Positions 1-64,000 of a stretch of 64,000 bases of DNA are shown here, one piece after another. Every line of letters begins with the position of its first letter. The first letter of the stretch is position 1. The translations under genes were made by a program, and so were the position numbers. The notes under the pieces were generated by a model. It had not been told where the DNA came from. It saw nothing but the letters and a program-made list of their open reading frames with translations, and did no database searches. Source of the stretch: Adhaeribacter pallidiroseus (GTDB lineage: Bacteria; Bacteroidota; Bacteroidia; Cytophagales; Hymenobacteraceae); the NCBI RefSeq assembly GCF_003340495.1, contig NZ_QASA01000001.1:2356001-2420000 (forward strand), in the 5' to 3' direction.

Positions 1-132
1 TGCGATTAAAATGCTTACTTTCGGAAATACGAGCAACTGCTTGCGGTATCGCCGGCGATTTAACACCCACAAGCCCAGTATCACCAAGGAAACACTAAAT
101 AATATAGCAAAATAAATAACCTTCAGCATCAT
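1..132 (-). CDS. Glycosyltransferase family 2, N-terminal fragment (cut by window edge)
   Basis: Only the first 44 codons lie in the window. They encode a hydrophobic anchor (about residues 3-24), a basic stretch rich in Arg and Lys, and then PKVSILIA, which is the usual first beta strand of a GT-A family 2 glycosyltransferase. The ATG at 132 overlaps the TGA of the upstream deacetylase gene (ATGA), so translation is probably coupled; a second ATG follows directly at 129. The family call is inferred from this short N-terminus and from the polysaccharide context. Confidence 0.6.
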   Translation of the reverse strand, partial: MMLKVIYFAILFSVSLVILGLWVLNRRRYRKQLLVFPKVSILIA

Positions 133-758
133 AATACTTTAAAGCTGTAACCTTGTTCAGCAAAATAGTGCAGATAACGTGGTAGCACGTACTGCAGGTT
201 AGGAAACGCCTTCACGGAATCATGAAATACCACCACGGAACCGGATGTGGTTTTTTTCAAAGCCTGCTGCAAAATTTTTTCCGGCGCAAGAGTAATATCG
301 AAATCATACGTAAGTATATCCCACATGATGACGCGATAAGTAGATTTAATTTTTAAAAATTGTTTTTGTTTGATTCTGCCGTAGGGAGGCCGGAATAATT
401 TAACGCTGGTATTTTCCTGAATCTGATCTATTTGTTCCTGACACAAAGCAATATTCTGCACGTAAGTTTCGGTGGGCGTAGCCCAGCCCCGCAAATGATT
501 ATGGGTATGATTACCTAAGTAATGGCCTTGCCGCACTATTAGTTGGGCAATTTCCGGAAAACGACTAATGTTTTCGCCGACACAAAAAAAAATAGCTTTG
601 GCTTGAAAATCTGCGAGTTGTTTTAACACAAACTCCGTTACCACCGGAATAGGTCCGTCATCAAAGGTAAGATAAATATTTTTTTCTGTATTTGGTTTAC
701 GCCAGGTATAATCCGGAAATAAATACCGCAACAAAGCTGGGGTTTTAAAAATACGCAT
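129..758 (-). CDS. Polysaccharide deacetylase (NodB homology domain)
   Basis: This 209-residue protein is essentially one NodB domain, a family of metal-dependent enzymes that remove N- or O-acetyl groups from polysaccharides. TFDDGP at residues 31-36 carries the catalytic and metal-binding Asp pair, HTHNH at 84-88 supplies the metal-binding His residues, RPPYG near 122 is the third motif, and FHDS near 179 is the late His motif. No signal peptide is obvious. It lies 10 bases after the GT4 gene and overlaps the next glycosyltransferase by 4 bases, so it belongs to a tight glycan operon and probably tailors the polymer made there. The true substrate is unknown. Confidence 0.9.
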   Translation of the reverse strand: MRIFKTPALLRYLFPDYTWRKPNTEKNIYLTFDDGPIPVVTEFVLKQLADFQAKAIFFCVGENISRFPEIAQLIVRQGHYLGNHTHNHLRGWATPTETYVQNIALCQEQIDQIQENTSVKLFRPPYGRIKQKQFLKIKSTYRVIMWDILTYDFDITLAPEKILQQALKKTTSGSVVVFHDSVKAFPNLQYVLPRYLHYFAEQGYSFKVL

Positions 759-768
759 GGCAGAAACG

Positions 769-1911
769 CTAAGAAGATAAAGGTAGATTTTGCACGGCCT
801 CTTCCAGGCTTTGGTAAACCAATCCGGCTGATTTTTCCCAGGAATAACGTTGGTAATTTAAATGCCCTAATCGGGTGTAGTAATCTCTTTTTTCCGGATA
901 ATGATAAATTTGCACCATTGCCTGGCCTATTTCGTTCGGCGAATAAGGATCTACGAGCAAGGCGCTACCCGCCGCTACTTCGGGCATCGAGCTAATATTA
1001 CTGGTAATTACCGGACAATTACATTTTTGGGCTTCCAGTATGGGTAAGCCGAATCCTTCGAAAAAAGAAGCAAAAACCAGCGCCAAAGCAGAACCATATA
1101 ATTCCCGGATAACCGCATCCGAAACCCGACCGGTAAAAACCACATCTGCTTTATGCGTCATGGCGTTATAAGCTTTTAAAATGGCCCCGGCTTTCCAGGC
1201 TTTTCGGCCCGCAATAACCAATTTTACTTCGCTGCGCGTTAGATTTTTAAAATTATCGAATGCCCTAAACACATTTACCAGATTTTTACGCAGCTGCACC
1301 GCACCCACACAAACGAAATACATTTCGCCGGCGCAATATTTTTGCCGCAGCGCTATTTGCTGGGCATAAGGGGTGGGCTTAAAAAAGTTGGAAACGGCGC
1401 AAGGTGCCACCCGAATTTTGTCCGGTTCCACTTGTAAACTTTTAATTAAATCGGATTTCGTGAATTCAGATACCGTCAGCAATCGCCTGGAAGCTTCGGC
1501 AATACGCGGAATAAATTTTTGGTAATACCGCAGATCCAAGTATTTTTTCTCGACCGGAAAATGCAAATACGCCAAATCATGCAGCACGGTAACCCGGGGC
1601 ACATTTGTGCGCAAGGTAGTCATGTTGTCTAATGATAAAAATACATCGGGCTGCAATTGTTGCAAAACCCGGGGCAACCTGATCTCAAACCAAAGATAAT
1701 ACAACACCAGATGCCGGGTGGGCGGATAAATAACAATCGGGGTTACGTTGGAGGCGTAAATAAACTGTTGGTGATAAGGCCGGTCGAACAAAAAATAAAA
1801 GTCGTGTTCCGGGTGTTGTATTACTAAGTGCCGTAAAATTTCGTGCGAAAACTTACCGATCCCCTCTAATTTATCGGCTAACAAAAAACGGGTATTCACA
1901 ACTATTTTCAT
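769..1911 (-). CDS. Glycosyltransferase family 4 (GT-B fold)
   Basis: The protein is a GT4-type enzyme that would transfer a sugar from a nucleotide-sugar donor. The N-terminal half starts MKIVVNTRFLL and contains GIGKF; the C-terminal donor domain has VGAVQLRKN and the EX7E signature in FEGFGLPILEAQ, followed by PVITS and MPEVA. The frame is open to a TTG at 1923, but the ATG at 1911 starts exactly at the conserved first strand and is preferred. It sits 21 bases after the flippase and 10 before the deacetylase. Donor and acceptor cannot be told from sequence. Confidence 0.9.
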   Translation of the reverse strand: MKIVVNTRFLLADKLEGIGKFSHEILRHLVIQHPEHDFYFLFDRPYHQQFIYASNVTPIVIYPPTRHLVLYYLWFEIRLPRVLQQLQPDVFLSLDNMTTLRTNVPRVTVLHDLAYLHFPVEKKYLDLRYYQKFIPRIAEASRRLLTVSEFTKSDLIKSLQVEPDKIRVAPCAVSNFFKPTPYAQQIALRQKYCAGEMYFVCVGAVQLRKNLVNVFRAFDNFKNLTRSEVKLVIAGRKAWKAGAILKAYNAMTHKADVVFTGRVSDAVIRELYGSALALVFASFFEGFGLPILEAQKCNCPVITSNISSMPEVAAGSALLVDPYSPNEIGQAMVQIYHYPEKRDYYTRLGHLNYQRYSWEKSAGLVYQSLEEAVQNLPLSS

Positions 1912-1932
1912 GCAAGAGGGCAAGGATATACT

Positions 1933-3324
1933 TTAATTTTTAGAAGAGAATAAATTGGCTTTAAGGTCGGCAATACGAACCACTTGGGTTATCAGTAATA
2001 ATCCTAATAACGCCAGTCCCGCCAGGATAGTGTTTAGCCACCAGTTACCGGAAAGTAAAGATAACCCGTAAAAAATGGCGACTAAGGCGGCTGTACTTAA
2101 AGCTAATTTTAAAATTAACCAAATTGGCACCGCAATACCGATTTTAGGTTGCAGCAACCATAAATACCCTCCGGAAACCAGGGCGGCACTAATAAACGTG
2201 TTACAGGAGGCGGCCAAGGAACCATAAACCGGAATGAAAATAAAATTTAACATTACGTTTACTACAATGCTAACGGCTACCAATTTACTTACGGTTACTT
2301 CCCAGTTACTGGACGTTAGAACAGTGGAGTAAATGGCAAAAAAGCCATGCACCAACACATTGGCAAACAAAATTTTCAGATTTAAAAGCATTACCTGCAT
2401 TTCGGCAGCCGAAGAGTTACTGAATTGCCAAAAAAGCTTTTCGCCGTAAAAAAACACAAATACGCTCACAAAAATCAAAGGTACGCTCACCATTACCTGC
2501 CCAAAATGCAATAACTTTTGCTGCTCTTGAGGTTCGCGCTGGTGGCGGGCAAATTTGGCAAAAAAAATGGGCAAAACCGTCCAAACGTACATCATCACGG
2601 CATCTACCCACCGGTAAGCTCCCGCATAAATGCCCGCTTCCTGGCTCGTGGCTAAGCGTTCCAGCATCACCATGTCTATTTTCTCGTTTATACCATACAC
2701 CAGGTTGATTACTGCAAAAGGAAAGCTGAGTTTGACAAGTTGCATAAATTGCCGGGGTTGCCATTTGGCCGGAAAAGCGCCAAAGGTGCGCCGGAATATA
2801 AAATACAAAATCCCGAATGCCAGCAGCACCGAAGCCAGCCGGGCATACACAAAGGTTTCTAACGTTATGCCGTAGTACAAAAGAACCCCCACCAGAAACA
2901 ACAGCAGAAAGCGCTCCAGTACCGACATTACTGAATCGAGATTAAACAGCTGGTGCGCCTGCAAAACGCCTCGTAAAAACAAGGTGAACTGGGTAAACGT
3001 AAATACAAATCCGATTAAAACAAGATAATACAACTCCGGGAGCCGGTAACCGATAAGCCACCCGGCTAACACCATTATAAAAGGAAATACGAAAGAAATA
3101 AGGGTTTTAAAAGGTAAAATTATGGGTAAATGGACCTTCATAAAAGAAGGAGTAGCGGCCGTCTGCTTGGTAAAGTAATGGTAAATGCCTAAATCACTGA
3201 GCGCTGTAAACAAAAAAGTAAAAGAAAAAAGAGCAGCAAATGTACCAAAAGCTTTATGCCCAATTTGGTTTTGCACTTTGTTTTCTAAAACCAGCCACAG
3301 CGGTTTTACGAGCAAATTAAGCAA
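1933..3324 (-). CDS. Oligosaccharide flippase (Wzx/MATE-like)
   Basis: The product of about 463 residues is very hydrophobic, with some twelve predicted membrane segments, and belongs to the polysaccharide transporter family that flips lipid-linked repeat units across the inner membrane. The start is uncertain. The first usable start codon here is TTG at 3324, but the reading frame stays open upstream to about 3440, and the upstream residues (SIFIKNLFGNIS) look like the normal N-terminus of the family; there is no ATG in that extension. It heads the operon flippase, GT4, deacetylase, GT2. Confidence 0.85.
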   Translation of the reverse strand: MLNLLVKPLWLVLENKVQNQIGHKAFGTFAALFSFTFLFTALSDLGIYHYFTKQTAATPSFMKVHLPIILPFKTLISFVFPFIMVLAGWLIGYRLPELYYLVLIGFVFTFTQFTLFLRGVLQAHQLFNLDSVMSVLERFLLLFLVGVLLYYGITLETFVYARLASVLLAFGILYFIFRRTFGAFPAKWQPRQFMQLVKLSFPFAVINLVYGINEKIDMVMLERLATSQEAGIYAGAYRWVDAVMMYVWTVLPIFFAKFARHQREPQEQQKLLHFGQVMVSVPLIFVSVFVFFYGEKLFWQFSNSSAAEMQVMLLNLKILFANVLVHGFFAIYSTVLTSSNWEVTVSKLVAVSIVVNVMLNFIFIPVYGSLAASCNTFISAALVSGGYLWLLQPKIGIAVPIWLILKLALSTAALVAIFYGLSLLSGNWWLNTILAGLALLGLLLITQVVRIADLKANLFSSKN

Positions 3325-3382
3325 TACAACAAAGCTAATATTACCGAATAAATTTTTGATAAAGATGGAAGTAAGTGGTTGA

Positions 3383-3676
3383 CGTAGGTTAAGTAACGCG
3401 GGCCGGTTTTTTAAATTTAATGGAGGCAGATAAGTAACAGGACAAAATTAAATTGATAAAAACCAAAGTTTAAGTACTTGATGATAAAATTATTAACGAT
3501 CGAACAACGAACAACTAAAAACGACCAACTACCTAATACTACTACCGAAAACAAATATACGCATCCGGCTGCGGTTAACAAGAATTAACTCCCGCGACAT
3601 TGGTAGCCTTAGCTCCCTGCCTAATTTGCATTTAAAGGTTTTTATGTGGTTTTTTGTATAAACAAAATTAATAATC
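3383..3676. other. Divergent intergenic region with repeat copy
   Basis: The region separates the leftward flippase operon from the rightward methyltransferase. Its right part holds one copy of a roughly 100-base dispersed repeat (see 3432-3532). The left part is open in the flippase frame to about 3440. No clear promoter pair was recognised; the rest is AT-rich. Confidence 0.5.
3432..3532 (+). repeat. Dispersed intergenic repeat A, copy 1
   Basis: About 100 bases here resemble 43010-43111. The last 39 bases (3494-3532), built of short units ending in AAC such as AACGAACAAC and ACGACCAAC, match 43073-43111 with one difference seen by eye. Shorter relatives occur in other gaps of the window. 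No coding potential. Confidence 0.8.
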
Positions 3677-4441
3677 ATGAATTATATCCCCGAAAAATAC
3701 TGGTCGAAAGTAGCCCAGGAGATTGCCCGAAGAAACAACGGGAATGTAATTGCCGGGGATGATGAACCTTACTATGCGTATAAGCGGCAACAGTTTCTGA
3801 AGGTTTTTAACAAAATAAATTTTCGGGGTAAATCGGTATTGGAGTTGGGCAGCGGACCGGGCGGAAATTTACGGGAAGTAGCCCAGCACCAACCTGCCCG
3901 TTTGGTGGGGGTGGATTTATCCCGGGACATGTTGCAGCTAGCGGCTCAAAATTTAAAAAACTTCCCCGTAGAACTCGTAAAAACCAATGGTTCCGGTATT
4001 CCTTTGCCCGACAACTCCATCGATGTGGTTTATTCGGTAACGGTACTCCAGCACAATACCGATTTTAAGATGTTTCGTTTGTACCTGGAAGAAATGGGCC
4101 GGGTAGCCCGCGAAAAAGTTATTCTGTTTGAACGAACCGAAAAAGTAGAACAAGGCGACGACCTAAATATGGGACGACCCGTAAGCACTTACGCCCAAAT
4201 TTTAAAAAAACAAGGATATCAGTTAGTAACTACTCAATATTTACCCATTCACGTTAGTTATTATGTATGCGGAACGATCCGTAAATTATTTAATTCTAAA
4301 AACCGGATCGAAGGCGAACCTTTAAGTAAGTTTTCCTTATTTTTAGAAAAAGCAACTTTACCGGTAACCCGGCTCCTCGATCCTTTCCTGATCTTGAAAA
4401 AGGAAGTTACGAAAATGGAATTTCAAAAAACAAGCGTTTAA
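3677..4441 (+). CDS. Class I SAM-dependent methyltransferase
   Basis: A 254-residue Rossmann-fold methyltransferase of the methyltransf_11/25 type. Motif I is VLELGSGPGG near residues 55-64, followed by VGVDLS (motif I end) and PLPDNSIDVVYS with VLQH near 115, the motifs that bind S-adenosylmethionine. The C-terminal third is longer than the core fold and may contact the acceptor. It opens the rightward half of the polysaccharide locus, 81 bases before the Wzz-like gene. The substrate is unknown; a sugar or lipid-linked glycan is an inference from context. Confidence 0.85.
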   Translation: MNYIPEKYWSKVAQEIARRNNGNVIAGDDEPYYAYKRQQFLKVFNKINFRGKSVLELGSGPGGNLREVAQHQPARLVGVDLSRDMLQLAAQNLKNFPVELVKTNGSGIPLPDNSIDVVYSVTVLQHNTDFKMFRLYLEEMGRVAREKVILFERTEKVEQGDDLNMGRPVSTYAQILKKQGYQLVTTQYLPIHVSYYVCGTIRKLFNSKNRIEGEPLSKFSLFLEKATLPVTRLLDPFLILKKEVTKMEFQKTSV

Positions 4442-4522
4442 TTTCTAGTGAATTATGCATTAATAGTTAAATTTTAAAATTAATGTTTTTTGATGTAAAA
4501 TATAAAGCCTGTAGGAGAATGA

Positions 4523-5674
4523 ATGGCGGCCCCGGAATATAGTTTAGTTCGTTTTTTACCCTTGCTGCAGAAATGGCGTTGGCCCCTGGGTAGTGTTACG
4601 GTAGCTGGTTTTTTAGTTAGCGTAGTAACCTCTTTATTACTGCCGAATATTTACCGTTCCACGGCTATCTTCTATCCCACTAATTTACCGGCGCTGGAAA
4701 CTACCCTGAATCCGGAATTTACCAACCAGGAGCAGTTAGGCCTCAGCATGAGTTCCGATGATGCCGACCGCCTGATTAGTTTAGGTCAATCCGAGCCAGT
4801 GCTGCGTCATATTATTCAAAAATTTAATTTTGCACAGCATTACGGCTATTTAAACCTGGAAAATACCGACCTGGTCCGACAGAAAGTGCTGGAAGAATTA
4901 TTATATAATTACCGCATTGCTCAAAATAACCGATCGGCGGTAGAAGTTTCTTTCGACGATAAAGACAGAAACTTTGCAGCCCGGGTGGCTAATGCCATCA
5001 TGCAACAAATAGACACGGTAAACCAGCAACTAACCCGATTAAACCAGCAAAAATTAGTGCAGCGATTTGCCCAACGGCAAAAAGTTGTTAAAGCGGAATT
5101 ACAAAAAATTCAGGACTCCTTATTTACCACCCGGCAGCAATATGGCATTTTTGGTTCTATTTCTCCCCAAACGCAAGATCGTCCGGAAAGCTACTTTTTG
5201 GCGCAGCGACTGGTGCAAACCGAAACAGACCTGCAACAAGCCCAGGCTACTTTAAAAAGCTACCAGGCCCAATTACCCTCTTCGCATACCAGCATAGTTT
5301 CCTTAAAGGCCGAAATAAAAGGATTACAAGCGGCCTTACTAGCCCTTAAAAATAAAAGCGGCGGCAGCAGCATTAACCTGGAATCTTACCTTGCCGGAAC
5401 CGATAAAGTTACTCGCCTGGAAACGGCTTTTAACCTGTTGCAGGAAGAATATCAGAAAGCCCACCAAAATTACGAAGATGCCCGGCTTACCCTCAGCAAT
5501 TATCCCACATCTTTGTACGTGGTGCAATCCGCTACTCCGGCCCTTAAAAAGGTGCGCCCCATTCGCTGGTTAATTGTGCTGGGATCTACTTTTCTCACTT
5601 TTACCCTGTCGGTGGTAGTAATCAGTATTCTGGAACGTAAGTGGTTGGTTCGCCGGGAAAAATACTACGCATGA
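4523..5674 (+). CDS. Wzz-like polysaccharide chain-length/export protein
   Basis: This protein of 383 residues has the Wzz/GumC layout: one membrane segment near residues 20-40, a long periplasmic region rich in Gln and Leu with coiled-coil character (about 165-330), and a second membrane segment near 350-370. Such proteins set chain length or co-polymerise exported glycans. There is no C-terminal tyrosine kinase domain. GTAGGAG at 4511-4517 is a rare clear ribosome binding site here and fixes the ATG at 4523. The stop TGA overlaps the ATG of the following polymerase gene by 4 bases. Confidence 0.85.
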   Translation: MAAPEYSLVRFLPLLQKWRWPLGSVTVAGFLVSVVTSLLLPNIYRSTAIFYPTNLPALETTLNPEFTNQEQLGLSMSSDDADRLISLGQSEPVLRHIIQKFNFAQHYGYLNLENTDLVRQKVLEELLYNYRIAQNNRSAVEVSFDDKDRNFAARVANAIMQQIDTVNQQLTRLNQQKLVQRFAQRQKVVKAELQKIQDSLFTTRQQYGIFGSISPQTQDRPESYFLAQRLVQTETDLQQAQATLKSYQAQLPSSHTSIVSLKAEIKGLQAALLALKNKSGGSSINLESYLAGTDKVTRLETAFNLLQEEYQKAHQNYEDARLTLSNYPTSLYVVQSATPALKKVRPIRWLIVLGSTFLTFTLSVVVISILERKWLVRREKYYA

Positions 5675-7119
5675 TTTTACCTGGGTATACATCTGGTATT
5701 TCGGCTATAAAAATTTACCTAGCTTTTAGTGTTCTTTTTTTGGTTAGTCTTTCGCTGGCTATTTACTACCAGAACCTGTACTATCTAATTTTGCCCGTTG
5801 TGGTGGTTGTTACGGCCATTCTGCTTATCGATTATACTATTCTGTATTATTTACTGCTATTAGCTATTCCTTTCTCCACCGAGGTAGACTTACCCAATGG
5901 CTTTGGTACGGATCTTTTTTCGGAACCACTCATTGTTTTACTAGCTTGTTGTACCCTGGGATCCTGGCTGCTGAGCGAAAAACCGGAAAGGCGCTTTTAC
6001 CAGCATCCCTTAATTATATTGTTACTTATAATTTTTTGCTGGTCCGTAGCTACCACGTTGGTATCGCAAAATTACCTGCGATCGATAAAGTACTTACTGG
6101 CGAAAAGCTGGTATTTACTGGTTTTTGTTTTTTTAACGGGCCGCTTGCTTCGCCATACAACAACCTTGCGGCAATTTCTTTATATTTTTATTGCTGCATT
6201 AGGGGTGGTGGTAAGTATCACATTATTCCGGCATGCGCTCGTGGGGTTTTCTTTTGCGTTAGTTAATAAAATGGTTGCTCCCTTTCTCCGGAACCATGTA
6301 ATGTACGGGGTACTAGCGGCGGCGGCTTTACCTTATGCCGTATATATTACCTGGCAGCAAAAAAATAAATTTTTAAAAATTTTACTGGGCACGGTTAGTT
6401 TGTTATTGCTAGCCGGCGTAATAGCTTCCTACACCCGGGCTTCTTGGTTGAGTTTACCTTTGGCAATAGTTTATGGTTTCCTCATTCGGTTTCGATTAAC
6501 TAAATACCTGCTAATTTTTGTTTTAGTAACTGGCCTATCGGCAGTGCTGTATTTAAGTTCAAACTACCGGTATATGCAATACGCCCCGGATTACCAGAAA
6601 ACTATTTTTAACCAGGACGATATAACCAAACACTTACAAGCAACCTATACCTTGCGCGATTTATCGGGTATGGAACGGGTTTACCGGTGGTTGGCGGCTA
6701 GTCGTATGGTTGCGGATAGGCCCTGGATGGGAAGCGGTCCCAATTCTTTTTACCCCGAATATTTAAAATACACCGTATCGCGGTTTACCACTTACGTAAG
6801 CGATAATCCCGAAAAATCAACCGTTCATAACTACTATCTTTTGCAATTTGCGGAACAAGGGTACATCGGCGGCTTTCTATTTTTGATTCTTACCGGTTAT
6901 GCTTTATTGTTACCGGAAAAAATTTATCACCGAACAACTGCCCGATCGGAACACAAAAAACTTGTATTAGCGGCTGGTTTGTGCTTTTATATAATTACGG
7001 TGCATTTGTTTTTAAATGAACTGGTCGAAACTGACAAAATCGGCTTTTTATTTTATACTTCTTTAGTTGTGCTGGTCCGGTTGGATATCTGGACGGTTGA
7101 GAGCAAAACGTTTAATTAA
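5671..7119 (+). CDS. O-antigen ligase/polymerase-like membrane protein (Wzy/WaaL family)
   Basis: A polytopic inner-membrane protein with ten or more hydrophobic segments. The large periplasmic loop near residues 310-390 contains RYMQYAP, MERVYRW, RPWMGSGPNSFY and HNYYLLQFAEQG, which is the Wzy_C pattern found in O-antigen ligases and polymerases (G-x-G ... H-N). The frame is open upstream to a GTG at 5641, but the ATG at 5671 overlaps the Wzz stop codon (ATGA) and is the better start. With the flippase and Wzz-like protein it completes a Wzx/Wzy-type export route. Confidence 0.85.
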   Translation: MILPGYTSGISAIKIYLAFSVLFLVSLSLAIYYQNLYYLILPVVVVVTAILLIDYTILYYLLLLAIPFSTEVDLPNGFGTDLFSEPLIVLLACCTLGSWLLSEKPERRFYQHPLIILLLIIFCWSVATTLVSQNYLRSIKYLLAKSWYLLVFVFLTGRLLRHTTTLRQFLYIFIAALGVVVSITLFRHALVGFSFALVNKMVAPFLRNHVMYGVLAAAALPYAVYITWQQKNKFLKILLGTVSLLLLAGVIASYTRASWLSLPLAIVYGFLIRFRLTKYLLIFVLVTGLSAVLYLSSNYRYMQYAPDYQKTIFNQDDITKHLQATYTLRDLSGMERVYRWLAASRMVADRPWMGSGPNSFYPEYLKYTVSRFTTYVSDNPEKSTVHNYYLLQFAEQGYIGGFLFLILTGYALLLPEKIYHRTTARSEHKKLVLAAGLCFYIITVHLFLNELVETDKIGFLFYTSLVVLVRLDIWTVESKTFN

Positions 7120-7450
7120 CGGATACTTGAGTTTAAATATGGTTTTAACAACGCTAATAGCGGCTTCCTGTTCAGTTAAGCAATAGACCTGAAGTTATGA
7201 GAACCATTTAAATATAATGGTGATTGTATTTCAAAAATTAAAAGCACCCTTAGCCTAGATAATTATTTTATCAATATTCATAATATTTTTAAATAATTCT
7301 TATTCAAGAATCCTTTCCAGGACACGTTTAATCACAACGTTATCGCACATACCTTTAAAATTTTAACCTACGGCAAAGCACAAGTGAATTTGCACGCAAG
7401 TTTTATCTAGGGCTTTTTGCTGCAGCATTTCTTTATGAATGCATTTTTAT

Positions 7451-7483
7451 ATTTATTAATGCAACTTAATTGCATTAATAAAT
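7451..7483. promoter_or_regulatory. Palindromic operator candidate
   Basis: A perfect inverted repeat: ATTTATTAATGCAA at 7451-7464, a CTTAA spacer, and TTGCATTAATAAAT at 7470-7483, giving 14-base arms. It overlaps the -33 element of the promoter at 7470-7499. The right arm recurs at 7508-7521. This arrangement suits a dimeric repressor (MarR, HxlR or similar); the regulator is not encoded next door. Confidence 0.6.
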
Positions 7484-7523
7484 ATGATTATTATATTTGC
7501 AACTTAATTGCATTAATAAATAT
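7461..7523 (+). repeat. 25-base direct repeat, two copies
   Basis: Positions 7461-7485 and 7499-7523 are identical over 25 bases (starting GCAACTTAATTGCATT) and are offset by 38 bases. The second copy begins at the last base of the -7 box, so the pair brackets the promoter. Confidence 0.85.
7470..7499 (+). promoter_or_regulatory. Bacteroidota-type promoter of the flavoprotein gene
   Basis: TTG at 7470-7472 and TATATTTG at 7492-7499 are separated by 19 bases and fit the Bacteroidota consensus TTG-N(17-20)-TAnnTTTG. Transcription would start near 7505, leaving about 120 bases of leader. Both elements are embedded in the repeat pair. Confidence 0.6.
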
Positions 7524-7625
7524 AAAAATAATGCAGATTGGCCAAGAATATTATCATCAGGAGCCGTTTAGGAACAGCTGCTATTTTTTGTTTCTATTGT
7601 CATCAACAAAAATTAAAATGAAATA

Positions 7626-8555
7626 ATGAAAAATAAAATAATTGCTGAAAAATCAGGTGTAATCGACGTGGTAATTATTGGAGCAGGTGCAGCAGGTCTG
7701 AGTGCAGCTTTATTTTTAGTTAGAGCAAGGCGTTCTACGATCATTTTTGATGCAGGCTCAAAACGAATTTCCTCATCAAAAAATATTCACGAATTGTTAG
7801 GTTTTGAAAACAAGAGCCCAGAAGAGTTTCATAATTTAGGTGAAAAAGAAATCGTAAAGTATGGCGGTGACATAAGAAAAGAAAAGGTGCTTAAAATTGA
7901 AGCTATAAGCAATAATCTTTTTGCAGTTCAGAGTACTAACAGCTTTGTAACTGCAAAAACGGTTGTTATAGCCACCGGTTTAATTGACGTAATACCTGAA
8001 ATTCCGGGACTTAAAGAAGGTTGGGGGAAAGACATTCATGTTTGCCCTTGTTTTACAGGCTATGAGTTGCACAATAAAAAAGTAGTAGTTTTCGGACTAC
8101 AAGATCGGATTGGGCAATTAAGCAAGTTTCTTACTGCCTGGACAAATAACGTAACGGTTGTAACGAACCAACCATTTGCACCAACATGGATAAAAAAATT
8201 AAGCGCGGTTGATGTACAGGTAATAAATTCTGAAGTGGCATCTGTTATTCGTAGTAACGGCAAATTAAAAGGGGTGATCACTTCAGATGGCCAGAAAATT
8301 AGCTGTGATGCCATATTTGTTTCCACTTCTATGCAAGCTTCTTCTAACCTGGCCTCAACTCTTTGTAAGGTTGATGAATTTGGATTTGCAGAAACTGATG
8401 CAGTAGGCCAAACCAGTAGACCTGGATTATGGGTAATTGGAAATGCGAACGATCCTATTGGCCATTTAGCGCATGCAATTGCATCAGGCACAAAAGTTGG
8501 ACCTATGGTTACTGACTATTTGCTAGAATACTCTCTGGCAGATTTAATAAAGTAA
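7626..8555 (+). CDS. Thioredoxin-reductase-like NAD(P)/FAD-dependent oxidoreductase
   Basis: The 309-residue protein has the two-dinucleotide-binding-domain fold of thioredoxin reductase. The FAD motif IGAGAAGLSAA lies near residues 19-29, IATG near 117, the NAD(P) domain begins KKVVVFG near 150, and the late FAD motif is LWVIGNANDP near 270. The usual CxxC redox pair is not present: the site reads CPC at residues 140-142, so disulfide chemistry with thioredoxin is doubtful and the electron acceptor is unknown. Codon use is more AT-rich than in neighbours (AGA and GCA are common) and the gene stands alone behind its own operator, which suggests acquisition by transfer. Confidence 0.85.
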   Translation: MKNKIIAEKSGVIDVVIIGAGAAGLSAALFLVRARRSTIIFDAGSKRISSSKNIHELLGFENKSPEEFHNLGEKEIVKYGGDIRKEKVLKIEAISNNLFAVQSTNSFVTAKTVVIATGLIDVIPEIPGLKEGWGKDIHVCPCFTGYELHNKKVVVFGLQDRIGQLSKFLTAWTNNVTVVTNQPFAPTWIKKLSAVDVQVINSEVASVIRSNGKLKGVITSDGQKISCDAIFVSTSMQASSNLASTLCKVDEFGFAETDAVGQTSRPGLWVIGNANDPIGHLAHAIASGTKVGPMVTDYLLEYSLADLIK

Positions 8556-8774
8556 ATAGGTGTAATAAAAAGGCCTGCGCATAACAGTGACTTTCTACAA
8601 TAACAATTTAATATTCTCCACCTAAGTATTTGAACTACTCTATTTACTCCAATAATGGCTCAGCTGATATTATGCTTTTAGCTAGCCCGCACTAAACCAG
8701 GAAACATTATCCAGAATAAAATCTTTAAAAAAGTAATTTTTCAGGTGCCCGTGGACTATCGATTATTATTAAGA

Positions 8775-10004
8775 TTACTTAAACCGGCAGGAAAGCAGAG
8801 TGATATCGTCGTGAAAGCTGGTGCTGCCCTGGTTGTGCATTTTTATTTCTTCCAATAACTCTTCGTGTAATTTTGGAAGCGGCAGGTAACGGCACTTCTG
8901 CAAAAATTTAATGGTATTATCTAAACCATATTCATCTTCGTCGGTGTTAAAAACTTCGGTTAAGCCATCCGTATAACACATAATCAACGATTTAACCGGT
9001 ATGGCTACCTCGGTTACCGAGATAAATGGCAAAGTTTCAAAAATACCCAGCATGGTGCACCCTTCCGTGAGAAGTTGGATGGTATTGTTTTCGTGTAACA
9101 TTACCGGCGAGTTATGGCCGGCATTTACGTAGCTCAGAATTTTAGTACGCCGATTATAAATCCCGAAAAAGGCCGTGATAAATTTCTCGGCAATGGCGTT
9201 GCTATAAATTAAAAAATTAAGTTCCGATACTACGGTAAGTAAATTGGTGGTTTGCCGCAAAATGGTTCGTAAGCCCGCCTGGAAGTTTGACATGAGTAAC
9301 GAAGCCGGCACTCCTTTCCCGGACACATCGGCAATGCAAAACAAAAACTGATCTTCGTCAATTTCGATGTAGTCGTAGTAATCGCCTCCAATGGAGGAGT
9401 GCGGTAAATAACTGGCGTGAATAGCTACTGCCTGATCGTTCGGCAACTTTTTAGGAAAGAGCATGGTTTGCACTTCACGGGCAATTTTTATTTCGTTCCG
9501 GATAGCTTCTTCCGCTAAACGTTGGCGGGCCATCCGGCGATTTTGCATGGCCACCAGAATAATATTACTCAGGGTTTGCACAAAAGACAAAGCGCCGAGG
9601 GTAGAATAGTAATCGTGGGAATTACCAATAAAAACAAAAGCAATGATTTTTTTATTTTGCAGAATAGGCACTACGGTTTCAAACTCACTCCATTGCGCAT
9701 CCAGGTTTAAGTCGGTCACATAACTGATTTCGGTGAGGCAAGTAATGGCATTTGGCAAAACTTCGCCATTTTTAAAATTGTGATTCGTACCAAAATTTAC
9801 TTTACACTCCCAGGCATCTTCCAGTACAAATAAACTCAAACGCGAAATTTGTAATTGCGCCAGTAAAGTAAAATGATAAATTTTATACAGTGCCTGATCG
9901 GTCAAATTTCCGTTAATGGCCTGGGTAACTTCCAGCAATGCCGATAGCTCGAGCTTTTTTAAATCCAGCTCTTTCTTCATAAACTTGGTGTTTACGTCAG
10001 GCAT
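8775..10004 (-). CDS. GAF plus SpoIIE-type PP2C serine phosphatase
   Basis: The N-terminal part (about residues 10-150) resembles a GAF sensor domain; a short helix bearing AREVQTMLFP follows; the C-terminal half is a SpoIIE/RsbU phosphatase with GGDYYDY, DVSGKGVPA, NAGHNSP and YTDGLTEV, including the Asp residues that bind Mn. Such proteins dephosphorylate anti-sigma-factor antagonists or related partners, usually in stress signalling; no partner gene is adjacent. The ATG at 10004 overlaps the end of the permease gene by 8 bases; an upstream alternative at 10052 lies deep in that gene and a later ATG at 9980 is also possible. Confidence 0.85.
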   Translation of the reverse strand: MPDVNTKFMKKELDLKKLELSALLEVTQAINGNLTDQALYKIYHFTLLAQLQISRLSLFVLEDAWECKVNFGTNHNFKNGEVLPNAITCLTEISYVTDLNLDAQWSEFETVVPILQNKKIIAFVFIGNSHDYYSTLGALSFVQTLSNIILVAMQNRRMARQRLAEEAIRNEIKIAREVQTMLFPKKLPNDQAVAIHASYLPHSSIGGDYYDYIEIDEDQFLFCIADVSGKGVPASLLMSNFQAGLRTILRQTTNLLTVVSELNFLIYSNAIAEKFITAFFGIYNRRTKILSYVNAGHNSPVMLHENNTIQLLTEGCTMLGIFETLPFISVTEVAIPVKSLIMCYTDGLTEVFNTDEDEYGLDNTIKFLQKCRYLPLPKLHEELLEEIKMHNQGSTSFHDDITLLSCRFK

Positions 10005-11190
10005 TGTTGATAAGTAATTTGGGGTCATAAGCATCGCGAAGCCCGTTGCCAAGCAGGTTAAAAGATAATACCAACATACTTATACATAAACTCGGCAGTA
10101 AAACTAAGTATAAACCGGCCCGAGTACCAATTAGTTGAAAACCTTCGTTTACCATCATTCCCCAGGAAGGTGCTGGGGGTTGTACGCCTAACCCTAAAAA
10201 ACTAAGACCAGCCTCCATTAAAATAGCTGCCGCAAAATTGGCAGTGCCAATAACAATTAGTGGGCCAATCATATTGGGTAAAATATGCCGGAAAATAAGC
10301 CGGTTCTGCGGTAAACCTAGTACCTTACCTGCTTCAATATACGTTTTTTCTTTTAAACTTAAAAACTGTCCGCGTACTATCCGGGCTACATCCACCCACA
10401 TGGTTAAACCCACCGCTACAAACGAAACCCATACTCCCCGGCTGTCAAAAGCTAAGCTAATGGCTATAACCAGCATAATGCCCGGTATAGACCATACAAC
10501 GGTTATCAGGAATAACATAGCCTTATCTACCAAGCCGCCAAAATAGCCAGCGGCAGCTCCCACCAAAATTCCCAGACTTACTGAAATTAATACCGCAATT
10601 AGTCCAATTCCCAACGAAATGCGCGTACCCAACAGTAAACGGCTTAACACATCTCTACCGGCCCGATCTGTACCCAACCAATACATTTTATGTATCACCG
10701 CTTCTTTCATCACTTTTTGTTCGAGAGCAGCAGCACCACTAAGTTCAGGCAAGTCTAAGTTACTTAATTTAAAGCCAAATACCTCATTCACGCGAAAAAT
10801 CCGTATTTTATCCGGTAATGCATGAACATTTATGTAAGGGTTTATGCGGATAAAACTGCCGGCAATTTGAAAACTTTGCAGCGGAATTTCTTCATAAGGT
10901 AATTCTTCGCCGAAAAGCCATTTTTGCCATGGGTTAGTAGGAGCTGGATTGTTTGGTTTTTTTATCCGGAGCATTTTTACTGAAAATCCGGGTTCTTTTT
11001 TTTGAAGTTGCACCAGCGAGTTGTTAGCATTAGGGCTGGCATCGGGCATAATCAGGTAACCCAACACGGCAATCAGCGAGGCAAATACAATAACTGCTAA
11101 ACCAAACATAGCTGGCCTATTTTGTTGTAAACGCTTTAATATAAAATAAACCGGAGAGTGCGTTTTAGCTGACGTGGTGCTTCGTATCAT
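9997..11190 (-). CDS. OppC/DppC-type ABC transporter permease
   Basis: An inner-membrane permease of the peptide/nickel family. One membrane segment near residues 25-50 is followed by a periplasmic insertion of about 110 residues, longer than usual, then GTDRAGRDVLSRLL and the binding-protein-dependent transport core with the EAA loop (EAGKVLGLPQNRLIFRHILP) that docks to the ATPase. The ATG at 11190 overlaps the TGA of the upstream small gene (TGATG); a TTG at 11193 is less likely. No partner permease, ATPase or binding protein is adjacent, so the rest of the transporter must be encoded elsewhere. Confidence 0.85.
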   Translation of the reverse strand: MIRSTTSAKTHSPVYFILKRLQQNRPAMFGLAVIVFASLIAVLGYLIMPDASPNANNSLVQLQKKEPGFSVKMLRIKKPNNPAPTNPWQKWLFGEELPYEEIPLQSFQIAGSFIRINPYINVHALPDKIRIFRVNEVFGFKLSNLDLPELSGAAALEQKVMKEAVIHKMYWLGTDRAGRDVLSRLLLGTRISLGIGLIAVLISVSLGILVGAAAGYFGGLVDKAMLFLITVVWSIPGIMLVIAISLAFDSRGVWVSFVAVGLTMWVDVARIVRGQFLSLKEKTYIEAGKVLGLPQNRLIFRHILPNMIGPLIVIGTANFAAAILMEAGLSFLGLGVQPPAPSWGMMVNEGFQLIGTRAGLYLVLLPSLCISMLVLSFNLLGNGLRDAYDPKLLINNA

Positions 11191-11447
11191 CAACGCGAAT
11201 TATGAATCATTAAACCTTTTTTGGTAGCCAAATAATAATATTGGGCGCATTGTTGGTTAAAGTTAACCGGATTATATTCAACCTCGGTATCTGGGTCGGG
11301 GTAAAAGCATTTAATGTAACCTTGCCGCGCAAGCGCCTGTAAACCGGCACTCAACTCTTCGAGGGGTAAATTCAAAGCATCTGCCAGTTGCCGGAAAGAA
11401 GTTACAAAATACAATTCATCTATTATGTCAAACTCCCTTTCGGTCAT
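11190..11447 (-). CDS. Small hypothetical protein, possible winged helix
   Basis: An 85-residue protein with no membrane segment. The order LYFVTSFRQLADALN, LPLEELSAGLQALARQGYI, then a charged hairpin and a Tyr-rich stretch resembles a helix-turn-helix followed by a wing, but this is by eye. Its stop codon overlaps the permease ATG by one base, so it is the first gene of a three-gene unit (small protein, OppC-like permease, SpoIIE phosphatase). It could be a regulator or an accessory factor; function unknown. Confidence 0.6.
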   Translation of the reverse strand: MTEREFDIIDELYFVTSFRQLADALNLPLEELSAGLQALARQGYIKCFYPDPDTEVEYNPVNFNQQCAQYYYLATKKGLMIHNSR

Positions 11448-11674
11448 GGTGATCAGAGAAAATTTAAAATTTCGTTTTTATTACGGCTATTCTGGTTGAG
11501 TTAAGCTGGCAAATGTGTCTTATTCTATTAGCGTACTAGTTTATCCTGATCCAATTTTTTAAGTGTCCATTTACTTATACGAGAATATACCATGCTTTCT
11601 GGTGGTAGATAAATTATCAAGTGTTTAAAATCCTGAAAGGGGGCATTTAATAACTACATCTTTTATCTTTTCTA

Positions 11675-12811
11675 TTATTTTTTAACTCGTCGGCTTTTCC
11701 AGTTATAAGTACCTCGCAGACCCAGCAGAGCAGTATAAAGTACGTAAGGTATATAAACGAATTGTAACGGAATAAGATAAGCAATATACATTTTCCGGTA
11801 TAAAAAACGCAGTACGGTTACTAAAAACAAACTGTCGATTAAAAATTTAAAAAAATACAAATAAACTACCTGCGTACCGGCAATACCCCGGCACAACCAA
11901 ATAAAAAAGCTGCTGAACAAACCTAAATTTACCCCGAAAACCAATAGTGCCAGAAGCTTAATGTGCCATTGCGAGTAGTTTGGCCATTTACTAGCCCACC
12001 GTATACGTTGCTGCATAAAAGTTGAAAGAGATGCTTGTGCCGCCGTGCGCACAATTGTTTCGGGAGATTTTAAAAAAGCGATTTGCCCGGGAAAACTTTT
12101 TGCTATTTTGTGCATCAAAAATTCATCGTCGCCGGAGGCAAGCTGCTCGTTTCCGGCAAAACCTTGCACCATTATAAAAGCCTGCCGCGTGTAAGCTAAA
12201 TTTGCTCCATTGCACATATTTGGTTTACCTAAGGCAATAGATGCCCCACCTACCCCTATTAAACTGGCAAACTCTACTACCTGCATCCGGGTAAATAATG
12301 AGTTAGCCTCCAGCAATGCCACTGGGCCAGCAATGCATTGAACATTTGTTTGCTCGTAATACTGGGCCAAAGTAAAAAGCCAATTGGGTGTTACCCGACA
12401 ATCGCCATCGGTTTGTACCATTAACTGGCCCTTTGCTACAGTAATGCCGGTAGTAATGGCCGCTTTTTTTTGTAACCTACCCGGATAATCCTGTAATGAA
12501 ATTAGGTGAACCGGTAAATCGCTCTTTTTTTTAAATTTTTGTATGAGGCTAGCCGTTTCGTCTTCGGAATGGTCATCAATAACTATTACTTCAAAATTAG
12601 AAATGGTGTATGTTTGCTGCTCTAAATCCTGCAATAGCGCCAAAATATGCTGGGCCTCGTTCCGGACCGGAATAATCACCGAAATATAAGTTTGCGGGAT
12701 ACTGGAATTTTTCACAACAACCGGCATTTTAAGCCAAGCGTACCAGCGCCGCAGAATAACCCAGCCATAAGCCATTAATAAACCCCAACAACCCCACATA
12801 AATACATGCAT
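11675..12811 (-). CDS. Membrane glycosyltransferase family 2
   Basis: A GT2 enzyme of about 378 residues with an N-terminal membrane segment, a GT-A domain and C-terminal membrane segments. Motifs are SVIIPVRNEA, VIVIDDHSEDET, the DxD-type QTDGDC, SGDDEFL (acid) and QRIRW (QxxRW), the set found in membrane-embedded synthases that extend or decorate glycans or lipids. The frame extends upstream to a TTG at 13018, but that part has no family character; the ATG at 12811 (MHVFMWG) directly precedes the first membrane segment and is preferred. It is divergent from the oxidoreductase at 13021. Confidence 0.85.
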   Translation of the reverse strand: MHVFMWGCWGLLMAYGWVILRRWYAWLKMPVVVKNSSIPQTYISVIIPVRNEAQHILALLQDLEQQTYTISNFEVIVIDDHSEDETASLIQKFKKKSDLPVHLISLQDYPGRLQKKAAITTGITVAKGQLMVQTDGDCRVTPNWLFTLAQYYEQTNVQCIAGPVALLEANSLFTRMQVVEFASLIGVGGASIALGKPNMCNGANLAYTRQAFIMVQGFAGNEQLASGDDEFLMHKIAKSFPGQIAFLKSPETIVRTAAQASLSTFMQQRIRWASKWPNYSQWHIKLLALLVFGVNLGLFSSFFIWLCRGIAGTQVVYLYFFKFLIDSLFLVTVLRFLYRKMYIAYLIPLQFVYIPYVLYTALLGLRGTYNWKSRRVKK

Positions 12812-13020
12812 ACTATTAGTCAAATGGCAATAGAAGCGACCTATTGCAAATTTTAAAAATAAAGAAAACCTTATGGTAGTTAAATTATTTTTTGGAAAGG
12901 AAACTAGCTTGTTTTCTAAATTAACTGTAATATTATAACTATCTCTGACAAAAGCCGCAATTGCTATATAAGGGAGTAAAGCTACCGATTTAAAACTTAG
13001 TGTATATTTAAAAAACAAAC

Positions 13021-14514
13021 ATGAAAGACCAGTCTAATTCTTCTGATCCAAATAAAAAAGCTTTTAGCCGGCGCGATTTTATGAAAGGAGCCGCATTAAC
13101 GGCCGCTTCATTTTACATTTTTCCGCGGCACGTACTGGGTGGGCCCGGTTTTATAGCTCCGAGTGATAAATTTAACGTGGCCGGTGTGGGTGTTGGCGGA
13201 ATGGGCCGGGCTAATTTACTAAATTTATCGAGCCAAAACATTGTAGCCTTGTGCGATGTAGACTGGAATTTTGCCGGCAAAGCGTTTGATAAATTAGGCA
13301 CCGATCTGGAAGGTGCCCAAACCCGGCTTAAAAATGCCACCACCGACAAAGACCGTCAATCCATTACCACCCAAATCGCTAATTTCACGCAGCTAAAAGA
13401 CCAGTATCCGAAAGCAAAACGGTTTAAAGATTACCGCGAAATGCTGGATAAAATGGGGAAAGATATTGATGGCGTAGTAGTGGCTACCCCCGATCATACG
13501 CACGCCATTATAGCCATGGAAGCCATGCGCCGCAAAAAACACGTGTACGTGCAAAAGCCTTTAACTTACACCGTACACGAAGCAAGAGCCTTGGCCGAGG
13601 CAGCCCGAAAATACAAGGTTATTACCCAAATGGGCAACCAAGGGCACTCCAGCGAAGGTGCCCGGTTAATAAACGAATGGATTGCCGATGGAGCCATTGG
13701 TAAAGTAAGCACCGTTTATGCCTGGACGAACCGCCCCATCTGGCCACAAGGTATTCCGCGGCCCACCGACAACATGGCTACCCCCGAAGGTTTAGATTGG
13801 GATGCTTTTTGCGGCCCATCTCCTTTACGGCCCTACAATGCGGCTTATCATCCGTTTAAATGGCGCGGTTGGGTAGATTACGGCGCCAGTGCCCTCGGCG
13901 ATATGGGGGCGCACTTATTAGATCACCCGAACTGGGCTTTAAAATTAGGGGCACCTTTAAGCGTAGAAGCCACCAGCACCCCATTTGGCGGTAGCAAAGA
14001 AGATCTGGCTACCTACCCGAGCGGATCTATGGTAACTTACGAATTTGCTGCCCGCGAAAATATGCCGGTCGTGACCCTTACCTGGTTCGATGGGGGTTTA
14101 ATGCCTCCTAAACCAATGGAAATGGGCCCTACCGAAAACATGGATAAAAGTGGCGGCGTGCTCATGATTGGCGATAAAGGTAAACTTATGCACGAAACGT
14201 ATGGCTCTAATCCGCGTTTATTACCGGCTACCCGCATGGCCGAGTACAAGCAACCGGCCAAAACAATTCCCCGCGTAGATGTTAGTCACGAAATGGATTG
14301 GGTGCGTTGTGCCAAAGACGGCAAAAAACAACCTTCGTCTAATTTTGATTATGCCGGTCCTTTAACCGAAACGATGTTGCTGGGTATTATTGCCACGCGG
14401 TTTACCGGTAAAAAATTATTGTGGGATTCCGCTAAAATGCAGTTTACCAACGCTCCGGAAGCAAACCCTTTTGTAACCCGGGAGTACCGTTCCGGCTGGA
14501 GTTTAACGGCTTAG
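13021..14514 (+). CDS. Gfo/Idh/MocA family oxidoreductase with Tat signal
   Basis: The 497-residue protein starts with a twin-arginine signal (SRRDFMKGAALTAASF, residues 16-31), so it is probably exported folded with its NAD(P) cofactor. The Rossmann motif is VAGVGVGGMGRAN near residues 53-65, and VQKPLTYTVHEARALAEAA carries the conserved Lys of the EKP-like motif. Family members oxidise or epimerise sugars and cyclitols; exported forms are common in Bacteroidota that process plant or microbial glycans. The substrate is unknown. A hairpin terminator follows directly. Confidence 0.9.
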   Translation: MKDQSNSSDPNKKAFSRRDFMKGAALTAASFYIFPRHVLGGPGFIAPSDKFNVAGVGVGGMGRANLLNLSSQNIVALCDVDWNFAGKAFDKLGTDLEGAQTRLKNATTDKDRQSITTQIANFTQLKDQYPKAKRFKDYREMLDKMGKDIDGVVVATPDHTHAIIAMEAMRRKKHVYVQKPLTYTVHEARALAEAARKYKVITQMGNQGHSSEGARLINEWIADGAIGKVSTVYAWTNRPIWPQGIPRPTDNMATPEGLDWDAFCGPSPLRPYNAAYHPFKWRGWVDYGASALGDMGAHLLDHPNWALKLGAPLSVEATSTPFGGSKEDLATYPSGSMVTYEFAARENMPVVTLTWFDGGLMPPKPMEMGPTENMDKSGGVLMIGDKGKLMHETYGSNPRLLPATRMAEYKQPAKTIPRVDVSHEMDWVRCAKDGKKQPSSNFDYAGPLTETMLLGIIATRFTGKKLLWDSAKMQFTNAPEANPFVTREYRSGWSLTA

Positions 14515-14847
14515 TACTTTTTTAAATTTTAATTTACAAACGGTGGTTTTTCAAAAAAGCCACCGTTTTTAGTTTTAGCCAAAACGTTCCGCTTTCCTAC
14601 TTAGGCGAAATTTAAAAAATGCATAAGCTGGTCTAATCTTAAAGTAATCAGAGCCTTGTCAGCAAGCTAGTTGTATCGGAAAACATGTTTAAAATTCAGA
14701 TTATGAAAAGTATACCTTCTAAAAACGAGATTATTATACATCTGTTTACTAATTACCTTTCTATAACAAAGGATTTACTTAAACTTGTAAACACCGGATA
14801 CAACTAAAATTAAGTAATATTGGGCGTCTTATCCGTCTATCAATTTC
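14515..14847. other. 333-base intergenic region
   Basis: The region starts with the terminator at 14538-14568. The remaining 280 bases before the methyltransferase gene hold no supported gene and no clear promoter box. Confidence 0.5.
14538..14568 (+). terminator. Rho-independent terminator
   Basis: AAACGGTGG at 14538-14546 pairs perfectly with CCACCGTTT at 14560-14568; the loop side adds a T5/A5 extension and the hairpin runs into a short T tract. It ends the Gfo/Idh/MocA transcript. Confidence 0.8.
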
Positions 14848-15642
14848 ATGAGTACTAAAATTCCCCGGGTTACTTTAGTAGGTGCTGGTCCCGGCGACGT
14901 AGATTTATTAACCATAAAAGGTGCGAAAGCGTTGGCCGCCGCCGATCTGGTTCTCTACGATGCCCTGATAAACCCGGCATTGCTGGACTTAGTACCGGCC
15001 GACAAACCCCGGGTATTTGTGGGTAAACGTTCCGGCAAACATGAGTTTCCGCAAGAAGAAATTAACGCCTTAATTGTAAAATACGCTTTCGAGTACGGCC
15101 ATGTAGTGCGCTTAAAAGGCGGCGACCCTTTTGTATTTGGCCGCGGCTACGAAGAAATTCAGTTTGCCGCTCAACACGGCATTAGTACGGCTGTAATTCC
15201 GGGTATAAGCAGTGCAGTGGCAGTACCGGCTTCGCAAAACATTCCTTTAACCAGCCGGGGCGTTAGCGAGAGTTTCTGGGTAATTACCGGAGCTACCAAA
15301 TACGGCCAGATTTCTGAGGATATTGCTTTAGCTGCTCAATCCTCAGCTACGGTAATTATTTTAATGGGCATGAAAAACCTGGAAGATATTACCCGGGTGT
15401 TTCAAGTATTAGGTAAAAACACCACCCCAGTGGCTATTATCCAGAATGGTACTTTACCCAACGAACGCCTGGTATGCGGCACCATCGATACCATTTATCA
15501 ACTCGCCCAAGAGCAGCAAGTAACCTCGCCGGCCATTATTGTTATTGGCCAAGTGGTAGATTTACGCTTTCCTTCTGAGCAAAAAACTAAAATAATACAA
15601 GAAGCAAATCAATTTAATTTACCTAACGGGAGCACCTTTTAA
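14848..15642 (+). CDS. cobA: Uroporphyrinogen-III C-methyltransferase
   Basis: A 264-residue SUMT that transfers two methyl groups from S-adenosylmethionine to uroporphyrinogen III to give precorrin-2, the precursor of siroheme and cobalamin. The motifs VGAGPGDVDLLT near residues 11-22, LKGGDPFVFGRG near 90-101 and VIPGISSA near 118-125 define the family. Its length is that of the single-domain enzyme; no CysG-type dehydrogenase/chelatase domain is fused. It stands alone, so the siroheme or B12 pathway partners are elsewhere. Confidence 0.92.
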   Translation: MSTKIPRVTLVGAGPGDVDLLTIKGAKALAAADLVLYDALINPALLDLVPADKPRVFVGKRSGKHEFPQEEINALIVKYAFEYGHVVRLKGGDPFVFGRGYEEIQFAAQHGISTAVIPGISSAVAVPASQNIPLTSRGVSESFWVITGATKYGQISEDIALAAQSSATVIILMGMKNLEDITRVFQVLGKNTTPVAIIQNGTLPNERLVCGTIDTIYQLAQEQQVTSPAIIVIGQVVDLRFPSEQKTKIIQEANQFNLPNGSTF

Positions 15643-15988
15643 CGGCTTATCCATAATCCTATTAAATTTTTAAAAAGATGAATGCCCGAGAAGTTTATTT
15701 TTTAATAAAACTGATTGCGGGCAGAAGTCTTAAACCAGGAAGTTTGATACTTAAAACTTTTGGCTCATTCTGGTTCATTAAATTTATATTATGTTTTAAG
15801 CAAAACAAACACCTTCCTAAACTTACTTTAACCAGATACGTTTGGCTTAGAAAAATCACTTACCTTTTCTTTTTAATCAAAAAATTATTCAGAATTATTC
15901 TGATATATTGTTGATATTTAACAATAAAGCACTCGTTTATGAAACTAAAACTTTAAAAAATTTAACTTTTTCACTTAATCTTTAAATT
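15643..15988. other. 346-base intergenic region
   Basis: AT-rich stretch between the methyltransferase and the lipoprotein gene. A 78-codon frame at 15678-15914 is rich in Leu, Ile, Lys and Phe with no family resemblance and is probably chance. No promoter or terminator was recognised with confidence. Confidence 0.5.
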
Positions 15989-17026
15989 ATGCGTAATAAA
16001 CTTACCATTCTCCTGTCTTTTTCCTTATTGGTTGGTACTGCTGGTTGTGATGAATTTTACGAAATCGTGGATGAAATTAAGCCCAAACCTCCCAAAAGCA
16101 GAAATGTAATTCAAGGTTTGCATGCTCCTATTGGTATTGAAGCAGACAACCAAGAACAATTATGGATCACCGAATCGGGTAGCGGTAAATCGCTGGAAGG
16201 CACCAACGATGGACAAGTTTCTTTAGTTACCCCGGAAGGTAAAGTTTATCCGGTGGTTAAAGGCTTTACTTCGTTTACTAATGATGGGGCCGTAGTTGGA
16301 CTGAATAACTTAATTTTAAAAAATGGTAAACTGTGGATATTACACGGGGTAGAGGGCAGATTATACAAGCTCGATATTACTACTTTTAAACCAGGCGATA
16401 CCCCATTGCAGGCTAAAGATCTGGATTACGAAGATGTAGGTACTTTTATTAAAAATTATGAGTTTACCGAAGATACAAACGAATCTAATATTTATAATTT
16501 AACCGTTGGTCCGGAAGGTGATTTCTTTATGGTTGATGCGGCTGCCAATGCCATTATCCGGCGCGATGCCGAAACAGGTAAACTGAGTGTTTTTGCTTAC
16601 GTTCCTGCTGTTCCGTATGCCGGCGGCGAATTACCAGGTGCTCAATCAGTACCCACCGGCATTGTTTTCGACGGAGAAAGATTTTTGGTTTCTACCTTTA
16701 CCGGTTTCCCCTTTCCGCAGAAACGAGCCCCTATCTACGAATTTGATTTAGAAGGAAATGTATCGGTGTACCAAACAGGTTTTACCAGTGCCACGGACCT
16801 GGTATTGGGTACCGACCACCACCCTGTTGTGGTAGAGTACAGTGTTTGGAACAACCAAACCTTTACTTTTGCACCAAATGCCGGTGATCTGGTTTTTGCT
16901 AGTCGTCAGAAAAATGTTCCGGTATTAACCAATCTCAACTTTCCAACTTCCATCGAAAGATACGGCCTCAAAACCTACTACATTGTTTCCAACACCGATG
17001 GTACAATCCAGAAAGTTACTTTTTAA
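15989..17026 (+). CDS. ScyD/ScyE-like beta-propeller lipoprotein
   Basis: The N-terminus is a lipoprotein signal with lipobox TAGC (Cys near residue 20), so the protein is probably anchored in the outer or inner membrane. The rest forms a series of propeller-like repeats (APIGIEAD, DGQVSLVTPEG, YNLTVGPEGDFFMVDAAANAI, TGIVFDGERFLVSTFTG) of the SMP-30/NHL type seen in the ScyD/ScyE family. Enzymatic activity is unknown. It converges on the PurF-like gene and shares a bidirectional terminator with it. Confidence 0.75.
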   Translation: MRNKLTILLSFSLLVGTAGCDEFYEIVDEIKPKPPKSRNVIQGLHAPIGIEADNQEQLWITESGSGKSLEGTNDGQVSLVTPEGKVYPVVKGFTSFTNDGAVVGLNNLILKNGKLWILHGVEGRLYKLDITTFKPGDTPLQAKDLDYEDVGTFIKNYEFTEDTNESNIYNLTVGPEGDFFMVDAAANAIIRRDAETGKLSVFAYVPAVPYAGGELPGAQSVPTGIVFDGERFLVSTFTGFPFPQKRAPIYEFDLEGNVSVYQTGFTSATDLVLGTDHHPVVVEYSVWNNQTFTFAPNAGDLVFASRQKNVPVLTNLNFPTSIERYGLKTYYIVSNTDGTIQKVTF

Positions 17027-17131
17027 CAATTAGAGTTATAAACTTAAAAATTAGAATTAGCAAACACCTTAACTCATACCCTTACCGAGGATTTAAGTTT
17101 GCCAGCTATAGTTTAATTACATAAATCCACT

Positions 17132-17174
17132 AAAAACAAAAGGCGACGTTAGAGCAACGTCGCCTTTTGTTTTT
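17132..17174. terminator. Bidirectional terminator with 19-base-pair stem
   Basis: Left arm 17132-17150 and right arm 17156-17174 are perfect complements around the loop AGAGC. The GC core GGCGACGTT is flanked by A-rich and T-rich ends, so it can end transcripts from both convergent genes. Confidence 0.92.
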
Positions 17175-17188
17175 AAAAATGATCAACC

Positions 17189-19081
17189 TTAATAGGCCCG
17201 TACTTCTTTCTTTTCCATGAAATTCATAAAGGCCCGGTTTACTACTTTGTTACCGCCTAAAGTAGGATAGTTACCGGTAAAATACCAATCGCCGGTATGG
17301 TTAGGACAGGCCAAATGCAAATTATCTATAGTTTGAAAAATAACTTCTACTTCGGCGTTTATTTCGGGCGCTCGGACAATCTGGGCTGCTTTCGCGGAAA
17401 TTTGCTCGGGCGTAAACAAATCGAAAAGCTCTTTTACAAAATTGCTTCTTTTAAAAGTTTCCGAGCCTTCGTACATCCGGCACTTATCGTAAACTTCTTC
17501 CAGTCTATCTTCTACATCATGTTCTTCCAGAAGCTGCAGCATGGCCCGGAAAGCCACAAATTCTTTTAGCTTCGACATATCTATACCATAACAATCGGGA
17601 TAGCGGATTTGCGGGGCGCAGGAAACCACCACTATTTTTTTCGGCTCCAAGCGGTCCAACATCCGGATAATGCTTTTCTCCAGGGTGGTACCGCGTACAA
17701 TCGAATCATCAATCATCACAATGGTATCTACCCCTTTGTTAATTACCTCGTAAGTGGTATCGTACACGTGCGCTACTAAATCGTCACGATTGTCGTTATC
17801 GGTAATAAAGGTGCGCATTTTAGCATCCTTAATTACTAATTTTTCCGCTCGTGGTTTGGCAACTAAAATTTCATCTAATTCTTTGGGGCTTACTCCTTTT
17901 AAAATAGCTTCTTTGCGGTAATCCCGCAAGTAATCTTCAATCCCCTGCATCATTCCTAACCAAGCCGTTTCGGCGGTGTTGGGGATGTACGAGAATACCG
18001 TATTTTTTAAATCGTAATCAATAGATTCTAACACTTGCGGAACCAGTAGTTGCCCCATGCGCTTGCGCTCCTGGTAAATTTCCGGGTCGTTGCCGCGCGA
18101 AAAATAGATCCGCTCGAAACTGCACGATTTTTTTTCGGCTTCCGCTAAAATTTCTAATTCCCGCGACCCACCATTTTTGTTGATTATTAGCGCGTGACCC
18201 GGTGTAACTTCTTGAATCTGACTGTATTCAATGCCAAAAGCAGTTTTAATAGCCGGCTTTTCCGAAGCCACTACCACTACTTCTTCGTCGATGTAATAAT
18301 AGGCCGGCCGGATACCCGCCGGGTCGCGTACCACAAAGGCTGCTCCGTAACCCGTAAGCCCCGCCATGGCATAACCACCATCAAAATCTTTACAAGCCCG
18401 ACGCAAAACCCGTTGTAAATTTAAATTTTCTTCAATCAGGTGGGAAATCTGCGCGTTGGTGTATCGTTCTTGTTTATACGACTCGAACAACGATTGATTT
18501 TCTTCGTCGAGAAAATGCCCTATTTTTTCGAGTACCGTGATGGTGTCGGTAGTTTGGCGGGGATGCTGGCCAATATCCACCAATACATTAAAAAGCTCAT
18601 CGGCGTTGGTCATGTTAAAATTACCGGCTACCGCCAGACTGCGGCTGCGCCAGTTATTTTCCCGCACCATGGGGTGGCAGTTATCAATGCTATTTAAACC
18701 GTGGGTGCCGTAACGCAAATGGCCCAAGTAAACATCGCCTAAAAAAGACAAATTTTTCTTGAGCCACTTAATATCATTTACCTGTTCGGGAAACTGCTTC
18801 TTTAGCTTAGCAAACGAATTACTGATTTTACCAAAAATTGCCGGAATCGCTTGCGTTTTCACCGATCGATAACGCGAGATATACTCGGTTCCGGGTTCCG
18901 CATCTATTTTAATGCTGGCAACTCCGGCCCCATCCTGGCCGCGGTTGTGTTGTTTTTCCATTAACAGGTACAACTTGTTGATGCCGTACATGGCGGTACC
19001 ATATTTATCGACATAATACTGAGTAGGTTTCCGCAGCCGGATTAAGGCAATACCACACTCGTGCTTTATTGCGTCGCTCAT
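17189..19081 (-). CDS. PurF-like amidophosphoribosyltransferase
   Basis: A class II glutamine amidotransferase domain (about residues 9-330) is followed by a phosphoribosyltransferase domain with the PRPP loop VMIDDSIVRGTT at about 455-466. In PurF the pair makes phosphoribosylamine from PRPP and glutamine, the first step of purine synthesis. Cys9 in HECGIALIRL is the candidate nucleophile after propeptide removal. At 630 residues it is well above the usual 470-510 of PurF, with extra sequence in both domains and about 100 residues after the PRPP domain. It may be a second, long paralogue with an altered role, so no symbol is given. Confidence 0.8.
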   Translation of the reverse strand: MSDAIKHECGIALIRLRKPTQYYVDKYGTAMYGINKLYLLMEKQHNRGQDGAGVASIKIDAEPGTEYISRYRSVKTQAIPAIFGKISNSFAKLKKQFPEQVNDIKWLKKNLSFLGDVYLGHLRYGTHGLNSIDNCHPMVRENNWRSRSLAVAGNFNMTNADELFNVLVDIGQHPRQTTDTITVLEKIGHFLDEENQSLFESYKQERYTNAQISHLIEENLNLQRVLRRACKDFDGGYAMAGLTGYGAAFVVRDPAGIRPAYYYIDEEVVVVASEKPAIKTAFGIEYSQIQEVTPGHALIINKNGGSRELEILAEAEKKSCSFERIYFSRGNDPEIYQERKRMGQLLVPQVLESIDYDLKNTVFSYIPNTAETAWLGMMQGIEDYLRDYRKEAILKGVSPKELDEILVAKPRAEKLVIKDAKMRTFITDNDNRDDLVAHVYDTTYEVINKGVDTIVMIDDSIVRGTTLEKSIIRMLDRLEPKKIVVVSCAPQIRYPDCYGIDMSKLKEFVAFRAMLQLLEEHDVEDRLEEVYDKCRMYEGSETFKRSNFVKELFDLFTPEQISAKAAQIVRAPEINAEVEVIFQTIDNLHLACPNHTGDWYFTGNYPTLGGNKVVNRAFMNFMEKKEVRAY

Positions 19082-19089
19082 AATTTTAG

Positions 19090-19116
19090 TTGCAAGTTAC
19101 AGGTTACAGGTTGCAA
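19090..19116 (+). repeat. Dispersed intergenic repeat B, copy 1
   Basis: A 27-base string starting TTGCAAGTTACAGG is identical to 25679-25705 inside the nuo operon. It contains tandem GTTACAG units and lies 9 bases upstream of the PurF-like start codon. Confidence 0.85.
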
Positions 19117-19215
19117 GTTTCTTAAAGCCATTCGCCAACCTTTTAAAATAGATAGATGTTAAATAAAGAATAATCTTCAATGATTAAGTATTGAATATAC
19201 CGCAAAGGCGAAAAA

Positions 19216-20742
19216 TTATTTAATAAAAAGATGAATAAAATTAATCAACCAATCCGTGCGAAAGAAAAAGAGAATTATGGGCAACGCAAGTAATAGTATA
19301 AATACTTGTGAAGATATGGGTATAACCTTTTTTTGCTTACGTAAATTCCTTTTGAAAAATAAGAAATAGGGAATTTTTACGTAATAAAAAAAAGCAACCC
19401 CGGTAAAGAGCAAACCGGTAACCACCAGTACCAACATTAAAGGATTTCCCGAAATCTGATAGTTTTGCCATACCGAGCTAAAAACCAATAATTTTGCTGT
19501 AAAACCAGCCGTAGGGGGCAAACCCGTTAACGAAATTAAAAACACCAGGGTAATTATGCCTAAAAAAGGATAATGTCGGCCCCAACCGCTGAAATCGGTA
19601 AATTGCTGTACTCCCAACCGATCTTCAAACTCCTGAATAAACCAAAAAATACCGTAGTTGGTAAATAGCAGCACTGTTACGTAAAATAACAAATTGCTTA
19701 GATTATCGCCCGATAAAGATAAACAAGCTGCCAACATAAAACCCGCGTGCGATACCGAAGAATAAGCCAGCATGCGTTTGGGCTTTTGTTGCCACAATGC
19801 CGTAAAATTACCAATAATTAAAGTGAAAACCGCAATACCCGCCACAAATAGCAACACATCAAAGTACAAGGCCTGGTATAATTTCTGCGCTTTTAAAACT
19901 TCTACCAAGCGCAGAATTACCAGAATTCCGGCTATTTTGGGAGCCGTAGAAAATAAAGCAACTACGGGCGTGGGCGTATTTTCATAAACATCGGGCGCCC
20001 AAAAGTGAAAAGGGGCTGCGGCTATTTTAAATAAAAGCCCCGCCAAAGTAAATACCAAAATAATAGTAACTGCTGGCGGAAATATTTTACTCACCTCCTG
20101 CCAGAATTCCGGCTGCAAAAATTGCAAAGAACCGGTAAAGCCATACAAAAACGACATGCCGTAAAGCATAACACCCGCCGCCATGGTACCATACAAAATA
20201 TATTTAATGCCGGCCTCAGTACTACGTACATGGTCTTTTACAATCATGGTAAGCAAGTAGCCCGCAATAGATACTAACTCAATACTCACAAACAAGAGTA
20301 ACAAGTTGGCCGATTTTACCATAAAGTTTAAGCCCATGGTAAACACAAACAAATAAGCGTAAAACTCACCCCGGCCAAACCAAGCAGTTTGGAAAAGTTT
20401 AAAGTTCCAGCCCAATAGAATCGTGAAAAAGCCGCACAATGAAAATAACAAGCCGGCGTACATACTTAAACCATCTTTTAAAAGAAAGCCAAGTAAAAAC
20501 GGATGCGGAACGGCATAGCTGGTAATATGCAGACCTTCAAAAAGCTGGACACTCCCTACCACCAGAAACCCCAGCAAACTTAGTTGAGGTAGCAGTATCT
20601 TTAATTTTGGCGAACGAAATAAATCTAAAAAAATAAGCAGTAAACTAAAGCCAGCAAGCAAAAACTCGGGCAGCAAGGCACCTAATCCATTTTGGATTTG
20701 ATTGAGTGAGGCAGTTAAGGTAGTTACAGCTGTTGGCACCAT
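19216..20742 (-). CDS. nuoN: NADH-quinone oxidoreductase subunit N
   Basis: A polytopic protein of 508 residues with about 14 membrane segments, homologous to Mrp-type antiporters. It is one of three proton-pumping subunits of respiratory complex I. Diagnostic stretches are FKIAAAPFHFWAPDVYE and TPTPVVALFSTAPK near residues 235-270, with the Lys residues of the half-channel, and YSSVSHAGFMLA near 330. It is the last gene of the unit, 9 bases after nuoM. Confidence 0.95.
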   Translation of the reverse strand: MVPTAVTTLTASLNQIQNGLGALLPEFLLAGFSLLLIFLDLFRSPKLKILLPQLSLLGFLVVGSVQLFEGLHITSYAVPHPFLLGFLLKDGLSMYAGLLFSLCGFFTILLGWNFKLFQTAWFGRGEFYAYLFVFTMGLNFMVKSANLLLLFVSIELVSIAGYLLTMIVKDHVRSTEAGIKYILYGTMAAGVMLYGMSFLYGFTGSLQFLQPEFWQEVSKIFPPAVTIILVFTLAGLLFKIAAAPFHFWAPDVYENTPTPVVALFSTAPKIAGILVILRLVEVLKAQKLYQALYFDVLLFVAGIAVFTLIIGNFTALWQQKPKRMLAYSSVSHAGFMLAACLSLSGDNLSNLLFYVTVLLFTNYGIFWFIQEFEDRLGVQQFTDFSGWGRHYPFLGIITLVFLISLTGLPPTAGFTAKLLVFSSVWQNYQISGNPLMLVLVVTGLLFTGVAFFYYVKIPYFLFFKRNLRKQKKVIPISSQVFILLLALPIILFFFRTDWLINFIHLFIK

Positions 20743-20751
20743 GCTCCTGAT

Positions 20752-22491
20752 TTAGGGCAATAAAGGTAAAGCTTGAGTTATGGGCATGCCCCCTTGCACG
20801 AGAACATGCTCCAGAAAACCGCTTACTCCCGGACCTATTTTGTCTAATAAGATAGAAGGGAAAATACCAAATACAATTACCAGAATGGCTAACGGAATAA
20901 ATAAGCAATACTCTCGAGTTGTTAAATCCGGCAGTTTGGTTCGTTCGCGTAACTCCGGATGAATCCAGTGTTTACCGAAAAACATCCGCTGCAAAGTCCA
21001 TAAATAATAAGCCGCCCCCAAGATCATGCCGGCCATAGCCGCGACAGCCAGCCAAGGGGGCAACATACCCGACGTAGTAGCCGAGGCAAATGCTCCCAGT
21101 AAAACCAAGAACTCGGCTATAAAACCAGCCAAACCCGGCAGGCCAAGCGAAGCAAAAAAGGCAATAACCGTTACGGTTGTGAAAGCCGGCATCACCTCTG
21201 CTAACCCCCGAAAACAAACGATGGAGCGGCTACCCGACCGGTCGTAAATAACTCCCACTACTAAAAACAACATCGCTGAAATAAGTCCGTGGCTGAACAT
21301 TTGGTAAATGGCTCCATTCACTCCTTCGGAGGTTAATGCCGCTAAACCCAGTAGTACAAAACCCATGTGCGATACCGAAGAATAAGCAATCAGTTTTTTT
21401 AAATCGCTCATGGCCAGCGCACAAAGCGCTCCATAAATAATAGTAATTACCCCCAGTAAACCTAAAAAGAAGGAGTAATAAACAGCCGCATCGGGGAACA
21501 CTGGGTAAACAATCCGTAATAAGCCGTAAGCCCCTACTTTTAAAAGCAAACTAGCCAGAATAACCGATATGGGCGTAGGTGCTTCTACGTGGGCATCCGG
21601 CAGCCAGGTATGCACCGGCACCAAAGGCATTTTAATCGCAAACCCGGCAAAAATCAACAAAAAGGCCATCAGGCGAATAGGTATTGCCCCCAGCATTTTA
21701 CCCGATGCAACATGCAACAGGCTATCCGGAATAAAGTTTTTAGCGGTAATCATGTCCGGGATGCTAAACGTATGTACCAGCACTCGACTAGGCAACTTAC
21801 CGGCGGCTAACAGTTGCTGAATGTGCGTAATAACAGCTGGACTCGCCTTGGTACCTGGGGCTAACAAGTTTGCTTGCCAGGCCGTAGCCTGCGGATCAAT
21901 CACCGATGTATATAAACCGATAATAACAATTAAAATAAAAATAGAGCCGACTAAGGTATAAATAAAGAATTTAATGGCTGCATATTCTCGCCGCGAGCCG
22001 CCCCAAATGCCAATCAGAAAATACATGGGGAGCAGCATAAATTCAAAAAACAAATAGAATAAAAATAAATCCAAGGCCAGAAAACAACCCATAATGCTAC
22101 CCAGCAATAATAAATACAAGGCAAAATATCCTTTTATACTCTTGGTAACCGGTAATGACGAAATAGCTCCCATAAAACCAATAATGCCGGTAAGCAATAC
22201 CATACTGATGCTTAATCCGTCTACCCCCAGAAAATAAGTAATTTGCAAAAATCCCAAACTATTCAGGCTTAAGGTGATCCAGTTTACTTTTTCTACAAAC
22301 TGGTAACCCGATTCGGATATAGGGGAAACAGTTTGAAACTGGAGGTAAACCCAAACCGCTAAAAGTAATTCCAAAAAGGTGATGCCGCATACTACCGTCC
22401 TGATTAATTGAACGGAGCGGCTGGGCAAAGCTAAAATTAGCAGAACAGATACTAAAGGAACAAAAATAAGACTAGTCAGGATAAAATTCAT
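20752..22491 (-). CDS. nuoM: NADH-quinone oxidoreductase subunit M
   Basis: This 579-residue antiporter-like subunit of complex I has some 14 membrane segments. The conserved stretches are FEFMLLPMYFLIGIWGG, MPLVPVHTWLPDAHVEAPTP with its Lys/His half-channel residues, and AYSSVSHMGFVLLG. It is somewhat longer than the usual 490-510, with an insertion near residues 195-260 between predicted membrane segments. It lies 29 bases after nuoL and 9 before nuoN. Confidence 0.95.
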   Translation of the reverse strand: MNFILTSLIFVPLVSVLLILALPSRSVQLIRTVVCGITFLELLLAVWVYLQFQTVSPISESGYQFVEKVNWITLSLNSLGFLQITYFLGVDGLSISMVLLTGIIGFMGAISSLPVTKSIKGYFALYLLLLGSIMGCFLALDLFLFYLFFEFMLLPMYFLIGIWGGSRREYAAIKFFIYTLVGSIFILIVIIGLYTSVIDPQATAWQANLLAPGTKASPAVITHIQQLLAAGKLPSRVLVHTFSIPDMITAKNFIPDSLLHVASGKMLGAIPIRLMAFLLIFAGFAIKMPLVPVHTWLPDAHVEAPTPISVILASLLLKVGAYGLLRIVYPVFPDAAVYYSFFLGLLGVITIIYGALCALAMSDLKKLIAYSSVSHMGFVLLGLAALTSEGVNGAIYQMFSHGLISAMLFLVVGVIYDRSGSRSIVCFRGLAEVMPAFTTVTVIAFFASLGLPGLAGFIAEFLVLLGAFASATTSGMLPPWLAVAAMAGMILGAAYYLWTLQRMFFGKHWIHPELRERTKLPDLTTREYCLFIPLAILVIVFGIFPSILLDKIGPGVSGFLEHVLVQGGMPITQALPLLP

Positions 22492-22520
22492 TCAAATTAT
22501 TTGTTTCCAGCGAGCTTTTT

Positions 22521-24722
22521 TTAAAATATCAAAATATAAAATACCAGCAGTAATAAGCCTAAAAGCGAATAAAGGTAGTAAGATTGAATTTTGCCATTTT
22601 GCATCCATCGTCCTAAATTACCCGATAAACGCGCAGTAATTCCGATACCGCGCACCAAGCCGTCCACAATACCCCGGTCAATCCAAGCCACAATTTTAGA
22701 AAAAACAACTAAAATTTTCGCAAAGGTATTAATACTATAATCAATTATAAGGGCATCCATTTTAACAACTCCTAAAGCAAGCCACTGCGTGGGTTTCACC
22801 AGAATAATCTGGTAAAGTTTATCTAAATAAAAATTGTGGTAAATAAAGTTAGTAAAAGTAGCCGGTGGTAAAGCGGATAATTGGTAGCTGGTGGCATTTG
22901 TTATTAAATTAATCCGGAAACGTTGCCACGCTATTCCTGCTCCCAAGACCAGGGCCGTTACAGAAAGTATAGGCGCCCATAAGTGCGCACTATGACTATC
23001 GGTATTGAGTAAATTTTTAAAAAAAGAGCCAGAAAGAAAAAACTGACCGGGGTTTAAATTTTTAAGGGATACTCCGGATAATAACCAACTATTGGTACTG
23101 GAAAATGGATTTAGCGAGTAGAAAATACCAAGAGCTAAAACTGCTAAAATAAGAACCGGCACCAACATGAGCCCGGAGGTTTCCCGTTTAGAACTCACGC
23201 GTAAATGCTGTTCGCCGAAACCTAACCGGAACTTACCTAAAAATACAAAAATTAATTGCCGAGTCATGTAATAAGCCGTGAGACTAACCGCTACAAATCC
23301 CGTAACCGGCACCAGGTACCACCACCAAGCTCCGGTGTTAGCAGCACCAGCGGCAGCCCAGTTCCAGGTGCCGATTAAAATAGCATCTTTTGATAAAAAG
23401 CCGGAAAACAATGGTACGCCCACTAAGGAGGCTCCTGCTAATAAATAAGAGTAATAGGTGAAAGGGAGTATTTGGCGCAAGCCGCCCATGTTCCGGATGT
23501 CCTGCGCGTCAACCAAGGCTCTGGTTTCAGCATCTTCGTGCTGCAAGGCATGGTGTACCGCATGAATAATAACTCCCGCATTTAAGAATAATGCTGCTTT
23601 AAAAAAGGCGTGAGTAGTTAAATGGAACAAAGCGGCATCGGGAGCCCCTACTCCCATTCCCATTACCATGTAGCCTAACTGCGAAATAGTAGAATACGCC
23701 AAAGTTTTTTTAATATCAAACTGCGTACAGGCTACCAAAGCTCCCATTAAAGCGGTTATGGCCCCAACCAATGCCATAACAAGCAAGGCATCGGGAGTAA
23801 AGAATACGTAACATTTAGCTAATAAATATATGCCCGCCGCTACCATAGTAGCCGCGTGTATAAGCGCTGAAACTGGCGTGGGACCTTCCATGGCATCGGG
23901 CAACCAAACTTGTAGAGGAAATTGCGCTGACTTGCCGATACAACCGCAAAATAAGGCTAAGCCGGTTAAGGTAAGCAAATGTGTGGATATTTGCTCCGAT
24001 ATAAATACGCCTGATTTTAGTAAACCCGGAGAGTCAATGGGCATAGCATCCGTTATAGTTTTAATCTGCGATTTAAGCGTTAATAAATCAAAAGTACCAA
24101 AAAAACTATACAGCAAAAATAAGCCTAATAATAAACCAACATCTCCTACCCGGTTAACCAGAAATGCTTTTTTACTAGCCTGAACCGCTGCTGGACGGTG
24201 AAACCAAAAGCCAATGAGCAAATAAGAACAAAAGCCGACCAATTCCCAAAAAATAAATATAAGGAGTAAATTATCGGCTAGCACCAAACCTAGCATGCTC
24301 CCGGCGAACAAACTTAAAAAGGCAAAATACCGGTTATAATGTTCATCGTGATGCAGGTAGGCTACCGAAAATACTTGTACCAATAGCGAAATAAAGGTAA
24401 CCAGTACTAAAAGCAAAACGGATAGATTATCGAGATAAATTCCGGCCGTAAATACCTGGTTGGTATTGGGGGCTTTTATTATCTGAAACCAAGTAGTTTG
24501 TTCGTGCACTATTTTTTGCTCCCAAACCTGACTAAATAGAAAGAGCGCGAGCAAGAAAGAAAGCACCCCAGATCCCAAACTGATCCAGTCACCTTGGCGG
24601 GGCAATTTTTTGCCTACAAAAAAACAAAAAGCAAAGGCGAGGAAAGGCAACAAAAACAGACCTAAGGCGGCCGCTAAGGTGATATTGGCGGTGGTCGGGT
24701 TTGTAGAAAGTCCGGTGTTCAA
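22521..24722 (-). CDS. nuoL: NADH-quinone oxidoreductase subunit L
   Basis: The largest antiporter-like subunit of complex I, 733 residues, at the tip of the membrane arm. Diagnostic motifs are FIFWELVGFCSYLLIGFW, AQFPLQVWLPDAMEGPTPVS, ALIHAATMVAAGIYLL and AYSTISQLGYM. The C-terminal extension with a long hydrophilic helix region (about residues 590-700) corresponds to the lateral helix that ties the antiporter subunits together. It is separated from nuoK by 6 bases. Confidence 0.95.
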   Translation of the reverse strand: MNTGLSTNPTTANITLAAALGLFLLPFLAFAFCFFVGKKLPRQGDWISLGSGVLSFLLALFLFSQVWEQKIVHEQTTWFQIIKAPNTNQVFTAGIYLDNLSVLLLVLVTFISLLVQVFSVAYLHHDEHYNRYFAFLSLFAGSMLGLVLADNLLLIFIFWELVGFCSYLLIGFWFHRPAAVQASKKAFLVNRVGDVGLLLGLFLLYSFFGTFDLLTLKSQIKTITDAMPIDSPGLLKSGVFISEQISTHLLTLTGLALFCGCIGKSAQFPLQVWLPDAMEGPTPVSALIHAATMVAAGIYLLAKCYVFFTPDALLVMALVGAITALMGALVACTQFDIKKTLAYSTISQLGYMVMGMGVGAPDAALFHLTTHAFFKAALFLNAGVIIHAVHHALQHEDAETRALVDAQDIRNMGGLRQILPFTYYSYLLAGASLVGVPLFSGFLSKDAILIGTWNWAAAGAANTGAWWWYLVPVTGFVAVSLTAYYMTRQLIFVFLGKFRLGFGEQHLRVSSKRETSGLMLVPVLILAVLALGIFYSLNPFSSTNSWLLSGVSLKNLNPGQFFLSGSFFKNLLNTDSHSAHLWAPILSVTALVLGAGIAWQRFRINLITNATSYQLSALPPATFTNFIYHNFYLDKLYQIILVKPTQWLALGVVKMDALIIDYSINTFAKILVVFSKIVAWIDRGIVDGLVRGIGITARLSGNLGRWMQNGKIQSYYLYSLLGLLLLVFYILIF

Positions 24723-24728
24723 AGTGCT

Positions 24729-25040
24729 TTATCCTTGCGAGGCATCTACCTCATTTATGTTTACGGTGTTAAAATGCTGGTAAACTTTTAACACAATGGC
24801 CAACGCAATAGCGGCTTCGGCAGCGGCAATTACTATAACAAACAGCGCAAAAACCTGCCCTTGTAAAAGTTTAGGATCGTGCTGGCTAAAAGCAATTAAA
24901 TTTAAATTTGCGGCATTAAATATTAATTCAATTCCCATTAAAATAGCAACCGCGTGGCGTTTCGTGACTATTGCCAAAACCCCGATGCAGAACAAGGCCG
25001 CACTTAACAACAATACATGTTCGAGCGGTATAGAAGCCAT
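24729..25040 (-). CDS. nuoK: NADH-quinone oxidoreductase subunit K
   Basis: A small membrane subunit of complex I, 103 residues with three membrane segments. GIELIFNAANLNLIAFS carries the conserved Glu in the second helix, and AAAEAAIALAIVL carries the third-helix Glu, both needed for proton translocation. Length is normal for NuoK. A gap of 104 bases separates it from nuoJ. Confidence 0.96.
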   Translation of the reverse strand: MASIPLEHVLLLSAALFCIGVLAIVTKRHAVAILMGIELIFNAANLNLIAFSQHDPKLLQGQVFALFVIVIAAAEAAIALAIVLKVYQHFNTVNINEVDASQG

Positions 25041-25144
25041 TTATTAATTGGTATTGATTAGTTTACAGTTGTTGGATTTTAAATGGAAGAGTTAGGAATT
25101 CATCATAAACGGATAGTGAACCAGCTTACACCCAAGTTTTTACA

Positions 25145-25660
25145 TTATTTTATTTGTGAACTGATAAAAGCCGCTCCCATTAAAGCTATCAACAATACCA
25201 CAGAAGCTACTTCAAAAGGAAGCGCGAAGTTAGTCATTAAGTTGATACCAATGCCATGCAATGTAGATTTTGCTCCCGTACTTACGAAGGTTTCGGATTG
25301 TTTAATCCACGATAGCTGGCTAAAATGCGTACGGGCAATAATATATACCAACCCACCGAACAACATAAAAGAAAGCAGTCCACCCATAATTTTATTTCCA
25401 GATTGGGATTGAATAAAAATAGTATCGCCCCGGTTACTCAGCATAATACCGAATAATATTAAGACCAAAATACCGCCTACGTACACCATTAATTGGGTTA
25501 CAGCTAAAAAATCGGCCATTAATAAAACATACACGGCGGCTAAACTCAGCAAGGTAATTAAAAGCATAAAAACGGCGTGCAGCAGATTTTTCATAAAAAC
25601 CATCAACAAAGCCGTGCACAGCATTAGAAAAGCAAACGTGTAAAAAAGGATAAGCACCAT
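25145..25660 (-). CDS. nuoJ: NADH-quinone oxidoreductase subunit J
   Basis: A membrane subunit of complex I with five predicted segments; the conserved VYVLLMADFLAVTQLMVYVGGILVL region covers the pi-bulge helix, cited here only by position (about residues 45-70). The frame is open to 25705, but that extension translates the dispersed repeat (CNLQSETCNL), so the ATG at 25660 is the real start. It lies 174 bases after nuoI, an unusually wide gap for this operon. Confidence 0.93.
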   Translation of the reverse strand: MVLILFYTFAFLMLCTALLMVFMKNLLHAVFMLLITLLSLAAVYVLLMADFLAVTQLMVYVGGILVLILFGIMLSNRGDTIFIQSQSGNKIMGGLLSFMLFGGLVYIIARTHFSQLSWIKQSETFVSTGAKSTLHGIGINLMTNFALPFEVASVVLLIALMGAAFISSQIK

Positions 25661-25834
25661 GAGGTTACAGGTTTCAGATTGCAAGTTACAGGTTACAGGT
25701 TGCAATTTTAAAAATTGGAAGGTTGCAAGGTTTTCAACTCCTCAAGACCAGAAGCAATCAATTTATCATAAGCTTGAATTATTGTAATTTTTTAAATTTT
25801 TATTTTTTAAACTTTCCAACCTGCAACTTGCAAC
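25661..25834. repeat. Repeat B copies inside the nuo operon
   Basis: The nuoI-nuoJ gap holds GGTTACAGG and TTGCAAG units at 25661-25705, a variant near 25720-25732, and inverted relatives at about 25812-25834 (CCAACCTGCAACTTGCAACC). The 27 bases at 25679-25705 equal 19090-19116. The opposed arms could fold into a large imperfect hairpin between two co-transcribed genes. Confidence 0.75.
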
Positions 25835-26359
25835 CTATTTTCCTTTAGCCGCTTGTTGCTTTTCAAATAAGGCCTGCTTTTCCCGGGCTTGTTCCGGGGT
25901 GAGATCCGTGAAATGGTAAATCATGTTTTTAATATCTATTTCCGGAAAATCGTACACCTTGGTCATGGTTAAACAATCGGTGGGGCAAACGGTGGTACAC
26001 AAGCCGCAATAACAGCATTTGGCTAGGTCAATGTCGAACTTAGGCGCATATAACCGCTTTTTAGTGCCATCGGAGGTAACTCCAATTTCTTCGGTGGCTT
26101 TGATAGATTCTATTTCGATGCAATTAACCGGGCAAATTTTGGCGCACAAATCACAGACTATGCAATCATCCATTTCGTTGTGCAAGCGGTAACGCCCATT
26201 ATCCGGCACCGGTAGAGCTTCGTAAGGATACTTTAAGGTTACTAATCCTTCTTTTTGAGCAAAATAATCCGGATCGGAAATATACGATTGGTTCCGACGT
26301 TTACCGGCTTTCCGGAGATGATGCCACGATAGCATGAGCCCGCCCCACAATGAGTTCAC
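25835..26359 (-). CDS. nuoI: NADH-quinone oxidoreductase subunit I
   Basis: A ferredoxin-like subunit with two 4Fe-4S clusters (N6a and N6b) that pass electrons towards quinone. The cluster motifs are CIVCDLCAKICPVNC near residues 66-80 and CCYCGLCTTVCPTDC near 114-128. The longest frame starts with GTG at 26359; there is no upstream ATG, and an internal ATG lies eight codons in (MLSWHHL). A non-ATG start is therefore likely. It lies 52 bases after nuoH. Confidence 0.93.
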   Translation of the reverse strand: MNSLWGGLMLSWHHLRKAGKRRNQSYISDPDYFAQKEGLVTLKYPYEALPVPDNGRYRLHNEMDDCIVCDLCAKICPVNCIEIESIKATEEIGVTSDGTKKRLYAPKFDIDLAKCCYCGLCTTVCPTDCLTMTKVYDFPEIDIKNMIYHFTDLTPEQAREKQALFEKQQAAKGK

Positions 26360-26411
26360 TCCCGACCAGAAGCTTTTTTATTTTTTATACTACCTAAATT
26401 TTCTTTCATTT

Positions 26412-27515
26412 TTAAACCATTAACAACCGCCAAACACCGGCCAACAGCACCATAACTAAACTAACCGGAATCAAAATCTTCCAGCATAGTTGCATTAACT
26501 GATCTACCCGCATCCGCGGATAAGTCCAGCGTAACCAGACTTGCGACAACAACAATATACTTACTTTACTCATTAACCAGAAAAATCCCCAAAGGTTGGC
26601 TACAATGGTTCCGGGAGAGCCGGTAGTCCAGGTGGCTAATTTTAAAAATCCCAAATTAGGTAATGGGGTATTCCAGCTGCCTAAAAACAAGATGGTGGCT
26701 ACCAGACAAACCAGCACCATCATGGTGTATTCGGCCAGAAACAGGGCCGCAAAGCGAAAGCCCGAGTACTCCACGTGAAAACCAGCCACTAATTCCGATT
26801 CTGCCTCCGGTATATCAAAGGGGGCCCGGTTACACTCGGCTAGCGAAGCGATGTAGTAAATAATAAAACTAACCACTAAAAAAGGCATCCGGACAATGTT
26901 CCAGGTGGTAATTCCGCCTACTTGCGTGACATCAATCTGTAATGCTTTTAAACCAAAAAGGTAGTTTCTCTCATTTTCTAAACCGGCGAACTGGTTAAGC
27001 AAAATACCCTGTTGGAAGCTGATTTCCTGCAAATTTAACGACTGGCATATCATAACGGCACTCAAAATGGCCAAACCAGCCGGTATTTCGTAAGAAACAA
27101 TTTGACCTACGGATCGCATCGCCCCCAAAACGGCATATTTGTTATTAGATCCCCAACCCGCCATTAATAAACCAATTACATCCAGCGAAACAATAGAAAG
27201 TAAAAAGAAAATACCCACCTCAGCACCCGAAGCCATTAAATCTGGAGATACGGGTATAACGGCAAAACCCGCCAGCACCGCCGCAAAAATAAGAACGGGT
27301 GCTAACCTAAATAAAATTTTATCAGCGGCGGCGGGCACAATATCTTCTTTCTGCAGGAGCTTCACCACATCTATCACGGCCTGAAACATGCCGTAAGGAC
27401 CAACCTCCGTGGGCCCTAACCGGTCCTGGATAAAAGCCGCCACTTTGCGCTCGGCGTAAGCCAAAGCGATAACAACGCTTAAAATAACCACAAGGCAAAT
27501 AAGTAGTGCCAGCAT
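26412..27515 (-). CDS. nuoH: NADH-quinone oxidoreductase subunit H
   Basis: The membrane subunit that forms the quinone pocket of complex I, 367 residues with eight membrane segments. AERKVAAFIQDRLGP, VKLLQKED, RSVGQIVSYEIP and ECNRAPFDIPEAESELVAG are the signature loops. It is the first gene of this nuoHIJKLMN unit: upstream lie 366 bases and a divergent gene instead of nuoG. The start ATG is close to the first membrane helix and has no in-frame upstream alternative. A TACCTTTG box at 27539-27546 may be its own promoter. Confidence 0.95.
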   Translation of the reverse strand: MLALLICLVVILSVVIALAYAERKVAAFIQDRLGPTEVGPYGMFQAVIDVVKLLQKEDIVPAAADKILFRLAPVLIFAAVLAGFAVIPVSPDLMASGAEVGIFFLLSIVSLDVIGLLMAGWGSNNKYAVLGAMRSVGQIVSYEIPAGLAILSAVMICQSLNLQEISFQQGILLNQFAGLENERNYLFGLKALQIDVTQVGGITTWNIVRMPFLVVSFIIYYIASLAECNRAPFDIPEAESELVAGFHVEYSGFRFAALFLAEYTMMVLVCLVATILFLGSWNTPLPNLGFLKLATWTTGSPGTIVANLWGFFWLMSKVSILLLSQVWLRWTYPRMRVDQLMQLCWKILIPVSLVMVLLAGVWRLLMV

Positions 27516-27881
27516 ATTAATTCTACCTGAATAGCAGACAAAGGTATCTGTTAATTATATATTCTAGAAATGATGTAATGTCCCGTTAGAATCAGGATTC
27601 GTTCAACTGCCCGCAAACTTATAAACTTTAACTCTGAAAATTAAAAAGCACGTAAAAAACAATGCATCGGTTGAGAAGTTTTCTCCTTATTTTTAAAAAA
27701 TTTAAAAAAATCTCTTTTTACCCCGGAAAATTTGCTATTTGGGAGTATATGTAAAAACTCAGGCTACTTCGTCCGGAATATTTTTAATTTTTTACTTGCC
27801 AAGTAATCATAAAAACTACTTTACCATCTATTGTTGGCAAAGCTACTATCGTAATCAGAATATTTATAACCAGAACCCCGC
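27516..27881. other. Divergent intergenic region nuoH / Nif3-like
   Basis: AT-rich 366 bases between two divergent genes. Apart from the candidate -7 box for nuoH at 27539-27546, no clear signal was recognised; runs of A and T near 27690-27720 and 27780-27800 are notable only for composition. Confidence 0.5.
27539..27546 (-). promoter_or_regulatory. Candidate -7 box for nuoH
   Basis: TACCTTTG on the minus strand fits TAnnTTTG and lies 23 bases before the nuoH ATG. No TTG was found at the expected distance upstream, so support is partial. Confidence 0.4.
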
Positions 27882-28807
27882 ATGAAGCACAAGCACCCTA
27901 TTCCGTTTTCCGGCCGGCGAAAATTTTTAACGTCCGTTACTAAATTATTGGGCACCTCGCTGGTGTTATCGGCGCCAGGTTTAAGTTTGGCTAAAAACCC
28001 ACATCCAGCACCAGACACTTTTACGGTTAAAAGAGTAATTGATACTATTCTGAAAGAAATTCCGAATGCACCTTTTGCCAGTACCGTGGACCAGCTAAGA
28101 TCCGGCAGCCTGGACCAGGAAGTAAAAGGCATTGTCACTACCATGTTTCCGACGGTAGAAGTAATTAAAAAAACCGCTCAAGCAGGCGCTAACTTTATTA
28201 TTGCCCACGAAACTCCTTTTTATAATAACCAAGACGAAACCGACTGGCTGCAGCAAGACGATGCATACCGGTATAAAATAGATTTGTTAAAGAAACACCA
28301 AATAGCTGTATGGCGGTTTCACGATTATTGGCACGCCCATAAGCCCGATGGCATTATCATGGGAAATTTAAAAAATTAGGCTGGGATCAATTTTACGATG
28401 CGGCCAATCCGAGGCTGCTTACTTTGCCACAACCCCTAAGTTTAAAATCCATTGCCTTGCTGGCCAAAAACAAATTGGGTATTACTACGGTGCGGGTAGT
28501 GGGTAATTTAAAGCAGAATTGTACCACGGTTTACCTGGCCTTTGGCTACATGGATAGCAAAAGGCAAATTGCGGCCATTCAGGAATTAAAACCAGATGTA
28601 ATATTAAGCGGGGAAACCCGTGAATGGGAAACCGTAGAGCGGGTAAGAGACGGTTTGCAAATGGGCCAGAAAACCAGTTTAATCATCCTGAACCATGCGG
28701 TAAGCGAAGAAGCCGGCATGGAATACGCTGCTCAATGGTTAAAACCCAAGTTGCCCGGCGTGAAAATTACGCACATTGCCTCTACCAATCCGTTTACTTT
28801 TTTGTAA
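27882..28807 (+). pseudogene. Nif3-like metal-binding protein, -1 frame break
   Basis: Two frames together make one DUF34/Nif3-type protein (dinuclear metal centre hydrolase family). The first part (27882-28379, 165 codons) has an N-terminal export-like signal with RRKF, then GANFIIAHETPFY; the second continues GWDQFYD to NPFTFL (stop at 28805-28807) with LSGETREWE and LNHAVSEEAG. The zero frame ends at TAG 28377-28379. The break maps to A AAT TTA at 28364-28370, a canonical -1 slippery heptamer; slippage there joins the halves exactly. A lost base in an A run or a sequencing error is equally possible. Confidence 0.75.
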
Positions 28808-29103
28808 GAAGAAGGATTGCAACAGGATAAAACAAAGGAGTGCAGTAGTGCCGAGCTTATATTTATATTTGTCAATTTTAAAGTGATATAAATATTTGAT
28901 TACGAGCGTAAACTAGCTTCAAGTTGGCAAGTATGTCGCAAAGGATTACCCTTTAACAATTACTCACGGAACAAGTAAGAACTGAAAGCCGGAATATATC
29001 CATTTAGTAATTAAGGTCTAGCAACACCAGCAGTGGTATACGAAACATTAAGGGTAAATAATTTGATGTTATTTTTTAATTTTATAACAATGAAAATTTT
29101 TAA

Positions 29104-29322
29104 ATGAACAAACTAACGATGGATAACATAACTTTATATAGCAAACTAGCTATCCTGCCTGATCATTTAAAATCAGAAGTATCTGATTTTATTGATTTTT
29201 TAGCAATTAAGGAAAAAAATAAACACAGAAAAAAGCCGGTTTTCGGTAGTGGACAAGGTATGTTTGTTATGAAGCCGTCCTTTGATGAGCCGTTAGACGA
29301 CTTTAAAGAATACATGCCCTGA
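29104..29322 (+). CDS. DUF2281-type antitoxin
   Basis: A 72-residue acidic/basic small protein of the DUF2281 family, usually the antitoxin partner of a PIN-domain toxin. The N-terminal part LYSKLAILPDHLKSEVSDFI and IDFLAIKEKNK is the family core; the C-terminal tail GQGMFVMKPSFDEPLDDFKEY is the likely toxin-binding segment. ATG codons at 29104 and 29119 are both possible starts. Its TGA overlaps the toxin ATG by one base (TGATG), the usual toxin-antitoxin coupling. Confidence 0.8.
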   Translation: MNKLTMDNITLYSKLAILPDHLKSEVSDFIDFLAIKEKNKHRKKPVFGSGQGMFVMKPSFDEPLDDFKEYMP

Positions 29323-29708
29323 TGCAGCAGTTTTTACTAGACACCCATACTCTTATCTGGTAGATCAATGGTGAGCAAGAACTTTCTCAAAGAGCTAGGA
29401 CTGCCATTGAAACAGAAAACACGATAAATTTTGTGAGCATTGCCTCTCTCTGGGAAATAGCCATTAAAGTAAGTTTAGGAAAATTAGAGCTAAAAACACC
29501 ATTCAATCAAGTTAGTAGGCAAATAGAAGAAAACGGTTTTGGGGTGTTGCCCGTTACTTTCGCGGATACCTTAACGCTTTCCACTCTGCCTTATCACCAC
29601 AAAGACCCATTTGATAGAATTATCATTGTCCAAGGTTTTAACAATGGACTACCCATAATTTCTAGAGACGAAAATTTTAACTTGTATAAGGCAACAGTCT
29701 TATGGTAA
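29322..29708 (+). pseudogene. VapC-like PIN-domain toxin with premature stop
   Basis: Starting at the ATG overlapping the antitoxin stop, the frame reads MQQFLLDTHTLIW, then TAG at 29361-29363, then continues in the same frame (INGEQELSQRA ... SIASLWEIAIK ... DPFDRIIIVQG ... ISRDENF) to TAA at 29706-29708. The conserved acids of a PIN ribonuclease (D in LLDTH, E in SLWEIA, D in DPFDR, D in SRDE) are all present. One base change in codon 14 (probably from TGG or a similar codon) disrupts it, so the toxin is probably dead while the antitoxin is intact. Confidence 0.8.
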
Positions 29709-29837
29709 AAAATAAGCTTAGTTCAGCATACGAAAGTTAAAGCAACGGCTAATCAAGTAATTTTTAATGCTTATTTCTTAAACGGCAAGCAGTAACATTA
29801 ATCCTAAACTGCTAAAAATAAGGATTTTAATTTAACT

Positions 29838-31058
29838 TCACCTCTTCACCTCCAGCAGATGCGGCAAAAACTGCGACAGGTTGGTGATGATTCCTTTTTC
29901 CCGGCGTAAACCAATGGCGCATCCTTCGCCAGCCCAGAATACACCAGCCTGGTAAAAATGACCTTGATCATCCTGGGGTAAATCTACCCAAGCCTGGTAC
30001 ACTACTTTTTGCTGGCCGTATTCTCCTTCTTTCTCTTCGATGATTTGTTTATCTACTACTTGCACGTTTTGTCCTTCCCGGCCGAAAAAAGGTTTGCGGA
30101 TGTACTTGCCTCGAATGGGTTCTAGAGACGTTTCGAGCAAAAGCGGATGGTGCGGATAAGCTTTCCAGAGCCAGGCCAAAAAGCCTTTGCTTTGCCAAAT
30201 TAAGGTATACGGCGGGTTGGCTACTACTACATTGCGGGTCAGCATTAAACTGGCTAAGTCTTCGGCCAGCTCGGGTTCTTCCCAGGCAATTTGCTCCCAG
30301 GGTAATAATTTAAAAATAAACGGAAATTCAAGCCACTCGTCTTTCCCCACTTCTCCCCATACGCCCCGTTCGGTTCCTTTGGTCGAAAAAGTTAATGCAT
30401 CAATCGGGAATAAATAAGCTTCAAACCCCGCCTCGCGGGAAGCCTGAGCCATTACTTCGCAATTGGTACGGTCTTCGGTACTTTCCCCGATATACGTTAC
30501 AACCAGATTAGGCGCCAGATCATTGTTTTGCGTACGCCAGGTGCTTAGCTGCTCCACTAAAGCTTCGTACAATCCGGAGGCTTGGGCCGCGTCGTTTTTA
30601 CCAGCGGCCGCTAAACTGGCCCATTGCACCACCGCCGTTTCCGGGATAGAAGTAGCCGTATCGGCGTTAAATTCCAAAAGTTTGGGTCCTTGTGCAGTTT
30701 GTACCAAGTCGAAACGCCCGTAAATATGCCAATGGCGATCATCGTTCCAGGAAAGCCGGATAATGGGCCACAAGTTTTCGGGAATATCCAGTACCCGTAA
30801 AAATGCATCGGGCAAGTTCTCCGGTACGGCAGCCACCATCATATCATAAAGCTGCGTAGCGGCGTTTAATAATCCATCAGCTATTTTTTCGGGTAAAAGA
30901 ACTGCCTCCCCAGGTAAATAATTGGCGCAGCCTTCTTCGGTTATCCAGGTCCAGCCTAAGCCTTGTAAAACCGCATTCACATTTCCCTGGTGCGTAATTA
31001 CCCGAACAGATTTATCTGCTGCGCCATCATACGAAGATTCGGAAAGAAAATTTGCCAA
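29838..31058 (-). CDS. Glutathionylspermidine-synthase-like ATP-grasp protein (YgiC-like)
   Basis: The 406-residue protein carries the circularly permuted ATP-grasp fold of the C-terminal synthetase domain of glutathionylspermidine synthase. Visible motifs are GRFDLV and KLLEFNADTATS (about 114-136; Mg and carboxylate site), and RGKYIRKPFFGREGQNV (316-332; phosphate-binding Lys/Arg and Gly loop). No CHAP amidase domain is fused. E. coli YgiC has the same layout, and as there a Ser/Gly-rich small protein is encoded next to it, here upstream on the same strand. The substrates of YgiC-type enzymes are not established. Confidence 0.85.
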   Translation of the reverse strand: MANFLSESSYDGAADKSVRVITHQGNVNAVLQGLGWTWITEEGCANYLPGEAVLLPEKIADGLLNAATQLYDMMVAAVPENLPDAFLRVLDIPENLWPIIRLSWNDDRHWHIYGRFDLVQTAQGPKLLEFNADTATSIPETAVVQWASLAAAGKNDAAQASGLYEALVEQLSTWRTQNNDLAPNLVVTYIGESTEDRTNCEVMAQASREAGFEAYLFPIDALTFSTKGTERGVWGEVGKDEWLEFPFIFKLLPWEQIAWEEPELAEDLASLMLTRNVVVANPPYTLIWQSKGFLAWLWKAYPHHPLLLETSLEPIRGKYIRKPFFGREGQNVQVVDKQIIEEKEGEYGQQKVVYQAWVDLPQDDQGHFYQAGVFWAGEGCAIGLRREKGIITNLSQFLPHLLEVKR

Positions 31059-31172
31059 AGTGAAGTTTTAAGTTTTACGTGGTAAGTAGTAGGCTATTTT
31101 TAAGGCTACTCAAAAGCTAAAATTTAAAAATGGAAGGCTTATAGAAAAAACCAGCTTTTTACACTCGAAAAG

Positions 31173-31784
31173 TTAAGCCGAAAATCCACTCCGACGACCG
31201 GAAAAATAGCCGGAACGGCCTTGCGGCGCCCGCGTAGCCGTCTGGCTCCGGTAAGCACCACTACCATAATAACCACCCCGACCGCCATTTTGCTGCCGTT
31301 CCTGGTAAATAGAATTACGCCAACCACTCGTCCGGTTCATTACAGCAGGATTCGCGTAGTAGGCCGGATTAGGCGACATCATGCGGCCCGCCATGTACCC
31401 GATACTGCTCCACATTAATACATTCATCATACTAAAACCACCCGTATTACTTGGATGTACCGATGCGTACTCGTTCATGGCACGTTGCAAAGGTTCTCCG
31501 GTAAGGGTATCTATCTTGCCGTCGTAATGCCTTAAGATGGCAGCTACCTGGCCCGCACCCGCCGGACGTTCATCCGTAATCTTCCAGTTATCCGGGCTGG
31601 TTTCCGTCATTTCGGTTATAACTCCTTTGCTTAAGGTGCTCGTACCCGTGGACCAATCGCTGGATGCTGAATCTTGCTCTGTATTGCCGCCCGAATTACA
31701 ACTGGCCAACCCCAAACTGCTGGCCGCCGCCAGAATAAGCACATTGCGCTTTAAATCCCCAATGATATGATAGCGTTTTTTCAT
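31173..31784 (-). CDS. YgiB-like low-complexity lipoprotein
   Basis: A 203-residue protein with a lipoprotein signal (LASC, Cys29). The middle holds MMNVLMWSSIGYMAGRMMS followed by Pro, Asn and Tyr-rich sequence, and the C-terminus is rich in Gly, Arg, Ser and Tyr (GGRGGYYGSG, SGYFSGRRSGF). The order lipobox, GYMxGR, NPxYxxPA, Gly/Arg/Ser tail is the same as in E. coli YgiB (DUF1190). It sits 114 bases upstream of the YgiC-like gene. The relation is by pattern and neighbourhood, not by alignment. Confidence 0.65.
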   Translation of the reverse strand: MKKRYHIIGDLKRNVLILAAASSLGLASCNSGGNTEQDSASSDWSTGTSTLSKGVITEMTETSPDNWKITDERPAGAGQVAAILRHYDGKIDTLTGEPLQRAMNEYASVHPSNTGGFSMMNVLMWSSIGYMAGRMMSPNPAYYANPAVMNRTSGWRNSIYQERQQNGGRGGYYGSGAYRSQTATRAPQGRSGYFSGRRSGFSA

Positions 31785-31792
31785 GATTTTTA

Positions 31793-31826
31793 GTCGTTAG
31801 TCCACGGTCCATTGACGATGGACCAC
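31793..31826. repeat. Dispersed intergenic repeat C with inverted core
   Basis: GGTCCAT (31806-31812) and ATGGACC (31818-31824) form a perfect inverted repeat around TGACG, set in GTC/GAC-rich sequence just upstream of the YgiB-like gene. Related GACTATCGTCAATCGACTATGG sequence, cut here to its position, occurs at 63879-63904. Confidence 0.55.
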
Positions 31827-31929
31827 AGACATTTTTAAATTTTATAATTGCAGAAGCAGAAAAAAGCTTAAAAATTTAAAAAAATTAATTAACCTTCCCA
31901 CTTTCAAACCTTTTAACCTTCTAACTAAA

Positions 31930-32745
31930 TCATTCCCACAAAGGATAATGTTCCAGGTTTACTTTTCGGTCGAAGAATAACTTGGTAGATTCTTCGAAAG
32001 ACCTCGTAAAATCCGATACGTAAAACGCGTGTTCTTTAACTAAATTAGTAGCAGCTAAATCATTAAAAATTAAAAATTGTTTTACGTGCTTGGCCACCAA
32101 CTCCGAAGCATCTACAATATCTACCTGGCCCTGGTAAAATTCGTTGATCTGATTTTTGATTAATGGATAATGCGTACAGCCCAAAATAAGCGCCTCGATA
32201 TTTTCGAGCTCCGGATCGGAAAGATACTTGGCTATTACGCTCTCACTAATGTTATTATTAAAAAAACCCTCTTCAATCATGGTCGCCAATAATGGGGTCG
32301 CCAACGATTGTAAGGTGATATTTTTGTCTAAAGCATCTATTTTCTTTTTATAAACATTCGAATGAACCGTTTGTTTGGTGCCAATTAAACCAACGGTTTT
32401 ATTAGCATAATGCTGTCCGATATAGTCCACTGCCGGATCAATCACATTTAAAATTTTGGCTTTACTACCTACGTATTCCCGTACTAAGTCGTAAGCGGCT
32501 GCCGAAGCCGAATTGCAGGCAATTAAAATAACTTTACAATGCTGCTGGATCAGCAGGTTGCATATTTTAACCGAATAAGCTTGGATGGCGGCCGTAGATT
32601 TGTCGCCGTAAGGCAAATGCGCGGTATCGCCAAAATAAATTAATCGTTCGTGCGGCAATAGTCGCGTAATGGCCTGCGCCATGGTTAATCCGCCAATGCC
32701 GCTGTCGTATACGCCAATGGGTTGTTGTTTAAGAGGTAGGCTCAT
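31930..32745 (-). CDS. murI: Glutamate racemase
   Basis: A 271-residue cofactor-independent racemase that makes D-glutamate for peptidoglycan. The two catalytic Cys are visible in ACNSASAAAYD (near residue 76) and LGCTHYPLI (near 190), and the N-terminal IGVYDSGIGGLT is the substrate-binding motif. Normal length. It is monocistronic as far as can be seen. A TAATTTTG box ends 5 bases before the ATG, so the message may be leaderless. Confidence 0.95.
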   Translation of the reverse strand: MSLPLKQQPIGVYDSGIGGLTMAQAITRLLPHERLIYFGDTAHLPYGDKSTAAIQAYSVKICNLLIQQHCKVILIACNSASAAAYDLVREYVGSKAKILNVIDPAVDYIGQHYANKTVGLIGTKQTVHSNVYKKKIDALDKNITLQSLATPLLATMIEEGFFNNNISESVIAKYLSDPELENIEALILGCTHYPLIKNQINEFYQGQVDIVDASELVAKHVKQFLIFNDLAATNLVKEHAFYVSDFTRSFEESTKLFFDRKVNLEHYPLWE

Positions 32746-32749
32746 GCCA

Positions 32750-32757
32750 CAAAATTA
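32750..32757 (-). promoter_or_regulatory. Candidate -7 box for murI, next to the ATG
   Basis: TAATTTTG on the minus strand fits TAnnTTTG and leaves only 4 bases before the murI ATG. The -33 TTG is not clear. Confidence 0.4.
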
Positions 32758-32989
32758 CGGCTATTTCGGGATTTATCACCAGCAATCCTCTGAGCCGGAA
32801 AATCTAAAAATTATGTAATTAAGTAAACTTACTTACGTATTTATACTTATATAACTTATTTAATGTAAATGCTCTAAAAAAGCAACTGTAGCGGACAATT
32901 TATTGTATTTTACAACCTTCACCTTCTGCTTTCGTATATAAACCCAAATAAAAAAATTTATTCTTTTTAAACAACCTATACGTATAACT

Positions 32990-33394
32990 ATGAGAATCAT
33001 ACCAACAAGAATCCACGGGATTTTAGATTATCTGGTGGGAATTATACTAATAGCCTCGCCATGGGTATTTGACTTTGATAACGGCGGAGCCGAAACTTGG
33101 GTACCAGTAATCGTAGGTGTTATGGTATTGTTACAAACCATTATGACCAATTTTGAAGTAGGTATTATCCGGAAAATTCCGATGGTAAGCCATTTACGCA
33201 TGGATTTATTTATCGGATTATTTTTAGCTGCCTCGCCCTGGATTTTTAATTTCGATGAAGTAGTGTGGGAGCCGCATGTTATTTTTGGATTATTCTCTAT
33301 TCTGGCTTCCATCATGACGCGGACCGTACCGGCTACGGTTGCCAATGTCAACCGTAGCAGCATTATTAACGATTTAAATAATAACCGTAGTTAA
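32990..33394 (+). CDS. SPW-repeat membrane protein
   Basis: A 134-residue integral membrane protein with four predicted segments arranged as two repeats, each with the SPW signature (IASPWVFDF near residue 22 and AASPWIFNF near 83). These proteins are common in Bacteroidota and other bacteria; the function is not known. The gene is preceded by about 240 bases after the divergent murI and followed by a strong terminator. Confidence 0.85.
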   Translation: MRIIPTRIHGILDYLVGIILIASPWVFDFDNGGAETWVPVIVGVMVLLQTIMTNFEVGIIRKIPMVSHLRMDLFIGLFLAASPWIFNFDEVVWEPHVIFGLFSILASIMTRTVPATVANVNRSSIINDLNNNRS

Positions 33395-33419
33395 TTAATC
33401 AGACTTTTTAACTAGTGTT

Positions 33420-33447
33420 TAAAAAGCCGGCAATTGCCGGCTTTTTT
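33420..33447. terminator. Rho-independent terminator
   Basis: AAAAAGCCGGC and GCCGGCTTTTT flank the loop AATT, a near-perfect palindrome followed by a T tract, directly after the SPW-repeat gene. Confidence 0.9.
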
Positions 33448-33560
33448 TATGCATGCCGTTCTTATGGTTTTCCGAAACCAATGCTGTTACGTAATTAAAC
33501 AAAATCAAACGGAAGAATATGTTAAAATAATGAATCGACTGTCAACTAATTTTAAGCCTA

Positions 33561-33587
33561 ATAACGAACAACTAATAACGATCAACT
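33561..33587 (+). repeat. Repeat A short copy
   Basis: AACGAACAACTAATAACG and ATCAACT units of the repeat A family, about 45 bases upstream of the ABC-F start. Confidence 0.6.
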
Positions 33588-33632
33588 ATTGATAACGTAT
33601 CTCTTCTTCAATCTTTCCGCTAAATTTACAGC

Positions 33633-35522
33633 ATGAATTACTTATCTGCCGAAAATATATCTAAAACGTTTGCCGACCGTTGGCTTTTCCGGGAATTAAA
33701 TTTTGGGATTAGCAAAGGCCAGCGCCTGGCCCTGGTGGGCGTAAATGGATCGGGTAAAACCACTTTATTAAATGTACTGGCCGGGAAATTACCGCCTGAT
33801 TCTGGCTCGGTGAGTCTCCGCAAAGAAGTAAAAGTAGGTTACTTGGGCCAACAACCAGAATTTAACGAAAACCTGACCGTGCAACAAACCTTGTTTTCGG
33901 GTCAGAACGAAGTTATTGAAACCATTAGCCAATACGAGCATATCTTATTACAGGAAAATGCCAATCCGGACGAATTGCAACGTTTAATGGAACGCATGGA
34001 AGAATTAAATGCCTGGGATTACGAGACTAAGGTGAAGCAAATACTGAGTAAATTTGGCATTAACGACCTGGAAAAAGAAATCCGGCATTTATCGGGTGGG
34101 CAGAAAAAGCGCGTAGCCATGGCCCGGGTCCTTATTGATGAGCCGGACTTGTTAATAATGGATGAGCCTACCAACCACCTGGACTTAGATACCATTGAAT
34201 GGTTAGAAAACGTGCTTTCCTCGCCGCAGCAAACGATATTAATGGTAACCCACGACCGCTATTTTCTGGATAAAGTGGCCAACGAAATTGTGGAATTAGA
34301 TCAAGGTAAACTTTTTTCTTACAAAGGCAATTACGCTTACTTTATCGAGAAAAAAGCCGAACGCGAAATACAGCAAGATCTGGAAGTAGAAAAAGCCCGC
34401 AACTTAATGCGCAAAGAACTAGATTGGATGCGCCGGCAACCCAAAGCCCGCGGCACTAAATCTAAATCGCGCATTGATGCTTTTTACGACTTAAAAGAAA
34501 AAGCGACCAGCAAAGTAAGCCAGGCCCAGTTAGAATTATCCGTAAAAACTACTCGCCAAGGCGGGAAAATTATTGAAGTAGAAAAAATCGCTAAAGCCTT
34601 CGGCGATAAGCAGATTGTACATAATTTCTCGTACGTTTTCAAGAAAAAAGACCGCATTGGTATTATTGGCGAAAATGGGGCGGGCAAAACTACTTTCCTG
34701 AATATGCTCACCGGTAAGTTACAGCCCGATTCCGGCGAAATTGATCCGGGGCAAACCACGGTAGTAGGGTACTACACCCAAGATGAACTTACTTTTAAAG
34801 ACGACCAGCGGGTAATTGATATTGTGAAAGAAATTGCCGAAGTAGTAGAAATGGCGAACGGGGAAGTAATTACGGCTTCGCAATTTCTACAACACTTTAT
34901 GTTTCCACCGGCTCAGCAATACACGTTGGTGGGTAAATTAAGCGGTGGCGAGAAAAGGCGCTTGCAACTGTTGCGGGTATTAATCAAAAATCCCAATTTT
35001 TTAATTTTGGATGAGCCTACCAACGATTTAGATATTATTACCCTGAATATTCTGGAGGATTTCTTGTTGCAATTTGGCGGCTGTTTGCTCATTGTGTCGC
35101 ACGACCGGTATTTTATGGACCAGTTAGTAGAGCATTTATTTGTATTTGAAGGCGAAGGCAAAATCCGCAATTTTCCGGGCAACTACACGGATTATCGGGA
35201 GTGGCTGGCTGATCAGGAAAAAGAAACAGGTAAACCGGCCAGTAAACCAAATGCTTCCACTCCTACTCCGGTTACTGTAGTGCCGGATCTAGTCCAAAAT
35301 TTAAAAAGAAAAGCGACTTACAGCGAAAAGCGGGAATACGAACAATTAGAAAAAGAAATCCAGGCTTTAGAAAATGAGAAAGAAAGTATTGTGGCCCGTC
35401 TGAACAGTGGTGTGGCTGATCATAAAAAGTTAGCAGAAGATGCGGCTCGTTTAAAGCAAATAGAGCAAATTCTAGAGCAAAAATCGGAACGCTGGCTGGA
35501 GCTGGCCGATATGATGGATTAA
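33633..35522 (+). CDS. ABC-F ATPase, Uup-like
   Basis: A soluble protein of 629 residues with two ABC domains and no membrane segments. Walker A motifs are GVNGSGKTT (near 36) and GENGAGKTT (near 347), signatures LSGGQKKR and LSGGEKRR, Walker B ends in LLIMDEPTNHLDLD and LILDEPTNDLD. A linker with many basic residues (about 245-300) and a C-terminal coiled coil (about 560-629, Glu/Lys/Leu-rich) fit the Uup subgroup. ABC-F proteins act on the ribosome or on branched DNA. Sequence alone does not separate these roles. Confidence 0.92.
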   Translation: MNYLSAENISKTFADRWLFRELNFGISKGQRLALVGVNGSGKTTLLNVLAGKLPPDSGSVSLRKEVKVGYLGQQPEFNENLTVQQTLFSGQNEVIETISQYEHILLQENANPDELQRLMERMEELNAWDYETKVKQILSKFGINDLEKEIRHLSGGQKKRVAMARVLIDEPDLLIMDEPTNHLDLDTIEWLENVLSSPQQTILMVTHDRYFLDKVANEIVELDQGKLFSYKGNYAYFIEKKAEREIQQDLEVEKARNLMRKELDWMRRQPKARGTKSKSRIDAFYDLKEKATSKVSQAQLELSVKTTRQGGKIIEVEKIAKAFGDKQIVHNFSYVFKKKDRIGIIGENGAGKTTFLNMLTGKLQPDSGEIDPGQTTVVGYYTQDELTFKDDQRVIDIVKEIAEVVEMANGEVITASQFLQHFMFPPAQQYTLVGKLSGGEKRRLQLLRVLIKNPNFLILDEPTNDLDIITLNILEDFLLQFGGCLLIVSHDRYFMDQLVEHLFVFEGEGKIRNFPGNYTDYREWLADQEKETGKPASKPNASTPTPVTVVPDLVQNLKRKATYSEKREYEQLEKEIQALENEKESIVARLNSGVADHKKLAEDAARLKQIEQILEQKSERWLELADMMD

Positions 35523-35563
35523 ATAACAAAGGCCGGGTGTAAAAGCGATCCGGCCTTTGTTAT
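35523..35563. terminator. Hairpin terminator after the ABC-F gene
   Basis: ATAACAAAGGCCGG (35523-35536) pairs perfectly with CCGGCCTTTGTTAT (35550-35563). The 14-base-pair stem begins at the stop codon; the downstream T tract is weak. Confidence 0.75.
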
Positions 35564-35782
35564 AGTTATTTTATTTAACATATTATTCAAAATAATTTTT
35601 AAATTTTAACTAATCCCGGAACTACCAGATGATCTAAAATTCAAAAAAATAATATAATCTTAAGTTTCAGTACAGGTTAATTATCCTTTTTACATCTAAA
35701 TTGTTTTTAAAAATCACTTATAAGTCACTATTCTGCAGCTTCCGGTCTAGCGTCTAAAATTTAGATACTAGAGTCTCTTTTC

Positions 35783-36475
35783 TTAATACATTCCCTGAAA
35801 GTTGTTGGAGTTGCCTTCGTAACTAAAACTAAAGCCCAACTTTTGACCGCGGCTCACTTGTTGGTTTTCCATTTTCTGCTTCACCGAAATCTTCTTGATA
35901 TCATCAATAGCCGGCGCAATTAAATCGTTGTTTACCGAAGCGACCATAGCACTTTCGATAAACAAGCGTAAAGCTTTATCATCTACCACATTTTTTGAAA
36001 TATCAGAATATTCCAGGTCCAGTTCGCTTACCCCTTCCAGGTAATAATGATTTTCTACGTTGATTAAAATGCGGGCCAGTAAGTAGCCCGGATCGTTCAT
36101 GCGGTTGTATTTAATGGAATCAGCCATAAAATTATAAGCCATGATATGCCCGAAAAAACGGCGGCGAAAATCTTCTTCTACGTAAGGGTTACTCATTAAC
36201 TCATGATCTTCCGGAAAAGTAATCACGTTAGAGTGCATTACAAAAATAAGCAGGTCGCCGGAGAATTTAATATGAAATTCAAACTCATTAATGTTCCGGT
36301 ATTCGATGATAACATTAGAATCTACTTCCGTAATTTTTGTACTTAAAGAAGTAACAATAGCCGCAGCGGCCAGGCGCATTTTTTCAAAAACCTCCTGGGT
36401 ATTCCGGTAAATAGTTTGCTTCGTGGTTGATTTTTGCTTAAGACCTTCAAATATTGTTTCTAGTTTGTCTTCCAT
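35783..36475 (-). CDS. Conserved hypothetical protein, cytoplasmic
   Basis: A 230-residue soluble protein with no signal peptide or membrane segment. It starts with a helical, charged stretch (LETIFEGLKQKSTTKQTIYRN cited by position 5-25), then a beta-rich part (VIIEYRNINEFEFHIKFS, FVMHSNVITF) and a helical C-terminal half rich in Asp, Ile and Asn. I do not recognise the family; it reads like a conserved Bacteroidota hypothetical. It is preceded by the YebC gene on the same strand (143 bases away), which may or may not be co-transcribed. Confidence 0.75.
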   Translation of the reverse strand: MEDKLETIFEGLKQKSTTKQTIYRNTQEVFEKMRLAAAAIVTSLSTKITEVDSNVIIEYRNINEFEFHIKFSGDLLIFVMHSNVITFPEDHELMSNPYVEEDFRRRFFGHIMAYNFMADSIKYNRMNDPGYLLARILINVENHYYLEGVSELDLEYSDISKNVVDDKALRLFIESAMVASVNNDLIAPAIDDIKKISVKQKMENQQVSRGQKLGFSFSYEGNSNNFQGMY

Positions 36476-36618
36476 ATCTCAGATTTTTAGCCGATTCTGC
36501 CAAAGCGAATCAGAACGTGATTAGGTTTCGGTTTTGCTGGTTAATCATGCTTGTATTGACACCGGCAAATTATTATTCAAAATTTCAGCCAATTTTTAAG
36601 GTGTAACTGCTAATACCT

Positions 36619-37371
36619 TTAAGCTTCTAAATTAGCCAATTGCATTTGGCTTAATTCTACATTATGATACACTTTTTGCACGTCGTCATCGTCTTCCAGT
36701 ACATCAATTAATTTCAGTACTTTTCGTAAGGCGTCATCGTTCAGGGTTACCGTTGTTTTCGGAATACGTTGTAACTCGGCAGTTTCTACTTCTAACGCCA
36801 AACTTTCCACTTTCTTTTGTAAAGCACCAAAATCCTCCATGGCGCAGTAAATAGTAATGTATTCTTCTTCAAAAACTACTTCTTCGGCGCCCGCATCAAT
36901 CAACTCAAAAGTAAATGCTTCTTCGTCTAACGTTGATTCGGCTTGTTTTAAAACAAAAACACCTTTCCGGTCAAATAGAAAATCCAGCGACCCATTTGTG
37001 CCTAATGCGCCCCCGTGTTTACTAAACGCCGACCGAACACTGGCTACAGTGCGGTTTAAGTTGTCGGTTAGGCACTCTACATAAACGGCTACCCCGTGCG
37101 GGGCATAACCCTCGTACGTGATTTCGGTGTAGTGTGCCTCGTCGGCACCGGAGCCTTTCTTAATGGCTCGCTCCATGTTTTCTTTGGGCATGTTGGCCGC
37201 TTTGGCGCTTTGAATGGCTAAGCGCAAACGCGGATTGCCATCGGGTTCTGGTCCGCTTTCGCGCACGGCTACCGATATTTCTTTGATTATTTTGGTAAAA
37301 ATTTTAGATCGTTTCGCATCAAGTGCTCCTTTCTTCCGCTTAATCGTTGACCATTTACTATGTCCTGACAT
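36619..37371 (-). CDS. YebC/PmpR-family protein
   Basis: A 250-residue member of the YebC/TACO1 family. The N-terminus MSGHSKWSTIKRKKGALDAKR and the following ANMPKENMERAIKKG are diagnostic (cited partly by position, residues 1-16 and 75-89). Members act as transcription regulators or as translation factors that relieve ribosome stalling, depending on paralogue. Length is normal. It is divergent from the DEAD-box helicase. Confidence 0.93.
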   Translation of the reverse strand: MSGHSKWSTIKRKKGALDAKRSKIFTKIIKEISVAVRESGPEPDGNPRLRLAIQSAKAANMPKENMERAIKKGSGADEAHYTEITYEGYAPHGVAVYVECLTDNLNRTVASVRSAFSKHGGALGTNGSLDFLFDRKGVFVLKQAESTLDEEAFTFELIDAGAEEVVFEEEYITIYCAMEDFGALQKKVESLALEVETAELQRIPKTTVTLNDDALRKVLKLIDVLEDDDDVQKVYHNVELSQMQLANLEA

Positions 37372-37679
37372 ATGCCGTGTTAAATAATGGTTAGTTACTA
37401 CTGGTTTGTTGTTTTTTAATAAAATATGGCTTATTAATTATATCTAAAGAAGGTTATTTTTTATTCTGAGCAAAGAACAACCGCTGTTTTCCGGCCAATT
37501 TATTTAATAAACTAACGAATGTAAAGCGTTTGTTAAAAGCTCTTGATTAATCCCTAATTTAACTTTTTATTTTCACCGTTTTAGCTGGCAAACAGGTCTA
37601 TCCGTTAACATTTAGGCCATTAAAGCCGTTTTTATTTGCTATCTTTACTTTTTATGTATTTTTCGTTTACACTATTATA
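37372..37679. other. Divergent intergenic region yebC / helicase
   Basis: 308 AT-rich bases. TATCTTTA at 37640-37647 is a one-off match to the -7 consensus for the helicase. Nothing else recognised. Confidence 0.4.
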
Positions 37680-39134
37680 ATGGATATTCAACCCGATAAT
37701 AAAGCCGCCGAAGATCTAAATTTTCACTCTTTTCAACTACACGACGATCTTTTGGCTGGTATTGAGGCTATGAATTTCCGGAAACCAACGCCGATTCAAC
37801 AAGCGGCTATCCCGGTAATTCTGAAACAACACGACCTGATTGCCTGTGCGCAAACGGGTACCGGCAAAACGGCCGCTTATGTATTGCCTTTGCTGGATAA
37901 AATTTCGCATGCCCGCCACGACCACACCAGCACTTTAGTTTTAGTACCTACGCGCGAATTAGCCAAGCAGATTGATGACCAGATTGCTGGCTTTGCTTAT
38001 TTTGTTTCGGCTACCTCCATTGCTATTTACGGCGGTAACAAAGGCGAAAGCTGGGATCAGCAAAAAAATGCGATTACCAGTGGCGCCGATATCATTATTG
38101 CCACGCCCGGCCGCTTAATTGCGCACATGAACATGGGTTACGTTAAATTTGATAAGCTGGATTACCTGGTCCTGGACGAAGCAGATAAAATGCTGGACAT
38201 GGGTTTTATGCCGGACTTACTCCGTATTGTGAGCCAACTACCTGCTAACCGGCAAACCTTAATGTTTTCAGCCACCATGCCGCCTAAAATCCGGGAATTG
38301 GCCCGTAAAATTTTAAAAGAACCTACAGAAATTAACCTGGCTATTTCGAAACCCGCGGAAGGCATTGACCAGCGGATGTATTTGACTTACGATAAGCAAA
38401 AGCCGAAATTAATTGAGCATTTGCTAAAAGATATAACGGTGCAGAGCATGATTGTATTCACTTCCCGGAAATCGGCGGTAAACGATATTGTGCGGATTTT
38501 ACAAAAGATGGGCCACAAGGCTGAAGGCATTACTTCTGACCGCACCCAGGACGAACGGGAAGCCACGCTGCAAGGTTTTCGGAACAAACAATTTCAAATT
38601 TTAGTGGCAACGGATATCATGTCGCGAGGTATTGATATTGATAACATCAGCCATATTTTAAATTACGATGTTCCCCAGGACGCCGAAGATTATATTCACC
38701 GGATTGGCCGCACGGCCCGGGCCTCTACTACGGGCACGGCCATTACCTTTATCAACGAAAAAGACCAGGTACGGGTAAAACGGATTGAGCGCTTAATTGA
38801 GCGGGAAATACCCAAGTTGGAAAACCCGGAAGAAGTGGGACCCGGACCGGCCTTTGAACCCAACAAACACCGGGAAGATGACCGAACACGAAGCAAATCC
38901 CGGAAAAAGACTGTTCGTAAGCCCGGGGGCACCGAAACAAGACCCGCTGCTTCAACTGTATCGAAAGAGCGTAAACCAAGACGCACGCAACCAAAGGCAA
39001 ACGCTGAAAACAATCCGGACCGGCCGAAGGAACCCTACAAACCTAAACAGCGGTTCAACAAAGAGCGTGGTGCAAACGCTGCTGAACAATCTTCATCTTC
39101 CGAAACCAGCCAGCCGGTAACATCGAACGATTAA
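37680..39134 (+). CDS. DEAD-box RNA helicase, RhlE-like
   Basis: An ATP-dependent RNA helicase. In order: Q motif (FRKPTPIQQAAIP), motif I AQTGTGKTAAY, PTRELAKQ, TPGR, DEAD (VLDEADKML), SAT, ARGID-like SRGIDIDN and HRIGRTAR. The core ends near residue 375; the last 110 residues are a disordered tail rich in Lys, Arg, Pro and Ser that probably binds RNA. Likely roles are rRNA maturation or mRNA turnover. It converges on menA with a terminator between. Confidence 0.93.
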   Translation: MDIQPDNKAAEDLNFHSFQLHDDLLAGIEAMNFRKPTPIQQAAIPVILKQHDLIACAQTGTGKTAAYVLPLLDKISHARHDHTSTLVLVPTRELAKQIDDQIAGFAYFVSATSIAIYGGNKGESWDQQKNAITSGADIIIATPGRLIAHMNMGYVKFDKLDYLVLDEADKMLDMGFMPDLLRIVSQLPANRQTLMFSATMPPKIRELARKILKEPTEINLAISKPAEGIDQRMYLTYDKQKPKLIEHLLKDITVQSMIVFTSRKSAVNDIVRILQKMGHKAEGITSDRTQDEREATLQGFRNKQFQILVATDIMSRGIDIDNISHILNYDVPQDAEDYIHRIGRTARASTTGTAITFINEKDQVRVKRIERLIEREIPKLENPEEVGPGPAFEPNKHREDDRTRSKSRKKTVRKPGGTETRPAASTVSKERKPRRTQPKANAENNPDRPKEPYKPKQRFNKERGANAAEQSSSSETSQPVTSND

Positions 39135-39150
39135 AAAATTAAAAAAAATT

Positions 39151-39207
39151 CCCGCCGGAGATAGTTAGTTTACATTTGAGTAAACCTGTTTTCTCCGGCG
39201 GGCGTTT
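39151..39207. terminator. Bidirectional terminator with nested hairpin
   Basis: CCCGCCGGAGA (39151-39161) pairs with TCTCCGGCGGG (39192-39202); inside the loop GTTTAC and GTAAAC form a second small stem. A T tract follows. It lies between the convergent helicase and menA genes. Confidence 0.85.
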
Positions 39208-39221
39208 TTTATTTTTAAAAT

Positions 39222-40139
39222 TTATAAAGGAAGCAGCTGGCCAATGCCGAATAACAACACAAACAACATGGTGCTTAAGGCCATTTGTTTTAAGTAAGGA
39301 TCTAATTGGGCTGGTTGCTGCAGCCGGTATACTTGAGTGCCAATTTTAAAAAATAGCGGTAAAGTAATTAAAAACAAAAATTGCCAGGGACTTTGGTATT
39401 GTTGACTTACGTAAACTACGGCGCAAACCAGGCCGGCTCCTAATAAAAACCAATGGTAAATGCGGGCTCGTTGCGGTCCTAAGCGCACGGGTACGGAGCG
39501 TTTACCGGCCAAGGCATCGGAACGGATATCGCGGATGTTATTAATGTTTAGCACCCCCGTGGAGAAAAAACCCAGGCTAAAGGCTGGTAATAGCATTATT
39601 GATTCCAGCTCTCCGGTTTGCAGAAAATAAGTGCCCAGTACACCTACTAAGCCAAAAAAAACAAATACCGCTATGTCGCCAAACCCGGCGTAACCATAAG
39701 GATTATTTCCGGCAGTGTAAGAAACCGCGGCCCAAATGCAAAGCAAGCCAATAGTCAAAAAGATAAAAAACAGATACAAGCCGCTTGTGCCAAAAGCCAG
39801 GCATAAAAGCAAAATACCGGATAAAAAACTCAGGAAAGAAGTTAAGTAAATAGCTTTTTTCATTTCGGCGGCGGTAATTACCCCAGTCTGAACCGCTCGT
39901 TGAGGACCTTCCCGGTGTTGGCTATCGGCCCCGTGCTGCGAATCGCCGTAATCATTCGCCAGGTTCGATAATACTTGCAGTAAAACCGTAGTAAGGCCGC
40001 ATAAAATGACGACGGATAAGTTGAATTTACCCCGGGTGGCGGCTAAAAAACTTCCCATGCCAATACTAGCCAAAGCCAAGGGCAAGGTTCTAAGCCGAAA
40101 AGCTAATACCCAGGCTTTCATTTTTCCCGGCGACTGCAT
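39222..40139 (-). CDS. menA: 1,4-dihydroxy-2-naphthoate polyprenyltransferase
   Basis: A UbiA-superfamily membrane enzyme that attaches the prenyl chain to dihydroxynaphthoate in menaquinone synthesis. LRTLPLALASIGMG, the first Asp-rich motif NDYGDSQHGAD and the second one near NINNIRDIRSD are visible, with eight or nine membrane segments. The frame is open to a TTG at 40157; the ATG at 40139 (MQSPGKMKAW) is preferred. Menaquinone would be the electron acceptor of the complex I encoded in this window. Confidence 0.9.
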   Translation of the reverse strand: MQSPGKMKAWVLAFRLRTLPLALASIGMGSFLAATRGKFNLSVVILCGLTTVLLQVLSNLANDYGDSQHGADSQHREGPQRAVQTGVITAAEMKKAIYLTSFLSFLSGILLLCLAFGTSGLYLFFIFLTIGLLCIWAAVSYTAGNNPYGYAGFGDIAVFVFFGLVGVLGTYFLQTGELESIMLLPAFSLGFFSTGVLNINNIRDIRSDALAGKRSVPVRLGPQRARIYHWFLLGAGLVCAVVYVSQQYQSPWQFLFLITLPLFFKIGTQVYRLQQPAQLDPYLKQMALSTMLFVLLFGIGQLLPL

Positions 40140-40172
40140 AGAGGAAGGCGAATTCAAAATTTTTTAAATTTT

Positions 40173-40781
40173 TTATTTTTGAATGGCCGCAATCAGCTCG
40201 GAACTTAGGGGAGCTACTTTAGATGGAAAAAACTGCACTACTTTTCCATCTTCGTTTATTAAGTATTTACAGAAATTCCAGGTAGGTACTTCGTCAGTTA
40301 CGCCGTTTAAAGATTTACTGGATAAATATTTATATAAAGGATGCTGATTAGGGCCAGTAACCGCAATTTTTTCTACCACAGGAAAAGTTACCCCGTAATT
40401 CTTTTCGCAAAAAGCAGCGATTTCCTGATTAGAACCCGGCTCCTGGCCACCAAAGTCGTTGGCCGGAAAACCAATAACCACTACTTTGGTTCCATATTGA
40501 TCATAGAGTTGCTGCAGCTCCTTATATTGCGGGGTAAACCCGCACTCCGAAGCCACGTTCACTAAAAGCATTTTGCGGCCTTTAAATTCATTCAGGTTTA
40601 TTTCGGCACCTTGTAAAGTTTTAAATCTGAAATCGTAAACCGAAGGCTTGTTTCCTTCCACGTGTTCCGTAGTTGTTTCCATAGTGTTTAAGGTTTTTAC
40701 AATAGTTTGTTCCTGGGCATTACTAGGTTGCTGGCAACTGAATGGCAGCAGCATTAACAGAAATATACCTAAGTGTTTCAT
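40173..40781 (-). CDS. Glutathione-peroxidase-family lipoprotein
   Basis: A thioredoxin-fold peroxidase with a lipoprotein signal (LPFSC, Cys near residue 16), so it is exported. The peroxidatic Cys is in VNVASECGFTPQY (near residue 80); the tetrad Gln and Trp are in FGGQEPG and WNFCKYL. The second motif reads FPANDF where many thioredoxin-dependent members have FPCN, so the usual resolving Cys is missing there; other Cys residues (AFCEKN, NFCKY) are available. It reduces peroxides with an unknown donor. Confidence 0.9.
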   Translation of the reverse strand: MKHLGIFLLMLLPFSCQQPSNAQEQTIVKTLNTMETTTEHVEGNKPSVYDFRFKTLQGAEINLNEFKGRKMLLVNVASECGFTPQYKELQQLYDQYGTKVVVIGFPANDFGGQEPGSNQEIAAFCEKNYGVTFPVVEKIAVTGPNQHPLYKYLSSKSLNGVTDEVPTWNFCKYLINEDGKVVQFFPSKVAPLSSELIAAIQK

Positions 40782-40949
40782 ATTTGTTTAACAAACTACG
40801 CTGCCTTTTGCTTTTTTATAAGGGTAAAATTTGAATTTTTTAAATTTATGTATTCGTCAGTCTCCAGACTGACTCTAATTCTTAGGCTCAAGTAACGCGG
40901 CGCTTAACACTTGCGCCAGAGAGGTCAGCATTAAATTAACAAAACGAAT

Positions 40950-40987
40950 ACCTAACATCTAATATCCAACATTCAACATTTAACAAC
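40950..40987 (+). repeat. Dispersed intergenic repeat D
   Basis: Four or five degenerate units of the form CTAACATC, CCAACATT, TCAACATT and TTAACAAC in tandem, just downstream of argS. Same style as repeat A (short units ending in AAC) with different units. Confidence 0.5.
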
Positions 40988-40992
40988 TGAAT

Positions 40993-42786
40993 CTACATAC
41001 GCTCCGGCACCTCAATCCCTAACAAACGCATGGATCGTTTAATATTTTGCGCAACCATTTTAGAAAGCGTAACCCGGAAACTTAACGCAGCCGGATCGGT
41101 CTCCTGAAATATAGAAACTTCGGTGTAAAAACGATTATAAGCTTTAGCCAACTCATAAGCATATTGCCCCACCACGGACGGCGCGTACAAATTTGCCGCT
41201 TCCTGCACCACGTTCGGGAAAGTAGCTAGTTGGGTAATTACTTCGCGTTCGGTTTCGTGAAACGATTGTACTTCGGCAAAAGCTTCCACATGCGTAGGTA
41301 TGTGGAGTTCCGCAGCTTTACGTAAAATAGCCGCGATTCGCGCATGCGTGTACTGAATAAACGGACCGGTATTGCCAATAAAACTAATTGATTCTTCCGG
41401 ATTAAACAGCATGCGTTTTTTCGGATCTACTTTTAATAGAAAATACTTGAGCGCGCCCATAGCTAAGGTATGGTATAATTGCTGGGCTTCGATCTCGGTA
41501 AATCCTTCAATTTTACCTAATTCATCGGTTTGCTGGTGCGCGGTTTCAATCATTTCGGCTACCAGTTCGTCGGCATCAACCACCGTTCCTTCCCGCGATT
41601 TCATCTTGCCCGAAGGTAAATCCACCATGCCGTACGATAAATGGTGAATGCCATCCGCGTACGATTTACCTAATTTTTTTAAAATAGCCTGCAGTACCTG
41701 CATGTGGTAATTCTGCTCATCGGCAATCACGTAGATGGAAGAATCATAGCTAAAATCCTGGTACTTTAATTCGGCGGTGCCTAAATCTTGGGTAATATAC
41801 ACCGAGGTGCCGTCGGCGCGTAACACTAGTTTCTCATCCAGACCTTCCGCAGATAAATCTACCCACACGGAGCCGTCTGGTTTTTTAAAAAAAACTTCTT
41901 GGGCCAACCCTTCTTCAACCGTAGACTTGCCAAGCAAATACGTTTGCGACTCGTAGTAAAATTTATCAAAATCAACCCCAATGTTTTTGTACGTTTCGTC
42001 GAATCCCGCGTAAACCCAACCGTTCATTTGCTGCCAAAGCCGGATGGTATTTTCGTCGCCTTGCTCCCATTTTTGCAGCATAGCCTGCGCTTGGCGCATT
42101 AAGGGAGCTTCTTTCTTGGCTTTCTCCACTTCCATACCACTCGATACTAATTCGTCGATCTCCGACTTGTAAGCCTTATCAAACAGCACGTAATATTTCC
42201 CCGCTAAGTGGTCGCCTTTTATGCCCGCGCTTTCCGGCGTTTCGTTTTGCCCAAAATACAGATAAGCCAGCATAGATTTGCAGATGTGAATGCCCCGGTC
42301 GTTTACCAAATTAACTTTTACTACTTCGTGGCCGTTCGCTTTTAAAATTTCGGCGACCGAGTACCCCAAAAAGTTATTGCGTAAATGCCCCAAGTGCAAA
42401 GGTTTATTGGTATTGGGCGAAGAATACTCTACCACCACTTTGCTTTTTTTAATTTTGGAATAGCCAAAATCCGGATCAGAAGCTATTTGCTGGAAAACAT
42501 TGGCCCAAACCCCATCGTCAATTTCCAGATTTAAAAAACCTTTCACTACGTTGTAACTATATACTTCGGCGGTATTTTCTTTTAGGTATTTACCCAGTTC
42601 CACGCCAATAATATCCGGTGTTTTGCCGATGGATTTGGTATAAGGAAACGTTACAAAAGTAAAAGTGCCGGCAAACTCTTTGCGGGTGGGTTGCAACAAA
42701 ATAGCAGCGGGTGCAACCATAATTTGGTAAAGGTTTTGAAGGGCCTCGCTAATATGTTGGGCAATCGTTTGTTGTAATTCAATCAT
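40993..42786 (-). CDS. argS: Arginine--tRNA ligase
   Basis: A class I aminoacyl-tRNA synthetase of 597 residues. The HIGH motif is HLGH in NKPLHLGHLRNN (near residue 135), the KMSK region is GKMKSREG (near 385), and the DALR anticodon-binding domain covers the last 120 residues (HARIAAILRKA ... YNRFY). An N-terminal Arg-tRNA synthetase additional domain is present. The gene has no close partner; the next gene leftward is 210 bases away. Confidence 0.96.
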   Translation of the reverse strand: MIELQQTIAQHISEALQNLYQIMVAPAAILLQPTRKEFAGTFTFVTFPYTKSIGKTPDIIGVELGKYLKENTAEVYSYNVVKGFLNLEIDDGVWANVFQQIASDPDFGYSKIKKSKVVVEYSSPNTNKPLHLGHLRNNFLGYSVAEILKANGHEVVKVNLVNDRGIHICKSMLAYLYFGQNETPESAGIKGDHLAGKYYVLFDKAYKSEIDELVSSGMEVEKAKKEAPLMRQAQAMLQKWEQGDENTIRLWQQMNGWVYAGFDETYKNIGVDFDKFYYESQTYLLGKSTVEEGLAQEVFFKKPDGSVWVDLSAEGLDEKLVLRADGTSVYITQDLGTAELKYQDFSYDSSIYVIADEQNYHMQVLQAILKKLGKSYADGIHHLSYGMVDLPSGKMKSREGTVVDADELVAEMIETAHQQTDELGKIEGFTEIEAQQLYHTLAMGALKYFLLKVDPKKRMLFNPEESISFIGNTGPFIQYTHARIAAILRKAAELHIPTHVEAFAEVQSFHETEREVITQLATFPNVVQEAANLYAPSVVGQYAYELAKAYNRFYTEVSIFQETDPAALSFRVTLSKMVAQNIKRSMRLLGIEVPERM

Positions 42787-43155
42787 AGGTAAGGTGGTAC
42801 TTCTGTTATTTTGATGCGGTAATGAATACGCTAGCTAATTTTCCTCTACCTCATACCTGTTTTCAGAAAAGCATTTTTAATGAATAAACTTAAGCCATTA
42901 AACTAGCAAGCAAATGTAGTACAGATATTGATTTATTTAATAATGAGGTTGCCCGATTGACGAACAATCTTTATGGCTGCTCCTTTAATATTTTGCATTT
43001 ACTCGAATTTAAGTAACAAGACAAAATTAAGTTGATAAAATCCTGATTTTAAGCAATTGATGGTTAAAGTTATAACGATCGAATAACGAACAACTAAAAA
43101 CGACCAACTACTTAGTATTCGTATTTTTAGCTGAGCTAAAGTTTTTTTAAAATTT
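42787..43155. other. 369-base intergenic region with repeat A
   Basis: The region between argS and the arginase-family gene holds repeat A copy 2 at its right side. The left part is AT-rich with no recognised signal. Confidence 0.5.
43010..43111 (+). repeat. Dispersed intergenic repeat A, copy 2
   Basis: Related over about 100 bases to 3432-3532; the 3-prime 39 bases (43073-43111) differ at one position by eye. The copies are 40 kb apart in unrelated gaps. Confidence 0.8.
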
Positions 43156-44120
43156 TTAAGTTGCCAGAGGTTCTGGTTGGTTCAGAATAGCCTCCGTTGC
43201 CGATTCAAGAATACGAAAAGCGTTTTTGGCCATGGTATTTTTAATATCCAGCATGGGGTTAATTTCTACCATTTCAAAACAACATACTTTCGGGCTCCTA
43301 CATAAGGTATAACACAAATCCTGCGCTTGGGTTACGGTGAGTCCAATAGCCACCGGGGTGCCCGTGCCCCGCGAAAATTTAGGATCCAGGCTATCTACAT
43401 CAAAGGATACGTAAATTAGATCGCATTCTTTTAAACGCTCCAGTACCTCCTGCCCTACTTGTTGCGGGCCTTTTTCATTAAACTCCTGGTACTTGTAATT
43501 TTTGATGCTATTTTGGCGCATTAACGTATTTTCCGGTTCTTCTGTGGATCGAACCATCACATAGACCAAGTGTTCCGGCTTAAGTTTAGGACCCGGCCTG
43601 CCGATTTTTTTAAGGCATTCCAGAAAAACAAGGTTTCGGGTTCCGGATTATTTACCTGGCAGCAGAGATTATCTTCGTTTAACGCGATACCTAAAGGCAT
43701 ACCGTGCATATTACCAGATGGCGTGGTATACGGTGAATGACAATCGGCGTGCGCATCTATCCAAACTACGCCTAACGTCTTATCTGGATTAGCCGCCTTA
43801 ATTCCCGCAATAGTACCCGCCGCGTTGGAATGATCGCCGGCTAAAACCAACGGAAACATGCCTTGCTCCATGGTTTGATGAACCATAGAGGCAATACTTT
43901 TTTGAACCGTTAAAACCGAATCGATGTATTTGGCATAGGGAAATAAATTGCGGTCGAAAAGTACATAATTTAAGTTAGCCACTTCGGTAGAATTGAAACG
44001 CTTAAAGTAATCAGATTGTTTATTCAAGCAGGCTACTTTCAGGGCATCAATGCCCATACTCGCCCCGCGAGTACCGGCTCCGAGCTCTGATCGTACCTCA
44101 ATGAGTTTAATGTTTTTCAT
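43156..44120 (-). pseudogene. Arginase/agmatinase-family enzyme, -1 frame break
   Basis: Two frames join into a full ureohydrolase. The first (44120-43557) has GDHS, WIDAHADCH and NMHGMPLG; the second (to 43156) has VSFDVDSLDPKFSRGTGTP and EINPMLD. All Mn-ligand motifs are thus present. The zero frame runs into TGA at 43557-43559. The junction is at A AAA AAA (43611-43605), an X XXY YYZ heptamer in phase; a -1 slip gives KKIGRPGPKLKPEHLVYV and a complete protein. A lost A in the A7 run or a sequencing error explains it equally well. It is divergent from an arginine-decarboxylase-like gene, so arginase and agmatinase are both possible. Confidence 0.8.
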
Positions 44121-44208
44121 TTGTTAACACAACAATAACACAACAATCTTTTGCAAAGATGGTAAAATACAAACAATTTTACATCGCCCGCAGAGCGTTA
44201 AACCCAGC

Positions 44209-45609
44209 ATGGACAAATACATAGATTTAATAAACCAAACATTCGATTTCCCCACCGAAGAATTTCACGTAGAAAACGATCAAATGATTTTTAACGGCAT
44301 TCCGCTGCTCGAAATCATTAAAGAATACGGAACGCCGCTTAAATTGACTTATTTACCTAAAATCAGTTCGCAGATTCAGAAAGCCAAAAAGCTGTTCCGG
44401 GAATCTATTGAAAAACTGGATTACAAAGGTACGTACACCTATTGCTACTGTACCAAGTCGTCGCATTTTTCTTTTGTGCTGGAAGAAGGCCTGAAAAATG
44501 ATATCCATATTGAAACGTCGTCGTCGTACGATATTCCGATTATCCGGGCTTTGTACGAAAAAGGAAAACTCACCAAAGACCGTTACGTGATTTGCAACGG
44601 TTTTAAACGTGAACTGTACAAAAGCTACATCGCCGACTTAATTAACGACGGTTTTTACAATGTTACGCCAATCTTGGACAATTTGTCGGAGATTGATTAT
44701 TACAAAGAGCACGTGAACGAAAAATGCCGGTTAGGCATTCGGGTAGCTTCGGACGAAGAACCAAAATTTGAATTTTATACTTCGCGCTTAGGTATCCGGT
44801 ATAACGATGTGGTAGATTTGTATTTAAATCAAATTAAGGACGATCCGAAGTTTGAACTGAAAATGCTCCATTATTTTATTAACAGCGGCATTAAAGACAC
44901 TTCGTATTACTGGTCGGAGTTAAGCCGGTTCGTACACAAGTACTGCGAATTAAAAAAAGTTTGTCCCGAACTGGATAGCATTGATATTGGCGGTGGTTTC
45001 CCGATTAAAACGTCGATCCAATCGGAGTACAATTACCGCTACATGGTAGAAGAAATTTTGCGTACTATTCAGCGGATTTGCCAGGCCGAAGGGGTGCCCG
45101 AACCTAACATTTTTACCGAGTTTGGTATTTTTACGGTAGGCGAAAGCGGCGCTAATATTTATTCGATTCTGGATTTAAAACTACAGAACGATAAAGAATT
45201 ATGGTACATGATTGACGGCTCGTTTATTACCAATTTGCCGGATGCGTGGGCATTAAGTCAGCGCTATATCTTATTAGCTATTAACCACTTAAATAAAGGC
45301 TACCGACGGGTGCAAATTGGCGGCTTAACCTGCGACAGCCAGGATTATTATAATTCCGAGACGCATTCGTTCCAGGTTTTTTTACCCACTATTGCCTCTG
45401 ATGAGAAAGAACCGTTGTATATTGGCTTTTTTCATACCGGCGCGTACCAGGAATCGTTGAGCGGCTACGGCGGCATTAAGCATTGTTTGATTCCGGCACC
45501 GCGTCATGTAATCATCGACCGGGACGAGAATGGACATTTAAAGACCCGGATGTTTGCGGATGAACAGGACAGCGATTCGATGTTAAAAATATTGGGCTAC
45601 AAGCAATAG
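44209..45609 (+). CDS. Arginine-decarboxylase-like PLP enzyme (fold type III)
   Basis: A 466-residue Orn/DAP/Arg decarboxylase-2 family enzyme. The PLP Lys is probably K83 in YCYCTKSSH, the Gly-rich phosphate-binding motif is SIDIGGGFPI near residue 263, and the late CDSQDYY near 385 matches the conserved C-D-S/G-x-D motif of the active site at the dimer interface. It is shorter than the biosynthetic SpeA (about 630 residues). The arginine preference is inferred from family annotation habits and from the divergent arginase-family gene 88 bases away; other diamino acids are not excluded. Confidence 0.8.
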   Translation: MDKYIDLINQTFDFPTEEFHVENDQMIFNGIPLLEIIKEYGTPLKLTYLPKISSQIQKAKKLFRESIEKLDYKGTYTYCYCTKSSHFSFVLEEGLKNDIHIETSSSYDIPIIRALYEKGKLTKDRYVICNGFKRELYKSYIADLINDGFYNVTPILDNLSEIDYYKEHVNEKCRLGIRVASDEEPKFEFYTSRLGIRYNDVVDLYLNQIKDDPKFELKMLHYFINSGIKDTSYYWSELSRFVHKYCELKKVCPELDSIDIGGGFPIKTSIQSEYNYRYMVEEILRTIQRICQAEGVPEPNIFTEFGIFTVGESGANIYSILDLKLQNDKELWYMIDGSFITNLPDAWALSQRYILLAINHLNKGYRRVQIGGLTCDSQDYYNSETHSFQVFLPTIASDEKEPLYIGFFHTGAYQESLSGYGGIKHCLIPAPRHVIIDRDENGHLKTRMFADEQDSDSMLKILGYKQ

Positions 45610-45654
45610 AAAAAAAAGTTTTGCGTTTATTATTTAATGTCAATCTTATTTGCG

Positions 45655-45662
45655 TATTTTTG
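45655..45662 (+). promoter_or_regulatory. Candidate -7 box for small lipoprotein gene
   Basis: TATTTTTG fits TAnnTTTG and lies 28 bases before the ATG at 45691. No good TTG at -33. Confidence 0.35.
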
Positions 45663-45690
45663 CATTATATTAAGATATAGAAAATCATAC

Positions 45691-45846
45691 ATGAAAAAGT
45701 TACTTGTTGTTGGCGCCATTTGCTTAGTAGGGTTAAGCTCGTGCAGATCTGTGCCTTGTCCGGCTTACACGAAAACAAACACCGTAAAAAGCCCTACTTC
45801 CTCTACGGTAAAGGTTAATACAGCAATCGAAAAAAATAGAATTTAA
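45691..45846 (+). CDS. Small Cys-rich lipoprotein
   Basis: A 51-residue product: lipoprotein signal with lipobox LSSC (Cys18), then RSVPCPAY and a Thr/Ser/Val/Lys-rich tail. After processing it would be a lipid-anchored peptide of about 34 residues. The frame is open upstream to 45637, but MKKLLVVGAICLVG is a typical signal start. Short lipoproteins with a CPAY-like motif recur in Cytophagales; function unknown. A terminator follows 30 bases later. Confidence 0.7.
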   Translation: MKKLLVVGAICLVGLSSCRSVPCPAYTKTNTVKSPTSSTVKVNTAIEKNRI

Positions 45847-45876
45847 TCGTTCCCTCGCTTTTTCAAGACACAAAGA

Positions 45877-45898
45877 AACCGGCTTGGGCCGGTTTTTT
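45877..45898. terminator. Rho-independent terminator
   Basis: AACCGGC and GCCGGTT around the loop TTGG, followed by T6. It lies between the small lipoprotein gene and the convergent HAD phosphatase, whose stop codon it overlaps. Confidence 0.88.
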
Positions 45899-46412
45899 AT
45901 GCTTGGTTTAGTATAATCTGCGTAGCTTCCCACAAATTGGTTACTTGCATGATGTAAGTACCCGGAGGATGCGGACCTACCAAAATGCCTTTTACTTGTA
46001 CTTTTTCGGCGGCGTGCATATCCCGCAACTGGTCTCCTACCAGCCACGAAGCTTCCGGATTAATGTTAAATTTAGCAAGTGCTTTTTCCAACATCAACGA
46101 ATCGGGTTTGCGGGCCAACGAAGCCGAAACGGATGGATGCGCCGGAGCGTAGTAGATGGCATCAATCAGGTTATTACAATTTTGCTGTAATTTGGAGTGG
46201 CAAGCCAGCATTTGTGCCCGGGTAAATAGTTTTTTTGCCAGGCCTCCTTGGTTGGTTACCACAATTAATAAAAAATTATTTTGTTTTAATAACGCTACCG
46301 CTTCCGGCACTTTGTATTCCAGCACAAAATCCTCGGGCAAATACGTATAATCGCCCCGCTCTACGTTTAATACGCCATCGCGGTCTAAAAAAACAGCTTT
46401 ATGTTTCGTCAT
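45897..46412 (-). CDS. HAD-IIIA phosphatase, GmhB/HisB-like
   Basis: A 171-residue HAD phosphatase. Motif I is FLDRDGVLN (nucleophile Asp near 10), motif II VVTNQGG, motif III RKPDSLML, motif IV VGDQLRDMHAA. This is the subfamily of D,D-heptose 1,7-bisphosphate phosphatase and histidinol phosphatase. The zinc loop Cys residues found in GmhB are absent here (YYAPAHPSVSAS), so the substrate is uncertain and no symbol is given. Confidence 0.85.
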   Translation of the reverse strand: MTKHKAVFLDRDGVLNVERGDYTYLPEDFVLEYKVPEAVALLKQNNFLLIVVTNQGGLAKKLFTRAQMLACHSKLQQNCNNLIDAIYYAPAHPSVSASLARKPDSLMLEKALAKFNINPEASWLVGDQLRDMHAAEKVQVKGILVGPHPPGTYIMQVTNLWEATQIILNQA

Positions 46413-46534
46413 CTTTGGGGTTTATACCTGTATATTCGTTAAGGAAGCTAAGCAGCTTTATTTTTTAAATTTTTCCAAACAAGTAGCGGCAAATATATCC
46501 AAATACTCAAAATTCTGATTCCTGGGGTTTTTAC

Positions 46535-46542
46535 TATCTTTG
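46535..46542 (+). promoter_or_regulatory. Candidate -7 box next to the GT2 start codon
   Basis: TATCTTTG fits TAnnTTTG and ends 7 bases before the ATG at 46550, implying a very short leader or none. No clear TTG at -33. Confidence 0.4.
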
Positions 46543-46549
46543 CCAGACC

Positions 46550-47281
46550 ATGAAAAATTCGCTTGTTATTATTCCCACCTACAACGAAAAAGAAAATATT
46601 GAAGATATTATCCGCAGTGTCCTTTCCCTTACAACTCCTTTTCACGTTTTAATTATCGACGATAACTCACCGGATGGTACCGCCACTATTGTGAAAAGCT
46701 TACAATACGAATTTCACGACCGCTTATATTTAGAGCAGCGAACGGGCAAACTAGGTTTAGGTACGGCCTATATTCATGGTTTTAAGTACGCGCTCGCCCA
46801 TGGCTACGCTTATATTTTTGAAATGGACGCTGACTTCTCGCATAATCCCCACGATTTACCCCGCCTCTACGATGCCTGCCACCGCGAAGGCTACGATATG
46901 GCTATTGGCAGTCGTTATATTCAAGGAGTAAACGTGGTAAACTGGCCCATGAACCGGGTGCTGATGAGTTATTTTGCCAGTGCCTACGTGCGCTTAGTAA
47001 CCGGTATGCCCATCCAGGATGCCACCGCCGGTTTTAAATGCTACCGCCGCAAAGTGCTCGAAACCATTAACCTCGACGAAATCCGGTTTATTGGGTACGC
47101 TTTCCAAATAGAAATGAAGTTTTTAACTTACAAGTTTGGCTTTAAAATTAAAGAGGTTCCTATTATTTTTACGGACCGCACCAAAGGAACATCCAAAATA
47201 AGTAAAGGCATTATTAAAGAAGCTTTTTATGGAGTTTTAACCATGAAAATAAATAGCTACTTCCGTTACTTCAACCGCTGA
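46550..47281 (+). CDS. Polyprenol-phosphate mannosyltransferase-like GT2
   Basis: A soluble GT2 of 243 residues of the dolichol-phosphate mannose synthase type. SLVIIPTYNEKENIE opens the GT-A domain, LIIDDNSPDGTA is the first acidic motif, FEMDADFSHNP carries the DxD that binds metal and sugar nucleotide, and the late AGFKCYRR and RTKGTSKISK are family-specific. It has no C-terminal membrane part. It would charge polyprenyl phosphate with a hexose for protein or glycan modification in the periplasm. Confidence 0.9.
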   Translation: MKNSLVIIPTYNEKENIEDIIRSVLSLTTPFHVLIIDDNSPDGTATIVKSLQYEFHDRLYLEQRTGKLGLGTAYIHGFKYALAHGYAYIFEMDADFSHNPHDLPRLYDACHREGYDMAIGSRYIQGVNVVNWPMNRVLMSYFASAYVRLVTGMPIQDATAGFKCYRRKVLETINLDEIRFIGYAFQIEMKFLTYKFGFKIKEVPIIFTDRTKGTSKISKGIIKEAFYGVLTMKINSYFRYFNR

Positions 47282-47355
47282 GCCCCGATAATTCTTGTTG
47301 TTTTGTGTATGGTTTGTCCCGGATAAGCCTTAAATTTCATTTTTAAACTTAACCT

Positions 47356-48420
47356 ATGTATTCAGGTTGTTTAGAGAATAAGGTTTATGTGCAACGGGTA
47401 AAGAGAAAGCAAGAGCAGGGTTTACCAGTTAAAAATTACTTACACGAATTAATGAGTCATCACAATATATATTTCTGGATACTATTTAACGTATTTATAT
47501 TACTATTACTGGGCCTTGATTTATTTGTTTTTCACCGGAAAACCCACGAGGTAAAAATTAAGGAAGCGCTAGGATGGAGTGCATTTTGGGTGGCCCTAAG
47601 TTTGTCGTTTAATGCTGTAATATATTACTGGATGGGTCCGGCACCCGCCTTAGAATTTTTAACAGCATATCTCATAGAAAAATCACTGAGCGTTGATAAT
47701 CTGTTTGTGTTCATCATGATTTTTTCTTACTTCCGGATACCAGTACAATATCAGCACAAAGTTTTGTTTTGGGGAATTTTGGGAGCTTTGGTGCTACGAG
47801 CTACTTTTATTATTGTGGGGGTAGCTTTGCTGGCTAAGTTTCACTTTATCATGTACCTTTTAGGCGCTTTTTTGGTGTTTACAGGTATCAAAATGGCCAC
47901 CACCGAACAAGAAGAAATTGACCCCAAAGCCAATCCGGTAGTTAAATTTATCAGTCGGTATATACCGGTAACCAATACCCTGGTAGGTGATAATTTTTTT
48001 GTAAAATATGATAAAACGTGGTTTATCACGCCCTTGTTCTTAGTGCTGATTATGGTAGAAACTACCGATGTAGTTTTCGCCGCTGATTCTATACCGGCCA
48101 TATTAGCCGTTTCCCGAGATTCTTTTATTGTATATACCTCTAATGTATTTGCTTTGCTGGGCTTACGGGCCTTATATTTTGCCTTGGCCGGCATTATGAA
48201 GTTATTTCACTACCTGCATTATGGTTTATCATTGATTTTGGTTTTTATCGGCGCCAAGTTATTACTGTCGGATATTTACAAATTAGATATGGTTTACGCG
48301 TTGATTGTAGTGGCGGTAATATTAATCGGCTCCGTGGTGCTATCCATTTTTTTACCCAAAAAAGAAGCAGATGAATCTAATGTGGTTATTAAAGAATCTG
48401 AAAAGCACCAGCAAGAATAA
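47356..48420 (+). CDS. TerC/Alx-family membrane protein
   Basis: A polytopic protein with about nine membrane segments. EKSLSVDNLFVFIMIFSYF and VETTDVVFAADSIPAILA carry the paired acidic residues typical of TerC/Alx, which are linked to manganese export and metal stress. ATG codons at 47356 and 47452 are possible starts; homologous sequence begins around the second (MSHHNIYFW). A terminator follows. Confidence 0.9.
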   Translation: MYSGCLENKVYVQRVKRKQEQGLPVKNYLHELMSHHNIYFWILFNVFILLLLGLDLFVFHRKTHEVKIKEALGWSAFWVALSLSFNAVIYYWMGPAPALEFLTAYLIEKSLSVDNLFVFIMIFSYFRIPVQYQHKVLFWGILGALVLRATFIIVGVALLAKFHFIMYLLGAFLVFTGIKMATTEQEEIDPKANPVVKFISRYIPVTNTLVGDNFFVKYDKTWFITPLFLVLIMVETTDVVFAADSIPAILAVSRDSFIVYTSNVFALLGLRALYFALAGIMKLFHYLHYGLSLILVFIGAKLLLSDIYKLDMVYALIVVAVILIGSVVLSIFLPKKEADESNVVIKESEKHQQE

Positions 48421-48493
48421 AAAAATTTAAAAAAGTCACCAACGTTCAGGGTAATTTTCTATCACATTTTGAATTGTTTTGATATTAAAATAT

Positions 48494-48525
48494 AAAGCCG
48501 GCCTAATACCTAGACCGGCTTTTTA
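48494..48525 (+). terminator. Rho-independent terminator
   Basis: AAAGCCGG (48494-48501) pairs with CCGGCTTT (48515-48522), followed by T residues, 74 bases after the TerC stop. Confidence 0.85.
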
Positions 48526-48619
48526 GTTAATAATTTATATGTATGATGTGCTTTGCAGCAATTACCCGAAAACATAATTAGCCATTACAAGCGGAATTCT
48601 AACATCTTAATGATAGCCC

Positions 48620-48640
48620 TACGAACAACTAATAACAAAT
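48620..48640 (+). repeat. Repeat A short copy
   Basis: ACGAACAACTAATAACAAAT, the core unit of repeat A, just downstream of the sugar dehydrogenase gene. Confidence 0.55.
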
Positions 48641-48651
48641 AAAACTATTTA

Positions 48652-49869
48652 CTACTGATAAGCAATCCGGTAAATTACGCCGTTGGTATCGTCAGACAAG
48701 AGCAAAGAACCATCAGGGTGAACGGCTAAGCCAACTGGCCGGGCAAAGTGCGCTTTGTTGTTATTCACCAGAAAACCAGTTAAAAAATCTTCGAAACGGG
48801 TAGGTTGGCCATTTTCAAAATGGAGGCGTACTACACTGTAACCCACCGGCGAACTACGATTCCAGGAACCGCGCATGGCTACAAAAGCATCGTTCTGGTA
48901 CTCCGCCGGAAACTTAGTGCCGGTGTAATATACCATTTGCAGTGGGGCCGCGTGGGCTTGGTACGTGAGCACCGGCAAAGTGGTTTTTTGCAGATATTGC
49001 TGGTACGTGGTATCGCCCTCGGGCCTATCGCCGGGGTTGTATTTTCCTTCGCCGTAAATATAGGGCCAGCCGTAATTAGCGCCTTGCTTAATCTGGTTCA
49101 CTTCTTCTTTCTGATCATTGTCGCCTAACCAATCAATTCCGTGATCCAAGCCCCAGAGCACGCCCGTTTGCGGATGCCAGCCAAAGCCAATGGTATTGCG
49201 TAAACCTTTAGCATAAACCACCCGGTTAGATCCATCCGGATTTGCTTGCAGAATAGTGGCATTCTCTTTATTGGGTTCCGGGCACGAATTACACGTACTA
49301 CCAACGGTGATATATAATTTATCGTCGGGTCCGAAGGCGATGGTACGGTTAGGGTGCTGACCGGCGTCGGGCAAATCATTTAACAGTAACTGCGGTGTAC
49401 CCAAAGTCCCATCGGGGTTCATATCAGCGACATACAGCTCTCGCACCGCCACCATGTACAGCTGGTTGCCGCGCATCGCTAAACCGTGTACTTGCTTAAT
49501 GTTGGCTACTACTTTGGTTTGGTCGGCTGCACCATCCGCGTTCGTATCCTGTAAGAGCGTAACGGTACCAGCATCCCGATCAGAAGCGTACACGTATCCA
49601 GTGGGGTTTACCGCCAGAATACGGGGTTTACCTAAGTTTTCGGCAAATTTATTTACCTTAAACCCGTTGGGCACTTTTAATTGTTGAACATTTGCGTCAG
49701 TGGCGGGTACCAAAGCCGGTTTAAAAACGTACCCATTAATTTGCGTAGTCGTAGGATCTTTGTCAGTTTCCGGGATCATGGCATCCCAAAAACTATCATC
49801 GTCGCTACAACTCCAAACCACCACTAGTAAAGTAAAAAATACCAAAAATAACTTAGTCCAAATTTTCAT
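48652..49869 (-). CDS. PQQ-type sugar (sorbosone-like) dehydrogenase lipoprotein
   Basis: The 405-residue protein has a lipoprotein signal (VWSC, Cys near 21) and a six-bladed propeller of the glucose/sorbosone dehydrogenase family. GLAMRGNQLYM, AFGPDDKLYITVGS, GLRNTIGFGWHP, WGLDHGIDWLGD and QGANYGWPYIYGEG match the family blades that hold PQQ and Ca; RNTIG and HGIDW are in the expected order. It would oxidise sugars in the periplasm or on the surface. Substrate and PQQ dependence are not proven by sequence. Confidence 0.88.
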   Translation of the reverse strand: MKIWTKLFLVFFTLLVVVWSCSDDDSFWDAMIPETDKDPTTTQINGYVFKPALVPATDANVQQLKVPNGFKVNKFAENLGKPRILAVNPTGYVYASDRDAGTVTLLQDTNADGAADQTKVVANIKQVHGLAMRGNQLYMVAVRELYVADMNPDGTLGTPQLLLNDLPDAGQHPNRTIAFGPDDKLYITVGSTCNSCPEPNKENATILQANPDGSNRVVYAKGLRNTIGFGWHPQTGVLWGLDHGIDWLGDNDQKEEVNQIKQGANYGWPYIYGEGKYNPGDRPEGDTTYQQYLQKTTLPVLTYQAHAAPLQMVYYTGTKFPAEYQNDAFVAMRGSWNRSSPVGYSVVRLHFENGQPTRFEDFLTGFLVNNNKAHFARPVGLAVHPDGSLLLSDDTNGVIYRIAYQ

Positions 49870-50943
49870 AGTTCCATACCTAAAATTTACAATTCAAATC
49901 AGCAGCAAACACATTCCGGAGGGTTTATTTTGTTTGATTCGTAATTCTGTAAACGGAGATTTACAAGTAGAGTTAAGTCGTAGCGTCCGATGCAGGTTAA
50001 ATATCTGTAAATAATCTTCCGGTAACGCTAAAAATGGTTCAGGAGAAAACAAAAACTACAAAGTGGGCCTAGCGGGGCGAGAGAATTATAAATGCAAGAA
50101 GTGAAAATTAAAAAAATAGAATCTTAAAAGTTGCCGATACTTTAAAATTAAAAATTTGACGGGTTTAATACGAAACGATAAATTAAAAAATTTAACGAGC
50201 CAGAACAATTGTAGGATGCATACAAAATGGTATTAACCGAAAATTAGATTTTTTAAAAAATTACAAATTAAATTAACACCCAGACCATTGTCTCCTGAAT
50301 TTCTAAAAAGTTTTAAACGAAAATTTGGTAAAACCCAGCACATTGCTTCCAGTAACAACCAATTCCTGGGCTATTTTCGAAAACACATGACCCGGAAGAA
50401 TTTGACCTGTTTTTTTTATTAAGTAGCCGAAAGCACTTGATAAAAACTGGTTAACCATTAATCTTTTGATTCGCTACATAAAGTAGTTAATGTTGGGGTA
50501 TGAGCTAATGCTCGTTCGGTTCTGATATTGCGTAACATCTAGTTCCACAAAGTGCCAGCTACCACCATTTCTGATCGGCAGTCCGCAGCCAAGTGGTTCG
50601 TCATCAATTCCCTGATAAATCAACTTCCATCCGGTAAAAATCAGAGACGTACCTTCCTGCAAAGGCATATCGTGCTACTATAAAATTTAAACCCAAAAGG
50701 GATGAGGAAGTGGTTAAAATAGTTCCTGATTAAAAATACCCTACTACTAAGTTGACTTGTATTTTTCCGCGTAGCAATAGCTCTAATAAGATGCTTTCAG
50801 CGTTTTCGAAAATGCTTATTCCGCAAAACCATATAGAAATTTAAAAAAAGCAAAATTATTTCTTTTGCGTAGCTGGTTTAAGGAGATTAAGCTAATAATT
50901 TTAAAAATAATTATCGGAGCTACAACCAAAAGCTGTGCAATGC
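49870..50943. other. 1.07 kb gene-poor AT-rich region
   Basis: The longest gene-free stretch of the window. It contains many A and T runs, no repeat A copy, no tRNA-like fold that I could see, and one small frame (50474-50668). It lies between the sugar dehydrogenase and the ligase/hydrolase group and may hold decayed genes or control elements. Nothing more can be supported. Confidence 0.5.
50474..50668 (-). CDS. Possible small gene or gene remnant, 64 codons
   Basis: The frame encodes 64 residues with non-random look (GWKLIYQGIDDEPLGCGLP and NGGSWHFVELDVTQYQN, Trp, Gly and acidic residues in mixed order), unlike the low-complexity chance frames nearby. It has an ATG but no promoter box or ribosome binding site. 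I do not recognise a family. It may be a fragment of a decayed gene. Confidence 0.25.
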   Translation of the reverse strand: MPLQEGTSLIFTGWKLIYQGIDDEPLGCGLPIRNGGSWHFVELDVTQYQNRTSISSYPNINYFM

Positions 50944-51756
50944 TTAGTTTTGGAAGGCCCAACACAAGAAATCCGGCATTATTTTACTCCAGGTAGCCAG
51001 GTCGTGCCGGCCGCCCAGGAGTTCTACGTACTTCACTTCTTTATTTTTCTCGTATCCTTTGCGGTAGAGCTCAGCAATCAAACTAGTGGTATCATCAATA
51101 GAATCAATGATCCCGTTGTTATTCCGGTCTGATTTTTCGTCCTGGGTACCAGCCTGAAACCAAAATTTTAAGTTAGGTTTTGTGTTAGCCTTTTTAATAA
51201 TCTTGTGCGCAATGCGGTACTTATCGGGTTGGATTTCGGTATAATCTTTACTGCGCCACCAAAATGAGCCGGAAAAAGCGCCTATTCTTGTAAAAATAGC
51301 GGCTTCGTGCCAGGCAATATCCAAGGCCGATAAAGCGCCCAACGAAAATCCGGCTACGGTATAACTGGTAAAATCGGAACGCTTGGTTTGTGCATGAATA
51401 AAGGGTAATAACTCCTGAACAATAAACTGGCGGTAATTATAGGCGGCACTGCCGCGACCTTTAAAGTCAGGCTGACCCGAAATACCATATTCCTGGAGCC
51501 GATTTCCAGCCGATATACCTATAGTAAGAACCGGCTGAATATTTTTTTTCTGGTAAACCCGGGATAGAATTTGATCGAATTGCATGGTGGTCAAATCTTG
51601 TCCATCATTTAGTAACAATAAATGTAGCCGGTCGGTGGTATTAGAAAAAGCTGGCAGGTACATCTCTCCGGTAACTTCCCGATTTAAATAAACTGATGAA
51701 ATGGCCCATTTTTCTACCCGAATGCGCACGTCGGTTTTGGTATAATCTAAAAACAT
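50944..51756 (-). CDS. Alpha/beta-hydrolase (esterase family) with Ca-loop-like motif
   Basis: A 270-residue putative esterase (esterase D/Fes-like fold) without a signal peptide. The nucleophile elbow is GFSLG (Ser138), the catalytic His is probably H251 in GGRHDLATW, and the acid lies near 206-221. That stretch, DRNNNGIIDSIDD (210-222), has the spacing D-x-N-x-N-G-x-x-D-x-x-D of an EF-hand or dockerin Ca-binding loop. The gene is divergent (159 bases) from a second hydrolase that starts the ligase group, so the two may share a control region. Substrate unknown. Confidence 0.85.
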   Translation of the reverse strand: MFLDYTKTDVRIRVEKWAISSVYLNREVTGEMYLPAFSNTTDRLHLLLLNDGQDLTTMQFDQILSRVYQKKNIQPVLTIGISAGNRLQEYGISGQPDFKGRGSAAYNYRQFIVQELLPFIHAQTKRSDFTSYTVAGFSLGALSALDIAWHEAAIFTRIGAFSGSFWWRSKDYTEIQPDKYRIAHKIIKKANTKPNLKFWFQAGTQDEKSDRNNNGIIDSIDDTTSLIAELYRKGYEKNKEVKYVELLGGRHDLATWSKIMPDFLCWAFQN

Positions 51757-51915
51757 TATTTAATTCCGGTAATTTATAGAAAGACAATATTAACTAAATA
51801 TAGATTAATAAGTATAAGGAAATTGTACTTTATCCTTTACTGGCAGATTAGGCTAAAACAATCCTAATCGATTATTAAACCATTACTTTAACCTGCTACC
51901 AGCAAAATTTACGCC

Positions 51916-52620
51916 ATGAACGAACAATATCACAAATGGTATTCGCAGCAGCTTCACGCGGACATAGAAATGTTAGTTTTTGGTGACCAGGGCTACCCGA
52001 TCATTCTATTTCCAACTTCTAAAGGCCGTTATTACGAAAATAAAGATTTTAAGCTGATAGAAAGTGCCGCCTGGTTTCTGGACCAAGGATTAGTGAAAAT
52101 TTATTGCATTGATTCCGTTGACGCCAATAGTTGGTACAACAAAGAAGTACACCCAGCGGAGCGGGTACAAAACCACATCCGGTACGACCATATGCTTTAC
52201 CACGAACTGGTGCCGCGGGCACTGTACGAAACCGGAAAAGGAAAAGTGTGTGTAGCTGGTTGTAGTTTTGGGGGCTATCATGCCGCCAATTTTGCTTTTA
52301 AACACCCGGATCAGGCGAGCCATTTATACAGTATGAGCGGCGCTTTTGACATTCGGGACCAATTGGATGGCTTTTACAACGATGAGGTGTATTACAATAA
52401 CCCGGTCGATTTTATATCCAACAGCTCCGATCCGGCCATTTGGCAGCTTAAAATTATTTTGGGAACTTCCGAATACGATATCTGCAAAGATGCCAACCTG
52501 AATTTAAGTAGCATCTTATCCCGGAAAAATATTCCGCATTGGTTAGATATCCGGCCCAATGCCGTGCACGACTGGCCAGTTTGGCGCGAGATGTTTCCGC
52601 ATTACTTATCCTTGATCTGA
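51916..52620 (+). CDS. Alpha/beta-hydrolase, esterase-like
   Basis: A 234-residue cytoplasmic protein of the putative esterase family. The nucleophile elbow is GCSFGG (Ser117), an acid is likely in GTSEYDIC (near 190) and the His in AVHDWPVW (near 220). It lies 17 bases before an ATP-grasp gene, so the two are almost certainly co-transcribed and probably work on the same compound. It differs from the divergent hydrolase in sequence and lacks the Ca-loop motif. Confidence 0.85.
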   Translation: MNEQYHKWYSQQLHADIEMLVFGDQGYPIILFPTSKGRYYENKDFKLIESAAWFLDQGLVKIYCIDSVDANSWYNKEVHPAERVQNHIRYDHMLYHELVPRALYETGKGKVCVAGCSFGGYHAANFAFKHPDQASHLYSMSGAFDIRDQLDGFYNDEVYYNNPVDFISNSSDPAIWQLKIILGTSEYDICKDANLNLSSILSRKNIPHWLDIRPNAVHDWPVWREMFPHYLSLI

Positions 52621-52637
52621 AATTTAAAAAAACTACT

Positions 52638-53651
52638 ATGAAAAAAATAGGAATTCTTTTTGGGCAGGAAAACACTTTTCCGCAGGCTTTTGTCGACCGC
52701 ATTAATAAAAAAGCAGTAAAAAACATTTCCGCCGAATTTGTTTTGATTGATAAAGTTATTCAAGGAGAAGCTTCGGGGTACGATGTGATTGTGGACCGGA
52801 TTTCGCAGGATGTACCATTTTACCGGGCCATGCTTAAAAATGCGGCCATGTCGGGCACGGCGGTAATTAATAACCCGTTTTGGTGGAGCGCTGACGAAAA
52901 GTTTTTTAATAATGCCTTGGCCGTGAAAATTGGGGTGCCGGTTCCCAAAACGGTACTGTTGCCGTCGCGCGACATGCCCGACAGTACCACCGGTAATTCT
53001 TTTCGGAATCTGGAGTATCCGCTGGACTGGGAAGGCATTTTTAATTACGTGGGCTTTCCGGCGTATATGAAGCCGTTCGATGGCGGCGGTTGGCGCGACG
53101 TGTACAAGCTGCACGATCCGGAAGACTTTTTCGATAAATTTAATCAAACCCGACAACTAGTAATGATGCTGCAGGAAGAAATTATCTTCGAAGATTATTT
53201 CCGGTGTTATTGCGTGGGCGGCCAGCACGTGCGCATTATGCAGTACGAACCCCGCAATCCGCACCATTTGCGCTACGAGCACGGCAAAGCGCCGGCTTCT
53301 AAAAAAATACTTACCCAGGTAAAAGACTACGTAATTAAGTTAAACCAATACTTGGGGTACGACATGAACACGGTAGAGTTTGCCATTCGCGAAGGCGTTC
53401 CGTATGCCATAGATTTTTGCAATCCGGCGCCGGATGCTGATTTAAACAGCGTAGGCGAAGAAAACTTTGAGTGGATCGTAGAGACTATGGCCACTTACGC
53501 CATTAACCGGGCCAAAGTACACCAACCTAACCGCGATAACTTAACCTGGGGACAATTTGTAAAATCGGGTGCGGCTAAAACCGATTTAATCTCTAACTCC
53601 ACGGCTGCCGATGCACCGACTAAAACTACCCTAAAGCCAAAAGCTTCCTAA
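52638..53651 (+). CDS. ATP-grasp ligase, RimK-like
   Basis: A 337-residue protein of the ATP-grasp superfamily, which joins a carboxylate to an amine through an acyl phosphate. Visible features are an N-terminal Rossmann-like part (KKIGILFGQEN), a central domain with YMKPFDGGGWRDV (phosphate-binding Lys and Gly loop), LQEEIIFEDYFRCYCVGG, and the metal site EFAIREGVPYAIDFCNPAPD near residues 270-290 (E and N ligands). The last 35 residues are Thr/Lys-rich and probably disordered. An upstream extension to 52539 only overlaps the previous gene; ATG 52638 is the start. Confidence 0.85.
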   Translation: MKKIGILFGQENTFPQAFVDRINKKAVKNISAEFVLIDKVIQGEASGYDVIVDRISQDVPFYRAMLKNAAMSGTAVINNPFWWSADEKFFNNALAVKIGVPVPKTVLLPSRDMPDSTTGNSFRNLEYPLDWEGIFNYVGFPAYMKPFDGGGWRDVYKLHDPEDFFDKFNQTRQLVMMLQEEIIFEDYFRCYCVGGQHVRIMQYEPRNPHHLRYEHGKAPASKKILTQVKDYVIKLNQYLGYDMNTVEFAIREGVPYAIDFCNPAPDADLNSVGEENFEWIVETMATYAINRAKVHQPNRDNLTWGQFVKSGAAKTDLISNSTAADAPTKTTLKPKAS

Positions 53652-54007
53652 ATTTTTTTAAAATGTAACCTTCATTTAAAACGATTTCCTTTAGAGCATT
53701 TAGGATTTACATTTCTGATACTCCATTATAAAATTTTTCAAATTTAAATGCTTTTCGGATTATTAAAACCCATGCACAAGGCTTGTCAGCTACGGTATTT
53801 TTTTGTTTTTCTTTTAGACAAAGTCTTAGGGCGTAATCTTTCGAAAACGAGCTATTTTGAACTAGGAAGCCGCAATAAATCTACCCAAATTAATTTTGAA
53901 TTAAATTAATAAATTAATAGATGAATTTAGTAACGGCTTTTTAGTAATTGAACAACGAACAACTATTAACCAAAAACTAATAACCAACCATTTACATCAC
54001 CAAACTC
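53652..54007. other. 356-base gap inside the ligase group
   Basis: AT-rich gap with a repeat A relative at 53949-53989 (GAACAACGAACAAC, ACTAATAACCAACC). No promoter or terminator was recognised, so it is unclear whether the genes on either side share a transcript. Confidence 0.5.
53949..53989 (+). repeat. Repeat A short copy
   Basis: Three or four units of the AACGAACAACTA type in tandem, just before the carboxylate-amine ligase gene. Confidence 0.6.
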
Positions 54008-55111
54008 ATGAATAAATTCACCTTAGGCGTAGAAGAAGAGTTTATGGTTATTGATCCCGTTACACGGGAGCTTATTTCGCACGAACAAAAAATTGTAGAA
54101 GCCGCCCAGCGCGTGCACGAAGACCAGGTAAAAGCCGAAATGCACCAAGCCGTAGTGGAAGTGGGCACCAGTATTTGCCAGAACACCGCCGAAGCACGCA
54201 CCGAAGTTACTAAACTACGAAGAACCGTAGCTACTTTGGCTGGCGAGTTAGGCTTCCGGATTGGGGCAGCGGGCACCCACCCTTTCTCGCATTGGCAACA
54301 CCAACTCATCACGGACCACCCCCGGTACGCCGAGATTGTGGATGAGTTGCAAGAAGCCGCCCGTTCCAATTTAATATTTGGCTTACACGTGCACGTTGGT
54401 TTTCAGTCGCGCGAAATGGCCATTCATATTGCCAACCAGGTGCGGTATTTTTTACCCCATATTTATGCCTTATCTACCAATTCGCCTTTCTGGGAAGGCC
54501 GCAATACGGGTTATAAATCTTTCCGGACTAAAGTTTTCGATAAGTTTCCCCGGACGGGCATTCCGGATTACTTCCAGAGTGTAGAAGAATACGATAGTTA
54601 CATTAAGCTGCTGGTTAAAACCAATTGTATCGATAACGCTAAAAAAATCTGGTGGGACGTGCGGGTGCATCCTTTCTTCGAAACTATCGAATTCCGGATT
54701 TGCGATTGCCCCATGTTGGTAGATGAAACCATGGCTTTTACCGCTCTCTTTCAGGCCCTTTGCGCCAAACTCTACAAAATCCGGCAACAAAACATGAAAT
54801 TTATTACCTATAACCGGGCGTTAATTAACGAAAATAAATGGCGCGCGGCCCGCTACGGCATCGACGGCAAACTCATTGACTTTGGCAAAGAAATGGAAGT
54901 AAACACCCGGTCGTTGATCCTGGAATTACTCGATTTTGTAGACGATGTAGTAGACGAACTGGGCAGTCGGGACGAGATTAACTACGTGCATAAAATTATG
55001 GAACACGGCACCGGGGCCGATCGGCAGTTACAAGTTTATCATAAGAACCAAAGTTTAACCGATGTGGTTGATTATATTACGTCGCAAACCTTAAAAGGCG
55101 TGGATGTATAG
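54008..55111 (+). CDS. Carboxylate-amine ligase, GCS2/YbdK family
   Basis: A 367-residue member of the glutamate-cysteine ligase 2 family. GVEEEFMVID (residues 7-16) holds the Glu triad that binds Mg-ATP, GTHPFSHW (near 95), FGLHVHVGF (near 124) and DVRVHPFFETIEFRICD (near 218) complete the active site. YbdK in E. coli has weak gamma-glutamylcysteine synthetase activity; the native reaction of most members is unknown. In this group the enzyme could join Glu or another carboxylate to an amine. Confidence 0.92.
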   Translation: MNKFTLGVEEEFMVIDPVTRELISHEQKIVEAAQRVHEDQVKAEMHQAVVEVGTSICQNTAEARTEVTKLRRTVATLAGELGFRIGAAGTHPFSHWQHQLITDHPRYAEIVDELQEAARSNLIFGLHVHVGFQSREMAIHIANQVRYFLPHIYALSTNSPFWEGRNTGYKSFRTKVFDKFPRTGIPDYFQSVEEYDSYIKLLVKTNCIDNAKKIWWDVRVHPFFETIEFRICDCPMLVDETMAFTALFQALCAKLYKIRQQNMKFITYNRALINENKWRAARYGIDGKLIDFGKEMEVNTRSLILELLDFVDDVVDELGSRDEINYVHKIMEHGTGADRQLQVYHKNQSLTDVVDYITSQTLKGVDV

Positions 55112-55120
55112 TAATTTAAT

Positions 55121-55151
55121 TAGTTGTTCGTTATTTGTTGCTGGTTGTTAG
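55121..55151 (-). repeat. Repeat A short copy, opposite orientation
   Basis: AGTTGTTCGTTATTTG and GGTTGTTAG are the reverse complement of repeat A units, directly after the carboxylate-amine ligase gene, so copies flank this gene on both sides in opposite orientation. Confidence 0.6.
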
Positions 55152-55332
55152 AGCCATAAATTATCAGTAATAAATAGCTTAACTTTTTAACATAATAACC
55201 ACGAATAATTTGAGGAGCTTACCTTTTTTGAATAGGCTTTTACTGCCTTAACTTTGGTTTACTAATTGGGAAGGGTGATAAAAAAAAATTAAAATTTTAA
55301 CCTTTTTTAAGCTTCTAGCTTAAATATTATCA

Positions 55333-56169
55333 TTGAAAATAGTGTCTGTAAAAATTGCCATTTTAGATCTGTATGCCGGTCATCCCAACCAAGGAATGCG
55401 CGGCATTCAGGATATATTATTACGTTTTAGGGAAGCCAACCAACTAAAATTAGATTACCAGATTTTTGATGTGCGGGCTAAAAACGAAATTCCAAATACG
55501 GAATTTGACATTTACATTTCCAGCGGTGGTCCTGGTAGCCCCTTAGAAAGCATCGGCTCGGAATGGGAAAATAATTATTTCACGCTGATTCATCAGTTAG
55601 AAGATATCAATCGTAACCCAGATCGTTTAGATAAAAAGTACGTATTTTTTATTTGCCATTCGTTTCAACTTATCTGCCGCCAGTACCAGTTAGGTAAAAT
55701 CACGAAAAGAAAATCAACTTCGTTCGGAATTTTTCCAATTAACCGTACTTCGGCCGGAAAATCCGAAAAGTTCTTTCAAGGTTTAGGCGATCCGTTTTAT
55801 GCCGTCGACTCCCGGGATTGGCAGGTAATTGAACCCGACGAGGAACAATTCTTAGCCATGGGCGCCAAAATTCTGGCCTTAGAAAAAGAACGCCCGCACG
55901 TTAGTTTAGAGCGCTGCCTGATGGCTATCCGGTTCAACACCTATTTTTTTGGTACTCAGTTTCATCCGGAAGCTGACCCGGTAGGTATGAAAAAGCATTT
56001 GCTCGACGAAGAAAAGAAAAACCAGATTATTCAGGCGCACGGCGCCGATAAATACGCCGATATGCTCCAATTTCTCGAAGATCCAAGAAAGCTGGAGAAG
56101 ACGCAATACCAAATTATACCGGCATTTTTAAACCAAGCATTACTCGCGCTGCAGGAGGCTTACTTATGA
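55333..56169 (+). CDS. Class I glutamine amidotransferase
   Basis: A 278-residue GATase1 domain protein. The nucleophile is C108 in FFICHSFQL, with H211 and E213 in GTQFHPEAD completing the triad; SSGGPGSP near 63-70 is the oxyanion loop. It would hydrolyse glutamine and hand over ammonia. The start is non-ATG: TTG at 55333 or GTG at 55342. Its stop TGA overlaps the ATG of the next gene (ATGA at 56166-56169), so the partner synthetase is very likely the downstream ATP-grasp-like protein. It is not fused to GMP or CTP synthase domains. Confidence 0.88.
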   Translation: MKIVSVKIAILDLYAGHPNQGMRGIQDILLRFREANQLKLDYQIFDVRAKNEIPNTEFDIYISSGGPGSPLESIGSEWENNYFTLIHQLEDINRNPDRLDKKYVFFICHSFQLICRQYQLGKITKRKSTSFGIFPINRTSAGKSEKFFQGLGDPFYAVDSRDWQVIEPDEEQFLAMGAKILALEKERPHVSLERCLMAIRFNTYFFGTQFHPEADPVGMKKHLLDEEKKNQIIQAHGADKYADMLQFLEDPRKLEKTQYQIIPAFLNQALLALQEAYL

Positions 56170-57353
56170 TTAAAGAAACCCGCCAAGCTTATAACACGGC
56201 TTTTACCGAACAGGCTTATCACCACTTTCTAACGGATTTAAATAAAAACCTGCAACGCAATATTGAATTTAGAGTAGCCGAAACCCCGGTGTTTTTAAGC
56301 CCGGAATTTAAAAAAAAGTTAATTAGGGCGGGAGAAGAATTAGTAACTACCATTAAACAAGCGCATTTTAAACAACTCACCGAGAAAGCCATTCCGGAAG
56401 ATTGGCGGGTAGCCCACGAAAAAGGTCATCCGCATTTCCTTACTTTTGATTTTGCCGTTTGCCGCGACGATCAAGGCGAGTTAACTCCTAAATTAATTGA
56501 GCTGCAAGGTTTTCCCTCGCTGTATGCTTTTCAGGCGGAGTTGGCTGCTTCCTATCAGAAGCACTTTCCGGTAAGCCAAGGGTTTACGCCGTACTTTAAT
56601 CACCTGGATTTTGATAGCTATATTACATTGCTACGCCAAACCATTATTGGAAATAGCTTGCCCGAAGAAGTAATTCTTTTGGATATTAACGCTCAGGAAC
56701 AAAAAACGGCCGTAGATTTTTACTTAACCGCTCAATATTTAGGTCTGGCCATTGTGGCCTTACACGAGCTTAAGCAGAAAGGAAATAACTTTTACTACGA
56801 ACGGGATGGACAAGAACACCTAGTAAAGAAGATTTATAACCGATTAATTTTTGACGAAGTAACGGACAAAAACGCCGCTTTTGCGAAGGTGCCCGATTTA
56901 CTAACTGCCGAAACCATAGAATGGGTAACGCACCCGAATTGGTTTTATCGCATCAGCAAATACACCATGCCTTTTTTAGAAAGTGAGTTTGTGCCTCTGA
57001 CGTACTTTCTTTCGGAATTAAAAAATATACCGGCAAATATAGCAGATTACGTTTTAAAACCTTTGTTTTCCTTTGCGGGCCAAGGAGTTATTATTGATGT
57101 GTCCGAAGCAGATATAAACGCGATTGCAGATCCGGAAAACTGGATTTTACAAGAAAAAGTAAGCTACGAACCCGTTATTCAAACTTTGGATGGTTTAGTT
57201 AAATGCGAAATCCGGTTGATGTACTTATGGCCCGATCCTGATTTGGAACCAACCTTAGCTATTTCATTAGCCAGGCTAAGCCGCGGCAAAATGATTGGCG
57301 TACGCTACAACCAAGATTTTAATTGGGTAGGCGGCTCGGTTTGTCTGTTTTAA
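56166..57353 (+). CDS. Putative circularly permuted ATP-grasp ligase
   Basis: This 395-residue protein has no obvious named family. Two stretches mirror the YgiC/GspS-like protein encoded at 29838-31058: LTFDFAVCRDD with KLIELQGFPS (about 92-118) against GRFDLV with KLLEFNADTATS, and KPLFSFAGQGVII (298-310) against KPFFGREGQNVQV, each followed by an acidic and Gln-Glu region. I therefore infer a circularly permuted ATP-grasp fold. Coupling with the amidotransferase by a 4-base overlap suggests a glutamine-dependent amide-forming ligase. Confirmation needs structure-based comparison. Confidence 0.6.
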   Translation: MIKETRQAYNTAFTEQAYHHFLTDLNKNLQRNIEFRVAETPVFLSPEFKKKLIRAGEELVTTIKQAHFKQLTEKAIPEDWRVAHEKGHPHFLTFDFAVCRDDQGELTPKLIELQGFPSLYAFQAELAASYQKHFPVSQGFTPYFNHLDFDSYITLLRQTIIGNSLPEEVILLDINAQEQKTAVDFYLTAQYLGLAIVALHELKQKGNNFYYERDGQEHLVKKIYNRLIFDEVTDKNAAFAKVPDLLTAETIEWVTHPNWFYRISKYTMPFLESEFVPLTYFLSELKNIPANIADYVLKPLFSFAGQGVIIDVSEADINAIADPENWILQEKVSYEPVIQTLDGLVKCEIRLMYLWPDPDLEPTLAISLARLSRGKMIGVRYNQDFNWVGGSVCLF

Positions 57354-57579
57354 GTTTTTGTAATTTCAACTTCTATCCAGCTAATAAGCAGCACTTAATA
57401 TAAGTTTTTGTAAACTTTCACAAAAAGATATTTATAGCTGGTTGTGCCTGCACAAACGGGAGCACCTCCAAAGGGCATTATTCAAAAGGCCAATGGGCGC
57501 CTGGCTATTTTTAAAATTTCGATGAGAAGTAAGCTTTAATTTTTTTCTAAAAGTAAACCTTAGGTAAAATAACAAAGCC

Positions 57580-58422
57580 TTACTCCAAAGCAACTAAAGG
57601 TTGCTTCTTCAGCAAGCGGCGAGGCAGTAGATCTTTGCCCCTGAACCGATTTAAATCTACTGTTACACTTAACCCAGGCACGCCGTACAAATAAGTAGGT
57701 GCGTATACAATGGTTGGCTTCCGGCCCCAGCGGTTACGATGCGATAAATAAGCTAAATGGGAAGACAAAATGCCAATGCCCGCTCCGGCAAATACATCAG
57801 ACTGCCAGTGTTTATTATTCAACATGCGTAAGGCACCCACGCTGGTCGCAATGGTATACGCGCCAATGCCAAACCAAGGGCTCCGGTGACGCAATTCAGA
57901 ATGGATAATGGAAGCCGCTAAAAAAGCGTGCGCCGTATGGCCCGATGGAAAAGAATAAGAATTCTCACCGTTGGGCCGTTCCTGCTTGGTGATACTCTTG
58001 AGTCCAAAAACTAACACCGCATTTATAGCTTCGGCTTTTAAAATCAGAATACCCGTATTCAGGTAATCATGGTTGCCTTCGTATTGCAAGGTATAAGCTA
58101 AAGCCAATTCTACAAATGGGGCAAAAATTAAATAATCATCTACCTTGGTCCGGAAATTAGGGAAGTTTCTTTGTAAGTCGCGCTTGGCATCGTAGCTACT
58201 ATACAGGCCATTGTCTTTAATCGTACTTATTCCGTAGCCAATTAGAACAGCCGGTACAATAGAAGCTTTAAAACCTTTTGATTTTAGAAAAGTAGTTCTG
58301 GCTTGGGTTACAACAGTATCTTGGTACTTTTTTAAAGTATCCGCATCCTGAGCCCGTAATTCTGGACTAATAAAACTTAAAAAAAGAGAAATAGTTAACC
58401 AAAAATGAGTAACAGACTTCAT
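57580..58422 (-). CDS. Exported PAP2-family phosphatase
   Basis: A PAP2 phosphatase with a cleavable-looking signal peptide (residues 1-23, ending LRAQ). The three motifs are KSITKQERP (KX6RP), YSFPSGHTAHAF (PSGH) and LRMLNNKHWQSD (a version of SRX5HX3D with Leu in place of Ser). The protein probably removes phosphate from lipid phosphates in the periplasm or outer membrane. The frame is open to 58449; the ATG at 58422 (MKSVTHFW) starts the signal peptide and is preferred. It is divergent from a second PAP2 gene. Confidence 0.88.
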   Translation of the reverse strand: MKSVTHFWLTISLFLSFISPELRAQDADTLKKYQDTVVTQARTTFLKSKGFKASIVPAVLIGYGISTIKDNGLYSSYDAKRDLQRNFPNFRTKVDDYLIFAPFVELALAYTLQYEGNHDYLNTGILILKAEAINAVLVFGLKSITKQERPNGENSYSFPSGHTAHAFLAASIIHSELRHRSPWFGIGAYTIATSVGALRMLNNKHWQSDVFAGAGIGILSSHLAYLSHRNRWGRKPTIVYAPTYLYGVPGLSVTVDLNRFRGKDLLPRRLLKKQPLVALE

Positions 58423-58691
58423 ATAAATATTTATTAAATGAGCATACAACTAAAGATTTTCTATCATTCGCAATACCGGTTGCTAAAGTTGCCCTCTGTT
58501 ATTTAGTGATTAATAACGTACGATTCAGTTTATCTATATACTTTACTGGTAACTAACTCTAATGCAAATTATTCTTTTGCTGCAAAGCTAAGTTGGGATT
58601 AGGCAGTTGTTCTTTCTTCAATCAATTATTGTAGCTTATTTTTAAATTTAGTTGGTTTTATTATTGATTTGATACCATACGTACCTGGAAT

Positions 58692-59492
58692 ATGCTTTTT
58701 AGACTACCATTTCTTTATTTATCTAATAAGATAAAATCATTTTTCCGGAAGCCTTATATGCAAAGGCTAAAACGAAAGTTCCCGGGGCTTTTTTCTTTTA
58801 TCCGGAATCGGTTTAAATCGGGTAACTTTTTTGGACTTACCTTTACTATTTTACTAATTTTAACTACGCTTAATATCATCATGTTATCGGAATTAGCAGA
58901 GCACGTGGTTAATTCTGACCAACTCAAAAGAGTAGATATGGAAGTTTCCGGGGCTTTCTTCAACATCCGAAATCCCTTATTGAGTCAATGTTTATTTTAC
59001 CTTACCAAATTGGGTTCGATCTATGGTATTAGCACTATCACCATTATAGCGGGGGTAGTTTTAATTTCCAGAAAACGAATTATTCAGTTAATTGGCCTTT
59101 TTATTTCGGTGTTGGGCAGCGGTATAACCATGCACTACTCTAAAGTTTATTTTCACCGGGAAAGGCCATTAAACATAGCGTATTACATTCCGGAAAATTC
59201 TTTTTCATTTCCCAGCGGTCATTCTACTAGCATTATGGCCGTTTTGGGCATTTTATGTTATTTTATTTTTTTAGACATTAAAAAAAGGCCTCTTCGAAAT
59301 GTGCTTATCACGTTAGGGTTGAGCTGTATTTTTTTGGTAGGTTTTAGCCGCATTTACTTGGGCGTACATTTTTTAACCGACGTAACCGCCGGCTTCTTAT
59401 TAGGTTTTCTATGGGTTTTGCTGGGAATTGGTTTTATGGAATACTTAACATTAAAACAACTGCAACGCGCTAATAAACTCGTAGTAGATTAA
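58692..59492 (+). CDS. PAP2-family membrane phosphatase
   Basis: A 266-residue integral membrane PAP2 protein with six predicted segments. KVYFHRERP, FSFPSGHSTSIM and GFSRIYLGVHFLTDV are the three canonical phosphatase motifs, all intact. Such enzymes act on undecaprenyl pyrophosphate or phosphatidic acid. The basic N-terminus before the first membrane segment (residues 1-45) is longer than usual. It is divergent from the other PAP2 gene with 269 bases between. Confidence 0.88.
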   Translation: MLFRLPFLYLSNKIKSFFRKPYMQRLKRKFPGLFSFIRNRFKSGNFFGLTFTILLILTTLNIIMLSELAEHVVNSDQLKRVDMEVSGAFFNIRNPLLSQCLFYLTKLGSIYGISTITIIAGVVLISRKRIIQLIGLFISVLGSGITMHYSKVYFHRERPLNIAYYIPENSFSFPSGHSTSIMAVLGILCYFIFLDIKKRPLRNVLITLGLSCIFLVGFSRIYLGVHFLTDVTAGFLLGFLWVLLGIGFMEYLTLKQLQRANKLVVD

Positions 59493-59807
59493 TAACGCTG
59501 TATTTTATTTACAAAAACACAAAAGTGTTATTTATAATAATTACTGGAGCCAAATATTACGTGTCACCTAACGTAAATTGAAATATTAAAAGCCCAAAAT
59601 TGCATTTTAGAACCTTTTTTAAAACTTCAACACGGCAGTTGTTTCTTAGTTAAATACTTCCCGTATAAAGGCTATTAAGGCGCTTCGTTCCTAACTAAAG
59701 ATTAAGCAGTATTACTTCTTGTTTTAAGTATAAATACTTGAAACTGGGCAAATTACGTAATTTAATTTGCCGCACATCTTTTGTAACTATTAGCCGTAGG
59801 GAGAAAT
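59493..59807. other. 315-base intergenic region
   Basis: AT-rich stretch after the PAP2 gene. No repeat, terminator or promoter was recognised with confidence. Confidence 0.4.
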
Positions 59808-60056
59808 ATGAGTTTAGATGAATTTCTGATTAAACCATTAGATTGGCGAGCCCATTTTGTCAGTTTGCAGGGTGTATTTCTGGCAAACCGGAGCGGCTAT
59901 AAATTTGATTTTAGCCTATACTACGTAGCCGATTTTTTCGTGGAAATCTGGTACACCAAAGGGAGCCACGAAGTTGGTTTAATTCGCGGCTTTACCGAAA
60001 CTGCCTGCCTTACTACCTATCTCGATGAGATTAACCTATCGGATATTCGTATTTAA
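59808..60056 (+). CDS. Small conserved-looking hypothetical protein
   Basis: An 82-residue protein rich in aromatic and acidic residues (FVSLQGVFLANRSGYKFDF, YYVADFFVEIWYTKG, TTYLDEINLSDIRI), with no signal or membrane segment. Balanced composition and codon use like its neighbours argue for a real gene. I do not recognise a family. It stands alone between the PAP2 gene and the convergent GT51-type gene. Confidence 0.6.
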   Translation: MSLDEFLIKPLDWRAHFVSLQGVFLANRSGYKFDFSLYYVADFFVEIWYTKGSHEVGLIRGFTETACLTTYLDEINLSDIRI

Positions 60057-60212
60057 ATCTGTTATTTTTGTTTTACAATTTGTTACCCCACAACAGAGCC
60101 TACCATGGGTTGTTAATTAATTTTTGTCAACGTTTATTACTTGTTTAACGCGATTTTTTAAATTTTTTTAAGATTGCTTTGTTAAGTGCCGTGTTATACT
60201 TCGGTTTACTTC

Positions 60213-62228
60213 TTAATCTAACAAATCAATTGGGGTAACTAAATCAATCTGCAACGAATCTACCGCGGTAGTATCCGGAGGAGGCGTAGCTGTTACAATT
60301 AAATCACGCGCGCGACCAGCTAAATTTACGTGGGGATAGAGGTTATCGTATTCTTCCCGTGAAATAAGGCCCCGGCGCAGCATAATGCCCGAAATAAGCC
60401 GAAAAAAATACCGGGGTCGATTCCGCAAGTTCCCGTAGGCATCAAAGGAATACCGATAAGCTTTGGGCCGGGGAATAATACTGGTTAAAAATAAGCTTTC
60501 GGCTAGGTTCAGCTCCGAGGGGTATTTTTCAAAAAAGAACCGGGATGCTTCTTTTACTCCGTACACATTAGGTCCCCATTCAATAATGTTTAAATATACT
60601 TCGTACATGCGCTGTTTCGAAGTGAGCCGGTTATTTTCGATTAGCCATACAATCAGCATCTCTTCCACTTTACGGGCCACGGTTTTTTTGCGGGTTAAAA
60701 ACACGTTTTTCACCAGTTGCATGGAAATGGTACTACCGCCCCGGGTAAAGTTTTTTTCCTTAATATTGGTAATCATGGAGTGCCGGAACGCCCCTTCGTG
60801 GAATCCTTTATGCTTAAAAAAACCGTAATCTTCGGAAGTTAAAATGCTGTTTTTTAAATAATTAGAAATCTGGTTATAAGGAGTAAAGTTAGGGTTCTGC
60901 GGCCCCACCAGAAAGGTACGCACCGGCTTATCGTACTCATAAACCGTATGTTCAAAAGGAGCGTTCATGAGGCGCAAATCAGTTTTGCCGAAATTAGTTA
61001 TATTAAAATACTTGCCCTCTAAATCCGAATCAAATTTTAAACTGTCTACCTGAGCCAGGTCTACGTAAAAGTTCATGTTGTAAGTTAAATAACCCTGGGC
61101 TTTAATCCCTTCCAGCGTTTCAAACATCCCTTTGGGTAAAGATTCAAAAAAGTCGTTGGCTTCGGTTTGCGCGGAGCGTACTTTTAAAGCAATGCGTTTA
61201 GATGGTTTGGTAATCAGGCGCGCTTGCGGATATACCACCATTTTGTTCAGCGTAACCCGGGTTAAAGTATCTAATGAGTAATAATCCTGACCAATGGTAA
61301 CTACGTAGTTAATGGCGCCTTTATCAATCTCTACATCGCCGTCGGCTACCTTCGGATGATTTACCAATAATTTGTTCATGCGGCCTTCTCCTTTAATGGT
61401 TAGCCGGTTTTGTTTATATACTTTATCGGTTAAACTTACTTTTAGCGAGTCGAAAGATAATTTAGCGCCGTATTTTTCTTTGATATAAGGAATTCGGATA
61501 CCAGCAGTATCCGTGGTATACAAATTGGCCGAAATCTGGTAATCATCGGGATTAATGCTGCCATCTACGTGCAATTTGTTGACCAGCGAATCGGTTTGCA
61601 CCGTTAGAGAAGAACTAATATTGCCTTCGTCTACGGTAAGCAAGGGCATATTTACCCGGATGTTGCGGTTATCGCTTTCGTAGGTTACCAGCAAATTGCG
61701 GAAAGTAACTTCTTCCGGCACGTTCTCGAAGGCCCGTTCAATTAAATTATTTAAAATTTCGCCGTAATTACGCCCTTCGGCTTTCGCCTGGGTGGGCGCC
61801 TCGGCGGGTTTCTTGCGCAGCAAAAAGCTATAATTATTCTGGGTCTTGGTTTTACGCGCCGTTACAAAAGCATTGGCAATTTTGAGCTCGCTAAATACCA
61901 CCCGGCCTTTAAAAACAGTCCAGAGACTAATTTCGGCGTCTACGCTATCGGTAGTAAACAAAGTATCGGCACCTTTCGGGATAACGGCAATGTCGCGCAT
62001 GATTACCGTTTTAACGCCCACGTAATCGGCTTTGCCGATTACCAGATCTACCGGATACTTGCGTTCCACGCGGGTGGTAACTTCTTTTACGACAAATTGC
62101 AATATGTTTCGGCGAAAAATAAAAAGTACACTTAGGGCTACTAGCAATACTATTGCCGCAATAGAGGCCACTTTGCCAGCGATTTTGGCGCCTTTACTTT
62201 TTAAAATTGCTTGTATTTTCGGGTTCAA
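60213..62228 (-). CDS. AsmA-like protein fused to GT51 transglycosylase domain
   Basis: The 671-residue protein has one N-terminal membrane anchor (about 17-38), then some 400 residues of beta-rich repeats (DSVDAEISLWTVFKGRVVFSE-like strands, DVEIDKGAIN) resembling AsmA/DUF748 domains. The last 210 residues are a GT51 peptidoglycan glycosyltransferase: SEDYGFFKHKG (catalytic Glu near 466), RGGSTISMQLVKN (about 496-508), RKVEEML and NIIEWGPNVYGV near 545-556. No transpeptidase domain follows. It would polymerise lipid II, or use the fold in envelope transport. The ATG at 62228 directly precedes the anchor. Confidence 0.8.
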   Translation of the reverse strand: MNPKIQAILKSKGAKIAGKVASIAAIVLLVALSVLFIFRRNILQFVVKEVTTRVERKYPVDLVIGKADYVGVKTVIMRDIAVIPKGADTLFTTDSVDAEISLWTVFKGRVVFSELKIANAFVTARKTKTQNNYSFLLRKKPAEAPTQAKAEGRNYGEILNNLIERAFENVPEEVTFRNLLVTYESDNRNIRVNMPLLTVDEGNISSSLTVQTDSLVNKLHVDGSINPDDYQISANLYTTDTAGIRIPYIKEKYGAKLSFDSLKVSLTDKVYKQNRLTIKGEGRMNKLLVNHPKVADGDVEIDKGAINYVVTIGQDYYSLDTLTRVTLNKMVVYPQARLITKPSKRIALKVRSAQTEANDFFESLPKGMFETLEGIKAQGYLTYNMNFYVDLAQVDSLKFDSDLEGKYFNITNFGKTDLRLMNAPFEHTVYEYDKPVRTFLVGPQNPNFTPYNQISNYLKNSILTSEDYGFFKHKGFHEGAFRHSMITNIKEKNFTRGGSTISMQLVKNVFLTRKKTVARKVEEMLIVWLIENNRLTSKQRMYEVYLNIIEWGPNVYGVKEASRFFFEKYPSELNLAESLFLTSIIPRPKAYRYSFDAYGNLRNRPRYFFRLISGIMLRRGLISREEYDNLYPHVNLAGRARDLIVTATPPPDTTAVDSLQIDLVTPIDLLD

Positions 62229-62464
62229 CGCAGGTCTATTTTATAATAATTCACAGATAATCAAAGTGTAACTTTATTATCCGTTTTCCTATTTTATTAC
62301 TGGTGGTTTATACTAATAACTTACCTGTAAACGTAAAATTTTCGTTAAAAGGTTAATATTTTTTAAATCTTACCCTAGCCACGAGTGCCACAAAAGTAAC
62401 GCCATTTCTTTAATTTTAGCATCTTTTAAGCTTTATCTGCCACCTTAATTTAAATTAATAGACT

Positions 62465-62472
62465 TATCTTTG
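62465..62472 (+). promoter_or_regulatory. Candidate -7 box for purB
   Basis: TATCTTTG fits TAnnTTTG and ends 16 bases before the purB ATG. No TTG at the expected -33 distance. Confidence 0.4.
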
Positions 62473-62488
62473 GCCAAAAGTTGTATTT

Positions 62489-63838
62489 ATGAAATTGCAA
62501 ACGTTAACTGCCCTTTCTCCAATTGATGGCCGCTATCACCGGCAAACGGCGGAACTAGCGCCTTTTTTTTCCGAATTTGGGTTGATTAAATACCGCGTAT
62601 TAGTGGAGATTGAGTATTTTATTGCGTTATGCGAATTACCCTTGCCACAACTTGCAAAAGTAAATAAATCACTTTTCCCGGAGTTGCGCCGGATTTACCA
62701 AAATTTTACGGTAGAAGAAGCCACGACCATTAAAGAAATTGAAAAAACCACTAACCACGACGTAAAAGCCGTGGAGTATTTCATCAAAAATCATTTTGAT
62801 CAATTAGATTTAACGGCTTACAAGGAATTTATTCATTTTGGCTTAACCTCCCAGGATATTAATAACACAGCGATACCTTTATCTTTAAAAGAAGCCGCCA
62901 CACAAAACATTTTGCCCGCTTTTGAGCAAATTTTAACGGAGCTGGAGGCATTAGCCACCACCTGGAAGGCTATTCCCTTATTGGCCCGTACCCATGGTCA
63001 GCCGGCCTCTCCTACCCTCTTAGGTAAAGAAATTCTTGTTTTTGCCGAGCGCCTGCGGGTACAATTAAAGCAACTGCAAGCTATTCCGTTTTCGGCTAAA
63101 TTTGGCGGCGCCACCGGTAATTTTAATGCCCATTTAGTAGCTTACCCACACGTAGATTGGGTTTATTTTGCCAACAGCTTTGTGAATAATAACCTGGGTT
63201 TAAGCCGCAGCCAGTATACTACCCAGATTGAGCACTATGATAATCTGGCGGCCTTTTTCGATGGTTTAAAGCGTTTGAACACTATTTTAATTGATTTTTC
63301 CCGGGATGTGTGGCAATACATTTCGGTGGGTTATTTTAAGCAAAAAATTAAAGCCGGTGAAATTGGTTCTTCGGCCATGCCGCACAAAGTAAATCCCATT
63401 GATTTTGAAAATGCGGAGGGTAATTTAGGCTTAGCCAATGCTTTATTTGAGTTTATAGCGGGCAAGCTCCCTATCAGCCGTTTGCAGCGCGATCTCACCG
63501 ATTCTACCGTACTCCGGAATATAAGCGTGCCTTTGGCCCATACCCTTATTGCTTTAAAGTCGTTAAAAAAAGGGATTCATAAACTAGAGCTAAACGAACA
63601 GGCTTTGCACCAGGATTTAGAAGATAACTGGGCCGTGGTAGCAGAAGGCCTGCAAACCATTTTGCGCCGCGAAGGCTATCCCCAACCTTACGAAGCCCTG
63701 AAAGCCTTGACCCGGGTAAATGAAAAAATTACCGCCCAAACCATTAGTCGGTTTATTGATACCTTAGAAGTAAGCGATGCGATTAAACAGGAATTAAAAG
63801 CAATTACACCGTTTAATTACACGGGCATTTTATTGTGA
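62489..63838 (+). CDS. purB: Adenylosuccinate lyase
   Basis: A 449-residue member of the fumarase/aspartase superfamily that releases fumarate from SAICAR and adenylosuccinate in purine synthesis. LSPIDGRYH (residues 9-17), TSQDINNTA near 130, ARTHGQPASPT near 172 and the signature GSSAMPHKVNPIDFENAEGN near 296 are visible, with catalytic His and Ser in place. Length is normal. It does not sit with other pur genes, apart from the distant PurF-like gene in the window. Confidence 0.95.
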   Translation: MKLQTLTALSPIDGRYHRQTAELAPFFSEFGLIKYRVLVEIEYFIALCELPLPQLAKVNKSLFPELRRIYQNFTVEEATTIKEIEKTTNHDVKAVEYFIKNHFDQLDLTAYKEFIHFGLTSQDINNTAIPLSLKEAATQNILPAFEQILTELEALATTWKAIPLLARTHGQPASPTLLGKEILVFAERLRVQLKQLQAIPFSAKFGGATGNFNAHLVAYPHVDWVYFANSFVNNNLGLSRSQYTTQIEHYDNLAAFFDGLKRLNTILIDFSRDVWQYISVGYFKQKIKAGEIGSSAMPHKVNPIDFENAEGNLGLANALFEFIAGKLPISRLQRDLTDSTVLRNISVPLAHTLIALKSLKKGIHKLELNEQALHQDLEDNWAVVAEGLQTILRREGYPQPYEALKALTRVNEKITAQTISRFIDTLEVSDAIKQELKAITPFNYTGILL

Positions 63839-63876
63839 GTTATGAGTTAAAAATTATGATTTATAAGTGGTCTGTT

Positions 63877-63907
63877 TACCGTTGACTATCGTCAATCGAC
63901 TATGGTC
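63877..63907. repeat. Repeat C relative
   Basis: GACTATCG, CAATCGAC and TATGGTC units resembling the element at 31793-31826, in the gap after purB. Confidence 0.45.
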
Positions 63908-63929
63908 TAAAATTTTAATTTTTTAAAAA

Positions 63930-64000
63930 ATGTCAGTGATTAACGGGGTTACGGTACATACCGATTGCATCTATTTTCGGGGAGATGTGCCTTGTACACC
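63930..64000 (+). CDS. Unidentified gene, N-terminal fragment (cut by window edge)
   Basis: An ATG at 63930 opens a frame to the window end: MSVINGVTVHTDCIYFRG and then DVPCTP. The Cys pair and HTDCIYFRGD pattern look conserved rather than random, but 23 residues are too few to name a family. It follows purB by 91 bases on the same strand. Confidence 0.5.
   Translation, partial: MSVINGVTVHTDCIYFRGDVPCT

What the first reader, a model, noticed from the sequence alone, without database searches (positions are those of the whole stretch)
50944..57353. Uncharacterised ligase/amidotransferase/hydrolase gene group
Within 6.4 kb lie two alpha/beta hydrolases (divergent), a RimK-like ATP-grasp ligase, a GCS2/YbdK carboxylate-amine ligase, a class I glutamine amidotransferase and a putative circularly permuted ATP-grasp ligase. 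These are separate bond-forming and bond-breaking activities with no known pathway that uses this set. Established: ATP-grasp and GCS2 enzymes join carboxylates to amines; GATase1 supplies ammonia. Inference: the group makes a peptide-like or amidated metabolite, with hydrolases trimming or activating it. None of the genes belongs to purine, pyrimidine, cyanophycin or glutathione operons by context.
Basis: partly seen in the sequence, partly recalled or inferred. Interest (0 to 1): 0.72.

Follow-up and report, generated by a model that had tools for sequence, protein, structure and literature searches.

The report
Phylum-wide two-ligase peptide pathway, product unknown
Six neighbouring genes in a Bacteroidota genome form a widely conserved enzyme set, built around two ATP-driven amide-bond-making enzymes, that probably makes a small peptide-like molecule not yet identified.

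Summary
The six genes are real and form a unit. Of 80 named loci, 44 carry all six in the same order and orientation. In 296 sampled Bacteroidota genomes, the RimK-like ATP-grasp C occurs in 108; the second ATP-grasp F occurs in 92, and 89 of those also have C. In the 15 genomes with the amidotransferase-type E but no F, a different circularly permuted ATP-grasp ("f46") is present in all 15. So 104 of 108 C genomes have F or f46; the four others are the lowest-scoring unsplit C matches. The core therefore looks like an obligate pair of ligases. D (YbdK/GCS2 type) is a frequent partner. E was never found without F or f46 (0 of 70), but F occurs without E in 37 of 92. The F model resembles glutathionylspermidine synthases, eukaryotic glutathione synthetases, YgiC/YjfC and the E-64 ligase Cp1B; C resembles LysX/ArgX/RimK. 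Best reading: stepwise, ATP-dependent, non-ribosomal assembly of a small peptide-like (perhaps peptide-amine) metabolite, with logic like glutathione to glutathionylspermidine, and hydrolases that trim or recycle it. Product and substrates are not shown. I judge it a new variant of a known kind.

The parts
50944..51756 (-). A: alpha/beta hydrolase, Fes/IroE-type esterase, divergent from B
   Evidence: PF00756 1.4e-28; profile hits BES, IroE-like and enterochelin esterases in PDB; nucleophile motif in 17 of 17 aligned sequences
51757..51915 (.). A-B divergent intergenic region, probable shared control region
   Evidence: 159 bp; A-B spacing median 164 bp over 51 loci; function inferred only
51916..52620 (+). 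B: small alpha/beta hydrolase (GCSFG, HDW motifs)
   Evidence: PF00756 1.6e-6; motifs in 16 of 16 aligned sequences
52638..53651 (+). C: RimK/LysX-like ATP-grasp ligase, R2K-like; core
   Evidence: TIGR00768 7.5e-10, below cut-off; R2K_2 in 9 of 15 aligned sequences, not in the window's own; model matches LysX/ArgX, PsnB, RimK, Ddl
54008..55111 (+). D: YbdK/GCS2-type carboxylate-amine ligase
   Evidence: PF04107 2.5e-63; PRK13515 544.7 bits over cut-off 371; profile hits YbdK 1r8g 9.5e-59
55333..56169 (+). E: class I glutamine-amidotransferase-type hydrolase (true start may be about 55348)
   Evidence: PF00117 6.1e-11; Cys103 and His206-Pro-Glu208 (numbered from 55348) invariant in 18 aligned sequences
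56166..57353 (+). F: glutathionylspermidine-synthase/eukaryotic glutathione-synthetase-type ATP-grasp ligase; core, replaced by f46 in some lineages
   Evidence: model pLDDT 86.8; Foldseek 3n6x 2.3e-15, 1m0w, 7uk8/7uk6, 9cjn; f46 complementarity

Best explanation
A conserved Bacteroidota pathway for stepwise, ATP-dependent, non-ribosomal amide-bond formation. SHOWN BY SEQUENCE: the unit exists, is conserved, and its core is two ATP-grasp ligases, C (RimK/LysX-like) and F (glutathionylspermidine-synthase/eukaryotic-GS-type by fold, replaced by the CP_ATPgrasp_2-type protein f46 in some lineages), commonly with the GCS2-type ligase D and the GATase-fold enzyme E. INFERRED: each ligase activates a carboxylate as an acyl phosphate and joins it to an amine. 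D, when present, makes a gamma-glutamyl-like or other amino-acid amide; C adds a second building block; F (or f46) adds an amino acid or amine at the end. This is the same order of enzyme types as glutathione then glutathionylspermidine synthesis (GCS, ATP-grasp synthetase, Gss). E most likely acts as a thiol amidase/glutaminase on or beside the F step, and A and B cleave ester or amide bonds to trim, release or recycle the product.
For: Conserved order in 44 of 80 loci. C has F or f46 in 104 of 108 genomes, Fisher p 2.5e-69, not phylogenetically corrected. F and f46 occur together in only 1 genome; f46 lies next to C in 15 of 15 genomes and next to E in 14 of 15. Members of six families (f1, f19, f23, f24, f26, f27) lack C, D, E and F together while other members have the set (in f27 without D). 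Predicted catalytic motifs are kept (with the invariant columns). F's fold group contains amide ligases, including Cp1B (epoxysuccinate + amino acid) and YgiC/YjfC, called peptidylpolyamine synthetases in PMC12568646. No conserved small ORF was seen in the spacers of 44 full loci and the window, so no ribosomal precursor.
Against: No substrate or product evidence. D is missing in 17 of 108 C genomes and E in 39 of 108, so the step order cannot be the same everywhere. Pfam does not place the window's F in any family over its cut-off, and its profile's link to YgiC by sequence is weak (E 0.13). Foldseek TM-scores for F against its fold group are moderate (0.45-0.64 normalised by query). No other gene family, hence no transporter or regulator, is a constant neighbour (at most 29 of 100 loci). 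Four genomes have F or f46 without C. Protein modification cannot be excluded.
Confidence: 0.55

Rival explanations
1. Protein-tagging system: C and F add amino acids or short peptides to a protein or side chain, and E, A and B remove them, like RimK on S6 or the CDC123/R2K proposals.
For: C homologues show R2K_2/R2K_3 similarity and the C model matches RimK/LysX/PsnB; PMC4431377 proposes that R2K enzymes target proteins (passages read).
Against: No conserved small acceptor or precursor ORF in the spacers; F's closest folds are small-molecule/peptide ligases; the accompanying hydrolases match esterases, not proteases, among solved structures.
Confidence: 0.15
2. E and F form one glutamine-dependent amidotransferase: E releases ammonia and F amidates a carboxylate (carboxamide product).
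For: E-F overlap by 4 bases in the window; adjacent in 40 of 55 genomes that hold both; in G235 and G292 C-D lie on one contig and E-F side by side on another; E never occurs without F or f46 (0 of 70); E keeps Cys and His-Pro-Glu.
Against: 37 of 92 F genomes have no E at E<=1e-8, so F does not seem to need E; a distant GATase elsewhere was not excluded.
Confidence: 0.25
3. Catabolic amine pathway: D attaches gamma-glutamate to an incoming amine, later steps process it and E removes the glutamate (as recalled for Puu or aniline pathways).
For: A ligase that adds glutamate plus a GATase-fold hydrolase is a known logic for amine handling (recalled, not checked); D and E both present in 58 of 296 genomes.
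Against: No other family, hence no oxidase or dehydrogenase, is a constant neighbour (at most 29 of 100 loci); D is absent in 12 of 70 E genomes; two extra ligases are unexplained.
Confidence: 0.12
4. No shared pathway: separate housekeeping genes kept together by chance synteny or shared ancestry.
For: In other families the genes lie apart, in some cases next to genes such as obg, gltX and mnmE; relatedness inflates the Fisher values.
Against: They co-occur even when apart; F is replaced by f46 in 15 of 15 E-without-F genomes; joint absence in members of at least six families.
Confidence: 0.04

Closest known systems
Glutathione / glutathionylspermidine synthesis (GCS, glutathione synthetase, Gss/GspS; YgiC, YjfC)
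   Same: Same kinds of enzymes: GCS2-family ligase, ATP-grasp synthetase, GSPS/eGS-type ATP-grasp; F model hits 3n6x, 2io7, 7uk8, 7uk6
   Different: D is YbdK-like rather than a true GCS; C is RimK/LysX/R2K-like rather than GshB; F has no amidase domain; E, A and B are extra; the own genome has no PF04262 match and D is its only GCS2 match
NRPS-independent E-64 pathway (Cp1B + amide-bond synthetase), PMC12568646
   Same: F model matches Cp1B (9cjn, 8.7e-10), a pseudodipeptide-forming ATP-grasp enzyme
   Different: Fungal; second bond made by an ANL-family enzyme; no GCS2, GATase or RimK-like partner in the passages seen
R2K clade of ATP-grasp enzymes (CDC123, R2K.2, R2K.3), PMC4431377
   Same: R2K_2 matches 9 of 15 and R2K_3 4 of 15 aligned C sequences at E<=0.05; lysine K147 plus K/R155 in C
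   Different: The window's own C has no Pfam hit; the neighbourhoods described in the passages seen (toxin loci, GNAT, ADP-ribosylglycohydrolase) are not these
Graspetide RiPP ligases (PsnB, MdnB)
   Same: C model matches PsnB 7drm
   Different: No conserved precursor ORF seen in the spacers
Anbu-linked CP-ATP-grasp / Alpha-E system (recalled)
   Same: f46 is over the CP_ATPgrasp_2 cut-off
   Different: Alpha-E and NTN-hydrolase partners were not searched for as such; none is among the ten neighbours scanned

Membership tests
YbdK/PRK13515 carboxylate-amine ligase (D) | Score over curated family cut-off | tested here: met
   544.7 bits against cut-off 371
YbdK/PRK13515 carboxylate-amine ligase (D) | Carboxylate-amine ligase activity and substrate | not testable with these tools
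   needs enzyme assay
RimK family alpha-L-glutamate ligase (C) | Score over TIGR00768 cut-off | tested here: not met
   38.6 bits against 143.4
ATP-grasp superfamily (C) | Fold and conserved ATP-grasp motifs | tested here: met
   model hits LysX/ArgX/RimK (mean pLDDT 76.7); KP..GGGW and E[FM]A[IV] in 15 of 15
R2K clade (C) | Match to Pfam R2K models; two conserved lysines (Lys/Arg at the second, per PMC4431377) | tested here: inconclusive
   9 of 15 members match R2K_2 at E<=0.05, best 1.7e-4, the window's own protein not at all; K147 invariant, K/R155
Glutathionylspermidine synthase PF03738 (F) | Score over Pfam cut-off | tested here: not met
   only 2 of 19 aligned sequences match at E<=0.05, window protein none
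Glutathionylspermidine synthase / eukaryotic GS fold (F) | Same three-dimensional fold | tested here: met
   Foldseek 3n6x 2.3e-15; all 35 matches with E<=0.001 are of this fold group; TM by query 0.45-0.64
Class I GATase (E) | PF00117 match and Cys-His-Glu catalytic residues | tested here: met
   42.8 bits over cut-off 22.8; Cys103, His206, Glu208 invariant in 18
Class I GATase as ammonia donor (E) | Obligate synthase partner | tested here: inconclusive
   E never without F or f46 (0 of 70), but F without E in 37 of 92
Glutathione biosynthesis | True GshA in the genome | tested here: not met
   no PF04262 match; the only GCS2 match is D; a BshC match is present; two GSH-S_ATP matches elsewhere, best 75 bits, not followed
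Graspetide RiPP | Precursor peptide gene beside the ligase | tested here: not met
   in 44 full loci and the window, no small ORF (20 aa or more, ATG start) in a spacer between A and F matched more than 3 other loci

The most novel reading that the evidence does not exclude
A phylum-wide, undescribed cofactor-like or protective small peptide-amine of Bacteroidota, made by an obligate pair of ATP-grasp ligases, in bacteria like this one that carry a bacillithiol gene (BshC) and no GshA-family gene. It would be the functional counterpart of glutathionylspermidine/trypanothione built from different families.
Probability: 0.2. Interest if true: 0.82.

Novelty: new variant of a known kind. Interest (0 to 1): 0.58.

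Why it matters
About a third of the sampled Bacteroidota genomes (104 of 296) carry this ligase pair, and named carriers include Pedobacter and Mucilaginibacter, genera that I recall as easily grown. I found no described product. If it makes a conserved small molecule, that molecule is probably part of the basic chemistry of a major bacterial phylum. The pair also gives a clear handle: two enzymes that are nearly always present together, one of which has been swapped for another ATP-grasp protein in some lineages.

Tried and rejected
Plasmid collection with C: no match. PADLOC: no hit for any of the six, so not a listed defence system. Ribosomal precursor in the spacers: not found; the only widely shared small ORF lies after F in Mucilaginibacter/Pedobacter-type loci and matches a FeoB-associated Cys-rich membrane protein; it is not in the window, and the own genome has only a weak match elsewhere (E 0.0033). 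Standard glutathione role: disfavoured, no PF04262 match in the own genome. F-f46 direct profile comparison: not significant (E 0.06, probability 0.9%); their kinship rests on weak Pfam matches and motif order by eye. VIA-align second look was not available. Promoter/terminator scan: no more hits than shuffles. PDB profile search with E: nothing at 0.001; at a limit of 10 the best was a homoserine O-succinyltransferase at 0.0014. Literature: 10 searches; I saw their listings (titles, abstract starts) and passages of four papers, and none described this gene set. The 2009 amidoligase survey by Iyer and co-workers, which I recall as covering such neighbourhoods, is not held and could already list it.

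I left out weaker and second-copy rows, including a few above the last row I kept. The four C genomes without F or f46 were kept in every count. Fisher values ignore relatedness and no tree was built. 'Not adjacent' includes genes on different contigs of fragmented assemblies. Gene A was not surveyed in the 296 genomes. Most unmatched genomes are listed without taxonomy, so the six families with all-or-none members are a minimum. Flanking genes are partly shared between Mucilaginibacter and Pedobacter loci (one family in 29 of 100 loci, another in 19), so local synteny explains part of the conservation there.
Full report
OBSERVATION. The six reading frames are present at the stated coordinates, with small corrections: C starts at ATG 52638, and E's start is uncertain (listed TTG 55333; homologues align from about 55348). 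Family scans give A = PF00756 esterase, B = weak PF00756/abhydrolase, D = GCS2 with a score over the PRK13515 cut-off, E = class I GATase, F = sub-threshold CP_ATPgrasp_2. C has no Pfam hit at 0.01 and scores under the RimK family cut-off.

CONSERVATION. In these 80, 44 loci have A(-) B(+) C(+) D(+) E(+) F(+) in that order, although several loci end at contig edges. Many Chitinophagaceae-type loci have only A, C and D next to each other. Over 100 loci (the 80 plus 20 fetched) my ORF families for C, A, D, E, B and F are found in 94, 72, 71, 60, 54 and 51; the next family is in 29 and the one after in 24. The flanks are thus less conserved than A-F, but the family in 29 loci and one in 19 are shared by Mucilaginibacter and Pedobacter loci. 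In the window's own order, 50 of 148 genomes have C at E<=0.001, one of them a short weak match.

CO-OCCURRENCE. In one phylum sample of 296 genomes, C is found in 108, F in 92, D in 103 and E in 70. C and D share 91 genomes, C and F 89, C and E 69. Of these, 57, 49 and 47 are adjacent on one strand within 6 kb, so 34, 40 and 22 co-occur without being scored as neighbours (contig breaks included). Regions fetched around 12 F and 8 D copies and around 20 C copies in such and other genomes show various neighbours, some of them housekeeping genes. In G235 and G292 C-D are on one contig and E-F together on another. Members of families f1, f19, f23, f24, f26 and f27 lack all four of C, D, E and F at the limits used while relatives have the set (in f27 the relatives have C, E and F but no D). 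Example from the listed rows: in genus g85 G285 and G356 have B-F, G168, G172, G203, G214 and G228 have none of C-F, and G296 has D, E, F only.

REPLACEMENT OF F. In L126, L129, L130 and L131 a 452-474 residue protein ("f46") sits at the place after C and, in three of them, before a called E (some C and E frames there were missed by my ORF picker and are placed). The member scanned (L126) is over the CP_ATPgrasp_2 cut-off. Searched over the same 296 genomes, f46 is in 17, one of them a weak partial match (G344). These include all 15 genomes that have E without F, and only one genome has both F and f46 (G280). Thus 104 of 108 C genomes have F or f46. The four others (G302, G423, G154, G231) are the lowest-scoring unsplit C matches, 343 bits or less; the split match of G409 is of similar score and has F. 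Four genomes have F or f46 without C (G344, G287, G358, G296). f46 lies beside C in 15 of 15 and beside E in 14 of 15 of those genomes. This replacement pattern is the strongest evidence that C and the second ATP-grasp act in one process. Direct F-f46 profile similarity is not significant; motif order (E-x-Q/N, Y-x-R, KP-x-G-x-G-V) is similar by eye.

ENZYMES. The F model (pLDDT 86.8) matches a putative glutathionylspermidine synthase 3n6x (E 2.3e-15), yeast and human glutathione synthetases, E. coli Gss, YgiC, YjfC and the fungal ligase Cp1B. In PMC12568646 (passages read) Cp1B joins epoxysuccinate to an amino acid with ADP formation, and YgiC and YjfC are called peptidylpolyamine synthetases, citing a 2023 paper of which I saw the title only. 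Residues R139, D141, E163 and N165 of Cp1B may correspond in part to invariant D95, E112 and Q114 of F (inference; no superposition done; F lacks the arginine by eye). The C model (pLDDT 76.7) matches LysX/ArgX, PsnB, Ddl and RimK. R2K_2 or R2K_3 match part of its homologues. D's profile hits YbdK 1r8g at 9.5e-59. A's profile hits siderophore-type and other esterases. Motif patterns of my own: in E ICH[SA][FY]Q 16 of 18 (the two misses have VCH; Cys and His are invariant) and TQFHPEAD 18 of 18; in B 16 of 16 for all three; in A 17 of 17 for the nucleophile and 15 of 17 for G[RTKA]?H (His251 itself is invariant); in F 19 of 19 for all four; in C 15 of 15 except FRCYC, 14 of 15; in D 14 of 14 for all four.

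MECHANISM. Inferred: D forms a gamma-glutamyl-type (or other) amide, C adds a unit, F or f46 adds a last amino acid or amine, E acts as a thiol amidase or as ammonia source, and A/B trim. Because F occurs without E in 37 of 92 genomes, whereas E never occurs without F or f46 (0 of 70), E looks like a helper of the second ligase, not a required subunit. The own genome has no PF04262 match, D is its only GCS2 match, and it has a BshC match, so this is probably not ordinary glutathione synthesis. Two matches to the GSH-S_ATP model exist elsewhere in the genome and were not followed.

NOVELTY. Ten literature searches found no description of this set in what their listings showed. PMC4431377 (passages and outline) discusses R2K enzymes and the general logic of linked peptide ligases but, in the passages seen, not this set; PMC8939145 (passages) concerns graspetides; PMC10948618 held only a reference. 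The 2009 amidoligase survey is not held, so priority cannot be claimed. I rate it a new variant of a known kind, multi-ligase non-ribosomal peptide synthesis.

Noticed in passing
L036:12586-12747 and 37 other Mucilaginibacter/Pedobacter-type loci, 60-636 bp after F: A roughly 50-residue FeoB-associated Cys-rich membrane protein follows F in 38 loci (three members checked by Pfam). It is not found beside F in the window, Pontibacter or Rufibacter. It may be a seventh member with a metal or redox hint, or just shared local synteny, since some other flanking genes are also shared by these genera.
   Followed up: partly
window 43156-44120 (minus): An arginase-family gene is split over two overlapping frames (each half matches a different part of PF00491), beside a PLP decarboxylase of the ornithine/arginine type at 44209-45609: a frameshifted copy or a sequence error.
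   Followed up: partly
window 29838-31058 (minus): A clear glutathionylspermidine-synthase-like gene (PF03738, 6.6e-88) lies 20 kb from the group, so the genome has an enzyme of that family apart from F.
   Followed up: no
L112, L113, L116, L119, L121; L132, L133, L135-L138: In one family (f43) C lies by an aromatic amino acid lyase (family f34; Pfam checked on L121), and F lies by an amidohydrolase-type gene in 6 of 12 fetched F loci (Pfam checked on L136): a possible hint to substrates.
   Followed up: partly
L141:5637-8240: One frame holds a sodium:solute symporter followed by F without a stop between them; fusion or lost stop.
   Followed up: no
L075:1332-2831: C carries a charged C-terminal extension of about 180 residues in a Saprospiraceae record, without a Pfam hit.
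   Followed up: no
L043 and L048, between E and F: A small ORF (looks like a GIY-YIG nuclease by eye) is inserted between E and F in two Mucilaginibacter loci.
   Followed up: no
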